From NCBI RefSeq assembly GCF_900163545.1, contig NZ_FUHW01000038.1:248001-312000 (forward strand): DNA of 64,000 nt, in the 5' to 3' direction. The position numbers were made by a program, and so were the translations under genes. Below the pieces are notes generated by a model, which worked only from the letters and a program-made list of their open reading frames with translations, was not told the origin of the DNA and made no database searches. Below, one piece after another: positions 1 to 64,000 of the stretch (within the stretch, counting starts at the first letter, position 1; each line of letters starts with the position of its first letter). Origin of the DNA: Arthrobacter rhombi. Its GTDB lineage: Bacteria; Actinomycetota; Actinomycetes; Actinomycetales; Micrococcaceae.

Positions 1-2536
1 CTCGTTCAAGCTCGAACCGGGCCGGATCGACAGCGCTCCCTTCCCCCGCCCGCAATACGAAATCTGGGTCTATTCGCCACGGGTCGAAGGAGTGCACCTG
101 CGCTACGGCAAGGTCGCCCGCGGTGGTCTGCGCTGGTCGGATCGCCGCGAGGACTTCAGAACCGAAGTCCTGGGGCTGGTCAAGGCACAAATGGTGAAGA
201 ACGCCGTGATCGTCCCCACCGGGGCCAAGGGTGGGTTCTTTGCCAAGAACCTGCCGGACCCGACGGTTGATCGCAATGCCTGGATCGAGGAAGGCAAGGC
301 CGCTTACCGCATCTTCATTTCGGCCTTGCTGGACATCACCGACAACCTGGTGAGGGACGGCGACACGGAGAAGGTGGTCGTGCCGGATCGTGTGGTCCGT
401 CTGGACGACGACGACACCTACCTGGTCGTTGCCGCCGATAAGGGGACGGCCAGTTTCTCCGATACCGCCAACGAGATCTCGTTGGCCCGTGGTCACTGGC
501 TCGGTGACGCCTTCGCCTCCGGTGGTTCGGTGGGCTACGACCACAAGGCCATGGGTATCACCGCGCGCGGGGCGTGGGAATCGGTCAAACGGCACTTCTT
601 CGAGCTGGGTGTCGACACCCAGACCGAAGAATTCACCGTGGCCGGGATCGGGGATATGAGCGGAGACGTCTTCGGCAACGGGCTCCAGCGTTCCGAACAC
701 GCCAAATTGGTGGCCGCCTTCGACCACCGGCATATCTTCCTGGACCCGAACCCCGATCCGAAGCCGGCCTACGCAGAGCGCCAACGTCTGTATGAACTAC
801 CCCGCTCCAGCTGGGGAGACTACGACACGTCGCTGATCAGCGAAGGCGGTGGCGTCTATCCCCGTCAGTCCAAGTCCATCCCGGTCTCCGACCAAGTCAG
901 AGAGGTTCTCGGCTTGCCGGACGGGACGACGTCGATGTCTCCTCCGGATCTGCTGCGGGCCGTACTGTCGGCTCCCGTGGACCTGGTCTACAACGGGGGC
1001 ATCGGCACCTACGTGAAGTCTTCCTCGGAATCCCACGCGGATGTCGGGGATCGTGCCAATGACGCCATCCGGGTCGATGGCAACGATTTGCGTGCTCGCG
1101 TCGTCGGCGAGGGTGGAAACCTGGGAATGACCCAGCGTGGACGGATCGAAGCCGCGCTCAACGGGGTCATCCTCAACACCGACGCCATCGACAATTCCGC
1201 CGGAGTGGACTGCTCCGACCACGAGGTCAACATCAAGATCCTGATCGACCGCATGGTCACCGCAGGAAAACTGCCCGAGGACGAGCGGGCAGAGTTCCTG
1301 CATTCGATGACCGACGAGGTCGCCCGGCTGGTCCTGCGCACGAACGTCGACCAGAACATCCTGTTGGTCAACGACAAGCAGCACCTTTCCGAATGGAGCC
1401 CGAGCTTCGAACGCCTCATGGACTGGCTGGAGGAGAACGCGGACCTCGACCGCGAGCTCGAGTTCCTGCCCAGTACCGAAGAACTGGAGGAACGACTAGC
1501 CGGAGGTAAATCGCTGACCGCTCCCGAGCTAGCTGTCTTGGTGGCCTATTCCAAGATTCAGCTGGCCACCGCGTTGGCGCAGACCAAACTCGCCGACGAC
1601 CCATATTTCGATCAGACCATGCGCGAGTACTTCCCGGTACAGCTATCCGAGAAGTTCCCCCAGGACGTCCTGACCCACCCGTTGCGTCGGGAAATCGTCA
1701 GTACTGTCGTGGCCAACGACATCGTCAATATGGGTGGCATCACCTATGCCTTCCGCGTTCTGGAAGAGACCAGCGCTACCGAGGAGTCGGTGGCTCGCTC
1801 GTTCGTGGCGCTGCGCGAAATCTATGCGCTGGATGAGTTCGTTGACGCAGTGACCGATTTGCCGGCAAGCGTTCCCGTCGAACATTGGTGCCGTATCCAG
1901 CTGGATATGCGCCGGCTGCTGGACCGGGCGACGCGTTGGTTCATCTCCCATGTGGGATCCGGTACGAGCGTCCAGCAGGACATCGACGCCTTCGAACCGA
2001 CGGTCACCGCCTTGCAGGCCGAGCTCGGGGACCTGCTGCGCGGAGCCGACGCCGAGCGCGTCGCCGAATGGAAGGCCAACGGCCTCCGGTGGGGACTGCC
2101 CGAGGGATTGGCTTCCCGGTGGGCTCTGCAGTTCGAGGGTTTTGCCTTGCTGGATATCGCCCAGGCTGCCCACGTGCAGGGACTGCCGGCCCGAGAGGTC
2201 GCCGCCGTCTACTACGTGGTCTTCGAACGCTTCGGTATCGACGGATTGCTCGAACGCATTACGCGGCTCCCACGCGGAGACCGGTGGCAGGCGTTGGCCC
2301 GCGCGGCGCTGCGCGACGATTTGTATTCCACGGCGGTGGATATCACCGAGGCGGCACTGAAAGCCGCACCGGAGGTGCTCGCCCCCGAGGCGCGAGTCGT
2401 TGCATGGGAAGAGCAGAATGCCGACAACCTGGCACGAGCGAAGAGCATGTTCGATGAGGTCAATAGCCTCGAACGCGACGATATGGCTTCACTGTCGGTG
2501 GCACTGCGTCTCCTGCGTTCGATCGTCCGGCGGTAG
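1..2536 (+). CDS. gdh: NAD-specific glutamate dehydrogenase, large (about 180 kDa) type, C-terminal part
   Basis: This is the 3' portion of a gene that begins before the window. The frame is open from base 2 and the first bases already encode conserved sequence, so the GTG at 92 is not the real start. About 844 residues are present of a family that is usually around 1,600 long. The visible part holds the catalytic core: GGLRWSDR (bases 122-145) followed by the Lys-containing substrate-binding stretch and PTGAKGGF, then the NAD-binding part and the helical C-terminal domain. Family knowledge: it oxidatively deaminates glutamate to 2-oxoglutarate and ammonium and feeds the TCA cycle. The kinase gene starts 3 nt after the stop, suggesting cotranscription. 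Identification is secure; only the N-terminal part is missing. Confidence 0.93.
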   Translation, partial: SFKLEPGRIDSAPFPRPQYEIWVYSPRVEGVHLRYGKVARGGLRWSDRREDFRTEVLGLVKAQMVKNAVIVPTGAKGGFFAKNLPDPTVDRNAWIEEGKAAYRIFISALLDITDNLVRDGDTEKVVVPDRVVRLDDDDTYLVVAADKGTASFSDTANEISLARGHWLGDAFASGGSVGYDHKAMGITARGAWESVKRHFFELGVDTQTEEFTVAGIGDMSGDVFGNGLQRSEHAKLVAAFDHRHIFLDPNPDPKPAYAERQRLYELPRSSWGDYDTSLISEGGGVYPRQSKSIPVSDQVREVLGLPDGTTSMSPPDLLRAVLSAPVDLVYNGGIGTYVKSSSESHADVGDRANDAIRVDGNDLRARVVGEGGNLGMTQRGRIEAALNGVILNTDAIDNSAGVDCSDHEVNIKILIDRMVTAGKLPEDERAEFLHSMTDEVARLVLRTNVDQNILLVNDKQHLSEWSPSFERLMDWLEENADLDRELEFLPSTEELEERLAGGKSLTAPELAVLVAYSKIQLATALAQTKLADDPYFDQTMREYFPVQLSEKFPQDVLTHPLRREIVSTVVANDIVNMGGITYAFRVLEETSATEESVARSFVALREIYALDEFVDAVTDLPASVPVEHWCRIQLDMRRLLDRATRWFISHVGSGTSVQQDIDAFEPTVTALQAELGDLLRGADAERVAEWKANGLRWGLPEGLASRWALQFEGFALLDIAQAAHVQGLPAREVAAVYYVVFERFGIDGLLERITRLPRGDRWQALARAALRDDLYSTAVDITEAALKAAPEVLAPEARVVAWEEQNADNLARAKSMFDEVNSLERDDMASLSVALRLLRSIVRR

Positions 2537-2539
2537 CTC

Positions 2540-4006
2540 TTGGCGACGTTCACCGATCCGATCCGGGCCGAAGCCGACTTTAGGCCTGGGGACGAGGAAT
2601 GGCTCCACCTGCTGGTGGGGGATTGGCAGATGGTCGCGGACCTGGCCTTCGCTGACTTGGTTCTGTGGCATCCCTCGGCAGGAGGGACGTATGTGGCCTT
2701 GGCGCATGTACGTCCCTCCACCAGCCACACCGTCTTCCATAGTGACTTCGTCGGTGAGCGGATCCGCAAGGACCTGCGCCCACTGGTCCAGCAAGCCTGG
2801 ACCAGTGGCGAATCCCAGCGCGCCGGCGAGGAGCACTGGACACAGGAATCGGCCATGCGTATCGAGGCGTTCCCGATGGTGCGCAACGGTAGGACGCTGG
2901 CAGTAGTCACGAGTCATCAGGACCTGTCCAATTCGCGGATGGCCTCCCGGTTGGAACAGACCTATAAGCAGTGTGCAACTGATCTGTTGCGCATGGGCAT
3001 GCAGGGCCTGTGGCCGGACTTTGCCACCCCTACAGGGTCCCGGCGTGGCGCTCCTCGCGTCGGTGACGGGCTGATTCGTCTTGATGCCGAAGGCATCGTG
3101 CAATACGCCAGTCCCAACGGGGTCTCTGCTTACCGTCGTCTGGGTGGCGTGGATTCCTTGGAGAGCCGTTCACTGGCTGAAGTGACGACGGGGCTCCTCA
3201 GAGACCACCGTCTCGTGGACGAATCCTTGGCATTGGTGGTCACCGGCAAAATGCCGTGGCGTACCGAAGTCGAGTCCAACGGGGTCAGTTTGTCCCTGCG
3301 CGCCATCCCCTTGCGTGACGGCAAGAAGAGATACGGGGCCCTGGTGCTCTGCCGTGATGTCACGGAGCTACGGCGTCGGGAGATGGAACTGGTGTCGAAG
3401 GACGCCACCATCCGTGAGATTCACCATCGGGTGAAGAACAACTTGCAGACCGTAGCGGCCCTCTTGCGCATGCAGTCACGCCGCATGGTCAGTGAAGATG
3501 GAAAGCAGGGACTAGAACAAGCCATGCGCAGGGTGGCAACGATCGCGTTGGTGCACGAGACCCTATCCCAGGGGCTGAGTCAGAACGTTGACTTCGATGA
3601 ACTGATTGACCGCCAGTTCAGGTTGGCTGCCGAAGTCGCCTCACCGGGTCAGGTGGTTCATACAGAACGTTCGGGATCCTTCGGCGGACTGCCCAGCGAG
3701 TTGGCAACCCCGCTGTCACTCGTCGTCAACGAACTGGTTTCCAACGCCGTCGAACACGGTTTGGGGGAGCGAGACGGTACGGTCAGCCTCCATGCAGTGC
3801 GTCGAACGATCGCCGACGGCAGCGAACGGTTGCGCGTGGTGGTCTCCGACGACGGCCGTGGTCTGGGTTCCGAACCCCGCAAAGACGGGCTTGGACTGCA
3901 GATCGTGCGCACCTTGGTGACCAGCGAACTGGCCGGAACCATCGAATGGGAGCCCGGAGCCCATAGCGGCACCGATGTCATTCTGGATCTTCCGCTGCGC
4001 AGCTGA
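2540..4006 (+). CDS. pdtaS: PdtaS-like sensor histidine kinase
   Basis: A 488-residue cytosolic histidine kinase with no membrane segment. The N-terminal 130 residues resemble the GAF-like sensor of mycobacterial PdtaS (LLVGDWQMVADLAFADLVLW), followed by a PAS-like domain. A HisKA_2 region has the phospho-acceptor box HHRVKNN (residues 295-301), and the HATPase_c domain shows the N box NELVSNAVEHG (about 397) and the G1 box DDGRGLG (437). In the family the partner is PdtaR, an ANTAR RNA-binding response regulator that antiterminates target mRNAs; it is not in this window. The start is a TTG 3 nt after the gdh stop, chosen because the N-terminus then aligns with the family. No good Shine-Dalgarno is visible, so translation may depend on coupling. 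Confidence 0.85.
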   Translation: MATFTDPIRAEADFRPGDEEWLHLLVGDWQMVADLAFADLVLWHPSAGGTYVALAHVRPSTSHTVFHSDFVGERIRKDLRPLVQQAWTSGESQRAGEEHWTQESAMRIEAFPMVRNGRTLAVVTSHQDLSNSRMASRLEQTYKQCATDLLRMGMQGLWPDFATPTGSRRGAPRVGDGLIRLDAEGIVQYASPNGVSAYRRLGGVDSLESRSLAEVTTGLLRDHRLVDESLALVVTGKMPWRTEVESNGVSLSLRAIPLRDGKKRYGALVLCRDVTELRRREMELVSKDATIREIHHRVKNNLQTVAALLRMQSRRMVSEDGKQGLEQAMRRVATIALVHETLSQGLSQNVDFDELIDRQFRLAAEVASPGQVVHTERSGSFGGLPSELATPLSLVVNELVSNAVEHGLGERDGTVSLHAVRRTIADGSERLRVVVSDDGRGLGSEPRKDGLGLQIVRTLVTSELAGTIEWEPGAHSGTDVILDLPLRS

Positions 4007-4031
4007 AGGACCAAAGAAGACAGGATCACAT

Positions 4032-4067
4032 AACGCAGGCCGGCCCCCGAAGGGACCGGCCTGCGTT
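4032..4067. terminator. Bidirectional terminator between convergent genes
   Basis: A perfect 12-bp stem (AACGCAGGCCGG at 4032-4043 with its complement at 4056-4067) closes a 12-nt loop that can itself pair CCC with GGG. It lies between the stop of the kinase gene and the stop of the oppositely oriented LysM gene. A run of T is nearly absent, as is common in high-GC actinobacteria. Confidence 0.75.
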
Positions 4068-4086
4068 GTGGTGGCTCAGCCGTTGA

Positions 4087-5652
4087 TCAGTTGAACTTCT
4101 TCTGGTGTGCCTTGACGGACTTCACATAGGTCTTGGTGTCGCTGTACATGCCATTGCGTTTCACCGAGCCCTGCCCCTGGTAGTACGAGGCGATGCCTTC
4201 TTCGACGCTGCGGCTGGTGCGCTGCAGCGAACGAATGATCGCCACGCCAGCAGTGGCGTTGTCGTAGGGGTTCAACAGGTCCAGCTTCCGGCCGACCAAC
4301 TGGGAGGCCCAGTCACCCGAGGTCGGAATGACCTGCATGGCACCGATGGCGTTGGCGGGGGAGACCGCTCCCATGTTGAATCCGGACTCCTGGTAAGCAT
4401 GTGCCAGAGCCAGCGAGGGGTCGACGCCCATCTTGCGTGCCGTACTGGCGATGATTGACTGCATTTCCGAACGCGAGGGAAGGTTGCGCGACAGCAACGT
4501 GTACTTGTTGTCGTTCGCGGACTTCACCGTGCTGGCCGGGTACTTATAGTGCAGGAAGGTATCGGGAACCAGCTGCTTGCGGGGCGACGACGTCGAGGAA
4601 ACCGTGGATCCGCCGGAGAGTTTGAGCTTCTGCCCGGGGTAGATGACCGAGGAGTTGCTCATGTTGTTGGCGGCCAGCAGCTTGGACAAGCCCATACCTG
4701 CCTTGCCGGCGATACCCGAAAGGGTGTCTCCTGACTTGACCGTATAGGTGCTCGTGGTCGTCTTCTTCGAAGAGCTCGAAGATCCGGAGGAACTCGAGCT
4801 GGATTTGGAGGAGGTCGACCCGCCGGAGAGCTTGAGCTTCTTCCCCGGGTAGATGACGGTGGACATGGTCATGTTGTTCGCTGCCAGGAGCTTGGACAGG
4901 CCCATGCCTGCGTTCTGGGCGATCCCGGAAAGGGTGTCGCCTGACTTGACCGTGTAGGTCGAGGCGGAGCCGCTGGAACTTTTCTTGGATGAGCTCGAGC
5001 TGGATTTGGAGGAGGTCGACCCGCCGGAGAGCTTGAGCTTCTTCCCCGGGTAGATGACGGTGGACATGCTCATGTCGTTCGCTGCCAGGAGCTTGGACAG
5101 GCCCATGCCTGCAGTCTGGGCGATCCCGGAAAGAGTGTCGCCCGACTTGACCGTGTAGGTCGAGGCCGAACCGCTGGAACTCTTCTTGGATGAGCTCGAG
5201 CTGGATTTGGAGGAGGTCGATCCGCCGGAGAGCTTGAGCTTCTGACCGGGGAAGATCAGATCGCTGGCCTTGAGCTTATTGGCCTTGAGGAGCTTCGACA
5301 GCGGAACGTGGTGGTGGTGGGCGATTCCCGAGAGCGTGTCTCCGGATTTCACGGTCACCTTCTTGGCGGGCGAAGCGGCCACGGTGAGGCGGGTGGGAAC
5401 CTGCGAAGCCACCAGATGAGCGGCAATGCGCTGCTGTGCGGCGGCGATGTTCGCGGGTGTCGCGGCCTTCGGCGTGAGAAGGGCTGTGGAGGTGGGAGCC
5501 TCGACGGCGGCTGCTGGTGCGGCTGCTGCCATACCTGACAGAACGACGGCGGGAATCGCCGCGGCTGCGACGGCTCCGGAAATGGAACGGTTGCGGGATC
5601 CCTGAACGAAGACGTTCGAGGAACGCGCGCCGCTGGTGCGGTGCTCGGGCAT
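4087..5652 (-). CDS. Secreted LysM-repeat lytic transglycosylase
   Basis: A 521-residue precursor predicted to cleave peptidoglycan glycan strands outside the membrane. It starts with a basic region and a long Ala-rich hydrophobic signal peptide (about residues 1-50). Four LysM domains follow (about 99-141, 165-208, 232-275, 302-345), each with VKSGDTLSGIA, joined by Ser/Lys-rich linkers. A C-terminal SLT (goose-lysozyme-like) domain (about 395-520) has the probable catalytic Glu422 in AYQESGF and the motif AIGAMQVIP. LysM domains bind GlcNAc of the wall. The ATG at 5652 is preceded by AGAGGATG. LysM domains 2 and 3 with their linkers are near-identical at DNA level (201-bp period). Separate promoter, divergent from the next gene. 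Precise bond specificity is inferred from the family. Confidence 0.88.
   Translation of the reverse strand: MPEHRTSGARSSNVFVQGSRNRSISGAVAAAAIPAVVLSGMAAAAPAAAVEAPTSTALLTPKAATPANIAAAQQRIAAHLVASQVPTRLTVAASPAKKVTVKSGDTLSGIAHHHHVPLSKLLKANKLKASDLIFPGQKLKLSGGSTSSKSSSSSSKKSSSGSASTYTVKSGDTLSGIAQTAGMGLSKLLAANDMSMSTVIYPGKKLKLSGGSTSSKSSSSSSKKSSSGSASTYTVKSGDTLSGIAQNAGMGLSKLLAANNMTMSTVIYPGKKLKLSGGSTSSKSSSSSSGSSSSSKKTTTSTYTVKSGDTLSGIAGKAGMGLSKLLAANNMSNSSVIYPGQKLKLSGGSTVSSTSSPRKQLVPDTFLHYKYPASTVKSANDNKYTLLSRNLPSRSEMQSIIASTARKMGVDPSLALAHAYQESGFNMGAVSPANAIGAMQVIPTSGDWASQLVGRKLDLLNPYDNATAGVAIIRSLQRTSRSVEEGIASYYQGQGSVKRNGMYSDTKTYVKSVKAHQKKFN
4801..5230 (-). repeat. 201-bp tandem repeat encoding LysM domain plus Ser-rich linker
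   Basis: The block beginning GGATTTGGAGGAGGTCGA occurs at 4801, 5002 and 5203, exactly 201 bp (67 codons) apart. The first two full units differ by only a few bases, and the third start runs into the more divergent first LysM domain. This points to recent duplication or ongoing homogenisation within the gene, and copy number may vary between strains. Confidence 0.85.
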
Positions 5653-5666
5653 GTAGACATCCTCTG

Positions 5667-5697
5667 ATCGCGACGGCCTTGGCCGAAGAGGTCACCG
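5667..5697 (-). promoter_or_regulatory. Hairpin in the leader of the LysM lytic transglycosylase gene
   Basis: On the minus strand, CGACGG and CCGTCG enclose an 18-nt partly self-complementary segment just upstream of the ribosome binding region. Related lytic enzymes in actinobacteria often have c-di-AMP riboswitch leaders, but the conserved ydaO core sequences are not visible here, so this is recorded only as leader secondary structure. Confidence 0.35.
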
Positions 5698-5854
5698 TCG
5701 AGATGAAGCCAGGCAGGGCTTCGCGATACTCGTGTGACCTATGTTGCAAGTGTGACTCAAGTGAATTTACACCATGTGATGCGTTCCTAAAAGTCTTAAG
5801 TGGCTCGTCACGTACGTATTGGGACTCGAGGGCCCCGGATTGTGGCATTCTTAT

Positions 5855-6211
5855 ATGGTGAGCTCTCTTAATAAACTCGTGACCGAATGGTTGTCATTGC
5901 CTGACCTTGCGGAGGCACTGGGCGTCTCCATCAAGGACGTGCACCGCCTATTGGACGATCGCGCGATCGTCGAATTGCGGGTCGGCCAGCGTAAGGTTCG
6001 TTCCGTTCCGGCGGCCTTCGTCCTGGATGGACGGATCATCGATAGCCTCAAGGGCACCATCACAGTGCTCGGCGACTCCGGCTTCACCGACGAGGAGCTG
6101 ATCACTTGGCTCTTCACTGCGGACGAATCGCTGCCAGGCACGCCGATCGAGGCCCTGCGCCAAGGGCGCAAGACGGAGATCCGCCGGCGGGCACAGGCCC
6201 TCGGCTGGTAG
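5855..6211 (+). CDS. Rv2175c-like helix-turn-helix DNA-binding protein
   Basis: A 118-residue protein with an N-terminal winged HTH of the excisionase/MerR-like type (WLSLPDLAEALGVSIKDVHRLL) and a C-terminal conserved region ending RRRAQALGW. It matches the family of M. tuberculosis Rv2175c, a DNA-binding substrate of the kinase PknL. Like Rv2175c it lies next to a polyprenyl diphosphate synthase gene, but no PknL-like gene is adjacent here. The ATG at 5855 is chosen over a TTG at 5819 because the extra residues are not conserved-looking. It is divergent from the LysM gene and convergent with the synthase gene; the 107 nt after it show no convincing terminator. Target genes are unknown. Confidence 0.8.
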   Translation: MVSSLNKLVTEWLSLPDLAEALGVSIKDVHRLLDDRAIVELRVGQRKVRSVPAAFVLDGRIIDSLKGTITVLGDSGFTDEELITWLFTADESLPGTPIEALRQGRKTEIRRRAQALGW

Positions 6212-6318
6212 CAACGACGCCCGCTGTCGCCCGAAAAATAGGCAGCGGCCGGCCAATCATGACGGTCACCTGAGGTCCCCGTAGGGAAGCGCCCTTTAAA
6301 GGACTCGAGCAGATGTCC

Positions 6319-7425
6319 TCAGGCCGTGCGTTCGGTGACGGCTTTCCCCAGCGAACGCAGCTGTTCGCGGATCTCCTCGGTGACGTCGAGAACCTCGAGT
6401 GCGGAGAAGGCCCTCGAGGAGAGATCGGCAATGGTCCTCTCGGTAGCATCCAGTGCCCCGCAGTCGGTGAGCACCGCCATCATGCGATCAATCTCAGCCG
6501 TGGAGAGATCATCAACTCCCAGACGATTCTGGATGAAGCCTCGATCCGCCTCCGGCGCCAATAAGAGGGCATGGGCGATCATCTCGGTACGCTTTCCTTC
6601 GCGCAGATCATCACCTGCTGGCTTCCCGGTGATGTCGGGGTCCCCGAATACTCCGAGGACGTCATCACGAAGTTGGAAGGCTTCGCCGATCGGGAGAGCG
6701 AAGGCGGAGTAGCCCGCCAGTAGCGCGCTGTCCGCGCCGGCCAGGGCCCCACCCAGGAGGAGGGGATTCTCGGTCGAATACTTGGCCGATTTATATCGCA
6801 GAATCGTCCGAGCCCGTTCGAGCACGTCCGTATCGGATGAGGAAGGACCGGCCGACTCCTCCAGGACATCGAGATACTGTCCGGCCATGACCTGGGTGCG
6901 CATGTCATCAAAAATCTTCCGTGCCGGCGATCCTGCGGTCGCTGCCGTTGCGAAGAGCTGTTCGCTGAAGGACAGGCAGAGATCGCCGGCCAAGATGGCT
7001 GCCGCTTCGCCGAATCGTGCGCCGTCCCGAGCCCATCCGAGTCGTGAATGGGTGGCTTCGAAGGATTTGTGGACGCTGGGCCGTCCGCGTCGAGTCGCCG
7101 ACCTATCGATCACATCGTCGTGGATCAAGGCGGCTGCCTGAAAGAGTTCCAGGGCGGCTGCCGCCCTGATAATTGCCTCGCTGGCGAGGTCGCCGCCGGC
7201 CCCGGCATAGCCCCACCAGGCGAAACGCGGGCGCAGTCGCTTACCGCCTTTGATGAGGGTCTCCACCGAATCGACAAGATCGACGGCCGCGGGGGAAATT
7301 TTGGCCACGATATCCCGCTGTTCCGCCAAGAACGTCGCCAAAGTCGAGTCGAGCCGTTTGATGAAGGAGGTGTCCTCGGCGCGATGAGGCAGGGAGAAGG
7401 GCCCGGTGGCTTCGTTGGGGTTCAT
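6319..7425 (-). CDS. idsA: Polyprenyl (geranylgeranyl/farnesyl-type) diphosphate synthase
   Basis: A 368-residue all-helical trans-isoprenyl diphosphate synthase that condenses IPP with allylic diphosphates for menaquinone, carotenoid or polyprenyl carrier synthesis. Motifs: GKRLRP (61-66, diphosphate binding), the first aspartate-rich motif DDVID (103-107) within LIHDDVIDRSATRRG, and the second LRDDVLGVFGD (253-262) followed by GDDLREGKRT. Length is usual for the short-chain group. Start ATG at 7425, with weak upstream GGATG. Convergent with the Rv2175c-like gene, as idsA2 is associated with it in Mycobacterium. Chain length cannot be fixed by eye. Confidence 0.88.
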   Translation of the reverse strand: MNPNEATGPFSLPHRAEDTSFIKRLDSTLATFLAEQRDIVAKISPAAVDLVDSVETLIKGGKRLRPRFAWWGYAGAGGDLASEAIIRAAAALELFQAAALIHDDVIDRSATRRGRPSVHKSFEATHSRLGWARDGARFGEAAAILAGDLCLSFSEQLFATAATAGSPARKIFDDMRTQVMAGQYLDVLEESAGPSSSDTDVLERARTILRYKSAKYSTENPLLLGGALAGADSALLAGYSAFALPIGEAFQLRDDVLGVFGDPDITGKPAGDDLREGKRTEMIAHALLLAPEADRGFIQNRLGVDDLSTAEIDRMMAVLTDCGALDATERTIADLSSRAFSALEVLDVTEEIREQLRSLGKAVTERTA

Positions 7426-7468
7426 GACATCCGTTGTGTGGGGTGATCTGGGAACTACCTCATTCTAT

Positions 7469-7491
7469 CTGTCGGGGGAGTTCCGTAGAAT
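7469..7491 (+). promoter_or_regulatory. RecA-NDp (PafBC-type DNA-damage) promoter of dinB, leaderless
   Basis: CTGTCGGGG (7469-7477), an 8-nt spacer, and TAGAAT (7486-7491) fit the actinobacterial RecA-independent damage promoter TTGTCRGTG-N8-TANNNT with 7 of 9 upstream matches, the exact spacer and a perfect -10. The dinB ATG is 7 nt after the hexamer, so the mRNA would be leaderless or nearly so. Confidence 0.6.
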
Positions 7492-7498
7492 TGGTGAC

Positions 7499-8698
7499 AT
7501 GGTCGAAGCCCCCACGCCGAGAACGGTCTTCCATGTCGACATGGATGCCTTCTATGTCTCCGTTGAGCTCCTGACCCGCCCGGAGCTGAAGGGGCATCAG
7601 GTCATTGTTGGAAACCCCGGTGGACGATCGGTGGTCCTGTCAGCCTCCTACGAATGTCGTCGTTTGGGTGTCCGGTCGGCCATGCCGATGAGCACTGCCA
7701 TGCGGTTGGCCCCCAAGGCCACCATCATTGAGCCGAGCATGGCCTCCTATCGCCTCTTCTCCGAACGGATCATGTCTGTCTTTTCGGATATCACCCCGTT
7801 GGTCGAGCAGGTCAGTGTGGACGAGGCCTTCCTTGACGTCACGGGTAGCCTGCGCCGACTCGGTGAACCGCTGGAGATCGGTCGGATGATCCGGGCACGG
7901 TTTCGCGATGAACTGGGCCTTCCAGCGAGCGTGGGGATCGCCCGGAACAAATATGTGGCCAAGGTGGCGTCGACGCGTGCCAAACCCGACGGTCTACTGC
8001 GTATCGCCCCGGAGGACACGGTGGCCTACCTGCATACCCTTCCCGTCGAAGCCCTGTGGGGTGTCGGAGCGAAAACAGGTGAAGTGCTGGCCCGTGCCGG
8101 TATTTCCCTGGTGAGTGAATTGGCCCAGACCCCACTGGCCACGTTGGAACGCTTGCTCGGCTCCAATGGGCTTCACCTGCATGCGCTGGCCTGGGGCAGG
8201 GACGACCGGGCCGTGGAACCGGTCAGAGTGGAAAAAAGCATCGGGGCCGAGGAAACCTTCGCTGTGGACGTCCACGAGGATGCCCCGCTGAAACGCGAAC
8301 TACTGCGACTGGCGTATCGTGTGGCCCAAAGGCTCCGCCACGCCTCGCGCCAAGGCCAGACGGTAGCCCTGAAGCTCAGATACTCAGATTTCACGACGAT
8401 GACGCGCAGCCGCCGGTTGGCACAGCCAACAAATTCTGCCCAGGCGCTGCTCGCTGCCGCGGAAGGACTGCTGGCCGGGATCGGCCCACGAGCGCAAGCC
8501 GTTCGGCTCATCGGCATCCGTGTGGAACAACTCTCCGACGCCGACGGCGGCATCCAATTGAGCTTCGAACGCAGCGACGGAAATTGGCGGCAGGCAGAGG
8601 AAACCATGGACCGCATACGGCAGCGATTCCCCGCAGGATCACTGCAGCCAGCAACCTTGATGCCCCCACCGGAGAGCTCGGCCGAGGCTGAAACATAA
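7499..8698 (+). CDS. dinB: DNA polymerase IV (Y-family translesion polymerase)
   Basis: A 399-residue error-prone polymerase. The palm carries the metal-binding motif FHVDMDAFYVSVE (Asp14) and the second catalytic pair in SVDEAFLDV (Asp108, Glu109). The helix-hairpin-helix thumb (WGVGAKTGEVLARAGI) and a C-terminal little-finger domain follow. It has no obvious beta-clamp motif at the extreme C-terminus that can be asserted by eye. The ATG at 7499 is chosen over upstream GTG/ATG codons because the conserved N-terminus begins there and a good -10 lies just upstream. Family role: replication past lesions. The promoter suggests DNA-damage induction independent of LexA. Confidence 0.92.
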   Translation: MVEAPTPRTVFHVDMDAFYVSVELLTRPELKGHQVIVGNPGGRSVVLSASYECRRLGVRSAMPMSTAMRLAPKATIIEPSMASYRLFSERIMSVFSDITPLVEQVSVDEAFLDVTGSLRRLGEPLEIGRMIRARFRDELGLPASVGIARNKYVAKVASTRAKPDGLLRIAPEDTVAYLHTLPVEALWGVGAKTGEVLARAGISLVSELAQTPLATLERLLGSNGLHLHALAWGRDDRAVEPVRVEKSIGAEETFAVDVHEDAPLKRELLRLAYRVAQRLRHASRQGQTVALKLRYSDFTTMTRSRRLAQPTNSAQALLAAAEGLLAGIGPRAQAVRLIGIRVEQLSDADGGIQLSFERSDGNWRQAEETMDRIRQRFPAGSLQPATLMPPPESSAEAET

Positions 8699-8870
8699 CT
8701 CGACTTCCCGGAGGTGGAAATGCAGACTATCCTTGAAGAAGCGCAGGTATTAACAAGCGCATCAGATGCACTTGCGACAGCGGGAACAATGCAGTTGTGA
8801 GAACCGTTGACATCTATATAGGGGTTCTCCGCAGGGAGACCGACGGACACGAGGGATTGGGGAAGGGATC

Positions 8871-9236
8871 ATGCCACTTTCCGAACACGAGCAGCACTTG
8901 CTCGAGCAGCTGGAAAAGCAACTGCACGAGGATCACAAGTTTGCCTCCTCGATGAAGTCAAGCGCCTCACCCGGCGGGTATTCCACACGAAACATCGCCA
9001 TCGGCGCCATTATCGGCATCATGGGTATCATCGCCCTGTTGCTGGGCGTCTCGAGCCAATGGATTCCAGTGGGCGTCTTGGGCTTCGCGTTGATGTGTGG
9101 TGGCGTCTATGTCGCCTTTTCCAAGAATGCTCTGGGCAAGGTTGGCAAGGGCAAAGCCAAGTCAGGGACGCAGAAGAGTTCCTTCATGGCTGACCTTGAA
9201 TCCAAATGGGAAGCCCGCCATCGGGACGAACACTAA
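8871..9236 (+). CDS. DUF3040 small membrane protein
   Basis: A 121-residue protein with the DUF3040 signature MPLSEHEQHLLEQLEKQL, then two hydrophobic helices (about 41-61 and 64-84) and a Lys-rich C-terminus. This family commonly sits just upstream of mraZ in actinobacteria; its function is unknown. It has a good ribosome binding site (GGGGAAGG, spacing about 5) and its own terminator at 9299-9331, so it is probably transcribed apart from mraZ. A TATATA element lies at 8815-8820 in the 172-nt upstream gap, with no convincing -35. Confidence 0.8.
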   Translation: MPLSEHEQHLLEQLEKQLHEDHKFASSMKSSASPGGYSTRNIAIGAIIGIMGIIALLLGVSSQWIPVGVLGFALMCGGVYVAFSKNALGKVGKGKAKSGTQKSSFMADLESKWEARHRDEH

Positions 9237-9254
9237 AGCTCACTAACTCGTCGT

Positions 9255-9275
9255 CGGGCCTGGCCACCAGGCCCG
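9255..9275 (+). terminator. First hairpin after the DUF3040 gene
   Basis: A perfect 9-bp stem, CGGGCCTGG with its complement and a CCA loop, 18 nt after the stop codon. There is no T run; it probably assists the hairpin that follows. Confidence 0.5.
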
Positions 9276-9298
9276 AAGAGGCAGCAACAGATACCGCA

Positions 9299-9331
9299 GA
9301 GCGCGGGCCATGATGGCCGGCGCTCTTTTTT
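9299..9331 (+). terminator. Rho-independent terminator after the DUF3040 gene
   Basis: GAGCGCGGGCCA pairs with TGGCCGGCGCTC (11 of 12 positions, one G-G mismatch) over a TGA loop and is followed by TTTTTT. This is one of the few classical T-tailed terminators in the window and separates the DUF3040 gene from mraZ. Confidence 0.85.
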
Positions 9332-9367
9332 GTGCCCGGTGAACGACGCCCCGGGCAACGTGGTGAT

Positions 9368-9555
9368 CCCCACATGCCCGGGGTTCGATATTGCTCCAGG
9401 TGTCTCCCGAAGACCCTCCACTTCTCACCACCGGGTTCCTCCACTTTGCCCCACCACAGTTCCGGGGCGAGCAAAAAACGTATGATTCCGCAGATTTGCA
9501 CCCGAATCGTCATCCAGCGCGCCGTTTTGCTCCAAAATCCCTCCACTCTTCCCCA
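9368..9555 (-). promoter_or_regulatory. MraZ-box-like clusters in inverted orientation upstream of mraZ
   Basis: On the minus strand the region contains TGGGG-N5-TGGAG at 9453-9439 and TGGGG-N5-TGGAG-N6-TGGAG at 9555-9530, with single TGGAG or TGGGG boxes at 9420-9416, 9398-9394 and 9372-9368. The 10-bp spacing and box sequence match the array on the plus strand over the mraZ promoter. No minus-strand gene starts here. The rest of the 9332-9620 interval shows nothing coding. Confidence 0.5.
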
Positions 9556-9623
9556 CACCCCTGCTTCCCAGTGATTGCAAGGAAAAGAATTTGCCCGATT
9601 GGTGGGAAAACTACCGTGTGTCG

Positions 9624-9675
9624 TTGACAGTGGGGCATTGTGGAGTAAAGTGGGGGACTGTAGAGGTGATTGGGG
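9624..9675 (+). promoter_or_regulatory. mraZ/dcw promoter overlapped by five 10-bp-spaced MraZ boxes
   Basis: TTGACA (9624-9629) and TAAAGT (9646-9651), 16 bp apart, form a promoter. TGGGG, TGGAG, TGGGG, TAGAG and TGGGG begin at 9631, 9641, 9651, 9661 and 9671, i.e. once per helical turn. This is the arrangement of the TGGGN-N5 operator through which MraZ represses its own operon in other bacteria. The expected mRNA leader is about 60 nt. Confidence 0.8.
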
Positions 9676-9720
9676 ATGACGGGGTGGATGTAGCTCCTTG
9701 AAGACGGGAAGGCGGTGCGT

Positions 9721-10152
9721 ATGTTCCTCGGGACGTACACGCCGCGTCTTGACGAAAAGGGGCGCATTATTCTTCCTGCCAAATACCGCGATGAACTGGC
9801 TAACGGGCTGGTTTTGACCCGGGGGCAGGAACGCTGCGTCTACGTCTTCAGCCAGCGGGAATTTGAGAACGTGCATGAGCAGATGCGTCAAGCACCGTTG
9901 TCCTCGCGGCAGGCACGGGATTACATCCGTGTTTTCCTCTCCGGCGCCTCTGATGAGATGCCGGATAAGCAGGGCAGGGTCACCATCCCGGGGGCACTGC
10001 GCAGCTACGCCGGACTGGACCGTGAGGTCACCGTCATCGGTGCGGGGTCTCGAGCCGAGATCTGGGATACCCAGGCTTGGAACGAATACCTCGAAGAACA
10101 GGAGAACACGTTCTCCGAAACAGATGAAGAAGTACTGCCGGGCATTTTCTAG
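9721..10152 (+). CDS. mraZ: Transcriptional regulator MraZ
   Basis: A 143-residue protein with two tandem SpoVT-AbrB-like DNA-binding domains, each with the DKQGR/DEKGR signature ([18 protein letters not shown] and [15 protein letters not shown]). MraZ forms ring oligomers that bind TGGGN direct repeats upstream of its own gene and represses the dcw operon. The family starts MFLGTYTP, so the ATG at 9721 is preferred over the GTG at 9715; GGGAAGG lies at a suitable distance. First gene of the dcw cluster. The 169 nt to rsmH contain a hairpin but no terminator T run. Confidence 0.93.
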
Positions 10153-10211
10153 AACCGACTAGAAGCGCTCGGTGGGGTTGGACCAGATCTCCAGCCGCCC
10201 GTCAGCATCGT

Positions 10212-10237
10212 CCTGGCTCCACTTCCCCGGAGCCAGG
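10212..10237 (+). other. Intra-operon hairpin between mraZ and rsmH
   Basis: A perfect 9-bp stem (CCTGGCTCC and complement) with an 8-nt loop and no T run. It may be a processing or partial attenuation point within the operon. Confidence 0.4.
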
Positions 10238-10321
10238 CGGATGAGGATCGGAGCGGAGGGGGATCTGGCCCAATCCCTACACCACGATTGCAAGCTGTGA
10301 CACGCTGAAAGGGGACAGGGT

Positions 10322-11314
10322 ATGACCGACGACATCACACCCCGTCCCACATCCGAGCGGCACGTACCAGTGCTGCTCGAACGTTGTGTAGGGCTGTTGG
10401 CGCCGTCGATCCAGGCAGGGATCGACCAGCGCGAACGGGCCGTCGTCGTTGATTGCACGCTCGGCATGGGCGGGCATTCGGAGGCGCTGTTGCGTCGTTT
10501 CGACCAGCTACACCTGATCGGGCTGGATCGCGACGAGCAGGCACTTGCTTTGGCGGGGGAGCGGCTGGCGCCGTTCTCCCACAGGACGGATCTGGTCCAC
10601 GCCGTCTACGACGAAATCGATGACGTGGTCGAAGACCTCGGTTTCGACGGCGTGGATGGTGTGCTGTTCGACCTGGGTGTTTCTTCGCTTCAGCTCGATG
10701 AACGCGAACGCGGTTTCGCCTACTCCTTCGACGCTCCGCTGGATATGCGCATGGACACCTCAACCGGTCCGACAGCGGCGGATGTGGTCAACAGCTACTC
10801 CGAAACAGACCTGGTCCGGGTGATCCGCACCTGGGGCGAGGAGAAATTCGCGGGCAGGATCGCTTCGACCATCGTCCGTGACCGGGGGGAACGCCCTTTC
10901 GCCACCACCGGCCAGCTGGTGGAGAGCATCCGTAGTGTCGTGCCGGCGGCCGCCGCCCGGACCGGGGGCCATCCCGCCAAAAGGACCTTCCAAGCCCTGC
11001 GCATCGAAGTTAACGAAGAACTCGATGTGCTGGACCGGGCACTGCCCGCCTCCATGGATGTACTGAACATCGGTGGTCGTGTGGTCGTGATGAGTTACCA
11101 CTCCCTGGAGGACAAGCTGGCGAAGAAGCATTTCGCGGCAGCCTCCAAATCCTCGGCACCTCTCGGGTTTCCGGTCGAGCTTGAGGAACATAAGGCCCGG
11201 TTCCGGAGCCTGACCAAGGGAACCGAGAAGCCGAATGACACTGAAATTGACGAGAATCCCCGCGCGGCATCAGCCAAGCTCCGTGCGGTGGAACGAATCC
11301 TGAAGAGGAGCTGA
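10322..11314 (+). CDS. rsmH: 16S rRNA (cytosine(1402)-N(4))-methyltransferase
   Basis: A 330-residue class I SAM-dependent methyltransferase that N4-methylates C1402 of 16S rRNA. The SAM loop is CTLGMGGHS (45-53), and further conserved blocks are [19 protein letters not shown]-like sequence near 110-125 and [14 protein letters not shown] near 225. Length is usual. ATG at 10322 with ribosome binding site AAAGGGG. The ftsL start lies 2 nt after the stop, so they are co-translated from one mRNA. Conserved position between mraZ and ftsL. Confidence 0.95.
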
Positions 11315-11316
11315 AC

Positions 11317-12018
11317 ATGAGCACCGCAACCCAGACGCGTGCAGTTCACGCAGGACAGAGCGCCGCAGGCAGCACCGTCGGTGCCAATGCCCGCGCACTG
11401 GCTCCAACGTCCCTCCCTCGTTCGGAACCCAAGCAGCGCACCCCGCTGTCCCTGGTTCCGGCCACGAAGCGCAACCGGCGCGCCGGATTCGCTGTTTTCT
11501 GCTTCGCCTTATTGCTGGCCGCACTGGTCGGTGTCCTGGTGATCAACGTCAATGTGGCCAACTCCCAGTACGACATTGTGAGCCTGCGTGGTCAGGAGCA
11601 GGCCTTGAGCCAGGAGAACGAAGCGCTGACACAGGAACTTCAAAACCTTCAGGCTCCCCAGAATGTGGCAGTCAAGGCGGCAGAATTGGGTATGGTCACC
11701 CCGGGAACGGTGGCTTCGATCAATCTGGACACCCAGAAGATCACCGGAAAGGCCACCGCAGCGCAAAAGGGAGAGCTTCCTTCCACGCATGTGCCGGCCC
11801 CGGCGGTCCCTGAAGACCAGGCTAAAAACCAGACGGTAGCGGACACCACGTCCGAAGCCGCGGAGCAGAAGAGCAATATCGCCCCCGAGGGCAAGGCTGT
11901 CACCGACGGCGCCTCGACGGACGAGAGCACGGCACAACAGAACACCGAGGAATCTTCGAGCACCGACCTGAACGGCGGAACCATTCCGGCTCCGGCGCAG
12001 CAGGGCTCCGGACAGTAG
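11317..12018 (+). CDS. ftsL: FtsL-like cell-division membrane protein
   Basis: A 233-residue bitopic protein with a cytoplasmic basic N-terminus (about 1-55), one transmembrane helix (about 56-79) and a predicted short coiled coil (VSLRGQEQALSQENEALTQ). The long C-terminal tail is rich in Ala, Glu, Thr and Pro and looks disordered. Sequence similarity to FtsL is weak across phyla, but topology and the position between rsmH and ftsI support it. FtsL forms the FtsQLB complex that activates septal synthesis. Ribosome binding site GAGGAG just before the start. The tail is longer than in classical FtsL (about 100-120 residues), as in other actinobacterial members. Confidence 0.75.
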   Translation: MSTATQTRAVHAGQSAAGSTVGANARALAPTSLPRSEPKQRTPLSLVPATKRNRRAGFAVFCFALLLAALVGVLVINVNVANSQYDIVSLRGQEQALSQENEALTQELQNLQAPQNVAVKAAELGMVTPGTVASINLDTQKITGKATAAQKGELPSTHVPAPAVPEDQAKNQTVADTTSEAAEQKSNIAPEGKAVTDGASTDESTAQQNTEESSSTDLNGGTIPAPAQQGSGQ

Positions 12019-12081
12019 GGCAGCGAGTCCTGTTCGGTACCGATCTCGAGAAGAACCGATCAGCAACCCAAGGAATCAACT

Positions 12082-13902
12082 ATGGCCAGGCCGCCCGCCA
12101 GGAAATCAAAGCCCACCGAGCCGCGCCGTCTGCGGATCGGTTTAGCGCTGGCCATGGTGATGCTGGTCCTGCTCGGTGGTCGACTGTTCTTGGTGCAAGG
12201 ATTGGACCCGACGGCGGCAGCCGAGGCGGCTACCGGCCAGCGGATCCGAGAAACTGCTCAGCAGCCTGTCCGAGGGAAAATCCTGGACTCCTCCGGGAAG
12301 ATTCTGGCGGCCAGCTTCGAACGCTACGATTTGGTGGTCGATCAACGTCAGGTCAAGGAATCCTTTAAACGCAAGAACGATCAAGGCGGGCGTGACGTCG
12401 TACAGACCACTGACGCGGTCAAGGAACTCTCGGATACCCTCGACATCGATCAGGACACCCTGAAAACCTCGATTATCGGCGATGACGGGGCCAAGAAAAA
12501 GGGTTACTCTGTCGTGGCCAAGGGAGTCACCCCCGAAACGCGGAATAAGGTTCTGAAGATCGGGCTGCCATGGATCACCAGCCAGGAACGCTTCGAACGC
12601 GAGTACCCCAACGGCACCGTCGCCGGCTCGGTGTTGGGTTTCCTGCGTTCGAGCGAAGACGGGACCTCCCAGACCGGAGCCGAAGGCCTTGAGCTGAGCC
12701 AAAACCGGGCGTTGGCCGGTGAAGCTGGAACCAAGACCTTCGAAATTGCCGCGGATGGCGTCAGAATTCCGATGGCCACGCTCAAGGAAAAGCCTGCGGT
12801 TGACGGCAAGGACGTCAAGCTCACCATCAACAGCGATATCCAATGGGCTGCCCAAGAGGCGGTCATGGCCAAGCAGAAGCAATTCAACGCCGAATGGGTC
12901 AACGCCGTGGTCGTCGAGGTCGGGACCGGCAAGATCAGGGCTCTGGCCGACTCGACGACCGTGGACCCGGCAGATCCCGGGGCAACGGATGCCGAATTCC
13001 GCCGTTCAACCACGGTGTCTCAGGCCTACGAACCCGGCTCGACCGGCAAGGCCGCGACCTTCGCCGCAGCCCTGGAAGAAGGGGTCGTCAAGCCCAAGGA
13101 CCATTTCACAGTCGGGCACGAATACACGGTTGGCAAGGAGACCATCCACGACTCGCTGAAACACCAGACCTTCAACATGACCGCGGCAGGGATCTTCGCC
13201 CGCTCCTACAACACCGGCACCACGATGGTCGGCAATAAGCTCAGCAACCAACAGCGCTACGACTGGATGAAAAAATTCGGGATCGGGCAGGGCTTCGACA
13301 TCGGCGTTCCGGTCAATAAGGGCATCTTCGCTCCGCCGGAGAGCTGGGATCGCCGCCAGCAGTACACGACGATGTTTGGCCAGGGCTACAGCCTGACCTC
13401 CTTGCACACGGCCCGGGTCTTCCAGGCCATCGCCAACCAGGGGGTGCAGGTCGAGCCATCGCTGATTGAGTCCTACACCGACCCCGACGGTACGGAGCAT
13501 GAACGCAAGAAGGTCAAGAGTCAGCGGATCATCTCCAAGAAGACGTCTCAGGAAATGCGGCGGATGATGGAGACCGTGGTGACCGACGGAACCGGTTATG
13601 CGATGGACATCGACGGCTACCGTGTCGGAGGCAAAACGGGAACCGGGCAGGCGGCAGGCCCGACGGGTAAGCTCGACGGCTACACTAGCTCCTTCGCTGG
13701 AATGGCACCGATCGATGACCCGAAGTACCTGGTCGTGGTGACCATGCAGCGCCCCAAAGGCAACTGGGAGAGCTTCAGCGTGGCTGACACCTTCAAGTCG
13801 ATCATGTCCCAGACCTTGAACAGCTACAACGTCCCGCCCAGCACCGATAAGCCCAATCCATACAAGGTCTTCGTCGGCAAGAAGCAGAAATACGGATGGT
13901 AA
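12082..13902 (+). CDS. ftsI: Septal peptidoglycan transpeptidase FtsI (PBP3, class B)
   Basis: A 606-residue class B penicillin-binding protein. One N-terminal transmembrane helix (about 18-36) is followed by the dimerisation domain and the transpeptidase domain with the three active-site motifs STGK (Ser320-Lys323), SYN (375-377) and KTG (518-520). It cross-links septal peptidoglycan together with FtsW. There is no C-terminal PASTA domain. ATG at 12082, 63 nt after ftsL. The stop overlaps the murE start by 7 nt, implying translational coupling. Confidence 0.95.
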   Translation: MARPPARKSKPTEPRRLRIGLALAMVMLVLLGGRLFLVQGLDPTAAAEAATGQRIRETAQQPVRGKILDSSGKILAASFERYDLVVDQRQVKESFKRKNDQGGRDVVQTTDAVKELSDTLDIDQDTLKTSIIGDDGAKKKGYSVVAKGVTPETRNKVLKIGLPWITSQERFEREYPNGTVAGSVLGFLRSSEDGTSQTGAEGLELSQNRALAGEAGTKTFEIAADGVRIPMATLKEKPAVDGKDVKLTINSDIQWAAQEAVMAKQKQFNAEWVNAVVVEVGTGKIRALADSTTVDPADPGATDAEFRRSTTVSQAYEPGSTGKAATFAAALEEGVVKPKDHFTVGHEYTVGKETIHDSLKHQTFNMTAAGIFARSYNTGTTMVGNKLSNQQRYDWMKKFGIGQGFDIGVPVNKGIFAPPESWDRRQQYTTMFGQGYSLTSLHTARVFQAIANQGVQVEPSLIESYTDPDGTEHERKKVKSQRIISKKTSQEMRRMMETVVTDGTGYAMDIDGYRVGGKTGTGQAAGPTGKLDGYTSSFAGMAPIDDPKYLVVVTMQRPKGNWESFSVADTFKSIMSQTLNSYNVPPSTDKPNPYKVFVGKKQKYGW

Positions 13903-15554
13903 ACACAGTGCCCCCCACGCCCCAGGATGCCGAACGGGCGTTCCGCCCCGAGCAGGCCCCTCGTCTGAGCTTGAACGAGCTCGTCAGCCGTCTGACCGAA
14001 CGAGGCATGAGTGTCCGGCTCGAGGGTGATGGCGATACGGTCATCCATGGAGTGAGTCTGGACTCGCGAGCCGTGTTGGCCGGGGACCTCTATGCGGCGG
14101 TTCCCGGCGCGCATAGCCACGGTGCCGACTACTGCGTGGGAGCTTCCTCCTCGGGCGCCAGCGCGATCCTCGCGGACGAAACCGGCGAAGGCCGTGCGGT
14201 GGCTGCCGGCCTTCCGGTCGTGGTCGTGGAGTCAGTCCGGAGCGCCGTCGGCCCCGTGGCTGCCATCCTCTACGGCTCCGACGAGCCCGGTCTCGGGCTG
14301 CTCGGCGTGACCGGAACCAACGGCAAGACCACGACCACCTACTTCATCACCTCGCTGCTGCGTGCCCTGGGCCAGCGGACGGGCCTCATCGGAACCATCG
14401 AGATCCTGGCTGACGGGACACAGATCCCCAGCGTCCTGACCACGCCCGAGGCCCCACAGTTGCACGCGCTCCTCGCCCGGATGCGAGGGGCAGGGGTCGA
14501 CACGGTAGCGATGGAGGTCTCCTCGCACTCCATTGACTACGAACGTGTCGGGGGCATGGCCTTCGGCGTCGCAGGATTCACCAATCTGACCCAGGACCAT
14601 CTGGACCTGCACGGCAGCATGGAAGCCTATTTCGAAGCCAAGGCCCGCCTTTTTACCGCCGAACGCAGTGCTCGCGCGGTCATCACCGTCGACGATGAAT
14701 GGGGCCGCCGCATGGCGCGCTCCACCTCTGCCGACCTGTTCACCCTCCGGACCATTCCCCGTGACGAGGTCGGTTCCGAGGAAGAGCTCCCCGGCAGTTC
14801 CTGGAGCGTTCAGGGCATCGCTCAGCAGGGGCTCGGCCACGAATTCGAACTGCACGGTCCGCAGGGGGAGCGGCTGCGTGCCCACACGGGTCTTCCGGGG
14901 CTCTTCAACGTCTCCAATGCCGCGCTGGCCCTGCTGATGGTCCACGTCTCCGGCACCCCGCTGAAAGATCTCCAACGTGTTCTTGACGCTTCCGACCCAC
15001 TGACCATCGCGGTTCCGGGGCGGATGCAGGTCGTCTGCGATTCCCCGGCCGCCGTCGTTGACTTCGCCCACAACTCCGATGCCCTCGAACGGGCCATCGA
15101 GGGGGTCCGAGGACAACATCCGGACTCACGGGTCATCGTTGTCTTTGGTGCCACAGGGGACCGCGACTCCACCAAACGCCCCACGATGGGTGCCGTGGCA
15201 GCCCGACACGCCGATGTAGTGATCATCACGGATGACGATCCTCATAACGAGGAGGCCGGTGGAATCCGCCGCGATGTCCTGAACGGGGCACTGGAAGCGA
15301 TCGAGGCCGAAGGCTTGGGCAGTCAGGCCGCCGAGATCTTCCCACGGGCCGACGCGATCGTGGCAGCAGTAGCGATGGCCCGGGCAGGCGACACCATTCT
15401 CGTGGCCGGCCGCGGGCACGAAGTCTGGCAGGAAGTCAACGGCGTCAACGTGGCCTTGGACGACCGTGTGGAACTGCGTCAGGCGCTGGAGGCCGCGGGG
15501 TACAGCCCGCGCCCCGCCGAGCCCGGTGCCACCGAGTCGGCGGCCAACGGGTAA
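13896..15554 (+). CDS. murE: UDP-MurNAc-L-Ala-D-Glu ligase, probably L-lysine (or ornithine) adding
   Basis: A 552-residue Mur ligase that adds the third stem residue to the peptidoglycan precursor. The ATP loop is GVTGTNGKT (137-145). At the amino-acid selectivity site the sequence is DDDPHNE (446-452) rather than DNPR, in which the Arg contacts diaminopimelate in DAP-adding enzymes; that argues for lysine or ornithine. The ATG at 13896 overlaps the ftsI stop; a GTG at 13908 is an alternative. The N-terminus is extended by about 25 residues compared with many MurE proteins. The identity as MurE is firm; substrate choice is inferred from the motif and lineage. Confidence 0.93.
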   Translation: MVNTVPPTPQDAERAFRPEQAPRLSLNELVSRLTERGMSVRLEGDGDTVIHGVSLDSRAVLAGDLYAAVPGAHSHGADYCVGASSSGASAILADETGEGRAVAAGLPVVVVESVRSAVGPVAAILYGSDEPGLGLLGVTGTNGKTTTTYFITSLLRALGQRTGLIGTIEILADGTQIPSVLTTPEAPQLHALLARMRGAGVDTVAMEVSSHSIDYERVGGMAFGVAGFTNLTQDHLDLHGSMEAYFEAKARLFTAERSARAVITVDDEWGRRMARSTSADLFTLRTIPRDEVGSEEELPGSSWSVQGIAQQGLGHEFELHGPQGERLRAHTGLPGLFNVSNAALALLMVHVSGTPLKDLQRVLDASDPLTIAVPGRMQVVCDSPAAVVDFAHNSDALERAIEGVRGQHPDSRVIVVFGATGDRDSTKRPTMGAVAARHADVVIITDDDPHNEEAGGIRRDVLNGALEAIEAEGLGSQAAEIFPRADAIVAAVAMARAGDTILVAGRGHEVWQEVNGVNVALDDRVELRQALEAAGYSPRPAEPGATESAANG

Positions 15555-15566
15555 AGTCAAAGAGCC

Positions 15567-17045
15567 ATGATTGAACTGAACACAGCCGACATTGCGTCCA
15601 TAACCGGTGGGCGCATCACGGCCACCACAGATCCCGGGAGCACCGTCAGCGGTGTGGCCACCGACTCACGCGAATGTGCCTCGGGGTTCCTTTTCGTCGC
15701 CAAACCCGGCGAGGTCTCTGACGGGCACCACTTCATCGACCGTGCCTTCGCCGCCGGCGCCATCCTGGCCTTGTCCGAACACGAAACGCTGGATTCCGGC
15801 GGCACCGTGCACCCGGCGGTCATCGTCGACGACGCCGTGGTCGCGATGGGCGCCCTGGCGGCCCATATGGTGGAGCTGCTGCGCTCCGGAGGTACCCGGG
15901 TCATCGGCATCACCGGTTCCGCAGGCAAGACCACGACCAAGGACCTGCTGGCAGCGATTCTGGAGACCTCGGGTCCCACGGTCGCGCCCATCGGCTCCTA
16001 TAACGGCGAAGTCGGCGTTCCGCTGACCGTCTTCAACGCCACCGCTGAAACCCGGTATCTGGTGATTGAAATGGGTGCCACGGGTATCGGGCACATCACC
16101 TACTTGACGGATATGGTCCACCCGGACACCGGGGTCGTACTCTGTGTGGGCACCGCCCACGCCGGGGAATTCGGTGGGGTAGAGAACATCGCCCGGGCCA
16201 AGGGCGAACTGGTCGAGGCGCTACCCGGCGACGGGACGGCCATCCTGAACCTCGACGACCCGCGGGTCGCCGCCATGGCTGCCCGCACCGAAGCCAATAT
16301 CCTCGGTTTCGCGATGGACGACGGCGGAAGCCGGGCGCCGGTGATGGCCTCGGACATCGTCATCGCCGAGGGCGGATACCCCGAATTCACGCTTAATCTC
16401 CCCGACGGTGGAAGCCATCGGGTGCGCAGCGGGCTCATCGGCCGGCACCACGTTAGCAACCTTCTGGCTGCCGCAGCCGCTGCTTACAGCGTGGGCATCG
16501 ATGGTTCAACCATCGCCGCGACCCTGCAAGATCGCGGGCCGGCGAGCCGGTGGCGTATGGAGCGCACCGAACGCCCGGATGGCGTGAGCATCGTCAACGA
16601 CGCCTATAACGCGAACCCCGAATCCATGCGTGCCGCACTCCGTACCCTGGCCGAGCTCGGCCTGCCCACGGAAGCTGGTGTGGCCCGCCGTACCTGGGCT
16701 GTCCTGGGCGAGATGCTCGAGCTCGGTAGCGAATCAATCCACGAACACGACCTCGTCGGCCGCCTCGCGGTTCGGCTCAACATCAAGAAGCTGGTGGTGG
16801 TTGGCCCAGGAGCCAAGGCCGCCTACAACTCGGCAGTACTCGAAGGCAGTTGGGGGGACGAGGCGTACTACGTCGAGACCCCGGAAGACGCCGAGGCATT
16901 GCTCGCTGACCAGCTGGAACCCGGAGACATCGTCTTGTTCAAGTCCTCCAACTCTGCAGGTCTGCGCCACCTGGGTGACCGGGTGGCCTCCAGTCCCTGC
17001 TCGAACGGTGCCTCCAGCGTGTCCGAAACGGAGGATCCCCAGTGA
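15567..17045 (+). CDS. murF: UDP-MurNAc-tripeptide D-Ala-D-Ala ligase
   Basis: A 492-residue Mur ligase that attaches D-Ala-D-Ala to the UDP-MurNAc tripeptide in the cytoplasm. The ATP-binding loop is GITGSAGKTTT (114-124), with the conserved EMGATGIGHI and NDAYNANPESM blocks of MurF. ATG at 15567, 12 nt after murE, with only a weak Shine-Dalgarno. The stop codon overlaps the mraY start as GTGA. Confidence 0.95.
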   Translation: MIELNTADIASITGGRITATTDPGSTVSGVATDSRECASGFLFVAKPGEVSDGHHFIDRAFAAGAILALSEHETLDSGGTVHPAVIVDDAVVAMGALAAHMVELLRSGGTRVIGITGSAGKTTTKDLLAAILETSGPTVAPIGSYNGEVGVPLTVFNATAETRYLVIEMGATGIGHITYLTDMVHPDTGVVLCVGTAHAGEFGGVENIARAKGELVEALPGDGTAILNLDDPRVAAMAARTEANILGFAMDDGGSRAPVMASDIVIAEGGYPEFTLNLPDGGSHRVRSGLIGRHHVSNLLAAAAAAYSVGIDGSTIAATLQDRGPASRWRMERTERPDGVSIVNDAYNANPESMRAALRTLAELGLPTEAGVARRTWAVLGEMLELGSESIHEHDLVGRLAVRLNIKKLVVVGPGAKAAYNSAVLEGSWGDEAYYVETPEDAEALLADQLEPGDIVLFKSSNSAGLRHLGDRVASSPCSNGASSVSETEDPQ

Positions 17046-18148
17046 TCTCACTCATCATGGGCGCAGCGATCGCCCTGGTCCTTTCCTTTGCGGGCACCCC
17101 GGTCTTCATCAAGGTCCTGACCAAACGCAGCTACGGCCAGTTCGTCCGCGACGACGGCCCGACCTCGCATCACACCAAACGTGGCACACCGACCATGGGC
17201 GGTGCCGTCATCGTCGGGGCCGTCTTCGTGGCTTATTTCGGGACACACGGAATTCTGAGCCTGGTCGCCGATCATGCCCCCGGCCCGTCGGCCAGTGGCC
17301 TGGTGCTGCTGTTCCTGATGGCGGGGATGGGCTTCGTCGGGTTCCTTGACGACTACATCAAGATTTCCAAACAACGCAGTCTGGGGCTCAGGGCCTGGCA
17401 GAAACTCGTCCTGCAGGCGATCGTCGGGATTGCCTTCGCCGTCCTGGCGCTGCAGTTCCCCAATAACAAGGACCTGACTCCGGCCTCAACACATATTTCG
17501 TTCACCCGGGACACCGCACTGGATCTGGCGTTCTTCGGTCCGCTCATCGGGGCCATCCTGTTCATCATCTGGGCGAATGTGATCGTCACCGCGGCCACGA
17601 ACGGGGTGAACCTCACCGACGGCCTGGACGGGCTGGCGACGGGTGCTTCGATCATGGTCTTCAGCGCGTATACGCTGATCGGCATCTGGCAGTTCAACCA
17701 GGCCTGCGGTTCCTCACGGTCGATCGGTTCGGTCTGTTATGAAGTGCGCGACCCGATGGATCTTGCCCTGCTCGCGGCGATCCTTTCCGGGGCGTTGATC
17801 GGCTTCCTGTGGTGGAACACCTCCCCGGCCCAGATCTTCATGGGCGATACCGGCTCCTTGGCCATCGGTGGTGCCGTGGCGGCCTTCGCACTGCTCTCGC
17901 GGACCGAGGTCCTGCTGATCATCCTGGCCGGGCTGTTCGTGATCATCTCGTTGTCGGTGATCATCCAAGTGGGGTTCTTCAAACTCTCCGGCGGCAAGCG
18001 TGTCTTCCTGATGGCGCCGCTGCAACATCACTTCGAACTCAAGGGCTGGGCCGAAGTCACCGTCGTGGTGCGCTTCTGGATCATTTGCGGACTCTGCGTC
18101 GCCGTCGCCCTGGGTCTCTTCTACGGCGAATGGGTATTGGGACTGTGA
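17042..18148 (+). CDS. mraY: Phospho-MurNAc-pentapeptide-transferase
   Basis: A 368-residue polytopic membrane enzyme (about ten helices) that transfers phospho-MurNAc-pentapeptide to undecaprenyl phosphate to form lipid I. Conserved motifs are TPTMGG (substrate side), FLDDYIK (the Asp-Asp pair), NGVNLTDGLDGLA and FMGDTGSLAIG. GTG at 17042 overlaps the murF stop (GTGA) and its own stop overlaps the murD start in the same way. Confidence 0.96.
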   Translation: MISLIMGAAIALVLSFAGTPVFIKVLTKRSYGQFVRDDGPTSHHTKRGTPTMGGAVIVGAVFVAYFGTHGILSLVADHAPGPSASGLVLLFLMAGMGFVGFLDDYIKISKQRSLGLRAWQKLVLQAIVGIAFAVLALQFPNNKDLTPASTHISFTRDTALDLAFFGPLIGAILFIIWANVIVTAATNGVNLTDGLDGLATGASIMVFSAYTLIGIWQFNQACGSSRSIGSVCYEVRDPMDLALLAAILSGALIGFLWWNTSPAQIFMGDTGSLAIGGAVAAFALLSRTEVLLIILAGLFVIISLSVIIQVGFFKLSGGKRVFLMAPLQHHFELKGWAEVTVVVRFWIICGLCVAVALGLFYGEWVLGL

Positions 18149-19671
18149 ACGCGCGTTTGGACGAACTGACCAGCTGGGACGCCGACTGGGCAGGTCTTCG
18201 GGTCGTGGTGGCCGGGCTGGGGCTGACGGGTTTCTCCGCCGCGGACACCCTCATCGAACTCGGGGCCACCGTTGTTGTCGTTGATACCGGTTCCGGAGCG
18301 GAAAGCGCCCAACGGGCCGACACGTTGAAGATCGTCGGTGCCCATGATGTGCTGCTCGGCCCCGAACATACCCAGGGCCTGCCCACGATCGAGGGGCGGG
18401 TCGCCGACCTGGTCATCGCCTCACCGGGGTGGCCACCGCACCATCCGTTGCTGCGGGCGGCAGCCGACGCATCGGTCCCGGTGTGGGGCGACGTGGAACT
18501 CGCCTGGCGGCTGAACCGGCGCGAGGGCCGCAAGACGGCCGAATGGCTGGTCATCACCGGCACGAACGGTAAGACCACCACCGTGGGGATGACCGAGGCC
18601 ATGCTGCAGGCCGGCGGGTTGCGGGCCATCGCCGCAGGAAATGTCGGCACCCCCATCCTCGACGCGATCCGCGACCCCGAAGGCTACGACGTGATCGCCG
18701 TCGAACTTTCCAGCTTTCAGCTGCACTACACCCATACGTTGTCCCCCTGGGCCTCGGTGGTCCTGAACATCGCCCAGGACCATGTGGACTGGCATGGGTC
18801 CTTCGAGCAATACCAGGCCGATAAAGCGAAGATCTACGAACGCACCCAGGTCGCAGCCGTGTACAACGTCGAGGCACCGATCACCGAAAAAATGGTGGAG
18901 AATGCCGATGTCGTCGAGGGCTGCCGCGCGATCGGCTTCACCACTGGGGTGCCCTCGCGCAGCATGCTCGGGGTCGTCGATGACCTCCTGGTGGACCGCG
19001 CCTATATCGAAGAACGCCGGGATTCTGCAGCCGAATTGGCATCGCTGGAGGACTTCGGGGGAGTGGCGCCTCGGCATATGGTGGCCAACGCGTTGGCCGC
19101 CGCCGCCCTGGTTCGTGCCTACGGCGTCGCACCGGAAGCCGTGCGCAAGGGTCTGAACGCCTACGAAGGCGGCGACCACCGCATCCAGGCCGTCGCCCGG
19201 CGTGACGACATCTTGTGGATCAACGATTCCAAGGCCACCAACCCGCACGCCGCCGCAGCATCGCTGGGCTCCTTCGGCTCGGTCGTCTGGATTGCCGGTG
19301 GACTGTCCAAGGGCGTGGACTACTCGGATCTCGTGACACGATTTGCCGATAAACTGCGCGCCGTGGTGCTCATCGGAATCGACACCACAACGCTCCAGGA
19401 GGCATTGCGGCGACACGCGCCCACGGTGCAGGTGATCAAGGCGCCGGTAAGCGAAACTGGTACACAGACAGCAGGCGGTTCGGGCCAGCAGGAACGCGAA
19501 ACGGCAGTCATGGAAGCGGCCGTCCAGGCAGCCGCGGCGATCGCCGAGGCGGGGGACACGGTGCTCATGGCACCGGCGGCGGCGTCCATGGACCAATTCA
19601 CGTCCTACGCCCACCGCGGTAACGCCTTCATCGAAGCGGTCGGCCGATTCATGGAGGACAAAGAAAACTAA
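18145..19671 (+). CDS. murD: UDP-MurNAc-L-alanine D-glutamate ligase
   Basis: A 508-residue Mur ligase adding D-Glu. It has an N-terminal Rossmann-like domain (VVVAGLGLTGFSAAD), the ATP loop GTNGKTTT (139-146) and the C-terminal ligase domain with NDSKATNPHAA. The open frame extends far upstream into mraY. GTG 18145 is chosen because it overlaps the mraY stop as GTGA, like the murF/mraY junction; ATG 18130 is the alternative and would add five residues. Confidence 0.94.
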   Translation: MNARLDELTSWDADWAGLRVVVAGLGLTGFSAADTLIELGATVVVVDTGSGAESAQRADTLKIVGAHDVLLGPEHTQGLPTIEGRVADLVIASPGWPPHHPLLRAAADASVPVWGDVELAWRLNRREGRKTAEWLVITGTNGKTTTVGMTEAMLQAGGLRAIAAGNVGTPILDAIRDPEGYDVIAVELSSFQLHYTHTLSPWASVVLNIAQDHVDWHGSFEQYQADKAKIYERTQVAAVYNVEAPITEKMVENADVVEGCRAIGFTTGVPSRSMLGVVDDLLVDRAYIEERRDSAAELASLEDFGGVAPRHMVANALAAAALVRAYGVAPEAVRKGLNAYEGGDHRIQAVARRDDILWINDSKATNPHAAAASLGSFGSVVWIAGGLSKGVDYSDLVTRFADKLRAVVLIGIDTTTLQEALRRHAPTVQVIKAPVSETGTQTAGGSGQQERETAVMEAAVQAAAAIAEAGDTVLMAPAAASMDQFTSYAHRGNAFIEAVGRFMEDKEN

Positions 19672-19680
19672 GGAGTATGC

Positions 19681-21210
19681 GTGGAACCCCCCACAACACG
19701 CCCACCCGGTGGATCGGGCCGCAAGCCCCGGATCCGCAGGGCGGGCCACAACGGGGGGACCGCAGGCTCTGCAGAACAGGGGCCGGGCAACCGGTCTTCC
19801 AACGATGCCGGCACCGGCGCGAGGAAGTCCACGTCAAGCGGTAGTGGGCAAGGCAACGGCCAGAAATCGTCGTCCACGCGGAAGAAGGGCCCCCAGGCTC
19901 CCGACAGGTCGCGGGGCATCATTACCCGTACCCCGGCCAACGAGAACTCTGCGGCGGCGCGGGGCAAGGCCCGGGAGAAATCCACCACCTCACCGGTGTC
20001 ACGTTTTTGGAGCTGGGTTGAAGGGGACCCGCGCAAGGACGGACGCACCGGCTACTACCTGATCCTCGGCAGCACCCTGGCCCTGACCGTGATCGGCCTG
20101 ATGATGGTCCTCTCCTCCTCTTCCGTCGAGGCGATCAGCAAGAACCCCGACGCTTCCTCCTACGATCAGGTCATCAAACAGGGGATCTGGGCCGTTCTGG
20201 GGATCGTGATGATGTTGGTCATCTCCCGGTTCTCACTGCCGACGTTCAAGAAGCTGGCCTGGCCTGCGCTGCTGATCAGCGGCATCCTCCTCCTGCTGGT
20301 CCTGACACCACTGGGCCTGGAGATCTACGGCAATAAGAACTGGATCAAGATCGGTTCGCTCACGTTCCAACCCTCAGAAGCCGCGAAACTGGCCCTGGCG
20401 GTCTGGGCGGCCTCCGTACTGAGCAAGAAATCCAAGCTCGTCGACCAGACCTCTCACGCCTTGATTCCCGTGCTCTTTCCCGGCGGCGCCGTGCTCCTGG
20501 GCCTGGTGTTGGTCGGACGGGATCTGGGGACCGCGCTGGTCATCGGGCTGGTCCTGGTGGCCGCCTTGTTCCTGGGGGGCGTCCGACTGAAGCTCTTCGC
20601 CATGGCCGGGGTGGTTGGTGCCGCCGCAGCCGTGGTCATGGTCCTGGTCTCCGGCAACCGCATGACCCGCATCTACGCCTGGCTTGGACTGAACTGCGAT
20701 ACCCAGCCCGGCGCCTGCTACCAGTCCACCCAGGGGATCTACGCCCTGGCATCGGGCGGTTGGTGGGGTGTGGGCCTGGGCCAGTCGCGGCAAAAATGGA
20801 ACTATATTCCCGAAGCCTCCAACGACTTCATCTTCACCATCCTCGGTGAGGAACTCGGCCTCTTGGGCACGCTCGTCGTCGTCGTCCTCTTCGCGATCCT
20901 CGCCGTCGCGATGTACCGGGTAGCGGCCAGGCACCAGGACTCCTTCGTCAGGATCGCCACCGGCGGCATCATGGCTTGGCTCATCGGACAGGCTTTCCTG
21001 AACATCGGTATGGTGACCGGACTCCTACCGGTGATCGGTGTTCCCCTGCCCTTCATCTCCTCGGGCGGTTCGGCGCTGCTGCTCTCGCTGATGGCGGTCG
21101 GCGTCGTTTTGTGCTTTGCCCGTTCCCGACCCGACGCCAGCTCCGAACTACCCTCTGAGACCACCTCCTCGGTCGGCACCGCACGCAACGCCAGGAAGGC
21201 CAAACCATGA
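19681..21210 (+). CDS. ftsW: Septal peptidoglycan glycosyltransferase FtsW (SEDS family)
   Basis: A 509-residue SEDS protein. The first 110 or so residues are a hydrophilic, Gly/Ser/Arg/Lys-rich, probably disordered cytoplasmic tail. About ten transmembrane helices follow, with conserved segments SEAAKLALA, GDxG-like GRDLGTALV and the C-terminal [12 protein letters not shown]. It polymerises glycan strands from lipid II at the septum with FtsI. GTG at 19681 is preceded by AAGGAG at good spacing. The stop overlaps the murG start as ATGA. Confidence 0.93.
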
Positions 21211-22355
21211 ACCATGTCCCCTCGGTGGTGATGGCCGGCGGAGGAACCGCCGGTCACATCTCACCCCTGCTCGCCATCGCCGACGCCCTGCGGGAGACCG
21301 ACCCCCAGCCCAGCATCCGGCTGGTGGGGACCCCCTCCGGTATGGAGACCCGACTGGTGCCGGCTGCCGGCTATGAGTTGGAGACCATCGCCCGGGTACC
21401 GATGCCGCGCCGTCCCTCGCTGGACCTGTTGAAGCTGCCCTTCCGTTTCGTCGCGGCAGTGCGCGGAGCCAAGGACATCCTGCGTCGCGCAGAGGCCGAC
21501 GTGGTTGTCGGGGTCGGCGGTTACGTCTGCACCCCGGTCTACCTGGCGGCCCGCAGTCTACGGATCCCGGTGGTCGTTCATGAGGCCAACGCCAAGGCTG
21601 GTCTGGCCAACCGGGTGGGGGCCCGCTTCGCCGCCGCCGTGGGAACCGTCTTCGAGGGGACCGGCCTACCCGGTGCCGAGTTGGTCGGCATGCCGATGCG
21701 CCGGCAGATCGCCGAGCTGGACCGGGTTGCGGCCCGGGCCGAGGCCCGCAGCGCACTGGGTCTGGAGGCGCAGCTGCCCACCCTGGTGGTGACCGGTGGC
21801 TCCTCCGGTGCCCTCTCGGTGAATACCGCTCTCATCGGTGGCCTCCGTCGCCTCGCCGAGATTTCCGGCCCCGGACACCCCGGATTCCAGGTCTTGCACG
21901 TCACGGGTAGTGGAAAAGCCATGGTGGACGACGCCGGTGTGCCACTTTCGCTGCCGGGCTACCATCAGGTCGAATACGTGGACGGGATGGAACAGGCCTA
22001 CGCCGCAGCAGATCTGATCATTGCCCGGGCAGGTGCCGGCACGGTCTGCGAGCTGGCTGCCGTCGGGCTGCCCTCGATTCTGGTCCCGCTGCCGATCGGC
22101 AATGGCGAGCAGGCACAAAATGCGAACGACCTGAAGGCCACAGGAGGCGCCATCGTGGTGCCCAATGACGAGTTCACGGCCGACTACGTGACGCGGATCG
22201 TCCCGCAGCTGCTGGGCGATTCCGCACGTCTGGCCACGATGTCCGCAGCGGCCCGGGCGCTGGGGCGTCGCGATGCCGCCGAGCAGATGGCCCGCCGGGT
22301 GCTCAACGCGGCCGCCGGGCAGCAGGGCGCCCGGGAGCAGAAGAGGGGACACTAG
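21207..22355 (+). CDS. murG: UDP-GlcNAc : lipid I GlcNAc transferase
   Basis: A 382-residue GT28 glycosyltransferase that converts lipid I to lipid II at the inner face of the membrane. The N-terminal GGGTAGH loop (11-17), the [12 protein letters not shown] block and the UDP-GlcNAc-binding segment [19 protein letters not shown] are all present. It is coupled to ftsW by an ATGA overlap, and murC starts 4 nt after its stop. Confidence 0.96.
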
Positions 22356-22359
22356 GGGA

Positions 22360-23757
22360 ATGCAACAACGTCATACGCTGGCCGAGCTCGGCCGAGTCCA
22401 TCTGATGGGAATCGGCGGGGTCGGTGTATCGGCCGTCGCCCGACTGATGCTGGCCCAGGGCGTCGCCGTCACCGGGAGCGACGCCAAGGACCTGCCGGTC
22501 CTGGATGAGTTACGCGCCTTGGGGGCCCGGATCCACGTCGGCTACTGCGCCGAGGAGCTACCGGAGGCCGATACCGTCGTCGTGTCCTCGGTGATTAAAG
22601 CGGGCAACCCCGAATACGATGCAGCCCGTGACCGCGGAATGCGGATCCTCCACCGCTCCGAGGGCCTCGCGGCCACGATGGATGGGCATCATGTCGTCGC
22701 CGTCTGCGGCACCCATGGCAAGACGACGACCACCTCGCTGATCGCCGTGATGCTGCGCGAGGCAGGAGTTTCGCCGTCCTTCGCGATCGGTGCGAACGTG
22801 GCGGGGCTCGGGGTCAACGCAGAACATGGTTCGGGTCGGATCTTCGTGGCCGAAGCGGACGAATCGGATGCCTCGTTCCTGAACTACCGTCCCGATACGA
22901 TCGTGGTGACGAATATCGAGGCCGACCACCTGGACCATTACGGCACCGATGCCGCAGTCCACGAGAGCTTCCACCAGTTCGCCTCATTGCTGCCCGACGG
23001 CGGGTTGCTGATCGCCTGCGCCGACGACCCCGGGGCCCTGGCCCTGGCCCGGCGGCTGCGGGCGGAACGGCCCCTGGTGCGGGTGCAGACCTATGGTTTC
23101 TCCGACGCAGCTGACCGCCGCCTGAGCAACTCCGCGCCCGAAGCCGGACGGTTCGCCTGCGACCTCGACTGGGGCAGCGGCGAGTCCAGAAGGCTCTCGC
23201 TCGCCGCCCCCGGGGACCACAACCTTCTGAATGCGGCGGCCGCCTTCGCCGTCGGTCTGGACTGCGGGCTCGATCCTGATCTGGCTATTGACGGGCTGGC
23301 GGCCTTCACCGGTGCCGCCCGGCGTTTCGAATTCCGGGGCCAGGCCCACGGCGTCACGGTGTATGACGATTACGCCCACCACCCGACGGAGGTCCTGGCG
23401 GCACTGCGTGCTGGTCGGGCCGTCGCCGGGGAGCACGGCAAGGTCCATGTGGTCTTCCAACCGCATCTGTACAGCCGGACCCGCGAATTCTGGGCCGAGT
23501 TCGCTGATGCCCTGTCGCTGGCCGACACGGCCCTGGTGTTGGCGATCTACGCTGCCCGTGAGCAACCCCTGCCGGGGATCCAGGCCAGCCTCATTGCCGA
23601 GGCGCTGAACACCGCGGGGGGGCTGGCTGACCGCGATGACGTGGCAGCCCGGATTGCGGAGGTGGCCCGTAGCGGCGACGTGGTGATGACTATTGGCGCA
23701 GGAGATGTCACCGAACTCGGGTCGGTCATCGTTTCGATGTTGGAATCGGGCGCATGA
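22360..23757 (+). CDS. murC: UDP-MurNAc L-alanine ligase
   Basis: A 465-residue Mur ligase that adds L-Ala as the first stem residue. Motifs: HLMGIGGVGVSA (nucleotide-binding N-domain, from residue 14), GTHGKTTTT (117-125) and DDYAHHPTE in the C-terminal domain. The ATG at 22360 is chosen because the upstream in-frame residues are low-complexity and come from murG; GGGGA precedes it. The stop overlaps the ftsQ start as ATGA. Confidence 0.95.
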   Translation: MQQRHTLAELGRVHLMGIGGVGVSAVARLMLAQGVAVTGSDAKDLPVLDELRALGARIHVGYCAEELPEADTVVVSSVIKAGNPEYDAARDRGMRILHRSEGLAATMDGHHVVAVCGTHGKTTTTSLIAVMLREAGVSPSFAIGANVAGLGVNAEHGSGRIFVAEADESDASFLNYRPDTIVVTNIEADHLDHYGTDAAVHESFHQFASLLPDGGLLIACADDPGALALARRLRAERPLVRVQTYGFSDAADRRLSNSAPEAGRFACDLDWGSGESRRLSLAAPGDHNLLNAAAAFAVGLDCGLDPDLAIDGLAAFTGAARRFEFRGQAHGVTVYDDYAHHPTEVLAALRAGRAVAGEHGKVHVVFQPHLYSRTREFWAEFADALSLADTALVLAIYAAREQPLPGIQASLIAEALNTAGGLADRDDVAARIAEVARSGDVVMTIGAGDVTELGSVIVSMLESGA

Positions 23758-24497
23758 AGGACAGCGCGTCCGGAGGTCCCAATGTCTTCACGCTGCCCGA
23801 ATCCCCCTCCCGACGCCTGCGTCGGCGGATCCTGTGGATCGGCGGTTCGGTCCTGGCCGTGATCGTGGTCCTGATGCTGGTTCTGCTGTATTCGCCGTTG
23901 TTGGCCGTGAAGACCATTACCGTCGAGGGTAATAAACTGGTCCCCACCGCACAGATCGCCACCGCCCTGGAACCCTTGGAAGGGACCCCGTTGCCGCGAA
24001 TCGGCCCGGGACGGGTCAAGGATCTGTTGGAGGATCAGGTGGCCATTGATGACGTCGTCGTCCAGGCCCATGCCCCCGGGACCCTCGAAGTGCGGATCGT
24101 CGAATACGTTCCGGTGGCGATCGTGAAGAACGACTCGAAATCCTACGACCTCGTCGGAAAGGATGGCAGGAAGCTGTCCAGCGTCAAAAAACGGGACGGT
24201 GTCAAGCTTCCGGTCATTGATGGGAAGGCCTCCGAACAGGATCCGAAGGTTTTTTCCGCATTGACCAGTGTTTTGGCTGCCTTGCCCTCTTCGACACTGA
24301 AAAAGCTTGATCACGCCAGCGCGCAGACCGTCGACTCGGTCGAACTCTCCCTCACCAACGGCCAGACGGTCCTTTGGGGGAGCGACGAACGCAGCGGTGA
24401 CAAGGCACGGGTGCTCACGGCCTTCCTCAAGGACAAGAAGCAGACGGGCGTTAAGATCTTCGACGTCAGCACCCCTGACCACCCGGTCACCCGGTAG
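23754..24497 (+). CDS. ftsQ: Cell-division protein FtsQ
   Basis: A 247-residue bitopic protein with a short cytoplasmic N-terminus, one transmembrane helix (about 26-48), an extracytoplasmic POTRA domain beginning AVKTITVEGNKLVPTAQI, and the FtsQ beta domain (VPVAIVKNDSKSYDLVGKDG). It is the scaffold of the FtsQLB divisome complex. Coupled to murC by ATGA. After it comes a 197-nt gap with the ftsZ promoter. Confidence 0.92.
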   Translation: MKDSASGGPNVFTLPESPSRRLRRRILWIGGSVLAVIVVLMLVLLYSPLLAVKTITVEGNKLVPTAQIATALEPLEGTPLPRIGPGRVKDLLEDQVAIDDVVVQAHAPGTLEVRIVEYVPVAIVKNDSKSYDLVGKDGRKLSSVKKRDGVKLPVIDGKASEQDPKVFSALTSVLAALPSSTLKKLDHASAQTVDSVELSLTNGQTVLWGSDERSGDKARVLTAFLKDKKQTGVKIFDVSTPDHPVTR

Positions 24498-24601
24498 GAA
24501 CAGGGGCATGACGAAAGAACCACCTCACGGTAATGGTGCGACACGCCTAGGCGGTCGTTGCATGCCGGGGATGCAAAACATAGCGTCTTAGTAGCAGGTA
24601 C

Positions 24602-24634
24602 TTGACATAACTATAACCCTCAACCTGAGGGTTA
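24602..24634 (+). promoter_or_regulatory. ftsZ promoter region with perfect inverted repeat
   Basis: A consensus -35 TTGACA (24602-24607) is followed at once by a perfect 9-bp inverted repeat, TAACCCTCA - ACC - TGAGGGTTA (24614-24634), which occupies the place of the spacer and -10. A TATAAC lies at 24612-24617. An additional hairpin, TTGCAT with its complement ATGCAA, lies at 24558-24576. The repeat could be an operator or a structured 5' end of the ftsZ mRNA. Confidence 0.6.
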
Positions 24635-24694
24635 ACGTTAGTCCGGTTGAAGCTTCCTAAGACTCAGCAGCACATCGAACAAGGGAAACAGGAC

Positions 24695-25921
24695 GTGGCA
24701 GCTCCACAGAACTACCTCGCCGTCATCAAGGTCGTCGGAATCGGCGGTGGCGGCGTCAACGCCGTGAACCGCATGATTGAGGTCGGCCTTCGCGGCGTCG
24801 AATTCATTGCGATCAACACCGACGCGCAGGCGCTCCTCATGAGTGACGCCGACGTGAAGCTCGACGTGGGGCGCGAACTGACCCGTGGCCTCGGCGCGGG
24901 CGCCAACCCGGAGGTCGGCCGCCAGGCGGCGGAAGACCATGCCGAAGAAATCGAAGAGGTCATGCGCGGCGCCGATATGGTCTTCGTGACCGCCGGCGAA
25001 GGCGGCGGAACCGGCACCGGCGGTGCGCCCGTTGTGGCCCGCATCGCCCGTTCGCTCGGGGCTCTGACGATTGGCGTGGTCACCCGTCCGTTCACCTTCG
25101 AGGGCCGCCGTCGGGCAACCTCGGCAGAGTCTGGCATCGACGCCCTGCGCGACGAGGTCGACACCCTGATCGTGATTCCGAACGACCGACTGCTCTCCAT
25201 CAGCGATCGGAACGTCTCGGTTCTCGATGCCTTCCGGTCCGCCGACCAGGTGCTGCTGTCCGGCGTCCAAGGCATCACCGACCTGATCACTACCCCCGGG
25301 TTGATCAACCTTGACTTCGCCGACGTGAAGTCGGTGATGCAGGGAGCCGGTTCAGCCCTGATGGGCATCGGCTCGGCCCGTGGTGAGGACCGTGCGGTCC
25401 AGGCCGCGGAACTGGCCATCGCCTCGCCGCTGCTCGAGGCATCCATTGACGGCGCCCACGGCGTGCTGCTCTCCATCCAAGGCGGTTCGGATCTCGGACT
25501 GTTCGAGATCAATGAGGCGGCACGACTGGTCCAGGAGGTCGCCCACCCGGAGGCCAACATCATCTTCGGCGCCGTCATCGACGACGCCCTGGGTGACGAG
25601 GCACGCGTGACGGTCATTGCCGCAGGCTTCGACCAGGTCGACGTCACCAGCGCCCCGGCCCAGCCGCGCCAGCAGCAGGGAGGACCGGCACTGCCGCAGC
25701 AGGCTCCTGCCACGACGGTTCCCGGAACCATCCCACTGGCACCTTCCGAAGGCGCCGCCTCGGCACAGTCGATGCCGGGCACTTCGGGGCAGTCGGCAGC
25801 TTCGGCTCCCGAGGCCGCCCCGGCCGCGTCCCAGGGCTACGACGAATTGCCCCACGTGGTCGAGCAGGACCTTTCGTCCTCCTCGCACGACGAACTGGAT
25901 GTCCCCGACTTCCTGAAGTAA
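24695..25921 (+). CDS. ftsZ: Cell-division GTPase FtsZ
   Basis: A 408-residue tubulin homologue that polymerises into the Z ring. It has [12 protein letters not shown] (N-terminal nucleotide binding), the tubulin signature GGGTGTG (103-109), the T7-loop region [11 protein letters not shown], a variable Gln/Pro/Ala linker and the conserved C-terminal tail LDVPDFLK, which binds SepF. The GTG at 24695 is preferred over an upstream TTG at 24647 because the family starts [11 protein letters not shown] and AAGGGA lies 8 nt upstream. It has its own promoter besides the dcw read-through. Confidence 0.96.
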
Positions 25922-26010
25922 TTCTCGACAAGGGCCCCTCAGGGCCCGACGGCGCGTGGCCCGGTATCCTTCCGGGCGGCGCGCCGTTGTCTGATTTTAA
26001 GGTGGTTGTC

Positions 26011-26751
26011 TTGCTTCGCTTTGAATTCCCCGGTGCGACGCCGGCGCATGTGGCCTTTACCTCCACCGCCGACGGCAATCTGGCATTGCATGTGGGCGAC
26101 CGGCAGCAGGAGGTCCTGCAGCGCCGTCGGAGCCTGGAAAACCGTCTCGGACTGGCCGCAGGAGCCCTGCGCTTCATGAACCAGACGCATTCGGTGACGG
26201 TCCACTCGGTCGACTCCTCGGAACAAGAAACCAGTGACGGTCCAACCTGGGGCCCAGACGCCGACGCCCTGCTGTCCCCGGACGGCTCGACCCCCCTGGC
26301 GGTGATGGTCGCCGACTGCTTGCCGGTCGTGTTCATTGCCTCAGGGGGCGATGGCGGGCTGGTTACGGCAGTAGCCCACGCCGGCCGTCACGGATTGCTC
26401 GGCGGCATCCTGCAGAACACCGTGACGGCCATCCGGGAAGCGGCGGGTGAGTCGATCCATGCATGGATCGGTCCTTCCGTATGCGGTTCCTGCTATGAGG
26501 TCCCCGCAGAGATGGCTGCAGCTGCCGCTGAGGTGATGCCGGGAATCGAGTCCCACACGTCCTGGGGAACTCCCTCACTGGACTTGCCCGGGGCTGCCGC
26601 CATGCTTCTGGAGGGCCTTGGCGTGGACGTCACGGCCACCGGTGTGTGTACGGTCGAAGATCGGAACTACTACTCCTACCGGCGTGATGCACGAACCGGC
26701 CGTCTGGCCGGAGTCGTCTGGCCGGCCCCGCTGTTGGAGAGGAACAGATGA
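26011..26751 (+). CDS. pgeF: Peptidoglycan editing factor PgeF (YfiH/laccase-domain family)
   Basis: A 246-residue member of the YfiH family, annotated as multicopper polyphenol oxidase but now linked to purine nucleoside phosphorylase activity and to keeping wrongly placed amino acids out of peptidoglycan. The metal/active-site residues are visible in QTHS, ADCLPVVF, AHAGRHG and IGPSVCGSCYEV. The start is uncertain: TTG at 26011 is preceded by AAGGTGG at good spacing, while TTG at 25987 would add eight residues without a clear ribosome site. Conserved position after ftsZ. ATGA overlap with the next gene. Confidence 0.85.
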   Translation: MLRFEFPGATPAHVAFTSTADGNLALHVGDRQQEVLQRRRSLENRLGLAAGALRFMNQTHSVTVHSVDSSEQETSDGPTWGPDADALLSPDGSTPLAVMVADCLPVVFIASGGDGGLVTAVAHAGRHGLLGGILQNTVTAIREAAGESIHAWIGPSVCGSCYEVPAEMAAAAAEVMPGIESHTSWGTPSLDLPGAAAMLLEGLGVDVTATGVCTVEDRNYYSYRRDARTGRLAGVVWPAPLLERNR

Positions 26752-27530
26752 CCAGCACCCCAGTCCCGGCCCCGAACGAGGCCCCACGCCGCGCTGACCT
26801 TGAGCAACGCCTCGAGGCGGTCCGTGAGCGCATTGCCGTCGCCACGCGTGCCGCCGGCCGTGAGCGGGCCCCCGAACTCGTTGTCGTGACCAAGTTCTTT
26901 CCCGCCTCGGACGTCCGGCTGTTGCATGAGCTCGGGGTGCGCGAGGTCGGGGAGAACCGTGACCAAGAAGCCTCGGTCAAGGCCATGGAGGTGCAGGATT
27001 TGGACCTGAACTGGCATTTCATCGGCCAGCTCCAAAGCAATAAAGCCAAGTCGATCGTCAGATATGCCGCGGCCTTGCATTCACTGGACCGGGCCTCCCT
27101 GGCCAAGGCGCTGGGCAAGGCCATGGGCCGTGAGGCGGAACGTCGGGCCGATGAGGGGGTGGCAGCCCGGGAGGATCTCTCCACGCTGATCCAGATCGAC
27201 CTCCGTTCCGCAGAACAGCGATCCGGGGACCAGGGGGGTATCGGACGCGGTGGGGCCGAACCCGAAGACGTCCAGCAGCTCGCCGACCTCGTGGCACAGA
27301 CCGAGGGCCTGTCCCTCGCCGGAGTGATGGCCGTGGCGCCGCTCGGGGACGATCCGTCACCGGCCTTCGAACGACTGGCTGGAATCTCGGCCGCGTTACG
27401 CGGGAACCATCCCACGGCGGACTGGATATCGGCGGGCATGAGCCACGATCTGGAACAGGCGGTGGCCGCCGGAGCGACACACCTCCGTGTCGGCTCCGAT
27501 GTGCTCGGTCCGCGTCCACCGGTGCTGTAG
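26748..27530 (+). CDS. yggS: PLP homeostasis protein (YggS/PROSC family)
   Basis: A 260-residue single-domain alanine-racemase-fold protein that binds pyridoxal phosphate without a known catalytic reaction and is involved in vitamin B6 and amino-acid homeostasis. The PLP lysine is Lys49 in LVVVTKFFP, followed by GENRDQE and [13 protein letters not shown], all family hallmarks. It overlaps pgeF as ATGA. Its conserved place between ftsZ and sepF is typical of actinobacteria and Firmicutes. Confidence 0.92.
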
Positions 27531-27597
27531 CGTCGTTTGCAGCGGAGACTCAAGCGGGAGAAGACCCCTCGCCGCGTACGATCATAAGGAGAAGACC

Positions 27598-28116
27598 ATG
27601 GCTGGCGCCCTGCGCAAGACGATGATCTACCTGGGACTCGCCGACGGTGACGAGCACTACGAGGACGAACAGTCCGAGATGCCCGAGCAGCAGCAGTTGC
27701 AGCAGCGTCCGGAGCCCTCCCGTGTCGAGCACGAACGGGCTCCCATGGCCGTCGCCGCTGAACCGGAGACGGAATACCGGGCACCGGTCACCCCCATTAA
27801 GCGCGCGCCTTCATCCAGGGACGAGGATTCTTCATTGCGGCAAATCACGACGGTTCACCCCCGTTCATATAACGACGCCAAAATCATCGGAGAAAGCTTC
27901 CGAGACGGCATCCCGGTCATCATGAATGTCACCGATATGGGTGAAGGTGACGCCAAACGCCTGGTGGACTTCTCCGCGGGACTCGTTTTCGGCTTGCACG
28001 GCAGCATCGAACGCGTCACCAATAAGGTGTTCTTGCTCTCACCGGCGAGCGTTGAAATCCTGGGCGAGGACAAAAAGTCCTCCGAGGACACCGCAACGTT
28101 CTTCAACCAGAGCTAG
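27598..28116 (+). CDS. sepF: Cell-division protein SepF
   Basis: A 172-residue protein: an N-terminal amphipathic membrane-targeting sequence ([14 protein letters not shown]), an acidic/Gln-rich linker, and the SepF globular domain ([21 protein letters not shown] through [19 protein letters not shown]). SepF anchors FtsZ filaments to the membrane and replaces FtsA in actinobacteria. The ATG at 27598 is chosen for its strong AAGGAG site; the frame is open further upstream but without conserved residues. Confidence 0.94.
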
Positions 28117-28131
28117 CGGCCGCTTCATACC

Positions 28132-28422
28132 GTGGGAATTCTCTTCGGACTGATCTATGCGGCCCTGACGGTCGTTCAGGTCATGCTCATGCTCAGGATT
28201 GTGTATGACATCGTGCAGATGTTTGCCCGTGGCTGGCGGCCACGCGGTGCGGCGCTGATCCTGGCCAGTTTCGTCTACCGCATCACCGATCCGCCCATGC
28301 GCTGGCTTCGTTCCAAAATCAAGCCATTGGACCTGGGCGGGATGCGTTTGGACTTGGCATTCCTGATCCTTTATTTCGCCATCATCATCGCCAAGGTCGT
28401 CGTTCTACAGATCGGGCGATAG
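28132..28422 (+). CDS. yggT: YggT family membrane protein
   Basis: A 96-residue protein with two hydrophobic helices flanking a basic loop that contains the family motif TDPPMRWLRSKIKPLDLGGMRLD. Function is unknown, but its gene is almost always located between sepF and divIVA. The GTG at 28132 is taken as start; the ribosome site is weak, 15 nt after sepF. Confidence 0.88.
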   Translation: MGILFGLIYAALTVVQVMLMLRIVYDIVQMFARGWRPRGAALILASFVYRITDPPMRWLRSKIKPLDLGGMRLDLAFLILYFAIIIAKVVVLQIGR

Positions 28423-28473
28423 GCTCTTGGCTCCCGACCGACGGCGAAGGTTCGTCTTCGGTGCGGGAAACGT

Positions 28474-28479
28474 TATAGT
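28474..28479 (+). promoter_or_regulatory. -10 element upstream of wag31
   Basis: TATAGT at 28474-28479, with a poor -35 (TTCGTC) 17 bp upstream, would give a leader of about 110 nt. Wag31 is abundant, so a dedicated promoter is expected here. Confidence 0.45.
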
Positions 28480-28594
28480 CTTGAAACAGGAAGCATGCTG
28501 CGGCAGTTATTGCAGTTTGCTCACATAACCGGTGTAATCGCCCTCGGGTCGCAATCAGGCGGCCGGGGAGAGAACTAAGTATCGAGGTGACCAG

Positions 28595-29323
28595 ATGGCG
28601 CTCACGCCAGAAGATGTAGTCAACAAGCGTTTCCAGCCAACGAAGTTCCGGGAGGGCTACGATCAGGACGAAGTTGACGACTTCCTGGACGAGATCGTCG
28701 TGGAACTCCGTCGACTGACCCAGGAGAACGAGCAGCTGCGCCAGCGCGTTAGCGAGCTGGGTGGCACCGACGTTGAGACCGGTAGCGTTCCGGCTCCCGT
28801 CGCCGCGGCTCCGGCCACCGAAACCGCTGCCGCCCCGGCAGCTGAAACGACTCCGGTGACCGGTAGCGTTGACGAAGCCGCCGAGGAAGCAACTCCTGAG
28901 GTCGCGGAAGCCCCTGCTACCGAGCAGACGCCGACGACGCCCGAGGCACCTGTTGCTGCCGCGGCCCCCAGTGCAGAGATGGCTGCGGCAGGATCCGGTT
29001 CTGCCGAATCTGCAGCCGGCGTGCTGGCCATGGCTCAGCGCCTCCACGACGAATACGTCGGTGCGGGTGTCGAGCAGCGCGATAAGATCATCGCCGACGC
29101 CCAGATGCAGGCCAATAAGCTGGTCTCCGAGGCCGAGGAGAAGAGCACCAAGACGCTCAACTCGCTGGAGGACCAGAAGTCGGTGCTGGAGCGCAAGCTC
29201 GATCAGCTGCGCGGCTTCGAGCGCGACTACCGCGCCCGCTTGAAGTCCTACATCGAAGGCCAGTTGCAGGATCTCGAGTCGCAGGGCCCCATCGCGACGC
29301 CGGATTCCAAGGACAACGCCTAA
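28595..29323 (+). CDS. wag31: Polar growth/division protein DivIVA (Wag31)
   Basis: A 242-residue DivIVA-family protein. The N-terminal lipid-binding domain (ALTPEDVVNKRFQPTKFREGYDQDEVDDFLDEI) leads into a coiled coil (ELRRLTQENEQLRQRV). An Ala/Thr/Pro/Glu-rich linker follows, then a second long coiled coil (about 148-225). It localises to negatively curved membrane at poles and septa and organises peripheral wall synthesis. ATG at 28595 with ribosome site GAGGTGA. Followed by strong GC-rich hairpins. Confidence 0.94.
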   Translation: MALTPEDVVNKRFQPTKFREGYDQDEVDDFLDEIVVELRRLTQENEQLRQRVSELGGTDVETGSVPAPVAAAPATETAAAPAAETTPVTGSVDEAAEEATPEVAEAPATEQTPTTPEAPVAAAAPSAEMAAAGSGSAESAAGVLAMAQRLHDEYVGAGVEQRDKIIADAQMQANKLVSEAEEKSTKTLNSLEDQKSVLERKLDQLRGFERDYRARLKSYIEGQLQDLESQGPIATPDSKDNA

Positions 29324-29334
29324 TCATTTGTTGA

Positions 29335-29400
29335 GGAGGGGACGCTTCGGTGTCCCCTCCACGACCATGTCTGTCGGCGGCCGGTCACCCGGCCGCCGAC
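29335..29400 (+). terminator. Two tandem GC-rich hairpins between wag31 and lspA
   Basis: Hairpin 1 is a perfect 9-bp stem, GGAGGGGAC (29335-29343) with its complement at 29352-29360. Hairpin 2 is a perfect 12-bp stem, GTCGGCGGCCGG (29373-29384) with its complement at 29389-29400 over a 4-nt loop. There is no T run. They make it unlikely that lspA starts at the GTG at 29350, which lies inside hairpin 1. Confidence 0.65.
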
Positions 29401-29418
29401 ATCACGTTAAGGACCCCG

Positions 29419-30003
29419 ATGGATCAGGACCCCGCAGCCCGCGCAGAACATGATGCCCGGACACCCCCACCCCGGGGTGCCCATCGTGTCCTGGTTGCCC
29501 TCTCGCTGGGTATTGCCCTCCTCGGAGCGGGCCTGGACCAGCTCACGAAGGCAGTGGTCCAGGACACGATGGAACTGGGCCAGACCATCGACGTGATCGG
29601 CTCGGCCCTGCAATGGCATTACATCCTGAATTCGGGGGCTGCCTTCTCCATCGGCACCTCGGTGACTTGGCTGTTCACCATCATCATGGCCGTCGTCGTG
29701 ATCTACGTTGTGACGCTCCTGCGCAAGGTGCGTTCGGTGTGGTGGGCCATTGCCCTCGGCGGCCTGCTGGCCGGCGCTACCGGGAACCTCATCGACCGGC
29801 TGTTCCGCGATCCTTCGTTCGGCATGGGGCACGTCGTGGACTTCATTGCCGTCCCGCATTTCGCGATCTTCAACGTGGCCGACTCCTTTGTGGTCTGTTC
29901 CATGATCGGTATCTGCGTGCTGCTTTTCCGTGGCATCGGCCTCGACGGATTACCAACCCAGGAGAAGGAATCCCCTCCGGCGGAGGAAGCCGGCGACGCA
30001 TGA
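29419..30003 (+). CDS. lspA: Lipoprotein signal peptidase II
   Basis: A 194-residue membrane aspartyl peptidase that removes signal peptides from prolipoproteins after diacylglyceryl transfer. Four transmembrane helices are visible. The catalytic aspartates are Asp126 in GNLIDRL and Asp155 in NVADSF, and the NSGAAFS segment is conserved. ATG at 29419 is chosen over a GTG at 29350 that lies in a hairpin. The stop overlaps the rluD start as ATGA. Confidence 0.93.
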
Positions 30004-30935
30004 ATTCGAACACCTTCACCATCGGCCCCGAGGAGGCGGGGCGTCGCCTCGACGCCCTCCTGCCCCCACGGCTGGATATCACCCGCAGTGTCGCCGCCAG
30101 GTGGTGCGCCGACGGGCATGTGCAGCTGAACGGTAACCGGGTCGCGAAATCCCGCAAGGTGGAGGTCGGTGACGTCATCACCGTCGATCCACCCGCCGAA
30201 ACAGATCCGTTGGAAGTGAGGGTCGAATACGTGGAAGCCATGAAAATCCTGGCCGAGGACGACGACTACGTGGTCATCGATAAACCTGTTGGTGTGGCAG
30301 CGCATCCTTCCCCCGGATGGGTAGGGCCAACGGTCGTCGGCGCATTGCTCGCCGCCGGATACCGTATCTCCACCTCCGGAGCCTCCGAACGCCAGGGGAT
30401 CGTGCACAGATTGGATGTGGGCACCTCGGGGGCCATGGTGGTGGCCAAAACCGAACGTGCCTATACGGCGCTCAAACGCGCCTTCAAGGAACGTACCCCC
30501 TCGAAGACCTATCACGCCCTGGTCCAGGGGTTGCCCGACCCGCTGGCCGGGACCATCGACGCGCCCATTGGCCGGCATCCTGGTCACGACTGGAGATTCG
30601 CGGTCCTCGAGGGCGGCAGGGACTCGGTCACGCATTACGAAGTCCTGGAAGCATTCGGCCGGGCCAGCCTGGTGGAAGTGCAATTGGAAACCGGCCGTAC
30701 CCACCAGATCCGCGTCCACTTCTCGGCGCTGCGCCACCCCTGCGTCGGGGACCAGACTTACGGCGCCGACCCCCGCTTGGCAGCCGACCTGGGGATGACC
30801 CGGCAGTGGCTGCACGCCTACCAGCTGGGATTCCCGCATCCGGTCTCGGGGGAGTGGGTCCAGGTCGAATGCGGCTACCCGCATGACCTCTCCCACGCTT
30901 TGGAAATTCTGCGCGACGGAGACCTGGGCTACTAA
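30000..30935 (+). CDS. rluD: RluD-like 23S rRNA pseudouridine synthase
   Basis: A 311-residue RluA-family enzyme with an N-terminal S4 RNA-binding domain (about 1-70) and the catalytic domain with [12 protein letters not shown] (nucleophile Asp139) and GRTHQIRVH. By family it isomerises uridines in the large-subunit rRNA. The open frame extends upstream into lspA, but the ATG at 30000 forms an ATGA overlap with the lspA stop and begins the S4 domain. The exact target positions cannot be assigned by eye. Confidence 0.9.
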
Positions 30936-31036
30936 TTCCCCGCCCCACCACCACGTCGGCGACGGTCCGGATCGGAGCCCCGCAGGGGACACGCCAGTCG
31001 CCGCGCCGCCGACTTCGGTAGCGTGCCACCCGGGCC

Positions 31037-31042
31037 TAGAAT
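31037..31042 (+). promoter_or_regulatory. -10 element of dnaE, leaderless
   Basis: TAGAAT at 31037-31042 ends 6 nt before the GTG start of dnaE at 31049, so transcription should begin at or next to the start codon. No conserved -35 is visible. Confidence 0.6.
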
Positions 31043-31048
31043 GGATCG

Positions 31049-34000
31049 GTGGCCAGCTCAAACCGGGACGGATTCGTCCACCTTCATACGCATACCGAAT
31101 ACTCGATGCTCGACGGCGCCGCGCGCCTGACGGACCTCTTCGAAGAGACCAAGCGCCTGGGCATGCCGGCTCTGGCCACGACCGACCACGGCTATCTATT
31201 TGGCGCCTTCGACTTCTGGAATAAGGCGACCAGCGCGGGCATCAAACCCATTATCGGTGTGGAAGCCTACGTCACCCCGGGGACCTCCCGTAAGGACAAG
31301 ACGCGCGTGCGCTGGGGCGAAGCCCATCAGAAACGTGACGACGTCTCGGGTGGTGGCGCATATACCCATATGACGTTGCTCAGCCGCAACAACGAAGGCA
31401 TGCGCAACCTGTTCAGGGCCTCGTCGATCGGCTCGCTGGATTCGGTCTTTGGCAAATGGCCGCGACTGGACCGGGAACTGCTCGAACAGTACAGCTCTGG
31501 ACTCATCGCCACCACCGGCTGCCCGTCCAGTGAAATCCAGACTCGCTTGCGGCTGGGCCAATACGAGGAAGCCAAACAGGCTGCTGGTGAATACCAGGAC
31601 CTCTTCGGCAAGGAGAACTACTACTGCGAGCTGATGGACCACGGGCTGGACATCGAGCGGAGGGTCACGAAGGACCTGCTCCGGCTGGCCAAGGAACTGA
31701 ACCTGCCGCTGGTGGCGACCAACGACCTGCACTACACGCACGAACATGATGCCAAGGCTCACGAGGCGCTGCTGGCCCTCCAGTCCGGCTCCACGCTCCT
31801 GGAGCCCACGTATGACCAGGGTGGATCACGGTTCGCGTTCTCGGGGACCAGCTTCTACCTGAAGTCCCCCCAGGAGATGCGCGCCCTGTTCGCCGAGTTC
31901 CCCGAAGCCTGCGACAACACCTTGGAGATCGCCGAGCGCTGCGAGGTCTCCTTCAATACCGACGCGAACTACATGCCCAAGTTCCCCTGCCCGCCGGGGG
32001 AAGACGAAACCAGCTGGTTGGTCAAGGAAGTTGAATCCGGTCTGCGGTACCGCTACCCCAACGGTGTTCCCGAGGCCTCGCGTCGGCAAGCGGATTATGA
32101 ACTGGACATCATCACCAAGATGGGGTTCCCCGGCTACTTCCTCGTCGTGGCCGACTTCATCAACTGGTCCAAGGACAACGGCATTCGTGTTGGTCCCGGA
32201 CGTGGTTCCGGCGCCGGTTCCATGGTCGCCTACGCCATGCGCATCACCGACCTGGACCCACTGCAGCACGGGTTGATCTTCGAACGCTTCCTCAACCCGG
32301 AACGTGTCTCCATGCCCGACTTCGACGTCGACTTCGATGATCGTCGCCGCGGCGAGGTCATTAATTATGTGACCGATAAGTACGGCGACGAACGCGTGTC
32401 GATGATTGTGACCTACGGGTCGATCAAGACGAAACAGGCCTTGAAGGACTCGGCCCGAGTCATGGGGCACCCCTTCAGCATGGGTGAAACACTGACCAAG
32501 GCCCTGCCACCGGCAGTGATGGCCAAGGACATCCCGCTGGCCGATATCGAGGATAAATCTGCCCAGCGTTACTCCGAAGCAGCAGATTTCCGCCAAATGC
32601 TGGCCGCAGATCCGGAGGCCGCCAAGGTCTTCGAAACGGCGAAGGGCATTGAGGGCCTGAAGCGTCAATGGGGTGTCCATGCGGCAGGGGTGATCATGTC
32701 CTCGGACCCGATTATCGACGTCGTACCGATCATGCGTCGTTTCCAGGACGGCCAAGTCATCACCCAGTTCGACTACCCGACCTGTGAAACCCTCGGGCTG
32801 ATCAAGATGGACTTCCTGGGTCTGCGGAACCTGACGATCATTTCCGACGCCATCGAGAACATCAAGATCAACCGCGGCGTGGACCTGGATCTCGAACAAC
32901 TCGAGGTGGATGACCGGGCCGCCTACGAACTCCTCGCCCGCGGCGATACCCTGGGCGTCTTCCAGCTCGACGGCGGTCCCATGCGTTCGCTGCTGCGTCT
33001 GATGCGCCCCGATAACTTCGAAGACATTTCCGCAGTCATCGCGCTCTACCGTCCGGGACCCATGGGCGCGAACTCGCATAATAACTATGCGTTGCGCAAG
33101 AACGGCCTGCAGGAGATCACTCCGATCCACCCGGAACTCGAGGAACCCTTGCGGGAGATCCTCGATACGACCTATGGCCTGATCGTGTATCAGGAGCAGG
33201 TCATGGCCATCGCGCAGAAGGTGGCCGGCTTCTCGCTCGGCCAGGCAGACATTCTGCGCCGGGCCATGGGCAAAAAGAAGAAGGCGGAACTCGATAAGCA
33301 GTACGCAGGCTTCCACCAGGGCATGCTCGACAGCGGATTCTCCGAGGCAGCAGTCAAGGCACTCTGGGAGATTCTGCTGCCCTTCTCCGACTACGCCTTC
33401 AATAAGGCCCACTCGGCAGCCTACGGACTCGTCTCCTACTGGACCGCCTATCTCAAGGCACACTATCCAGCCGAATACATGGCTGCCCTGCTGACCAGTG
33501 TTGGCGACGACAAGGACAAATCTGCCCTCTACCTCAACGAATGCCGACATATGGGCATCACCGTGCTGCCCCCGGACGTGAATGAATCCCAGCTGAACTT
33601 CACCCCGGTCGATACCGATATCCGCTTCGGTATGGGAGCCATCCGTAACGTTGGTTCGAATGTGGTCAACGCGCTGGTCGAGGCCCGGCAGGAGAAGGGC
33701 GCCTTCGAAACGTTCACCGACTTCCTGCAGAAAGTTCCCGCGGTGGTCTGCAATAAGCGCACCATCGAATCCCTCGTGAAGGCCGGGGCCTACGATTCAA
33801 TGGGCCACCCACGGCGGGCCCTGGCCATGATCCACGAGGAAGCCGTCGACTCGGTGATCGTGCTCAAACGCAATGAGGCGGCCAACCAGTTCGACCTCTT
33901 CAGTGCCCTGGACGACCCCTCGGCAGGATCCGGACTAGCCATCGACGTCCCCGATCTTCCCGAATGGGAGAAGAAGGACAAACTGTCCTTCGAACGCGAC

Positions 34001-34612
34001 ATGCTCGGGCTCTACGTCTCGGACCACCCTTTGCAGGGACTGGGGAACCTGCTGGAACAGCATGCCGACCTCTCCATCACCCAGGTGCTCTCCGAGGACG
34101 GGCCGCGGGACGGGCAGATCGTCACGATCTCGGGGATGATCACCTCGCTGCAGCGGCGTATCGCCAAGAATAGTGGAAACCCTTATGCCCGGACGGAGAT
34201 CGAAGACCTGGGCGGCTCGATGGAGGTCATGTTCTTCGGCCAAGCCTATGGGCCGATCGCCAGCGTACTGGCCGAGGACCTCATCGTCGTGATCCGCGGT
34301 CGCCTGCAACGACGCGACGACGGGGCGGTGTCTTTGAATGCCCAGGAACTGACCATTCCCGAGATCAGCGAGGACGGTTTGGCCGGGCCGGTGGTCATCT
34401 CGATGCCCAGCCATAAAGCCAACGAATCGGTGGTCTCCCAGCTCGGAGAGGTCCTGCGCACCCATCAGGGCAACACCGAGGTGCGGGTGAAACTCGCCGG
34501 AACCCGCAGTGTCGAACTGATGCGTCTGGGCATCGAATTCCGGGTCAACCCCAACCCAGCGCTTTTCGGCGATCTCAAGGTCCTGCTGGGCCCCACCTGC
34601 CTCGACATCTAA
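31049..34612 (+). CDS. dnaE: DNA polymerase III alpha subunit (replicative polymerase DnaE1)
   Basis: A 1,187-residue C-family polymerase, the catalytic subunit of the replisome. The N-terminal PHP domain begins FVHLHTHTEYSMLDG. The palm has the catalytic Asp motif PDFDVDFDD (423-431; Asp426 and Asp428), and the helix-hairpin-helix and OB-fold (GQIVTISGMITSLQRR) domains follow. In actinobacteria the PHP domain of DnaE1 provides proofreading. Starts with GTG 31049 in the sequence ASSNRDGFVHLH. A perfect hairpin follows the stop. Confidence 0.96.
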   Translation: MASSNRDGFVHLHTHTEYSMLDGAARLTDLFEETKRLGMPALATTDHGYLFGAFDFWNKATSAGIKPIIGVEAYVTPGTSRKDKTRVRWGEAHQKRDDVSGGGAYTHMTLLSRNNEGMRNLFRASSIGSLDSVFGKWPRLDRELLEQYSSGLIATTGCPSSEIQTRLRLGQYEEAKQAAGEYQDLFGKENYYCELMDHGLDIERRVTKDLLRLAKELNLPLVATNDLHYTHEHDAKAHEALLALQSGSTLLEPTYDQGGSRFAFSGTSFYLKSPQEMRALFAEFPEACDNTLEIAERCEVSFNTDANYMPKFPCPPGEDETSWLVKEVESGLRYRYPNGVPEASRRQADYELDIITKMGFPGYFLVVADFINWSKDNGIRVGPGRGSGAGSMVAYAMRITDLDPLQHGLIFERFLNPERVSMPDFDVDFDDRRRGEVINYVTDKYGDERVSMIVTYGSIKTKQALKDSARVMGHPFSMGETLTKALPPAVMAKDIPLADIEDKSAQRYSEAADFRQMLAADPEAAKVFETAKGIEGLKRQWGVHAAGVIMSSDPIIDVVPIMRRFQDGQVITQFDYPTCETLGLIKMDFLGLRNLTIISDAIENIKINRGVDLDLEQLEVDDRAAYELLARGDTLGVFQLDGGPMRSLLRLMRPDNFEDISAVIALYRPGPMGANSHNNYALRKNGLQEITPIHPELEEPLREILDTTYGLIVYQEQVMAIAQKVAGFSLGQADILRRAMGKKKKAELDKQYAGFHQGMLDSGFSEAAVKALWEILLPFSDYAFNKAHSAAYGLVSYWTAYLKAHYPAEYMAALLTSVGDDKDKSALYLNECRHMGITVLPPDVNESQLNFTPVDTDIRFGMGAIRNVGSNVVNALVEARQEKGAFETFTDFLQKVPAVVCNKRTIESLVKAGAYDSMGHPRRALAMIHEEAVDSVIVLKRNEAANQFDLFSALDDPSAGSGLAIDVPDLPEWEKKDKLSFERDMLGLYVSDHPLQGLGNLLEQHADLSITQVLSEDGPRDGQIVTISGMITSLQRRIAKNSGNPYARTEIEDLGGSMEVMFFGQAYGPIASVLAEDLIVVIRGRLQRRDDGAVSLNAQELTIPEISEDGLAGPVVISMPSHKANESVVSQLGEVLRTHQGNTEVRVKLAGTRSVELMRLGIEFRVNPNPALFGDLKVLLGPTCLDI

Positions 34613-34615
34613 CGC

Positions 34616-34646
34616 CCCTGCCCGCCGTAGCACTCGGCGGGCAGGG
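34616..34646 (+). terminator. GC-rich hairpin between dnaE and hisD
   Basis: A perfect 12-bp stem, CCCTGCCCGCCG (34616-34627) with its complement at 34635-34646 and a 7-nt loop, 3 nt after the dnaE stop. It has no T run. It also covers the place where a -35 of the hisD promoter would lie. Confidence 0.65.
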
Positions 34647-34657
34647 CCTCGACGGCG

Positions 34658-34663
34658 TAAACT
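34658..34663 (+). promoter_or_regulatory. -10 element of hisD, leaderless
   Basis: TAAACT ends 6 nt before the GTG start at 34670. The geometry is the same as for dnaE and several other genes here. Confidence 0.55.
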
Positions 34664-34669
34664 GGTGCG

Positions 34670-36034
34670 GTGACGAATTCAACCGAAAACCCGGGGTCCT
34701 TCCCCGCCCTGCGGACCATCGACTTACGCGGGACCGCGCTGGACCATGCGGCGCTGAAGGCTTCCTTGCCCCGACCGGAGAACGACTTCGCCTCGGCCTC
34801 CGAGACCGTTGAGCAGATCATTGCCGATGTCCGGGCCCACGGCTACGCCACGCTCTCCGAGCTGGCTCGACGCTTCGACCATGTGGAGCAACAGAGCACC
34901 GCGGTTCCTGCAGCAGCCCGCAGTCAGGCCCTCGAAGAACTCGACCCTGCCGTCAGGGAGGCGCTGGAGGAGTCCATCCGCCGGGCCCGCCTCTTCGCCG
35001 CAGCACAGATTCCTGCCCCGGCCAGCGTGGACTTCGGACAGGGAGCCACCGTCACCCAGCGTTGGGAGCCGGTGCGCAGGGTGGGCCTGTATGTCCCGGG
35101 AGGGTTGGCCGTTTACCCGAGTTCGGTGGTGATGAACGTCGTTCCGGCCCAAGCCGCAGGTGTGGGCTCCATCGCCTTGGCGTCGCCGCCGCAACAGGAA
35201 TTCGGGGGGTTGCCCCACCCGACCATCCTCGCTGCGGCCGAACTTCTGGGCATCACCGAAATCCACGCCATGGGAGGCGCCCAGGCCATTGCCGCCTTCG
35301 CCTACGGGGTCGACGCAGCTACCTCCCCCACGGACACCGAGGGAATTGAACCCGTCGACGTCATCACCGGTCCAGGGAACGTCTTCGTCGCCACCGCGAA
35401 ACGCCTGGTCAAGGGCGTTGTGGGCATCGATGCGGAGGCCGGACCCACCGAAATCGCGATCCTCGCAGACGCAAACGCCACGCCCCGCTATGTGGCCGCC
35501 GACATGATCAGCCAGGCCGAGCACGACCCCAACGCGGCGGCGGTACTGGTGAGCGAATCCACCGAGTTGGTGGCAGCTGTTCGGGAGGAACTCGAAGTCC
35601 AGGTCGCTGGCACCCAACATGTCGACAGGGTGCGGGCCGCGCTGGGGGGCCGCCAATCGGCAGTTATTCTGGTCGACGACCTCGAGGCCGCGTTGCGCGT
35701 CTGCAATGCCTACGCCGCCGAGCACTTGGAGATTCTGACCTCAGATTCCACCGCGGTGGCCGACCGGGTGACCGCTGCCGGAGCCGTTTTCGTGGGGGAG
35801 TACAGTCCGGTCAGTCTGGGCGACTACAGTGCCGGGTCAAACCATGTTCTTCCGACCAGCGGGACCGCGGCATTTGCCTCGGGACTGAACGTGCTGACGT
35901 TCCTGAAGGCCATCCAGGTCATCGACTATCCTGCCGCTGCGCTGCATGAGGTCGGTGAGCACGTCGTGGCCCTGGCCCGGGCCGAGGACCTCCCGGCGCA
36001 CGGCGACGCCGTGATTCAGCGTATCGGAGGGTGA
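34670..36034 (+). CDS. hisD: Histidinol dehydrogenase
   Basis: A 454-residue zinc enzyme that oxidises L-histidinol to L-histidine with two NAD, the last step of histidine synthesis. Family blocks visible are [47 protein letters not shown] (metal/catalytic region), AEHLE and the C-terminal [24 protein letters not shown] at 34670 is preceded by a -10 and no Shine-Dalgarno. No other his genes follow, so the pathway is split. The 179 nt after it show no clear terminator. Confidence 0.94.
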
Positions 36035-36213
36035 CTAGGGACGACGGCGATGCCCGCCACTGACGTCGCTGGTTGGCGGCTCGGCGGGTGCTGTTGTCGC
36101 AGCGAACACGGCGGATCATCTCAGCCATGACATGATGGTGCTGCCGTGAACATGTTTTTGATCACGTCGCCGGTACAGTTCTCCGGCCCATGACCCCAGG
36201 AAAGGTGGAGTGG

Positions 36214-36705
36214 ATGCGTTGCCCATTTTGTAGGAACTCAGACTCCAGGGTCGTTGACAGCCGGCTGACCGAGGACGGTTCGGCCATCCGCCGGCGTCGT
36301 CTGTGCAGCTCTTGCGAACGACGATTCACGACCTTGGAAACGACAAGTCTCAATGTCGTCAAACGTTCCGGCGTCGCCGAACCCTTCGACCGCGCGAAAG
36401 TCATTTCCGGGGTCGGTAAGGCCTGCCAGGGCAGGCCCGTCACCGATGACGATCTGGCGTTGCTCGCCCAGGAAGTCGAAGAAAGCGTCAGGGCTTCAGG
36501 AGCAGCGGAAATCAACGCCAACGACGTCGGACTGGCCATTCTGGGGCCGTTGCAGAAACTCGACCAGGTGGCCTACCTGCGTTTCGCCAGCGTCTACCAG
36601 GGCTTCGACTCGCTCGAGGATTTCGAAAGCGCGATCGCCAAATTACGCAGCGAAGGCCAGCCGCCGTTGGACGCTGCCCAACAACGGCCGCTGACCGCCG
36701 AGTAG
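36214..36705 (+). CDS. nrdR: Transcriptional repressor NrdR
   Basis: A 163-residue repressor of ribonucleotide reductase genes. The N-terminal zinc ribbon has Cys3, Cys6, Cys31 and Cys34 (MRCPFC and CSSCERRF) and is followed by an ATP-cone domain ([19 protein letters not shown]) that senses ATP and dATP. The ATG at 36214 is selected because the family starts MRCPFC and AAGGTGGAG is upstream; the frame is open to 36190. No NrdR box was seen in its own upstream region. Confidence 0.94.
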
Positions 36706-36719
36706 GGAGCGCCTCCCTT

Positions 36720-36752
36720 CCGGGTCACGACGGCTTCTTGCCGCCGGCCCGG
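36720..36752. terminator. Possible terminator between convergent nrdR and ppgK
   Basis: CCGGG...CCCGG encloses CGGC-TTCTT-GCCG, a two-part hairpin in the 65-nt gap between the two convergent stops. No T run, moderate support. Confidence 0.4.
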
Positions 36753-36770
36753 ATCGTTGACGGGCGAGCG

Positions 36771-37577
36771 CTAGTCGTGCAAACCGTGGTGGATGGCTGA
36801 CTGCAGGGCGCCGCCGACGATACCGGCATTATTTTTCAGATGCGCCGGTTCGATCGGTGTGCGGAGGTCGAGTTGAGGCAGGAAGTCCTGCGATCGTTTC
36901 GAAATTCCGCCGCCGACCACGAAGAGCCGCGGTGAAAAGAGGAATTCCACGTGCGAGAAATAGCGCTGCAGCCGCACGGCATACTCTTCCCAGGACAAAT
37001 CATCTCGTTCCCGGGCCGAGGCTGAGGCCTGCGTTTCGGCGTCGTGCCCGTCGATTTCCAGATGGCCGAGCTCCAAGTTGGGCACCAGGACGCCGTTATG
37101 AACCAGACCAGAGCCGATGCCGGTGCCCAAGGTGATGAGCATGACCGAGCCCTTGACTCCCGCCCCCGCCCCGTACCTGGCCTCGGCCAGTCCGGCGGCG
37201 TCGGCGTCGTTCATGACCTGGACCGGACGTTTCAGCACGTCGGTGAACAACGTGTCGACATCCGTGTCGATCCACGATGTGTCGACGTTGGCTGCCGAGA
37301 GCGCCACGCCTTCGTGGATGATCGCCGGGAAGGTGATGCCTACCGGGGCGTCGCCGGCCGGGGACTGATCCCGGGTGCCGAGTTCCTCGACGATTTGCCG
37401 GACGACCTCGGCCACGGCCTCCGGGGTGGAAGGAGTCGGCGTATCGATGCGGAAACGCGAGCCGATGAGCTTGCCCTTCTTCAGGTCGACGATGCCGCCC
37501 TTGATCCCGGTACCGCCGATATCCACACCGATGGCGGTGGAGACGGTGTTCTTCTTGTTTTTCTCGTCCTTCGACAT
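36771..37577 (-). CDS. ppgK: Polyphosphate glucokinase (ROK family)
   Basis: A 268-residue ROK-family kinase that phosphorylates glucose using polyphosphate and often ATP. It has the phosphate loop VDIGGTGIKGG, the sugar-binding region LELGHLEIDGHDAE and the PpgK-specific C-terminal part (WEEYAVRLQRYF, LFVVGGGISKR). It lacks the Cys-rich zinc motif of many ROK proteins, as is normal for this subgroup. ATG at 37577 with ribosome site GAGGAG. Convergent with nrdR; likely cotranscribed downstream of map (31 nt gap). Confidence 0.9.
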   Translation of the reverse strand: MSKDEKNKKNTVSTAIGVDIGGTGIKGGIVDLKKGKLIGSRFRIDTPTPSTPEAVAEVVRQIVEELGTRDQSPAGDAPVGITFPAIIHEGVALSAANVDTSWIDTDVDTLFTDVLKRPVQVMNDADAAGLAEARYGAGAGVKGSVMLITLGTGIGSGLVHNGVLVPNLELGHLEIDGHDAETQASASARERDDLSWEEYAVRLQRYFSHVEFLFSPRLFVVGGGISKRSQDFLPQLDLRTPIEPAHLKNNAGIVGGALQSAIHHGLHD

Positions 37578-37608
37578 GGTGCTCCTCAGCGGGGGTAGGA
37601 GGGCCGGG

Positions 37609-38484
37609 TCAGGCCACGGTCAGGATTTCGGCGCCCTGGTCGGTCACCAGGAGGGTGTGTTCGAACTGGGCGGTGCGTTTGCGGTCGCGGGTCACAGCCG
37701 TCCAACCGTCGTCCCACATGTCCCACTCGACCTTCCCGAGCGTGAGCATCGGTTCGATGGTGAACACCATCCCGGTCTCGATGAGCCGTGAGTAGGCGGG
37801 AGCGGCGTCGTAGTGCGGGATGATCAGCCCGGTGTGGAAGGCCTCACCCACGCCGTGACCGGTGAAGTCACGGACGACGCCGTAGCCGAAACGCTTCGCG
37901 TAGGCAGAAATGGTCCGCCCGATCACGTTGATCTCGCGTCCGGGCATCACCGCTTTAATGGCCCGGCGGAGAGACTCTTCCGTCCGTTCAACCAGCAGAC
38001 GTGAATCCTCGTCGACGTCCCCGGCGAGGAAGGTGGCGTTGGTATCGCCGTGGACACCGTTGATGAAGGCGGTGATGTCGATGTTCACGATGTCCCCTTC
38101 CTGCACCATCGTGGTATCGGGAATGCCGTGGCAAATGACTTCGTTGATCGACGCACATAATGATTTGCTGAAACCGCGGTAGCCCAACGTGGAAGGGTAG
38201 GCCCCGTTTTCGATCAGGTAGTCGTGACCGATGCGGTCCAGCTCATCGGTGGTCACTCCGGGGACGACTGCCTTCCCGACCAGTTGCAGGGCTTCGGCGG
38301 CGATCTTCGAGGCGTGGCGGATCCGTTCAATGGTTTCGGCGGACTTCACCTCGGAACCCTCGAACTTGGCCGGTGCCGGTTTGCCGACATATTCGGGACG
38401 GGTGATTGAGGCCGGAACATGACGTTGAGGCGTCGGGGTACCGGGGACGAGATTTCCAAGGGGTGCTGTGGACGTACGTGGCAT
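37609..38484 (-). CDS. map: Methionine aminopeptidase, type I
   Basis: A 291-residue enzyme that removes the initiator Met from nascent proteins. It has a 40-residue Pro-rich N-terminal extension (typical of actinobacterial MapB) and a pita-bread catalytic domain with His in EVICHGIP, Asp ligands in [16 protein letters not shown], His in [10 protein letters not shown] and Glu in FTIEPML. The ATG at 38484 is chosen because it lies 7 nt after a TAGGAT hexamer and the upstream in-frame residues have no family similarity. Confidence 0.93.
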
Positions 38485-38491
38485 GTTCTCG

Positions 38492-38497
38492 ATCCTA
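38492..38497 (-). promoter_or_regulatory. -10 element of map, leaderless
   Basis: On the minus strand TAGGAT ends 7 nt before the map ATG (38484). Divergent from the gene at 38582; a TATGGT at 38520-38525 could serve that one. Confidence 0.55.
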
Positions 38498-38581
38498 TCG
38501 CCAAGTTCGAGGCCCGGAGTATGGTGGGCTCCCCAGATGAGCCCGGACGTGAGCCGGGGAACCGCAGGAAAGAGGTACGGC

Positions 38582-38767
38582 ATGAGTGACGGCAGTGAAA
38601 CCACGGGCGGCAATTTCTGGTTCAACGTCAACACCAAGCAGGTTGAAGCCGGTCCGCAATCGGACTGGTCGCAACTGCTGGGCCCCTATGACACCCGTGA
38701 GGAAGCCCAAGGCGCACTGTCCCAAGTGGCCCGGAACAACGAGGCCTGGGACGACGACGAGGACTAG
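38582..38767 (+). CDS. Conserved 61-residue SPOR-like protein
   Basis: A small acidic protein ([20 protein letters not shown] through AWDDDED) with a short SPOR-like pattern: a [10 protein letters not shown] strand and a [11 protein letters not shown] helix. Such proteins are common as single genes near map or glnA in Micrococcales; function is unknown. Support as real: good AAAGAGG ribosome site, codon usage and family resemblance. It is convergent with panB, and the two stop codons are directly adjacent (TAG/CTA), leaving no space for an intergenic terminator. Confidence 0.75.
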
Positions 38768-39622
38768 CTAGAAGCCGTGTTCCTCCGCTGGGAAGGTCCC
38801 TTCGAGAACGTCACGGTGGTACGCGGAGGCTGCCTCGCCCATGACCTGGCGGAGGTCGGCATATTTCTTCACAAAGCGGGGCAACTTACCGGGGTTCAAC
38901 CCCAACATGTCCTGCCAGACCAGGACCTGTCCGGTGGTGCCGGCACCGGCGCCGATGCCGATGGTGGGAACCGAAACCGCGGCGTCGACGGCGGCGGCGA
39001 CCTCGGAGGGCACCATCTCCATGAGGACGCAGAACGCGCCGGCTTCCTGGAGGGCCGTGGCATCGTCGATGAGCTGTTGGGCGGCCCCACCGCGACCTTG
39101 GACCTTATAGCCACCGAGGGCGTGTTCGGCCTGCGGGGTGAAACCGATATGGGCCATGACCGGGATTCCTGCGTCGACCACCGCACGGACGTGCTCCGCG
39201 CGTCGGGCGGTGCCTTCCATCTTCACCGCATGGATCCCCGTCTCCTTCATCAGTCGTACCGATGATTCGACGGCAAGCTGGGGGGAGGCCTCGAAGCTGC
39301 CGAAGGGCAGATCGCAGACGACCAGACTGTGCCGCGCGCCGGCGGTGACGGAGCGGGCGAAGACGCTCATCTCGTCGAGGGTGATGGGCAGGGTGGTCGA
39401 ATATCCCATGACGTTATTTGCGGCAGAGTCACCCACGAGCAGGACCTCGATGCCGGACTCGTCGAAGATGGACGCAGCATACTGGTCGTAGGCGGTCAAC
39501 ATGGCAAAGCGTCGGCCCTCTGCCTTGGCGCGGGCTAGATGCCCGATGCGGACCCTGCCGCTGACTGGGGGCGCGGGAGTGGACTGACCGGAGTCGTAGG
39601 GGGAGGGCTGTTCGTGCGACAT
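38768..39622 (-). CDS. panB: 3-methyl-2-oxobutanoate hydroxymethyltransferase (pantothenate synthesis)
   Basis: A 284-residue TIM-barrel enzyme that forms ketopantoate from 2-oxoisovalerate and methylenetetrahydrofolate, the first committed step to pantothenate and CoA. Conserved blocks: MLTAYDQYAA, VLLVGDSAANNVMGY (Asp metal ligand), KMEGTARR, GIPVMAHIGFTPQ and PTIGIGAGAGTTGQVLVWQDMLG. The ATG at 39622 is preferred to the GTG at 39631, which lies inside the -10. panC and panD are not in the window. Convergent with the 61-residue gene. Confidence 0.94.
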   Translation of the reverse strand: MSHEQPSPYDSGQSTPAPPVSGRVRIGHLARAKAEGRRFAMLTAYDQYAASIFDESGIEVLLVGDSAANNVMGYSTTLPITLDEMSVFARSVTAGARHSLVVCDLPFGSFEASPQLAVESSVRLMKETGIHAVKMEGTARRAEHVRAVVDAGIPVMAHIGFTPQAEHALGGYKVQGRGGAAQQLIDDATALQEAGAFCVLMEMVPSEVAAAVDAAVSVPTIGIGAGAGTTGQVLVWQDMLGLNPGKLPRFVKKYADLRQVMGEAASAYHRDVLEGTFPAEEHGF

Positions 39623-39629
39623 GGCTATC

Positions 39630-39635
39630 ACGATA
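39630..39635 (-). promoter_or_regulatory. -10 element of panB, leaderless
   Basis: TATCGT on the minus strand ends 7 nt before the ATG at 39622. Divergent from glnA2. Confidence 0.5.
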
Positions 39636-39679
39636 CGTCACCTGTGCGCCGGGACACTCGGTCGTGCACGGATTCCGAG

Positions 39680-39716
39680 TAGGGTTAAGCGCGGTGGAAC
39701 GGCCCGAAACCACCGC
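39680..39716 (+). promoter_or_regulatory. glnA2 -10 element and leader hairpin
   Basis: TAGGGT (39680-39685) is a plausible -10. The leader then folds a 7-bp hairpin, GCGGTGG (39691-39697) with CCACCGC (39710-39716), before the GAGGAG ribosome site. No GlnR-like box is seen here, unlike glnA1. Confidence 0.4.
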
Positions 39717-39749
39717 AGCATTCGCCGGATCAGACGAGGAGCGACGCAT

Positions 39750-41090
39750 ATGGACCGCCAGCAGGAATTGGTGCTCAGGACCATTGAGGAGCGCGACGTG
39801 CGTTTCGTACGCATGTGGTTCACCGATGTGGTCGGATCACTGAAGTCGGTGGCCTTGGCCCCGGCGGAGGTCGAGGGTGCGTTCGAGGAAGGGCTCGGGT
39901 TCGATGGTTCTTCCATCGAGGGCCTGTCGCGGATCTACGAATCCGACATGCTCGCTCAACCGGATCCCTCCACCTTCCAGATCCTCCCGTGGCGCGGGGA
40001 GATCGAACCGACCTCACGCATGTTCTGCGACATCCTGACCCCCGAAGGCGAACCGTCCCCGGCGGATCCCCGGCATGTGCTCAAACGCCAGTTGGCGGCA
40101 GCAGCGGAACAGGGATTCACCTGCTATACCCACCCGGAGGTGGAGTTCTACCTGTTGAAGTCCGATGACTTGGGCGATAACGGTGAACCAATCCCCGTGG
40201 ACTACGGCGGCTACTTCGACCATGTGACCGGCGGCGTGGGGCAGGATTTCCGTCGTCGTGCGGTGACCATGCTCGAGGCGGTGGGCATCTCCGTGGAGTT
40301 CAGCCACCACGAGACCGGACCCGGACAGAACGAAATCGATCTGCGCTACGCGGACGCACTGCAGACGGCGGATAACATCATGACGTTCCGGACCGTCATC
40401 AAGGAGGTGGCGCTGCAGCAGGGGATCTACGCAACCTTCATGCCCAAGCCCTTCTCCAGCCATCCGGGATCGGGCATGCACACCCACTTTTCCCTCTTTG
40501 AAGGCGATACCAACGCGTTCTTCGAAGCAGGGCAGGAGTATCAGCTCTCGCAGACCGCCCGGCAATTCATCGCCGGCATCCTGCACCACGCCCCCGAGTT
40601 CACCGCCATCACCAACCAGTTCGTGAACTCCTATAAGCGGCTCTGGGGCGGGGGAGAGGCGCCCAGCCACTTATCCTGGGGCCACAACAACCGTTCCGCC
40701 CTGGTGCGTGTGCCGTTGTATAAACCGAATAAGGGCCAGTCGGCACGGGTGGAATACCGGGGCATAGACTCTGCCGCCAACCCGTACCTGGCCTACGCGG
40801 TCATCCTCGGTGCCGGCCTGAAGGGGATCGAAGAGGGGTACGAGCTCGCACCGGCAACCGACGACGACGTCTGGGGTCTCAGTGCCGCCGAACGCCGGGC
40901 CATGGGCCACGCCCCGCTCCCCGGATCGCTGCATGACGCCATCCGTTCCATGGAGGACTCCGAACTGGTGGCCGGTATCCTCGGCGAACAGGTTTTCGAT
41001 TCCTTCCTCCGCAATAAGCAGGACGAATGGAACGAATACCGGCAATACGTCAGCCCCTTCGAAACCTCCCGCTACCTCGGCATTCTCTAG
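39750..41090 (+). CDS. glnA2: Type I glutamine synthetase GlnA2
   Basis: A 446-residue glutamine synthetase paralogue, the same length as mycobacterial GlnA2 and shorter than GlnA1 (474) on the opposite strand of this window. It has the N-terminal beta-grasp domain (RFVRMWFTDVVGSLKSV), GFDGSSIEG, the metal ligands in PEVEFYL, HHETGPGQNEIDLRY, and the ATP-binding FMPKPF and NSYKRL. ATG at 39750 with GAGGAG 9 nt upstream; the open frame reaches 39621. glnE starts 9 nt after the stop, matching the glnA2-glnE order of actinobacteria. Confidence 0.92.
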   Translation: MDRQQELVLRTIEERDVRFVRMWFTDVVGSLKSVALAPAEVEGAFEEGLGFDGSSIEGLSRIYESDMLAQPDPSTFQILPWRGEIEPTSRMFCDILTPEGEPSPADPRHVLKRQLAAAAEQGFTCYTHPEVEFYLLKSDDLGDNGEPIPVDYGGYFDHVTGGVGQDFRRRAVTMLEAVGISVEFSHHETGPGQNEIDLRYADALQTADNIMTFRTVIKEVALQQGIYATFMPKPFSSHPGSGMHTHFSLFEGDTNAFFEAGQEYQLSQTARQFIAGILHHAPEFTAITNQFVNSYKRLWGGGEAPSHLSWGHNNRSALVRVPLYKPNKGQSARVEYRGIDSAANPYLAYAVILGAGLKGIEEGYELAPATDDDVWGLSAAERRAMGHAPLPGSLHDAIRSMEDSELVAGILGEQVFDSFLRNKQDEWNEYRQYVSPFETSRYLGIL

Positions 41091-41099
41091 GCGGTTTCC

Positions 41100-44000
41100 G
41101 TGAGCCTGACGCGACAGCTGATTTCCGCCGGGTTCGACGACGTCGAGCGGGCCAAACGGTTCCTCGGCGACGAGGTCCTCGCCGGAGCCGACGAGGCTGC
41201 ACTGCTGGCTGGTCTGCGCGCGGCAGCCGATCCGGATCAGGCCCTGTTGCTGGTCCTGCGCCTGGCCGAGCGGGCCCCCGGGATCCTGGACCGACTGCAC
41301 GACGTCGAGGCGGCGATCCCGGTATTGCGCCTGCTGGGTGCCTCGGAAGCTCTGGGAGATTTCCTGGTCAGGCATCCGGAACAACTGCGCATCTTCGCCC
41401 CGGAGGACCAGCCCGCCAGTGAAGACCCCCAGGAGAAGGATTCCGTCGGGGACGCCGCCCCGGGGGCAGATCCCTCCACGACCGAATCCGGTGCTTTCGA
41501 GGACGGTGCCGATACCGCACTCGTGTCCGAAGTGCCCGAGGGGTGGCGTCAGATACCCTACCGGACGTTGCGCCAGCGCATGCTGCAGGCGGTAGGCGCA
41601 GACCCGGACCACCACGTGCCGGTAGCCATCCACGAGGGAAAGAACGGCTACGCCCTGTTGCGTGTCGCCTACCGGGCAGGACTCGCCCAGCTGGCGCTCC
41701 GTGATGTTGGTGCGGAGGATCCCTCGGCCGTCATGCCTGCCGTGGCAGCGGAACTGGCTGATCTGGCAGGGGCAGCCATTGATGGCGCCCTGGCCATCGC
41801 CCGGCTCGAAGCCGCCGAAAGGTTCGCCTCCGAAGACGTCGCCGCAGTGCATTTGGCAGTCATCGGGATGGGGAAGTGCGGGGCCTGGGAACTGAACTAT
41901 ATTTCGGACGTCGACGTCATCTACGTCCACGGGGCCGAAGACCTGGACGATGATCGTGCCGCCGAGATCGCGGCGACCCTGGCCATCGGCATCTCCCGAG
42001 TCATCAATTCCCCCGGCCCGGAGCCGGCCCTGTGGGAAGTCGACGCGAACCTGCGGCCAGAAGGCAAGGATGGGGCGCTTTCAAGGACGTTGTCCTCACA
42101 TGTGGCCTACTACGAGCGGTGGGCCAAAAGCTGGGAGTTCCAGGCCTTGTTGAAGGCACGGTGTATTGCCGGGGACATTGAACTGGGGCGCCGCTATGAG
42201 GAAGCCGTCGCTCCGATGATCTGGAATTCCTCGGAGCGGGACGGTTTCGTGGAATCGGTCCAGGGGATGCGTAAACGGGTGCTGGAGAATATCTCACCCG
42301 ATGAACTCTCCCGTCAGATCAAGCTGGGCCCGGGCGGATTGCGCGATGTCGAATTCACCGTCCAGCTCCTGCAACTGGTTCACGGCCGCGTCGACGAGAC
42401 CCTTAGGGTGCGGGATACGACGTCGGCCATCACCGCTTTGAGCGTGGGCGGCTACATCGGGCGTGCCGATGCCGCAGATTTCGATCAGGCCTATCGGTAC
42501 TTGCGGGTTCTGGAGCATCGCCTCCAATTGGTGAACATGCGTCGTACCCACCTCATGCCGGTGAAGGAGGCCGCCCTGCGCGTCTTGTTCAGGGCCTCGG
42601 GCGGGAAGGCCATCAGCGGGCGCAAACCTGCCGACGAACTCACCCGCCAATGGCAGAACACCAAGCGTTCGGTCCGGCGTTTGCACGAATCGATTTTTTA
42701 CCGGCCACTCTTGGCTTCGGCCTCAAACCTTTCCACCGATGAGGTCAGGCTCTCACCCGCCGCAGCACAGGCACGATTGGCCGCGTTGGGCTACCTTGAC
42801 CCCAAGGGGGCCATGCGCCATATAGAGGCACTCACCACTGGTGTGCGGCGTCGTGCCGCTTTACAGCGTCAGCTCCTGCCGGTGCTGCTCGAATGGCTGG
42901 CCGAGGGGGTGGATCCAGATGCTGGTCTGTTGGGTTTCCGCCGGCTGAGCGAGGCGCTGGGGGAATCGCATTGGTATCTGGGCATGCTGCGTGACTCCAA
43001 GGCAGCCGCCGAACGGCTCTGCCATGTGTTGTCGGGTTCGCGTTTCATCACCGACCTCCTGGAAGTTTCCCCCGAGTCGGCGTCCTGGCTCGGAGATGAC
43101 CGAGAATTGCGGCCCCTGCCCTTCGAGCAGCTCTGGCAGGAGAATGCATCCAAGCTCAAACGGCATGGCAACCCGGAGTCGGCCATGCGCCTGGTGCGTC
43201 TGAACCGGCGACGTGAGTTGCTCCGGATTGCCTTAGCCGATTCGGCCGATCTGCTGAGCATCGATGAGATGGGGTGGGCCCTGTCTGATGTGGATCGGGC
43301 GGCAGTCTTGGCTGCTTTACGGGTGGCCGAGAGCCACGAGTTCGAGACGACCCAGCGGTTAACCGACTTGCTCGTGGTGGCGATGGGGCGCCAGGGCGGC
43401 CGGGAGATCGGCTACGGCTCGGATGCGGATGTGATCTATGTTCACCGACCGCTGGAAGGGGCTGATCCGCAAAGCGCACAGCAGCAGGCACTGCGGATCT
43501 TTGCCCATGTGGGAAAGCTGCTCACTCAGCCGCTGAAACCGGCAGTGCTCGCCGAACCCAAGCTGGTGGTCGACGCTGCCTTGCGGCCCGAAGGGAAGAA
43601 CGGTCCGCTGGCCCGTTCCCTGGAGTCCTATCGTGGTTACTACGACCGCTGGGCCCTGGTATGGGAGCGTCAGGCGCTCCTGCGCGCCCGCCCGATGGCT
43701 GGTTCCGATAGCTTGGCCGCCGAATTTATGACCCTGGTCGACGGCGTACGATACGGCCGTGGAGCCAGCCCCGACGAACTGCGTGAGATTCGCAGGGTCA
43801 AGGCCCGGGTGGAAGCAGAACGGCTGCCGCGTGGCGCGGACTCCACTCGACATGTGAAGTTGGGGCGCGGCGGTTTGAGCGACGTCGAATGGCTCGTTCA
43901 ACTCCTGCAGCTCGAACATGCCAAGGACCATCCTGAATTACGGACCACTTCCACGCGCGAGGCACTGGCCACGTTGGCTGACCTCGAGCTGCTGCCCCGC

Positions 44001-44252
44001 GGCGACGTCGAACTATTGGACCGGGCGTGGCTGCTGGCGACCCAAATCCGTGGTGCCTCGGTGGCCTGTACCGGGCGTGCCTCGGATGTCCTGCCCCGGT
44101 CGTGGCGTGACATGGAAGCCGTCGCGCGGTGGTGCGGGTATCCGGCAGGAAACGCTTCCGAGCTGGAAAATGACTACCGGCGTGTGACACGCAGGGCCCG
44201 CAGCGTCTTCGAGAGACACTTCTACGGATTCGAGGAAAATGGCCATGACTAA
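41100..44252 (+). CDS. glnE: Bifunctional glutamine synthetase adenylyltransferase/deadenylase
   Basis: A 1,050-residue enzyme that adenylylates GlnA1 and removes the AMP. It has two nucleotidyltransferase domains with the GxGKxG...DxD pattern: N-terminal GMGKCGAWELNYISDVDVIYVH (deadenylylating) and C-terminal AMGRQGGREIGYGSDADVIYVH, separated and followed by helical regulatory regions. An acidic low-complexity insert lies at about 100-140. GTG at 41100. The cupin gene follows after 99 nt. Confidence 0.95.
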   Translation: MSLTRQLISAGFDDVERAKRFLGDEVLAGADEAALLAGLRAAADPDQALLLVLRLAERAPGILDRLHDVEAAIPVLRLLGASEALGDFLVRHPEQLRIFAPEDQPASEDPQEKDSVGDAAPGADPSTTESGAFEDGADTALVSEVPEGWRQIPYRTLRQRMLQAVGADPDHHVPVAIHEGKNGYALLRVAYRAGLAQLALRDVGAEDPSAVMPAVAAELADLAGAAIDGALAIARLEAAERFASEDVAAVHLAVIGMGKCGAWELNYISDVDVIYVHGAEDLDDDRAAEIAATLAIGISRVINSPGPEPALWEVDANLRPEGKDGALSRTLSSHVAYYERWAKSWEFQALLKARCIAGDIELGRRYEEAVAPMIWNSSERDGFVESVQGMRKRVLENISPDELSRQIKLGPGGLRDVEFTVQLLQLVHGRVDETLRVRDTTSAITALSVGGYIGRADAADFDQAYRYLRVLEHRLQLVNMRRTHLMPVKEAALRVLFRASGGKAISGRKPADELTRQWQNTKRSVRRLHESIFYRPLLASASNLSTDEVRLSPAAAQARLAALGYLDPKGAMRHIEALTTGVRRRAALQRQLLPVLLEWLAEGVDPDAGLLGFRRLSEALGESHWYLGMLRDSKAAAERLCHVLSGSRFITDLLEVSPESASWLGDDRELRPLPFEQLWQENASKLKRHGNPESAMRLVRLNRRRELLRIALADSADLLSIDEMGWALSDVDRAAVLAALRVAESHEFETTQRLTDLLVVAMGRQGGREIGYGSDADVIYVHRPLEGADPQSAQQQALRIFAHVGKLLTQPLKPAVLAEPKLVVDAALRPEGKNGPLARSLESYRGYYDRWALVWERQALLRARPMAGSDSLAAEFMTLVDGVRYGRGASPDELREIRRVKARVEAERLPRGADSTRHVKLGRGGLSDVEWLVQLLQLEHAKDHPELRTTSTREALATLADLELLPRGDVELLDRAWLLATQIRGASVACTGRASDVLPRSWRDMEAVARWCGYPAGNASELENDYRRVTRRARSVFERHFYGFEENGHD

Positions 44253-44351
44253 CTGGGCTGCCTCACTCGCAGGGCACAATGGAACGCAGGAGACCACGAC
44301 GCTGCCATCGGTACCGTCTGGTCCAGTCCCTGAACAACGAAAGTGGGAAAC

Positions 44352-44681
44352 ATGCATGTGAGTAAAGCCGATCTCGACGAACTGGTCGCCCAGCACCTGG
44401 AGAAGGCCAAGACCGCCCCGCATGGGCGCAGCGCCACTGCCGTACTGAAGGACGGTAAGTTGCGTCAGACGCTGCTGGCACTGGACGCCGGATCCGAGAT
44501 GGCAGATCACAGCAAGCCGGAGTCGGCCACCCTGCTGGTCCTGCAGGGGACGGTCACCGTTCGTTGGGCTGATGGCGAGCAGGTGATCAGCCACGGTGGG
44601 CTCTACGTGATCCCCGATGTCATTCACAACGTCTTGGCCTCCGAACCGTCAGCTTTCCTGCTGACCACGATCGCCGGCTAG
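44352..44681 (+). CDS. Small cupin-domain protein
   Basis: A 109-residue single cupin: beta-barrel motif 1 around SKPESATLLVLQGTVTVRW and motif 2 around GGLYVIPDVIHNVLASEPSAFLL. The first motif has Lys/Pro in place of the usual His pair, so metal binding is doubtful. ATG 44352 is taken; GTG 44343 is three codons upstream. Function unknown; possibly cotranscribed with glnE. The 232 nt after it hold only the promoter of the next gene. Confidence 0.75.
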   Translation: MHVSKADLDELVAQHLEKAKTAPHGRSATAVLKDGKLRQTLLALDAGSEMADHSKPESATLLVLQGTVTVRWADGEQVISHGGLYVIPDVIHNVLASEPSAFLLTTIAG

Positions 44682-44884
44682 AACTACTGTAGATCTTCGT
44701 CTCTCCGGCAACCTGCCCCCGAGCTTTTGAAGCCCGTCGTGTGGAATGTGCGTCCTTTTGCCGAGGTGTTTCATCGGATACAGGACGGCTACTGACCAAC
44801 TTCTCGGCTCGTTTGAATGGCCTCTTTCCCATCACAAACCCCGCCTAGGCCCTGTTCTCCACACCCCGGGACCACACGCCCTAT

Positions 44885-44907
44885 CTGTCGGTGGCAACTG
44901 GCACAGT
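44885..44907 (+). promoter_or_regulatory. RecA-NDp (PafBC-type DNA-damage) promoter of the DUF222/HNH gene
   Basis: CTGTCGGTG (44885-44893) matches TTGTCRGTG at 8 of 9 positions. An exact 8-nt spacer and CACAGT (44902-44907; consensus TANNNT, one mismatch) follow. The ATG at 44914 is 6 nt downstream, so the transcript would be leaderless, as for dinB. Confidence 0.6.
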
Positions 44908-44913
44908 GGGGTT

Positions 44914-46989
44914 ATGGACCAGGACAACGAAGCGCAGACGGTCACCGGGTGGACGCTCACCCGCCTCGGCCCAACGCCCGTTGATGGTTCGAGCCGTTTC
45001 AAAGCAGCCGAAGCACTTTCCCGCTTCGCTGAAGCCGAAAAATTCCGTGCCGCTGCCATGCTCCACGACGAAGCCCAACAAGCCATCGACCCCCGCCTGG
45101 AAGCACTGACCAGCCGACCCGGGATGCGAATCTCGCTACGGACCGGTCGGATCATTTCCTACGCAGCCACCGATAGCGCTGCCCTGGAAATCGCCCTGAT
45201 CGCCGGACTCTCCCCGGGCCAGGGACACCGGGTCCTGGATCAGGCCGAGACCCTGGTGATGGATACCCCCGAAGTCCTCGAGTCCCTGGCACTGGGCCGT
45301 ATCGGTGCCAGCCATGTCCAACGGATCCTGGAACATACCCAACACATCACCGCTGAACCAGTAGTTCTGCCGGCCCGGGACGCGGATGAGGCCAGCAAGG
45401 AAGAGTTTGAACGGCAGGCCGCGGCCAGTGCTGCCCGGGCCAGAGCCGATCGGCGCGACTTCGGGGCCGATATGCTCGCGATCGCCCCGGGCAAGTCGCC
45501 TTCCCAACTTCGAGCTCGGGGCCGGCAGGTCATGGAGAGGTATTACGGGTTCTCTTTCACCAAACGCTCCCGGGCCGCGCTGCGGGACCGCAGGATCAGT
45601 TTGGAAGAGGGCCGCGACGGGATGACCTGGTTCTCCGGTTACCTCCCCTCGGCCAGTTGCCAGGCGATCTTCTCCAAGATCGATGCCATGGCCCGGTTGC
45701 TGAAAACAGCCCCCGAAACCGCCGTAGCGGTCAGCGACGCCGCAACACAAGCAGCCCAAGGCCCCGGCACCGAGGAGCGCACGGGCAGCGGGACGGACCT
45801 GCTCGAATCCGCTGGTGACGACCCGGATGCCTCCTTGCCGACTGATGACCCCGGTGAGTTCCGGACCTTGGATCAGTTACGTGCCGATGTCTTCACCGAT
45901 TTCATGCTCAACGGTCCCCGTGGCCAGGGGCTGGAGACCGTGGACGCCCAGGTCTTCGTGACGATTCCAGCGACCATGCTGCCCGGAACCGCCGGAGGAC
46001 CCACCAATATTGATGACACCCCCATCAACGGCCCCGAGCCTGACACGGGGACGGCGGGCGGGGCAAACGTTCGAGAAGGCATCCCCGCGGCCACTCCTGT
46101 CTCGGACCATGATCAGGCCGGCTTGGATGTTCCCGGTGGATTGGCGGTCGCAGAACTCACCCCCGGAGCGCCGCTGCCCACGATCCTGGGTGGTGGGCCC
46201 ATTGATCAACAATCAGCGGCCCGGTTGATGGTCGCAGCGAAGTCCTGGTGGCGGGTGATCACCGATCCACTGACCGGGGCGGTGGTGAAGTTCGGGCAAC
46301 GCAGGTATCGGCCCACAGCGGCCCAGAGAGCGATCCTGCAATTTCGGGACGGTTCCTGTACCACCCCGGGATGCACCGGGTCAGGCAGGACGTGCGAAAT
46401 CGACCACACCCAGGAATGGCAACATGGTGGTGGTACCGATATCGCGAATCTGCGCCTGGGGTGCAAACGGTGTCATCGGTTGAAGTCCTTAGGCTTACTC
46501 GAAGTCGAGCAACGAGCCGGAGGCACGATCCTGGTCACGAGTCTGTTCGGGACGCGTCGGGTTGGCTACCCGGCAGCGCCTTGGGCCGTGGCAGACCCCT
46601 GGCAAACCTCTCAAGCCACCGGCTCGGGTGGTGAGGGGCCGCCAGTCGATCCCGATGCGGTGATACCACCGGTGGTACCGCTACCGGTAGTCCGGCCGAA
46701 AGCGTTCACGATCGAGTCGAGCACGATCGAACGTGAGTATGAGAAGTATCTGGATTTGCAGATCCGTTTATGGGGTCGGATCCAAGAGGTACCGGATTCT
46801 TCTTGCGAGGCTCCCCAGCGTGGACGTTACGCGCTGACGACTCATGCCAAAGCGGCTCGGAAGCGGCGTTTGAAACGCAATGCTGGTGAGTATGGGCCAC
46901 CGGCGATCCATCGCCCTGATGACCGAGGCAATCCGCTACATCCAGAACCCGGGACACCCGATAAACCCCCAGGAAAACCACCCTTCTAA
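44914..46989 (+). CDS. DUF222 protein with C-terminal HNH endonuclease domain (13E12-type)
   Basis: A 691-residue protein. The N-terminal half is a helical DUF222 domain (LALGRIGASHVQRILEHT, FSGYLPSASCQAIFSKIDAMARLL). A low-complexity Gly/Thr/Pro/Asp insert follows (about 340-430). The HNH domain near 475-530 shows CTTPGCTGSGRTCEIDHTQEW...GGTDIANLRLGCKRCHRLKS, with Cys pairs for zinc and the catalytic DH. These genes occur in many copies in actinobacteria (13E12 repeats in M. tuberculosis) and are suspected mobile or defence-related nucleases; function is not established. ATG 44914 chosen over GTG 44746 because of the promoter just upstream. Confidence 0.85.
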   Translation: MDQDNEAQTVTGWTLTRLGPTPVDGSSRFKAAEALSRFAEAEKFRAAAMLHDEAQQAIDPRLEALTSRPGMRISLRTGRIISYAATDSAALEIALIAGLSPGQGHRVLDQAETLVMDTPEVLESLALGRIGASHVQRILEHTQHITAEPVVLPARDADEASKEEFERQAAASAARARADRRDFGADMLAIAPGKSPSQLRARGRQVMERYYGFSFTKRSRAALRDRRISLEEGRDGMTWFSGYLPSASCQAIFSKIDAMARLLKTAPETAVAVSDAATQAAQGPGTEERTGSGTDLLESAGDDPDASLPTDDPGEFRTLDQLRADVFTDFMLNGPRGQGLETVDAQVFVTIPATMLPGTAGGPTNIDDTPINGPEPDTGTAGGANVREGIPAATPVSDHDQAGLDVPGGLAVAELTPGAPLPTILGGGPIDQQSAARLMVAAKSWWRVITDPLTGAVVKFGQRRYRPTAAQRAILQFRDGSCTTPGCTGSGRTCEIDHTQEWQHGGGTDIANLRLGCKRCHRLKSLGLLEVEQRAGGTILVTSLFGTRRVGYPAAPWAVADPWQTSQATGSGGEGPPVDPDAVIPPVVPLPVVRPKAFTIESSTIEREYEKYLDLQIRLWGRIQEVPDSSCEAPQRGRYALTTHAKAARKRRLKRNAGEYGPPAIHRPDDRGNPLHPEPGTPDKPPGKPPF

Positions 46990-47034
46990 GGCAGTGTCCG
47001 GGAGATATTGTGCAGCCACAGAATGGTCCAGCCT

Positions 47035-47262
47035 TTAGGGCACGAGCTTGTGCCAGCCCTCTGCCTCGGTATAGATGGCAACGATTCGACCTTCACCAGG
47101 TCCACTGTCCGCAGAATCGTCTTCCATGAGGCGTGCGAATTCGACCCCGTCTGCAGTCAGGGGGTCGATGGTCGTCTGGAGAGCTTCATCAAGACTGCTC
47201 CCGAATGCATCCGTGCGCGAGTCAACACTGCCGCGTGAGAGTCTTTCGAGGTGGTAGGCCAT
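47035..47262 (-). CDS. Hypothetical 75-residue acidic protein
   Basis: A short ORF (MAYHLERLSRGSVDSRTDAFG through GWHKLVP) with no recognised domain. It is supported by a perfect TAGAAT -10 hexamer 6 nt before its ATG, the same geometry as other genes here, and by plausible codon usage. Its C-terminal part (GRIVAIYTEAEGWHKLVP) looks like a small beta-rich domain. It is convergent with the DUF222/HNH gene, 45 nt apart. Confidence 0.55.
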   Translation of the reverse strand: MAYHLERLSRGSVDSRTDAFGSSLDEALQTTIDPLTADGVEFARLMEDDSADSGPGEGRIVAIYTEAEGWHKLVP

Positions 47263-47268
47263 ACAGCG

Positions 47269-47274
47269 ATTCTA
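47269..47274 (-). promoter_or_regulatory. -10 element of the 75-residue ORF, leaderless
   Basis: TAGAAT on the minus strand, 6 nt before the ATG at 47262. Confidence 0.5.
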
Positions 47275-47437
47275 AGGAAGACCCCATTCTCTGACCAGCG
47301 CTTGTGAAGATGTGCGGGGTGAATGAAACGTGGGATTCTTCGAAAGGGAGAATCACGAGTCAAAGACGGGGCCAGAAGTGCCGAGCTGTGGGTGCACGGC
47401 AGCCGCCGAGAAGTTCGTCAAGGGCCGGTACACAGGC

Positions 47438-47495
47438 AAAAAAGTCCGCACCAGCAACCGGCACCGAAGTGCTGGCCGCTCGTGCGGACTTTTTT
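47438..47495 (-). terminator. Strong terminator after glnA1
   Basis: A perfect 14-bp stem (AAAAAAGTCCGCAC at 47438-47451 and its complement at 47482-47495) surrounds a 30-nt loop that holds an inner CAGCA/TGCTG stem. Because the A and T runs are in the stem it works in both directions; the only adjacent gene end is that of glnA1 on the minus strand. Confidence 0.85.
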
Positions 47496-47527
47496 CAGAC
47501 TCAACGCCGCCTAGCGCAGGAAACTAA

Positions 47528-48952
47528 CTAGCAGCCGTAGTAGAGCTCGAACTCGTAGGGGTTCGGGCGCAGCGACAGTGGCTTGATCTCGGTTTCGCGC
47601 TTGAGGTCGATCCATGTCCGGATCAGGTCTTCGGTGAACACGTCACCGGCGAGCAGGAACTCGAAGTCATCCTCCAAGGCCGACAGGGCCTCCTCGAGTG
47701 AACCTGGTGCGATCTGGATGTCCTTGGCCTCTTCGGCAGGAAGCTCATAGAGGTCCTTGTCGATGGGGTCTGCTGGTTCAATGCGGTTGCGGATCCCATC
47801 GAGGCCTGCCATGAGCTGAGCAGCGAAGGCAAGGTACGGGTTGCCCGAAGCATCGGGCGCACGGAACTCGATGCGCTTGGCCTTCGGATTAGAGCCCGTG
47901 ATCGGGATGCGGATGCCGGCCGAGCGGTTGCCCTGCGAATACACCATGTTCACCGGGGCTTCGAAGCCCTTGACCAACCGCTTATAGGAGTTCACGGTCG
48001 GGTTGGTGAAGGCCAGGACAGCTGAGGCGTGCTTGAGCAGTCCACCGATGTACCAGCGGGCGGTGTCCGAAAGGCCTGCGTAGCCCTTCTCGTCGTAGAA
48101 CAGGGGCACCCCGTCAGTCCACAAGGACTGGTGGCAGTGCATCCCCGAACCGTTATCACCGAAGACCGGCTTCGGCATGAACGTGGCGGACTTGCCCCAG
48201 GCATCGGCCAAGTTCTTGACGATGTACTTGAACTTCAAGATGTCATCGGCCGAGTGGGTCAGCGTATTGAACTTGTAGTTGATCTCGGCCTGGCCGGCAG
48301 CACCTACCTCGTGGTGTGAACGTTCGACCTCAAGGCCGGCAGCTTCAAGCTCGAGGCAGATGGCGTCACGCAAATCGGCCTGTTTATCGGTGGGAGCCAC
48401 CGGGAAGTAGCCGCCCTTGAACGGAGTCTTATACGCCTGGTTGCCGCCTTCTTCCTTCTTGCCCGTGTTCCACGGAGCTTCGACGGAATCGATTTTGTAG
48501 AAGGAACCCTGTGGCTTCGACTCCCACTGCATGTTGTCGAAGATAAAGAACTCCGCCTCGGGAGCGAAGAAGGCCGTGTCGGCAATGCCCGTGGACTCCA
48601 GGTAGGCCTCTGCGCGCTCGGCTACACCACGCGGGTCACGGTGGTACGGCTCGCCGGTCCGGGGACTGACGATCGAGAAGTTGAAGGCCAAGGTTTTTTC
48701 AATCCGGAATGGATCGAGGAAGCCGGAGGTCACATCCGGAATCAACTGCATATCCGAATCGGCGATGCCTTGGAAGCCCTTGATCGAGGAAGCGTCGAAA
48801 AGCTGCCCATCAACAAAGAAGTCCGCGTCAACCGTTTTGGCTGGGACGTTGAAGTGCTGCTGCACCCCCGGGAGGTCCGTGAATCGGATGTCGACGAATT
48901 TAACGTCCTCGTCGGCAATGTACTTGAGGACTTCGTCAGGGTTTTTGAACAT
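47528..48952 (-). CDS. glnA1: Type I glutamine synthetase GlnA1 (main, adenylylatable)
   Basis: A 474-residue GSI-beta glutamine synthetase that makes glutamine from glutamate, ammonium and ATP. Visible: [22 protein letters not shown] (metal), [47 protein letters not shown]-like sequence, and the adenylylation site Tyr402 in [11 protein letters not shown], the target of GlnE encoded nearby. ATG at 48952 with AGGAG at good spacing. The upstream region carries a four-part GlnR-like operator and a TAGAGT -10. Confidence 0.97.
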
Positions 48953-49031
48953 CTGCTACTGCTCCTATGAGGTTTGCTCAGGCCAGGGAAGCACGCGGCC
49001 TTTGCGCGTGTCGGCCCCTCGCTGTCTCTCT

Positions 49032-49085
49032 ACTCTAACGAATTTTGGATTCTTGATCGTGACACATTTGCTTCAACTACGTTAC
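49032..49085 (-). promoter_or_regulatory. glnA1 promoter with GlnR-like double operator
   Basis: Reading the minus strand, four pentamers GTAAC, GAAGC, GTCAC and GAATC (49085-49048) are separated by exactly 6 nt each. This is the a1-b1-a2-b2 arrangement of the actinobacterial GlnR site GTnAC-n6-GAAAC-n6-GTnAC-n6-GAAAC: both a-sites are perfect and each b-site has one mismatch. A -10 TAGAGT follows at 49037-49032, so the operator overlaps the -35 region and extends to about -60. The leader is about 75 nt. Confidence 0.75.
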
Positions 49086-49205
49086 AGAGTGCTGTGGAGG
49101 CGAAAATAAACGATTTCTGGGAACCTCATTCATCATTTTTCGTCTCATGCTCTGGGCGTATTCGTGCGGAGGTAAGGATGTCACTGCACTCGGGAGAGCC
49201 CACGA

Positions 49206-49211
49206 TAGACT
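49206..49211 (+). promoter_or_regulatory. -10 element of the RDD gene, leaderless
   Basis: TAGACT ends 6 nt before the GTG at 49218. The GGAGGG between them is too close to the start to act as a Shine-Dalgarno. Confidence 0.55.
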
Positions 49212-49217
49212 GGAGGG

Positions 49218-49652
49218 GTGGAACGTAAAGATGTCAGTTCATGGCTTGAGGGCCCGCCGCAACTCAACTCTGAAGCGTGGCCGGGGCAGCGGCTCGGAAG
49301 GCCCGCGAGTGGACCAGGGTCGGTGGCGCGCATGGGCCGGCGAGTTGGTGCCTTATTCATCGACTGGGCCTTGGCGATGATTCCATCGTTCATCTTCTTC
49401 CACGGCAGTTCTTACGCCAATTTAGCGTTCTTCGCGGCCATGCAGATCATCTTCGTCGGACTGACGGGCCATTCCATTGGCCACCGGACCCTCGGTATGC
49501 AGGTCCAAGGCATGGACGGCTCGCCCGTGCGACCGATTCAAGGTCTCATCCGTGGCATCCTGGTGTGTTTGGTCGTGCCACCACTGGTGACTGATTCGGA
49601 TCAGCGTGGCCTCCACGACCGGGCGATCAAAACCATCCTGGTCCGTACCTGA
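49218..49652 (+). CDS. RDD family membrane protein
   Basis: A 144-residue protein with the RDD pattern: GSVARMGRRVGALFIDWALA (the Arg...Asp in helix 1), a second and third hydrophobic helix, and the C-terminal DQRGLHDRAIKTILV. Only three helices are predicted. Function is unknown; RDD proteins are linked to ion transport in a few cases. Its place beside DUF4191 and glnA1 matches Rv2219A/Rv2219/glnA1 of M. tuberculosis. GTG at 49218, probably leaderless. Confidence 0.82.
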   Translation: MERKDVSSWLEGPPQLNSEAWPGQRLGRPASGPGSVARMGRRVGALFIDWALAMIPSFIFFHGSSYANLAFFAAMQIIFVGLTGHSIGHRTLGMQVQGMDGSPVRPIQGLIRGILVCLVVPPLVTDSDQRGLHDRAIKTILVRT

Positions 49653-49703
49653 TGCGTTAGAGAAAGCCGCATACCGTCTCCACCGGTTGTGTCACCTGAG
49701 ATG

Positions 49704-49741
49704 AAAAGTGCCGGCTCCCTCGTGGGGAAGCCGGCACTTTT
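49704..49741. terminator. Bidirectional terminator between RDD and DUF4191 genes
   Basis: A perfect 13-bp stem, AAAAGTGCCGGCT (49704-49716) with its complement at 49729-49741, with an inner CCC/GGG pairing. It serves both convergent genes. Confidence 0.85.
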
Positions 49742-49754
49742 GCGTTCTTTGTTT

Positions 49755-50516
49755 CTAACGTCCACGCATGGAACGGCGGTCAGGCCGGGCCTTATTCGGG
49801 TCGATGCCCTTAGGAATGGGAAGTTTCGCGCTACCCAACGTGGAAAGCCGCATGTCCACGGCGTGGACCTCCTGCTTATTGAGCGTTTTGGGGAACTTCT
49901 TCATCTTCTTGGAAACATTTCCCAGACCGGTCTGTCCATCATGGGAACCAGCGTTGATCACGTGGATCGGCACGTTCGGCAGAACACGGTTCATCCGCTT
50001 CCGCTCGGCATCAACCAGTGGGCGGACCCGGTGGGTCGGTCCTTCGGTTACCAATACGACGCCACAGCGACCAATACCGCGGAAGACAAGGTCCTGGGTC
50101 TTGGGGCTGACTGCTACGGGCTGCTCCGTGAGAATCCAGCCACGCTTCAAGACGGACATGGAAGCACCAGCGGCACCGGGGCGGCCTTCAAGTTGCTTGA
50201 AAGCAGCCCTCTCGGCGCGACGCGACAAGATGAGCAGTGCTGCCAGCAAGCCCAAAGGAATGGAGACGAGCAGCGTGGTGATCCAGTTGTTGATCACCAA
50301 GCCGATGATCAGGCCGACGGCAACGATGCCGAGGAAGGCCAAGACCATCCACCAGACGGCATTGGGGTCGTTACGCCGGGTCATCTGGAAGACCTGGCCG
50401 AGCTGCTTTAGGCGGCCCGGTTCTTTGGCGGCCTTCTCGGCTTTGGGCTTGCGGGAAAACAACGAACGCTTCGGCTTGGCGCCGTCGTCTGCGGGGGAGT
50501 TAGAAGTTCTGGCCAT
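49755..50516 (-). CDS. DUF4191 membrane protein
   Basis: A 253-residue protein with a basic N-terminus, two transmembrane helices (about 55-75 and 78-98) and a soluble C-terminal domain (VLKRGWILTEQPVAVSPKTQDLVFRG, GPTHRVRPL) of the DUF4191 family (Rv2219-like). Function unknown. It follows lipA by 28 nt on the same strand, but a TAGAAT at 50526-50531 lies 9 nt before its ATG, so it may also have its own near-leaderless promoter. Confidence 0.85.
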   Translation of the reverse strand: MARTSNSPADDGAKPKRSLFSRKPKAEKAAKEPGRLKQLGQVFQMTRRNDPNAVWWMVLAFLGIVAVGLIIGLVINNWITTLLVSIPLGLLAALLILSRRAERAAFKQLEGRPGAAGASMSVLKRGWILTEQPVAVSPKTQDLVFRGIGRCGVVLVTEGPTHRVRPLVDAERKRMNRVLPNVPIHVINAGSHDGQTGLGNVSKKMKKFPKTLNKQEVHAVDMRLSTLGSAKLPIPKGIDPNKARPDRRSMRGR

Positions 50517-50525
50517 AGTGGTCCA

Positions 50526-50531
50526 ATTCTA
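50526..50531 (-). promoter_or_regulatory. -10 element upstream of the DUF4191 gene
   Basis: TAGAAT on the minus strand ends 9 nt before the ATG at 50516, predicting a leader of only a few nucleotides. Confidence 0.45.
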
Positions 50532-50544
50532 CGTGATCGGAGAG

Positions 50545-51552
50545 CTACTGTTGGGCAGCGAGGAGGGTGGCCGCCTCTTGCTTGGTTGTTCCGGAGCTCT
50601 CGATATGAGCCATGTCCTCGGGAATGGGCAGGCCCTTCTTACGCATGGCCCCGGCCCAGAGCCTTCCAGCGCGGTAGGAGGAGCGTACGAGCGGCCCCGC
50701 CATCACACCGAGGTACCCGATTTCTTCGGCTAGTTTTTGCAGCTCGACGAACTCCTGGGGCTTCACCCAGCGGTCCACGGGAGCGTGCCGCTCGGAGGGA
50801 CGCAGGTACTGGTTGATGGTCAACAAGTCGCAGCCGGCTTCGTGCAGATCCTTCATGGCATCCACGACTTCCTCGGGGTTTTCGCCCATGCCGAGAATGA
50901 AGTTCGATTTCGTGATCATCCCGTTCTCGTGACCATGGCGGATCACGTCGAGTGAGCGTTCGTAGCGGAAGGCCGGACGAATGGACTTGAACAGCCGAGG
51001 CACGGTTTCAACGTTATGGGCATAGACCTCGGGGGCCGATGCACAGATCGCATCCAAGTATTCCTTTTTACCGGAGAAATCGGGGATCAAGAGTTCGACG
51101 CCGGTGCCGGGGTTGAACTGATGGATTCGCCGGACGGTTTCGGCGTAGAGCCAGGATCCTTCGTCATCGAGGTCGTCGCGGGCCACACCGGTCACCGTGG
51201 CATAGCGAAGACCCATCTGCTTCACGGACTGGGCGACCTTGAAAGGTTCAGAACGGTCCAGAGCAGCCGGCTTGCCGGTGTCGATCTGGCAGAAGTCACA
51301 GCGACGGGTGCATTCAGAACCTCCAATGAGGAAGGTTGCTTCGCGGTCTTCCCAGCATTCGAAAATATTCGGGCAACCGGCCTCTTCACACACCGTGTTC
51401 AGGCCCTTGTCCTTGACGAGCTTCTTCATCTCGACGTATTCGGGGCCGATTTCAACCTTGGCTTTGATCCACTCGGGCTTGCGTTCCACGGGGGTGGCCG
51501 AGTTGCGCTGTTCAATGCGCAACATGCGGCGTCCTTCGGGGGCGAGGCTCAC
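50545..51552 (-). CDS. lipA: Lipoyl synthase (radical SAM)
   Basis: A 335-residue radical SAM enzyme that inserts two sulfurs into the octanoyl group on E2 and GcvH proteins. It has both iron-sulfur motifs: the auxiliary cluster Cys55, Cys60 and Cys66 ([12 protein letters not shown]) and the SAM cluster Cys81, Cys85 and Cys88 (CTRRCDFC). The third auxiliary-site ligand Ser is in [12 protein letters not shown] at 51552 overlaps the lipB stop as GTGA, so the pair is coupled. Confidence 0.96.
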
Positions 51553-52232
51553 AGTAGGGCTCCTTCATCGGCGATCGGTGTGTTCGTTTTGATGGCTGGT
51601 TCGAGCAGGCGCGTCAGCTCGTCCTGCACCCGGTCGAGTACGTCGACGGGGCGGACTCGTCTGCCGCTTTCTTCGGTGATGCTTGTGGTGGAGGCGTCGG
51701 CGATTCCGCACGGGATGATCCGGGAGAATGCGGAGTCGTCATTATCGCAGTTCAGTGCGAAACCATGCATGGTGACTCCGTGGTCCACGCGGATGCCGAT
51801 AGCGGCGATTTTACGGTCCTGAGCGTCGTCGGTGCCGACGACCCAGACTCCTGGACGGCCCTCGACACGCTGTGCCGTGATGCCGTAGTCGGAGACGACG
51901 TTGATCAGCATCTCCTCGAGGCGATGCACATAGTCGCGGATGCCGGCATGGTTGGACAGCTCGACGATCGGGTAGCCCATAAGCTGCCCGGGGCCATGCC
52001 AAGTGATCTTGCCGCCGCGGTCCACGGAGACAACGGGAGTTCCATCGATGGGCAGGTCTTGAGGTTCGGTGCGTTTGCCAGCCGTGTAGACGGCGGCATG
52101 TTCAAGCAGGAGGACTTCTGGTCCGTGCGTTCGGGCAGCCACTTCATCGTGGATCCGGCGTTGCAGGTCCCAAGCCTCCTGGTAATCAACGTAGTCCGGG
52201 GCAAGGCCCAGCCGCTGGAAGGAGATGGTCAT
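51549..52232 (-). CDS. lipB: Lipoyl(octanoyl) transferase
   Basis: A 227-residue enzyme that transfers the octanoyl group from acyl carrier protein to lipoyl domains. The catalytic pair is Lys141 (KIAAIGIRV) and Cys162 (GFALNCDND), with the [16 protein letters not shown] substrate motif at 72-87. The ATG at 52232 lies 7 nt after a TAGCGT hexamer; the open frame extends upstream into low-complexity sequence. The substrate E2 protein is encoded at 58816-60570. Confidence 0.94.
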
Positions 52233-52239
52233 GCGCCAT

Positions 52240-52245
52240 ACGCTA
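52240..52245 (-). promoter_or_regulatory. -10 element of lipB, leaderless
   Basis: TAGCGT on the minus strand ends 7 nt before the ATG at 52232. Confidence 0.45.
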
Positions 52246-52289
52246 CTCGCCGCAGGTGGCAGGTTCGAATTGGGGACGACAGGGTGGTC

Positions 52290-52298
52290 TGTGGATAA
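52290..52298 (-). promoter_or_regulatory. Perfect DnaA box in the lipB/kinase intergenic region
   Basis: TTATCCACA on the minus strand (TGTGGATAA on plus), a consensus DnaA-binding 9-mer in the 104-nt divergent promoter region. A single box may be by chance. Confidence 0.35.
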
Positions 52299-52324
52299 CT
52301 TCTGCAGACTGGCGACCAAATCGG

Positions 52325-52330
52325 TAGAAC
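52325..52330 (+). promoter_or_regulatory. -10 element of the protein-kinase gene, leaderless
   Basis: TAGAAC ends 6 nt before the ATG at 52337. A GGAGG directly abuts the ATG and is too close to serve as a ribosome site. Confidence 0.45.
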
Positions 52331-52336
52331 TGGAGG

Positions 52337-54046
52337 ATGGATGCACCGAATGAGTGGAAACGTCGACCAGAGCTGAAGGACTGGGCGCTTGAACACGAGC
52401 TCGGCAGGGGAACAAGTGGCACGGTTTATGTCGTCAGGCAACGTCATACTGGAGATCGTGCTGCCCTGAAGCTTGGTGTTTCTGAAACCTCCGCGAACGG
52501 TGCCTACTCCCAAGAAGTCCAGGCACTGGCTGCCATGAAGCATCAGCACATCGTCGAGTTGATCGGGGCCGTCTCCACCGATCAAGGCGAAGGCATCTTG
52601 ATGGAATACCTTCCGGGAGGTTCCGTGGCGGATCTGATCTCGGCCCGTGGACCATTGACCCTGGGGGAGACCGTCACGGTTATTGCCCCCTTGGCCGGAG
52701 CGTTGGCGTTCCTGCATGAGCACGGCGCCGTCCACGGTGATATTTCGCCAGGTAATGTCCTGTTCACCGCGGAAGGGAAACCGAAACTGGCGGACCTCGG
52801 ATTGGCGGTGCTGGTGGGTGGCCGCCAAGAGGAATCGGGAACCCCGGGGTTCAAGGCTCCCAGCACGGATGTGGATGAACTCGGAGGCAGACGGCTACAA
52901 CCGGCCCGGGATGTCTATTCTTTGGCGGCGTTGGCCTGGTATATGGTGACCGGTCGTGTTGCCGGGCCCACTCAACACCGGCCCCCCTTATCCAGCCTGC
53001 TGGGAGGGGTTCCCTCGGAACTCGTGGAACTGCTGGAATCCGCATTATCCGAAGACGAGGACGACCGGCCTGGCGCTCAGGAATTTGGGCGCCGAATCTT
53101 CCACATAGCCAAGCCGCAACCAGTGAACCTTCGGCAAGCTGTGAGGACCGAGGCGCTCGGGCAGATGGTGACCGATGTCGTGGCGGATCCCGCCAGGCAA
53201 CGGGCCGGTCGTCGTCCGGCAGCATGGATCCGCAGGGCCCTCCCGCTCAGGCGAAACCGGAATCGGCGACAGGGTAGGAGCATGTCTGTGCCAGGGCTCT
53301 CCCGACGTATCGAGGGTCGTGGACGAGGCGATGGCCGTCGGCGAGGATCCAGAGCTGAGCGCGGCACACGACGGGGCGTGAGGATGGCGGCCTTCTCGGC
53401 AGCTACGGTGCTGCTCTGTCTGCTCGTCGCTGGATTGGTGCTTGCTAGCGTGGATGGCCGAGACCCGGACTCCGCCCCCGCGGCCCAGTCGGCGGTGACC
53501 ACCCTTCAGCCCACCGCTGCTCCCGTATCGGAGCAGGGGGTGGCTGGCGAGCCGCCGGCGGCAGCTGCCACGTCGGAGTCGTCGTCGGGTCCACGCCTCA
53601 CGAAGGTGCTGGAAACGCCAGTTTTCTCAGCCCCCGTGCCGGATGACCCGGTGAAGGCGGCACGGGTGCTCACAGCCCGCAGAGATCTCGCCTTGGCGGA
53701 AGCCGATCCTGCTGCCTTACGGCAGGTCCACGCGACCGGAGGTAACTCCTTGGGTCCGGATCTCGCGATTTCCAGTCAGCTACGGGCTCGGGGATTGCAC
53801 TATCGCGGGTTGGAAACACTGTTAACGCATGCCACGGTCAACAAGGGTTCGGAGGACGCCCGGGTCGAAGTGGCCGCCACCAGCATCATGAGCGCCTATC
53901 AAATTGTCGGAGCAGATGGTGCAATGATCCAGAGCGTCTCGGAGCCCGAGGAACAGGACATTATTTTGATCTTGGAGCGTGTCGATGGTGGGTGGTTGAT
54001 CGACTCTGTTGTGGATGCTTCGGGGTCTCCGGGGATCCATGGATGA
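52337..54046 (+). CDS. Atypical membrane-anchored Ser/Thr protein kinase
   Basis: A 569-residue protein: an N-terminal kinase domain (about 15-265), a basic Arg-rich linker, one transmembrane helix (about 351-371) and an extracytoplasmic domain of about 195 residues. Kinase motifs are the Gly loop GRGTSGTV (23-30), Lys45 in AALKL, HGDISPGN (133-140) with HGD instead of HRD but Asp135 and Asn140 kept, and DLG (153-155) instead of DFG. The kinase is likely active, but of the RD-minus type that does not need activation-loop phosphorylation. The outer domain (LTARRDLALAEADPAALRQVHA) is unassigned and could be a sensor. The tricorn-type protease follows after 45 nt. Confidence 0.82.
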   Translation: MDAPNEWKRRPELKDWALEHELGRGTSGTVYVVRQRHTGDRAALKLGVSETSANGAYSQEVQALAAMKHQHIVELIGAVSTDQGEGILMEYLPGGSVADLISARGPLTLGETVTVIAPLAGALAFLHEHGAVHGDISPGNVLFTAEGKPKLADLGLAVLVGGRQEESGTPGFKAPSTDVDELGGRRLQPARDVYSLAALAWYMVTGRVAGPTQHRPPLSSLLGGVPSELVELLESALSEDEDDRPGAQEFGRRIFHIAKPQPVNLRQAVRTEALGQMVTDVVADPARQRAGRRPAAWIRRALPLRRNRNRRQGRSMSVPGLSRRIEGRGRGDGRRRGSRAERGTRRGVRMAAFSAATVLLCLLVAGLVLASVDGRDPDSAPAAQSAVTTLQPTAAPVSEQGVAGEPPAAAATSESSSGPRLTKVLETPVFSAPVPDDPVKAARVLTARRDLALAEADPAALRQVHATGGNSLGPDLAISSQLRARGLHYRGLETLLTHATVNKGSEDARVEVAATSIMSAYQIVGADGAMIQSVSEPEEQDIILILERVDGGWLIDSVVDASGSPGIHG

Positions 54047-54079
54047 ATCTTCGGCGGTGACGCCACCGATATCGGTCGG

Positions 54080-54085
54080 TAGGAT
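54080..54085 (+). promoter_or_regulatory. -10 element of the tricorn-type protease, leaderless
   Basis: TAGGAT ends 6 nt before the ATG at 54092. Confidence 0.55.
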
Positions 54086-54091
54086 CGCATC

Positions 54092-57000
54092 ATGAGTTTG
54101 AGTTCCTACCTTCGCTACCCGCACGTCTCCGCCGAATTCGTGACCTTCGTCGCCGAGGACGATGTCTGGCTTGTCCCACTGGCTGGGGGCCGTGCCTGGC
54201 GCCTTTCAGCGCAGGGCTTGCCGGCACGTAACCCCCGGTTCTCCGCCGACGGGCAGACGATCACCTGGACCATTCGTAGCGGGGGCAGCCAGGAGATCGT
54301 GGCGGCATCCGTCGACGGTGGCGACTACCGACAACTCACCTTTTGGGGTCACCCGTCGACGAAAAACCGCGGATATACCCCCGATGGCCACGTTCTAGCT
54401 ATTACTTCCAAGGATCAGGCGGATTCGCGTTTGACCTGGGCCCGAACTGTTGCACTCGACGGCTCTTCAGGCCGGGGGCTGGATTTTGGGCCCGTTGATT
54501 CCCTGGCATGGGGGCCGTCGGTGGGAGACGAACGCCCGTTGGTGATCGGTAGTGCTCTGAGTCGTGAACCAGCCTGGTGGAAGCGTTATCGCGGTGGAAC
54601 CGCCGGCAAACTCTGGATCGATCGGGATGGTGGCGGGGAATTCGAGCGCCTGATTCCCGAGCTGGACGGAAACTTATGTGACCCGGTGTGGGTCGACCAA
54701 CGTGTTGCCTTCCTCTCGGATCACGAGGGATACGGCAACATCTACTCCGTCAGCCCCGATGGCGGTGACCTACGGCGGCATACTGACCATGAGAGCTACT
54801 ACGTCAGGCATTTGGCCTCCGACGGACAGCGCCTCGTCTTTGAGTCTGCCGGCGAACTGTGGGTCCTGGACGGGCTGGACGCAGAACCTAGGAAACTGGA
54901 GATCACACTCGGATCTGCCGGACACGGCAGACAGCCAACCAGGCTGGACGTCGCCGGTCATTTGGTCCGGGCCACCCCCGACCAGAGCGGGAACGCCAGC
55001 ATCATCGAAAGCCACGGAACACTACATCTCCTGCCCCACCGTCGTGGGCCGGCCCGGGCGATCGAATCGGCCCCCGGTGTCAGGGCACGGTTGGGCAGCC
55101 TGTTCGGTTCTGACCGAGTGCTCTACGTTTCCGACGTGCAGGGTGAGGAAACGATCCACCTTCAAGAACTGGATGCCTTCGAACGGCGCTATCCCGCGGG
55201 AGCAGGCAGCGCCGGAGCCGGTAGCGAGCGGACCCCGGCCGAGGGGCGTTTTGGCGCCGGTTCGGGCCCGGGAGATGGCCCGACGAATGGGGAAACCGGT
55301 GACACGGATGAAGAAGCCGGGGATCTTCCACAGCCGGTCAGCGCAGCCGGAAGTGCCGGACTGCCGACACCTATCGCGGCGACCGGGAAGGGACGCGATG
55401 CCGTCGCTGCTTCGGCCACAGGCGATGATTCATCAGCCGATACTCCTCCGGAGCAAGATGCGGGGGACAATGCGGGGGCTGAACAAGGGACGCGTGACTT
55501 CGAACTGCCGGGCGGTCACCGAGTCCGCAGTCTCATCCCCAGCCCCGATGCCCGCTGGATAGCCGTCTCCACAGAAGCCGGCCACACCTATTTACTGGAA
55601 CCGGAAGCCTCGACGTGGCATGAGATCAGCGCCGGAGGCCAAGGAGCCGCCGAAGGGCTCGCGTTCTCTCCTGACGGACGATGGCTGGCCTTCACCGAGC
55701 CGGTCGCCACTTTCGGGTCGCGCACCCGCATGCTCCTGGTGTCCACCGACGAGCCGACCGAGGCGCCGATCGAAGCAACTGACGGTCGATTCCGTGACCA
55801 TGCACCGTCGTTTACCCCCGACGGGAAATATCTGGCCTTCCTTTCCGACCGAAGTTTCGATCCGCTCTACGACACCCACGGCTTCGACCTGGCTTTCCCC
55901 GCATCGACGAAGCCGTTCCTTTTGGCCTTGGACGATCGGACTCCTTCGCTCTACGGTCCCCGGGTTTATGGGGCCGAAACAAGCGTCGAAGAGGTCAGAA
56001 AGGACGCCGGAACCGACAGCAACGGGACGCCAGCGCCCCTTCCGGAGACGAACGTGGTGCGTGAGGGGCTTCCCTCACGCCTGTTCGCCGTTCCCGTTGC
56101 ACAGGGTCGCTACGAATCGTTGGTCGCCGTCGACGGAGGGCTGCTGTGGCTAACCGATGTCTCCACCGGAGTCACCGGCGATGGCCGTGCCCCCGACGCC
56201 GAGGCTGAATCCCAACGGCTGGAACGGTTCGACCATGAAACGCAGCGGCTCACCACCCTTTTGGAGGCCGCGGAGGCGTTCCTCGTCAGTGATGACCGCA
56301 AGCGGCTGGTAGCCGTCCAGAACGGCACCGTACGGGCCGTACCAACGGATAAGCCAGCCGAGTCGGACTCGGCCGACAGTCAGGACATCGACCTGAACCG
56401 TATTCGAGTGAGCCTGGACCCCGCGAAGGTCTGGGCCCATGCCTTCGACGAAGCCTGGCGGCTCCAGCGTGATTTCTTCTGGGTCGAGGATATGGCCGGC
56501 CGTGACTGGGCAGCGGTGGCTGAGACCTACCGTCCGCTCCTTGAGCGCTTGGGCAGCCACGACGACCTCGTGGACCTGCTGTGGGAACTACACGGGGAAC
56601 TGGGCACCTCCCATGCCTACGTCACCCCGAAACCTATTCAAGGTGCCGACAATCAAGGCTTGCTCGGTGCGGATCTGGCACGGGTCGATGGCCAATGGCG
56701 CGTTGAAAACGTGCTGGTGGGGGAGTCATCCGACCCCCAGGCCTATGCGCCACTGGCTGCGCCCGGTGTGGGCGTCCGGGCCGGGGACGAGCTACTGGCG
56801 ATCAACGGGGTAGACATCCCCGCATCCGGTCCAGCGGCCCTGCTGCAGGGCACCGGCGGTCAACCCATTGAACTCACCGTCCGTGGCGGTGCATCATCAC
56901 GGAACCCGGGCGAGATCCGACGCGTCGGGATCGTTCCGGTTAGCAATGAAGAGCGGCTGCGTTACCACCAGTGGGTGTCGCGTAACCGTCGGGACGTCAG

Positions 57001-57664
57001 AGAAGCTTCCCAAGGCGCATTCGGATATTTGCATATCCCCGACATGATGCCGCTGGGGTGGGCCCAACTGTTCAGGGATCTGGATCAGGAAGCGTCGCGA
57101 GACGCGTTGCTCATCGACGTACGTCGGAACCGTGGCGGCCATACGTCCCAACTTGTGGCAGAGGTGATTGCCCGGAAGGTCACTGCCTGGTCGGTGGCCC
57201 GCGAACAGGAGCCGTCGACATACCCCGTTAGTGCACCACGTGGGCCGGTGGTCATCCTGACCGATGAATGGGCAGGATCCGACGGGGACATCATCACGCA
57301 GGTCAGCAAACTGCGAGCCATTGGGCCCGTGGTCGGGGTGAGGACCTGGGGCGGGGTCATCGGCATCGACGGCGAATTCGATCTGGCCGACGGTACCGGC
57401 GTGACCCAGCCACGTTATGCCACCTGGTTCACCGGAGGCGTGGGCTGGGGCGTGGAGAACCGGGGTGTCGACCCGGATATTGACGTGCCCTTCCCGCCGC
57501 ACGCCCATCTGGCAGGAACGGACCCGCAGCTGGAGCACGGGATCATGGTGCTTAAGGAAATGCTCCATGAGATCCCGACGCAGAGGCCTCCGGAACGAGA
57601 AGGTTACCCCTCCCGCGAACCCGGGCCGCTTCCTGCCCGTCCGCAGGACTCCTCGGCGGACTGA
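54092..57664 (+). CDS. Tricorn-type protease (S41 family)
   Basis: A 1,190-residue cytosolic protease. It has N-terminal beta-propeller repeats (LVPLAGGRAWRLS, NPRFSADGQTI, second propeller DARWIAVSTEAGHTYLL), a PDZ-like domain (GVRAGDELLAINGVDI) and a C-terminal S41 serine-protease domain with the probable His841 (LGTSHAYVT) and nucleophile Ser1063 (WAGSDGDII). The family cuts peptides produced by the proteasome or other ATP-dependent proteases. A 110-residue Gly/Ala/Asp-rich insert at about 370-470 interrupts the propeller region. ATG at 54092, probably leaderless. A perfect 52-bp palindrome follows the stop. Confidence 0.9.
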   Translation: MSLSSYLRYPHVSAEFVTFVAEDDVWLVPLAGGRAWRLSAQGLPARNPRFSADGQTITWTIRSGGSQEIVAASVDGGDYRQLTFWGHPSTKNRGYTPDGHVLAITSKDQADSRLTWARTVALDGSSGRGLDFGPVDSLAWGPSVGDERPLVIGSALSREPAWWKRYRGGTAGKLWIDRDGGGEFERLIPELDGNLCDPVWVDQRVAFLSDHEGYGNIYSVSPDGGDLRRHTDHESYYVRHLASDGQRLVFESAGELWVLDGLDAEPRKLEITLGSAGHGRQPTRLDVAGHLVRATPDQSGNASIIESHGTLHLLPHRRGPARAIESAPGVRARLGSLFGSDRVLYVSDVQGEETIHLQELDAFERRYPAGAGSAGAGSERTPAEGRFGAGSGPGDGPTNGETGDTDEEAGDLPQPVSAAGSAGLPTPIAATGKGRDAVAASATGDDSSADTPPEQDAGDNAGAEQGTRDFELPGGHRVRSLIPSPDARWIAVSTEAGHTYLLEPEASTWHEISAGGQGAAEGLAFSPDGRWLAFTEPVATFGSRTRMLLVSTDEPTEAPIEATDGRFRDHAPSFTPDGKYLAFLSDRSFDPLYDTHGFDLAFPASTKPFLLALDDRTPSLYGPRVYGAETSVEEVRKDAGTDSNGTPAPLPETNVVREGLPSRLFAVPVAQGRYESLVAVDGGLLWLTDVSTGVTGDGRAPDAEAESQRLERFDHETQRLTTLLEAAEAFLVSDDRKRLVAVQNGTVRAVPTDKPAESDSADSQDIDLNRIRVSLDPAKVWAHAFDEAWRLQRDFFWVEDMAGRDWAAVAETYRPLLERLGSHDDLVDLLWELHGELGTSHAYVTPKPIQGADNQGLLGADLARVDGQWRVENVLVGESSDPQAYAPLAAPGVGVRAGDELLAINGVDIPASGPAALLQGTGGQPIELTVRGGASSRNPGEIRRVGIVPVSNEERLRYHQWVSRNRRDVREASQGAFGYLHIPDMMPLGWAQLFRDLDQEASRDALLIDVRRNRGGHTSQLVAEVIARKVTAWSVAREQEPSTYPVSAPRGPVVILTDEWAGSDGDIITQVSKLRAIGPVVGVRTWGGVIGIDGEFDLADGTGVTQPRYATWFTGGVGWGVENRGVDPDIDVPFPPHAHLAGTDPQLEHGIMVLKEMLHEIPTQRPPEREGYPSREPGPLPARPQDSSAD

Positions 57665-57680
57665 TCCTCTGGAGACAGAA

Positions 57681-57732
57681 CAACGAGGGAGGGCGTCGGA
57701 ACCATGCATGGTTCCGACGCCCTCCCTCGTTG
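57681..57732. terminator. Perfect 52-bp palindrome between convergent genes
   Basis: Bases 57681-57706 are the exact reverse complement of 57707-57732 with no unpaired centre. As RNA it would form a stem of at least 24 bp with a minimal loop. It lies between the tricorn stop (57664) and the OsmC stop (57746), so it most likely terminates both transcripts, although neither side has a T run. Confidence 0.8.
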
Positions 57733-57745
57733 GGTGAGCTGAAAG

Positions 57746-58183
57746 CTAGGAGACCAAGGTTGCGTCGAGCTTGATGCTCGGCACCGAGGCCAGGGCCTTC
57801 GAGACCGGGCAGCCTTCCTTGGCGCCCTGGGCTGCCGCCTTGAAGGTGGCTTCGTCAATGCCGGGGACCGTTGCCTTCAGGGTCAAGCGGATCTCGCTGA
57901 TCAGCGGACCGTTGGTCGTGTCGAAATCAACTTCGGCACTGGTCTCGATCGAGTCAGCGGTGAAGCCTGCGTCCTTCAACGCGCCGCCGAGGGCCATCGA
58001 GTAGCAGGAAGCGTGCGCTGCGGCGATCAGTTCCTCGGGGCTGGTCTTGCCCTCGGACTGGTCCGAACGGGCCTTCCAGGTGATGTCGTAGGTGCCGATA
58101 CCTGACGTTTCGAAAGACGTCTGACCGCTTCCGGAGAAAAGATCGCCGTTCCAAACGGTGCGGGCGGTACGAGTTGTAGCCAT
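57746..58183 (-). CDS. osmC: OsmC/Ohr family peroxiredoxin
   Basis: A 145-residue thiol peroxidase of the OsmC class that reduces organic hydroperoxides. The two redox cysteines are Cys60 (AAHASCYSMAL, peroxidatic) and Cys125 (EGCPVSKAL, resolving). The dihydrolipoamide needed by Ohr-type enzymes could come from the lipoyl system encoded nearby. ATG at 58183 has a GGAGGAG ribosome site; the open frame reaches 58282. Confidence 0.92.
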   Translation of the reverse strand: MATTRTARTVWNGDLFSGSGQTSFETSGIGTYDITWKARSDQSEGKTSPEELIAAAHASCYSMALGGALKDAGFTADSIETSAEVDFDTTNGPLISEIRLTLKATVPGIDEATFKAAAQGAKEGCPVSKALASVPSIKLDATLVS

Positions 58184-58285
58184 GGTGACTCCTCCACATC
58201 TGAGCTGGGCGACCGGTTCCGGGCGCCATCTCCATCCTATGGCTCCCGGCGATCGGGGCAAGAAGATGACTCCGAACAGCAAAAG

Positions 58286-58309
58286 ACCCCCGGTAAAAAC
58301 CGGGGGTCC
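58286..58309 (-). terminator. Terminator of the small membrane-protein gene
   Basis: A perfect 10-bp stem, GACCCCCGGT with its complement over an AAAA loop, followed on the minus strand by TTTTG. It lies 12 nt after the stop of the gene at 58321-58671. Confidence 0.8.
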
Positions 58310-58320
58310 ATGGTCGATGC

Positions 58321-58671
58321 CTACACCCAGAGCACCGCAATGGCGATATTGATCAAAGCCAGGCCGCCAACACCGTGGGCGATGCCGGTGGGCACCACCT
58401 CATGATTCTTGACCTTCTTACGGCCGATCCATGCCGCGACGAGGATGCCCAGGGCAATGATGAGCTTAACGCCCAGCTTGATCCTGTTCGGTTCCCCGTC
58501 TCCCATCTCCAGCAGGCCGAACATCAAGATGCCGGTCACCACCTGGGTGATGGCGCCGATCCACTGCCAAAGGCCGACCGTAGGGGTTTTGAAGGAGGCG
58601 AGCCAACCGCCGAAGATCGCGGCAGCACCCAGAATGTGCACAAAAATGAGCAAGGTGAGAATGAAGTTCAT
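58321..58671 (-). CDS. Small integral membrane protein
   Basis: A 116-residue protein with four hydrophobic helices (about 2-24, 33-53, 67-84, 97-115) and conserved-looking FVHILGAAAIFGGW and GEPNRIKLGVKLIIAL. Similar uncharacterised proteins are widespread in actinobacteria. It has a perfect TAGAAT 6 nt before the ATG and a 10+3+10 palindrome just upstream, so its expression is probably regulated. Confidence 0.78.
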   Translation of the reverse strand: MNFILTLLIFVHILGAAAIFGGWLASFKTPTVGLWQWIGAITQVVTGILMFGLLEMGDGEPNRIKLGVKLIIALGILVAAWIGRKKVKNHEVVPTGIAHGVGGLALINIAIAVLWV

Positions 58672-58677
58672 AGGGCC

Positions 58678-58711
58678 ATTCTAGGGGTGGTTTCGACAGC
58701 GTGTCGAAACC
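58678..58711 (-). promoter_or_regulatory. Leaderless promoter with overlapping palindromic operator candidate
   Basis: TAGAAT (58683-58678, minus strand) precedes the ATG at 58671 by 6 nt. A perfect 10-bp inverted repeat, GGTTTCGACA - GCG - TGTCGAAACC (58689-58711), occupies the -35 position, as a repressor or activator site would. It could equally be a small intergenic hairpin. Confidence 0.5.
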
Positions 58712-58728
58712 GTGTCCAGTCGAAGAAA

Positions 58729-58776
58729 CGACGACGGCCGGTGACCCTCTACAGAAGGGTTCACCAGCCGTCGTCG
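58729..58776 (-). terminator. Terminator of the E2 (sucB) gene
   Basis: A long imperfect hairpin of about 20 bp (CGACGACGGC at 58729 pairing to 58776, one mismatch and one bulge, 6-nt loop) about 40 nt after the stop codon of the E2 gene. Confidence 0.75.
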
Positions 58777-58815
58777 TTCACCATCGGACCAGGTCAGATG
58801 GTCCGGCGGGGCTTG

Positions 58816-60570
58816 CTACAGGCCGAGGTCGGCCTCGAAAGCGCCTTCTTCCAGACGTGCACGCAAGGTCTGTAGGAAACGTCCGGCATCCGCGCCGTCG
58901 ACCAGCCGGTGGTCGTAGGTCAGTGACAGGTACATCATGTGGCGGATGGCGATCGTGTCATCGCCATCGGTGCCCGCCACGACCATGGGACGCTTGACGA
59001 TCGCTCCGGTGCCGAGGATGGCCACCTGCGGCTGGTTGATGATCGGTGTATCGAACAGTGCGCCGACCGACCCGATGTTGGTGATCGAGAACGTGCCACC
59101 GGAGAGCTCATCCGGGCCGATCTTGTTGTCGCGGGTGCGCTTGGCAACATCATCGATGCGGCTGGCGACGCCTGCGAGGTTCAAATCACCGGCGTTGTTG
59201 ATGACCGGAACGAGCAGACCCTTATCGGTATCCACCGCGATCGCCAGGTGTTCGGCGTCGTGGTAGGTGATCTCCTGCTTTTCCTCGTCGTACTCGGCGT
59301 TGAGCTTCGGGTGCTGCTTCAGCGCTTCGGCAACGGCCTTGGCGATGAACGGCAGGTAGGTCAGCTTGGTGCCGTTGACGGCCTGGAACTGTGCCTTGGC
59401 CGAGGTGCGCAGCTTGGCCACGCGTGTCATGTCGACCTCGTGGACCTGGGTGAGCTGCGTTGAGGTCTCCAGCGACTCGCGCATCCGCTTGGCGATGACC
59501 TGGCGGATCCGGGGTGCCTTCTCCGTCTTCCCACGCAGGGAGGACGGGACGACGGCGGCGGGAGCCTTCGGGGCCGACCCCGAGCCGTTAGCCGGTGCTG
59601 CCGGGGCAGCTGACTTCTTGGCCTCGACGGCGTCCAGGACATCCTGCTTGCGGATGCGGCCGCCGACACCGGTGCCGGTGACCGTCGACAGGTCGATTTC
59701 GTTCTGCGAAGCCAGACGACGAACCAGCGGCGTCACATAGCCGTCGTTGCCTCCTGCCGGGGCAGGAGTCGAAACGGGCTTGGGGGCCTCAGCCTTGGGA
59801 GCCTCCTGCTTCGGAGCTTCCTGCTGGGGTGCTTCGGCCTTGGCAGCTTCCTGCTTGGGAGCTTCTTCCTGAGGCGCTTCGGCCTCGGGAGCTTCCTGCT
59901 TGGGAGCTTCTTCCTGGGGCGCTTCGGCCTTCGGGGCTTCCGCCGCCGGGGCTGCACCGGAACCGATAACGGCCAGGACGGATCCGACCTCAGCGGTGTC
60001 GTCCTCGTTCACCTTGATCTCCAGCAGTGTGCCGGCGACGGGCGAAGGGATCTCAGTGTCGACCTTATCGGTGGAAACCTCGAGCAGCGGCTCGTCGACC
60101 TCGACGTCATCGCCGACCTGCTTGAGCCAGCGCGTCACAGTGCCTTCGGTGACGCTTTCGCCCAAGGCCGGAAGCGTGACATCGGCACGTTCGCCGGAAT
60201 CGCCGGAATCGCTGGAAGCCGCGGGGGCCTCGTCGGAGGAGGAATCCTCGGCTGCGGGAGCTGACTCCTCGGCGGGAGCTTCTTCTGCCGGTGCTTCTTC
60301 GGCCGGTGCCTCCTCGGAGGAACCGGATCCCGAGCCGTCGCCGATACGCACCAGCGGTGCGCCGACATCTGCCGTCTCATCCTCGGGAACGAGGATTTCT
60401 TCGATCACACCAGCGACCGGCGAGGGGACCTCGGTGTCGACCTTATCGGTGGAAACCTCCAGTAGCGGCTCGTCGACCTCGACGCTATCGCCGACCTGCT
60501 TGAGCCAGCGCGTCACAGTGCCTTCGGTGACACTCTCACCGAGTGCGGGCAAGTTCACGGTTTCAGACAT
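58816..60570 (-). CDS. sucB: 2-oxo acid dehydrogenase E2 (dihydrolipoyl acyltransferase) with two lipoyl domains
   Basis: A 584-residue E2 subunit. It has lipoyl domain 1 (lipoyl Lys43 in STDKVDTE) and lipoyl domain 2 (Lys169), separated by Ala/Glu/Pro linkers. A long EAPKQEAP-type linker follows, then the E1/E3-binding domain ([16 protein letters not shown]) and the acyltransferase domain ending with [14 protein letters not shown]. In actinobacteria this E2 (DlaT/SucB type) usually serves pyruvate dehydrogenase; the gene name does not fix the substrate. ATG at 60570; leader AGGAG. lpd lies upstream on the same strand behind a strong terminator. Confidence 0.92.
60030..60541 (-). repeat. Near-identical direct repeat encoding the two lipoyl domains
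   Basis: The segment from about 60039 to 60162 recurs from about 60417 to 60540 with an offset of 378 bp (126 codons) and only scattered differences. A 45-nt run that starts ATCGCCGACCTGC is identical. The silent-site identity implies gene conversion or recent duplication. Confidence 0.8.
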
Positions 60571-60660
60571 GGTGTCCCCGTTCTCCTAAAGCTATATCTC
60601 TTGACTTGGACGGCCGGCAACGAGGGCGAAGCGGCCGGTGTTCGGCTTGCGTCGAGCTTA

Positions 60661-60703
60661 GTGCACCGTGGGCCGACCTGCGTAAGATCGGCCCACGGTG
60701 CAC
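60661..60703 (-). terminator. Terminator after lpd
   Basis: A perfect 16-bp stem, GTGCACCGTGGGCCGA (60661-60676) with its complement at 60688-60703 and an 11-nt loop, in the lpd-sucB gap. No T run. Confidence 0.75.
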
Positions 60704-60716
60704 GTCATACCCGTGC

Positions 60717-62096
60717 TTAACCGTGAAGCGGCTTCCCGGCCATGGCCAGGGCGGTTTCGCCCATGGCCTCGTTCTGCGTCGGGTGGGCATGGACCAGCTG
60801 GGCCACATCCTCGGGGTAGGCCTCCCAGTTAACGATGAGCTGTGCTTCGCCGACCTGCTCGCCGATCCTGCTGCCGATACCGTGTACGCCGACGATCGGG
60901 CCGTCCTTGACGCGCACCATCTTGATGATGCCGGCGGTCCCCAAAATGGAGGACTTGCCGTTGCCGGCGAGGTTGTATTCCTGGATTTCGACCTGGTCCT
61001 CGCCGAACTTTTCCTTGGCCTTCGGTTCCGTGTAGCCCACGGAGGCGATTTCCGGTTCGCAGTAGGTGACCTTGGGGATGTTGATGTCCTCGACGATGAC
61101 CGGGTTTTTACCGGCGATCTCCTCGGCGACAAAGATTCCGTGCTGGTAACCGCGGTGGGCCAACTGCAGACCCGGCACGATATCGCCGATGGCGTAGATG
61201 TTGCCGACGCCGGTGTGCTGGCGTTCGTCGGTGATGACGAAGCCGCGGTCCATGTTCAGGCCCTGCTCCTCGAAGCCGAGTCCCTCGGTGACCGGTCCAC
61301 GGCCTACGGCCACCAGAACGATATCCGCCTCCAGGACACTGCCGTCGGCGAGCGAGACCTTCACCCCGTCGTCGTCCTGCTCGACCTTCTCGAAGAAAAT
61401 GCCGGTCTTGGACTTGATGCCGCGCTTCTTGAAGGCACGCTCTAGGCCCTTGACGATGGACGGGTCCTCGTTCGGGACCAGCGACGGCAGGCCCTCCACG
61501 ATGGTGACGTCGACGCCGAAGGACTTCCAGACGGAAGCGAACTCCACGCCGATGACGCCGCCACCGAGCACGATGGCGCTCTGCGGCAAAGTCTCCATGG
61601 CCAGTGCCTCGGTGCTGGTCAGCACGCGGCCGCCAATTTCCAGACCCATGGTCTTGGTCGTGGAGCCGGTGGCGAGGATGATGTTCTTGCCCTTATAGGC
61701 CACCCCGTCCACGTCGATGGTGTCCTGGGACACCAGACGGCCGTTGCCCTCGATGACGTTGACCTTCTTCATCTTCAGCAGGCCGGCCAGTCCCTTGTAC
61801 TTGCCGGCGACGATGCCGTCCTTGTACTGGCGGACGGCGCCCATGTCGATGGAGTCCAACGTGGTGTTGATCCCGTACTTGGCACCCTCGCGGGCGTTGT
61901 CGGCCAGTTCGGCCGAGTGCAGGTATGCCTTTGTCGGGATGCAGCCGGTGTGCAGGCAGGTGCCACCCAGTTTTGCTTTTTCCACCAGTCCAACGGTGAA
62001 ACCGAGCTGGACGGCGCGCAACGCTGCCGAGTAGCCGGCGCTGCCGCCACCAAGGATGAGTACATCGAATTCTTGCGTTGTTGCCGATTCGGCCAC
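60717..62096 (-). CDS. lpdA: Dihydrolipoamide dehydrogenase (E3)
   Basis: A 459-residue FAD-dependent disulfide reductase that re-oxidises dihydrolipoyl groups of E2 with NAD. It has the FAD-binding LILGGGSAGYSAALRA, the redox disulfide Cys47/Cys52 (GGTCLHTGCIPTK), the NAD-binding VLGGGVIGVEFASVWK and the C-terminal His-Glu pair in HAHPTQNEAMGE. The GTG at 62096 is chosen for GAGGGAG upstream and because it gives the usual family length; the frame is open to 62153. Confidence 0.95.
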   Translation of the reverse strand: MAESATTQEFDVLILGGGSAGYSAALRAVQLGFTVGLVEKAKLGGTCLHTGCIPTKAYLHSAELADNAREGAKYGINTTLDSIDMGAVRQYKDGIVAGKYKGLAGLLKMKKVNVIEGNGRLVSQDTIDVDGVAYKGKNIILATGSTTKTMGLEIGGRVLTSTEALAMETLPQSAIVLGGGVIGVEFASVWKSFGVDVTIVEGLPSLVPNEDPSIVKGLERAFKKRGIKSKTGIFFEKVEQDDDGVKVSLADGSVLEADIVLVAVGRGPVTEGLGFEEQGLNMDRGFVITDERQHTGVGNIYAIGDIVPGLQLAHRGYQHGIFVAEEIAGKNPVIVEDINIPKVTYCEPEIASVGYTEPKAKEKFGEDQVEIQEYNLAGNGKSSILGTAGIIKMVRVKDGPIVGVHGIGSRIGEQVGEAQLIVNWEAYPEDVAQLVHAHPTQNEAMGETALAMAGKPLHG

Positions 62097-62121
62097 GTTA
62101 ACGCTCCCTCGCGAGTGAGAT

Positions 62122-62146
62122 GAGGCCCCCGCGTAGTTGGGGGCTC
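62122..62146 (-). terminator. Weak hairpin between pepA and lpdA
   Basis: CCCCC (62126-62130) and GGGGG (62139-62143) with flanking G-C and G-T pairs form a 7-bp stem in the 207-nt gap. It may be a terminator or attenuator; support is limited. Nothing else is recognised in the gap. Confidence 0.35.
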
Positions 62147-62303
62147 GTTCCATGTGTTCTGCCTGTTCGACCTCGTGGCCGGGCAGGCACTGCCTACTAT
62201 TCTTTCAGCATTCACCTTAGCGCGGACCATGGCCGATCATCCACATCCCGTGACCGGCGGATCGTGGGTCGGTGATCAGTCTCATGGGCCGCTGCCAGGA
62301 AAA

Positions 62304-63815
62304 TTACTGTGCTGCCAGCTCTTCTGCGTAGGTCAGGAGCGTGCGCAGACCCGATCCGGTGCCGTTCTTGGGCACGTAACCATAGGGTGCGACGTCGTTA
62401 TACGAGGGGCCGGCAATGTCGATATGTGCCCAGGGGATCTTCTGGCCATCGACTTCACCAACGAACTCCTGCAAGAACGCTGCGGCGGTCATCATCCCGC
62501 CGTTGCGTTCGCCGGCGTTGGCCAGATCGGCGACGGTCGAGTCCAGGGAAGCCCTGAGTTCCTCGGGCATCGGCATGCCCCAGGCGGATTCACCGGAGGT
62601 TCCTGCGGCACCGACGAGCGCATCGCGAACCCCGGTGTCGCCCATGATGCCGCTGGTACGGCGGCCCAATGAGATCAGCTGGGCGCCGGTCAACGTGGCG
62701 ATGTCGATGATGACGTCGGGCTTTTCGGCGCTGGCAGCGACGAGACCGTCTGCCATGACCAATCGGCCTTCAGCGTCGGTGTTCAGGTTTTCAACGGTCT
62801 TGCCACCGAACATGGTGAAGACGTCGCCGGGACGGGCAGCGTGGCCGCCGGGCATGTTCTCGGCCAGGCAAAGCCATGCGGTCGCGCGCAGCGGCAGCCC
62901 GAGTTCCGCGATGGCGAGCATGGTTCCCAGTACGGTGGCCGCACCAGCCATATCCGACTTCATGAAGTGCATGTTTGCCGCCGGCTTCAACGAGATACCG
63001 CCGGTGTCGAAAGTGATGCCCTTGCCGACGAGGGCGAGGTGGCGGCGGGCCTTGGCCGGGGAGTATTCCAGTTTGACCAGGCGCGGCTGACGGGAAGAAC
63101 CCTTGCCGACGCCCATGATTCCGCCGTAGCCGTCCTTTTCCAGGCGCTTCTCGTCGTAAACGGTGACCTTGATCGGCAGCGATTTCACGGCGGTGCGTGA
63201 TTCCGCGGCGAAGGACTCGGGGAAGAGGTCGGCAGGGGAGGTATTGACCAGGTCGCGCACCCCGCGCACGGAGCGGCCAAGGATGGCGGCACGACGCAAG
63301 GCGGCGGGCAGGGCCTTGTGGGCCGACGCAGCGGTGGCGATGATGCCCTCGATCAAGGGCGTCTTCTCCGGGGCCTTCGAGAGGTGGTTGGAGAAAGCAT
63401 AGGCGCCCAAGGCCACGCCTTCGGCAACGGCTGTGGCCGATTCGACGGTGGGAGCCGGCAGGGCGAAGACGACCTTGGGGAGTCCCTTGAGTTGGCGGGC
63501 TGCAGCACCGGCGGCACGACGCAGTGCCTCGGTTTCAGGGGCCTCGCCGGCGACGGCGCCGAGACCGGTGAGGACCAGGACGTCGGCCTTGAGCGAAGCC
63601 GGGGCGGGCAGTCGGAGGATTTCATCCGCCGCACCGGTGGCGCCCAGGGCGGGCAGTGAGTCCTGCAGGGCCGAGGATTCTGCCTTCGGAAGGGGGGAAT
63701 CGAGCAGTCGAGGGCCGTCTTTGCCCTTGGCGACGGCGATGACGACGGCGTTGGCCGTCACCCGCCGTACGTCGGGGGAGACGGCGGTCAGCTTCAGTTC
63801 GCTGGCGTTGATCAC
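62304..63815 (-). CDS. pepA: Leucyl aminopeptidase (M17 family)
   Basis: A 503-residue two-metal aminopeptidase that removes N-terminal residues from peptides in the cytoplasm. The metal and catalytic residues are seen in VGKGITFDTGGISLKP, MKSDMAGAATVLG and the M17 signature NTDAEGRLVMADGL. The N-terminal domain is the macro-like regulatory fold. The start is a GTG at 63815 with AAGGA about 10 nt upstream. Similar pepB position near dlaT in M. tuberculosis. Confidence 0.95.
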   Translation of the reverse strand: MINASELKLTAVSPDVRRVTANAVVIAVAKGKDGPRLLDSPLPKAESSALQDSLPALGATGAADEILRLPAPASLKADVLVLTGLGAVAGEAPETEALRRAAGAAARQLKGLPKVVFALPAPTVESATAVAEGVALGAYAFSNHLSKAPEKTPLIEGIIATAASAHKALPAALRRAAILGRSVRGVRDLVNTSPADLFPESFAAESRTAVKSLPIKVTVYDEKRLEKDGYGGIMGVGKGSSRQPRLVKLEYSPAKARRHLALVGKGITFDTGGISLKPAANMHFMKSDMAGAATVLGTMLAIAELGLPLRATAWLCLAENMPGGHAARPGDVFTMFGGKTVENLNTDAEGRLVMADGLVAASAEKPDVIIDIATLTGAQLISLGRRTSGIMGDTGVRDALVGAAGTSGESAWGMPMPEELRASLDSTVADLANAGERNGGMMTAAAFLQEFVGEVDGQKIPWAHIDIAGPSYNDVAPYGYVPKNGTGSGLRTLLTYAEELAAQ

Positions 63816-63960
63816 GGGTCCGGATCCTTAATGCAGCCGCCCACCCGGGGCCGCGGTTGATGTGTGAAGTAGATGTTGCGTTACCTCCGATCGTATCGCT
63901 GACCGGCAGTGGTTGGTGTCCATTGACGTCTTACTGGGCCGAGCCTGCGGGTCCAACCGA

Positions 63961-63997
63961 TAGAATGGTCAGTGGGTCGGGAAGGAATCCGACCCCA
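63961..63997 (+). promoter_or_regulatory. Promoter -10 and leader hairpin at the window edge
   Basis: TAGAAT (63961-63966) on the plus strand is followed by GGGTCGG, which pairs with CCGACCC near 63990. This is probably the start of a transcript divergent from pepA whose gene lies outside the window. A GTG at 63972 is a possible leaderless start, but too little sequence is visible to tell. Confidence 0.4.
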
Positions 63998-64000
63998 CGC

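Follow-up and report, generated by a model that had tools for sequence, protein, structure and literature searches.

Inverted MraZ-type boxes upstream of the mraZ promoter in Arthrobacter rhombi and its relatives as candidate auxiliary operators

Many bacteria regulate their division genes through MraZ, and in Arthrobacter rhombi the promoter of the mraZ gene is preceded by MraZ-type boxes that face the other way. These reverse boxes are real and go beyond chance, and across related genomes they are kept at whole helical turns from the promoter, clearly when near and more weakly when far. Comparative analysis of the sequences makes it probable that the reverse boxes are auxiliary MraZ operators, which would form a repression loop together with the array at the promoter. 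The original prediction had suggested that facing arrays could support looping or multivalent MraZ binding, or drive an antisense RNA into the DUF3040 gene; its first part has gained comparative support from the reverse sites in 88 of 91 order loci, their one-sided orientation and their helical-turn spacing, and its antisense part is unsupported.

Reverse boxes at the mraZ locus

The window (the whole stretch of DNA that was analysed, 64,000 nucleotides long) belongs to a 3.33-Mb genome. Its MraZ is 98–99% identical to MraZ in two Micrococcaceae bacterium records and passes the PF02381 profile cut-off in two stretches (125.9 bits vs 23). A DinB-like polymerase gene precedes the DUF3040 gene, after which come mraZ and mraW (10322-11314), and the features of the region are as follows.

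8871-9236, plus strand: DUF3040 gene (PF11239), the upstream gene, in the same direction as mraZ
9298-9331, plus strand: terminator-like hairpin with T-run after the DUF3040 gene, between that gene and the boxes
9416-9430, minus strand: R2b, second distal reverse pair TGGTGAGAAGTGGAG, TGGTG-N5-TGGAG, 210 bp from forward box 2
9439-9453, minus strand: R2a, distal reverse pair TGGGGCAAAGTGGAG, 187 bp upstream of forward box 2
9530-9534, minus strand: single reverse TGGAG, possible weak third box, 21 bp from the start of R1
9541-9555, minus strand: R1, proximal reverse pair TGGGGAAGAGTGGAG, 85 bp upstream of forward box 2
9556-9623, no strand: putative loop DNA from R1 to the promoter, covered by the AT profile over order loci
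9624-9651, plus strand: mraZ promoter from the promoter scan, -35 TTGACA at 9624-9629 and -10 TAAAGT at 9646-9651
9631-9675, plus strand: forward MraZ-type box array with a period of 10, overlapping the -10 element
9721-10152, plus strand: mraZ (PF02381), whose product is the presumed repressor binding the boxes, with an alternative start GTG at 9715

The mraZ promoter is the sole promoter-like site that the promoter scan found in 9200-9760. Its array consists of TGGGG at 9631, TGGAG at 9641, TGGGG at 9651, a degenerate TAGAG at 9661 and TGGGG at 9671. In the logo of 88 core sites from the relatives both the -35 and the -10 elements are visible and boxes 1-3 are strong, followed by AAGAG at box 4 (45-90% per position) and TGG at box 5 (53-80%). 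The degenerate box 4 of the window (9661-9665, plus strand) sits near the expected transcription start. On the distal side, the box-bearing stretch is bounded by the hairpin at 9298-9331; the fold of 9290-9340 has an energy of -24.7 kcal/mol (z -2.52), and the hairpin is absent from the output of the terminator scan. Two further elements were recorded in the region. The Rfam mraW RNA motif RF01746 lies at 10169-10286 on the plus strand, between mraZ and mraW (51.9 bits, gathering threshold 50), as the sole match in the Rfam scan of 8700-10500, where the upstream stretch gave no match reaching E 1. A minus-strand ORF at 9184-9891 has no Pfam match at E 0.001 and is read as a shadow of mraZ.

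Both TGGGG-N5-TGGAG pairs that the original prediction placed at 9453-9439 and 9555-9541 are present on the minus strand. The TGGAG or TGGGG boxes that it listed as isolated, at 9534, 9420, 9398 and 9372, are present as well, except that the box at 9420 is not isolated: it is the second half of R2b, which lies 23 bp beyond R2a. The lone boxes at 9398 and 9372 prove nothing alone. Altogether, 9340-9600 contains eight single TGGRG boxes on the minus strand and none on the plus strand. A comparison with shuffled sequence had been proposed along with the boxes, and in 5000 dinucleotide shuffles (mean 2.38) the eight minus-strand boxes were never reached; pairs had a mean of 0.015 in shuffles of this 261-bp stretch, and at least two appeared in 1 of 5000. 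Over the 64-kb window there are 4 pairs against 1.17 expected, a number matched in 2 of 100 shuffles, and this signal is less extreme because the window is mostly coding. In the 3.33-Mb genome TGGRG-N5-TGGRG occurs 27 times and the reversed control pattern 33 times, with four of the 27 lying within 217 bp here, two forward and two reverse; GTGGDG-N4-GTGGDG occurs 12 times (control 12), with five occurrences at the mraZ locus. The genome-wide total of pairs is thus at background, and it is the clustering at the mraZ locus that stands out.

Conservation, orientation and helical phase across relatives

The sample comprised 80 named loci with two more of the window's genus, 52 loci of the window's order (order loci) and 47 of the class (class loci), with order, class and family as assigned in the genome resource. 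The titles of the named loci point to Micrococcaceae and also to genera such as Leifsonia and Herbiconiux. The window itself (L081) was left out, as were 10 of the 52 order and 4 of the 47 class loci, in which the mraZ start was unrecognised; among 168 upstream stretches 4 fell short of 450 bases, and near-duplicates made up 34 of 164. One record (L069), titled Vibrio cholerae strain 35D, has an mraZ locus 77% identical to that of the window, amid actinobacterial matches, and is probably mislabelled or contaminated.

In the sets that still included near-duplicates, 66 of 83 named, 36 of 42 order and 12 of 43 class loci had one or more reverse TGGDG-N5-TGGDG upstream of the core. Forward pairs beyond -200, a rule under which those within 200 bp count as core, occurred in no named, one order and no class locus, and the reversed-pattern control gave 1 and 0 (plus and minus strand) in named, 1 and 4 in order and 2 and 0 in class loci. 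When the core was defined by a TA-type rule (104 loci taken, 26 left out), six further forward pairs appeared in 5 of the 104 loci, one of them just 13 bp from the core. After de-duplication, 91 order loci held 122 reverse TGGDG-N5-TGGDG upstream of the core, distributed over 73 loci, and one forward, against dinucleotide-shuffle means of 1.14 reverse (maximum 4) and 0.28 forward. The de-duplicated class set had 18 reverse sites in 11 of 39 loci, where 0.17 were expected.

In a cross-validated design, with one half of the order loci used to train a matrix and the other to test it, reverse sites scored at threshold 12 in 88 of 91 order loci and forward sites in 1 of 91, leaving 3 of 91 without any site. 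The reversed matrix on the reverse strand scores in 14 of 91 order loci at the same threshold, so single weak sites are uncertain. Applied to class loci outside the order, the order matrix found reverse sites in 11 of 34 and forward sites in 3 of 34, with 5 of 39 loci that have no forward array left out of the count. Among the 26 loci outside the class that the search returned, reverse pairs occurred in three, all of one family (f58), and forward pairs in 12. A further family (f37, comprising G077 and relatives) lacks mraZ in roughly half of its sampled genomes, with a match in 30 of 61, 29 of them over the cut-off, and mraW was kept in all three examined; the mraZ start was recognised in 4 of 10 of its mraZ-bearing loci, with forward pairs in four and reverse pairs in two.

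Reverse pairs and forward boxes 1-2 have in common, according to their logos, the TGGRG box, the period of 10 bp and a linker rich in A that ends in AAG. At position 3 of the box, forward and reverse boxes show weak covariation (Spearman 0.23, p 0.024, n=93). A reverse site lies within 140 bp in 68 of 91 order loci and at 140 bp or more in 73 of 91, and 53 of 91 have both kinds. The commonest gaps between successive reverse matrix sites were 12 bp (20 of 119 cases), 22-23 bp (16) and 10 bp (10), and the boxes seem to alternate between 10 and 12-13 bp.

The position of the reverse sites, measured from forward box 2 to the 5' end of the site, is phased with the helix. All 71 sites closer than 135 bp lie at 61-62, 71-74, 83-86, 94-96, 102-107, 117-119 or 128-130 bp; in the two sites at 61-62 bp the core was taken one box early, a fault from which the 62-63-bp rows of the genome scan described below are free. 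These near sites give a resultant of 0.83 at a best period of 11.2, where the highest of 400 jittered sets, maximised over periods, reached 0.41, and a single comb takes in 93% of them to within 1.75 bp, compared with at most 65% in 100 jittered sets. At a period of exactly 10.5 their resultant is 0.67, compared with 0.83 at about 11.2; the best period shifts with the subset, from 11.2 to 11.5, and is 10.3 for the gaps between reverse sites. For the nearest sites of the order sample outside the window's family the resultant is 0.78 (n=31; highest jittered, 0.58). From 135 bp outwards the phase of the sites is weaker, at 0.42 (n=136; highest jittered, 0.28), with far-site distances such as 135, 138, 140, 141 and 148 bp that do not fall on a clean comb, and class loci outside the order show off-comb distances such as 138, 142 and 144 bp. 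The distance from core to start codon, used as a negative control, is unphased (resultant 0.09).

The loci are related, and the jitter null ignores kinship. A tree of MraZ and MraW that used 61 of 79 loci yielded 28 disjoint pairs, between whose members the reverse-site distance differed by 0-2 bp in 17 pairs, by at least 8 bp in 11 and by 3-7 bp in none; in the same pairs the core-to-start distance differed by 3-7 bp in 8 of 28 (Fisher p 0.004). A multiple of 11.2, give or take 2 bp, accounts for just 7 of the 11 larger differences (control 3 of 14), and the comb is therefore strong, not perfect. A scan of 396 order genomes in which any gap of 60-90 bp was allowed gave a match in 167, and it is partly new, as it overlaps 59 genomes of the order sample. 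Among the 150 matches listed of these 167, the window's own family having rows in the remainder, the gap was 62-63 bp in 6, 71-75 bp in 134 and 83-85 bp in 10, with none at 64-70, 76-82 or 86-90 bp; the reversed control pattern gave none among the rows listed. Most rows have 71-73 bp in common, which may reflect descent, and the informative part of the scan is the 16 departures, each by about one turn.

A putative repression loop and competing readings

We propose that a ring of MraZ would assemble on the forward array, where it would cover the -10 element of the promoter of mraZ and the dcw operon. MraZ would also occupy R1 and R2, two-box sites of opposite orientation on the same helix face at 85, 187 and 210 bp upstream, and the DNA between the bound sites would loop, so that autorepression of the dcw operon may become tighter and more cooperative. 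R1 and R2 could be reached by unused DNA-binding subunits of the ring on the forward array or through its pairing with a second ring. For one ring of cyclic symmetry, a simple wrap would by our reasoning favour direct, not inverted, orientation; two rings back to back, or a crossing path of the DNA, must be considered. Across 91 order loci the AT content rises from about 33% in the more distant DNA to a peak of 46% in the interval 41-50 bp upstream of box 2, and this peak between R1 and the promoter would ease bending; an UP-like element would look similar.

In this proposal we infer MraZ as the binder, the formation of the loop and repression as its effect, and several published observations are consistent with it. 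MraZ is described as repressing its own operon in E. coli and the cluster in Mycoplasma genitalium (PMC8475190), and as forming an octameric toroid on promoter repeats (PMC7761207, citing Fisunov). Judging by entry titles, structures of the MraZ family have been solved alone and with promoter DNA (9r4j, 9sz7), in one case with a 4-box promoter (M. genitalium, 9sz7); the toroid and the promoter complexes make spare DNA-binding subunits plausible. The helical repeat obtained in vivo from lac loops is given as 11 bp per turn (PMC8501960) and as about 10.9 (PMC1831498), with which the period near 11 observed here agrees, and this counts for a loop. In addition, lac constructs with loops of 70-85 bp have been assayed for repression in E. 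coli, and the data were reported to support help from negative supercoiling (PMC5081198). Genomes that have no mraZ also bear on the binder: four of the eight asked gave an mraW locus, and none of these four has a forward or reverse pair upstream of mraW. This agrees weakly with MraZ as the binder, as the whole region may be lost with the gene.

The competing reading that survives best is multivalent MraZ binding that involves no loop, in which R1 and R2 would act separately, by titrating MraZ or by covering the DNA upstream with it. Such binding would suit sites that are both single and clustered, and the number of sites differs from one in 66 of 91 order loci (three of them have none); yet independent sites need neither a fixed helical phase nor a one-sided orientation, which leaves this reading unlikely.

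We regard as slightly less likely still that R1, bound by MraZ or another protein, is an upstream activating site touching RNA polymerase or a partner on the same face. Class I activators act from the same helix face, so that same-face spacing suits activators too, and a second conserved motif raises the possibility that another factor acts there. This motif, CWGGTCA (often GCAGGTCA) on the minus strand, adjoins R1 in many order loci outside the window's family. With 36-66 bp allowed between motif and core, 60 of 139 order genomes (largely genomes of the 396-genome scan) and 13 of 20 families have it, at 58-61 bp from forward box 2 in 59 genomes and at 49 bp in one, and its reversed control has a match in one genome. 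In sampled loci (such as L088, L105 and L109) its position appears by eye to move in turn-like steps from 38 to 96 bp. Against an activating site, the motif is absent from all 10 genomes scanned in the window's family, among them that of the window, and the reported role of MraZ in E. coli and Mycoplasma genitalium is that of a repressor (PMC8475190).

It is improbable that another regulator, with a motif that resembles the MraZ box, binds the reverse sites. The reverse sites have the core, linker and 10-bp period of the forward array, 5 of the 12 genome matches of the pair motif lie at this locus, and the box is unlike the GTAAC-type motif of MtrA. In its favour, MtrA has been reported to bind the mraZ promoter in Dietzia (PMC9602371), which indicates that other regulators act on this promoter in related bacteria.

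An antisense promoter, with the reverse boxes as its operator and an RNA running into the DUF3040 gene, is suggested by orientation alone, and we consider it very improbable. The best -35/-10 match out of 12 positions averaged 4.26 over 163 reverse sites, equal to random upstream places (4.32) and far from the forward core (8.02), and none of the 163 reverse sites has a -35/-10 pair with at least 9 of 12 matches, which makes an antisense promoter unlikely within the -35/-10 type that the scans cover. The promoter scan found no minus-strand promoter-like site in 9200-9760, none appears in the logos, and the hairpin with its T-run, predicted on the plus strand, lies between the boxes and the DUF3040 gene.

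Chance or composition is the least credible reading: the minus strand is G-rich here, a paper on drug targets in S. aureus mentions the mraZ promoter in connection with G-quadruplexes (PMC11796246), and a G3 quadruplex pattern occurs on the reverse strand in 27 of 125 loci (forward, 4 of 125), but shuffles and reversed patterns fail to reproduce the sites, and the reverse strand lacks such a pattern in 98 of the 125 loci and in the window, so the quadruplex is not general.

Repression through a loop is the reading that we retain as probable. We lean, with only somewhat more confidence than doubt, towards the wider proposal that actinobacterial MraZ rings use inverted, directional auxiliary operators to clamp the dcw promoter in a defined loop, that these operators have shifted in evolution mostly by whole turns, and that a second factor (recognising the minus-strand GCAGGTCA-like motif) takes part in the same loop in 13 of 20 sampled families. 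If true, conserved, phase-locked and inverted operators would give a use for the spare DNA-binding subunits of MraZ and would let a large group of bacteria control its division genes in a switch-like manner; as the box is directional, the geometry of the loop would be readable from sequence.

Comparison with known systems

The mraW RNA motif RF01746 is likewise a conserved cis element of this operon, but it is an RNA element downstream of mraZ and is unrelated to the DNA boxes upstream.

The E. coli mraZ promoter carries TGGG repeats. MraZ boxes have been described as AAAGTG[T/G] direct repeats in Mollicutes (PMC8475190) and as four 7-nt repeats with 3-nt spacers in Burkholderia (PMC7761207). 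Like these, the array in the window places short direct repeats that contain GTG at the mraZ promoter, with one repeat every 10 bp, and a GTG-core box at this period is found both forward and reverse as GTGGRG-N4-GTGGRG, upstream of mraZ and the dcw cluster, with reverse sites in 88 of 91 order loci. Four consecutive boxes, the number of the 4-box promoter, are reached by the forward array solely with the degenerate box 4, and the reverse sites are pairs, single or clustered, so we class them as operator-like and not as standard operators. The arrays described in the sources cited above form one promoter set, whereas here inverted distal two-box sets are added at whole turns. Among the matches listed in the open-access literature there was no earlier description of distal or inverted MraZ boxes, and an earlier mention is possible.

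A close parallel is offered by the auxiliary operators of lac, whose repressor is a tetramer of two dimers; gal and ara are other repression loops. In lac as here, distal sites that seem to serve the promoter's own repressor are constrained in phase, with the near site at 60-130 bp. Whole-turn spacing is found for the near sites and more weakly for the far ones, and the same motif occurs in both places, presumably for the same binder. Unlike lac, the box here is directional, the distal sites are consistently inverted and the protein is a ring, and the putative system is known from sequence comparison. An autorepressor with auxiliary operators is thus the familiar part; the new part would be auxiliary operators in an unexpected regulator, with directional and inverted sites.
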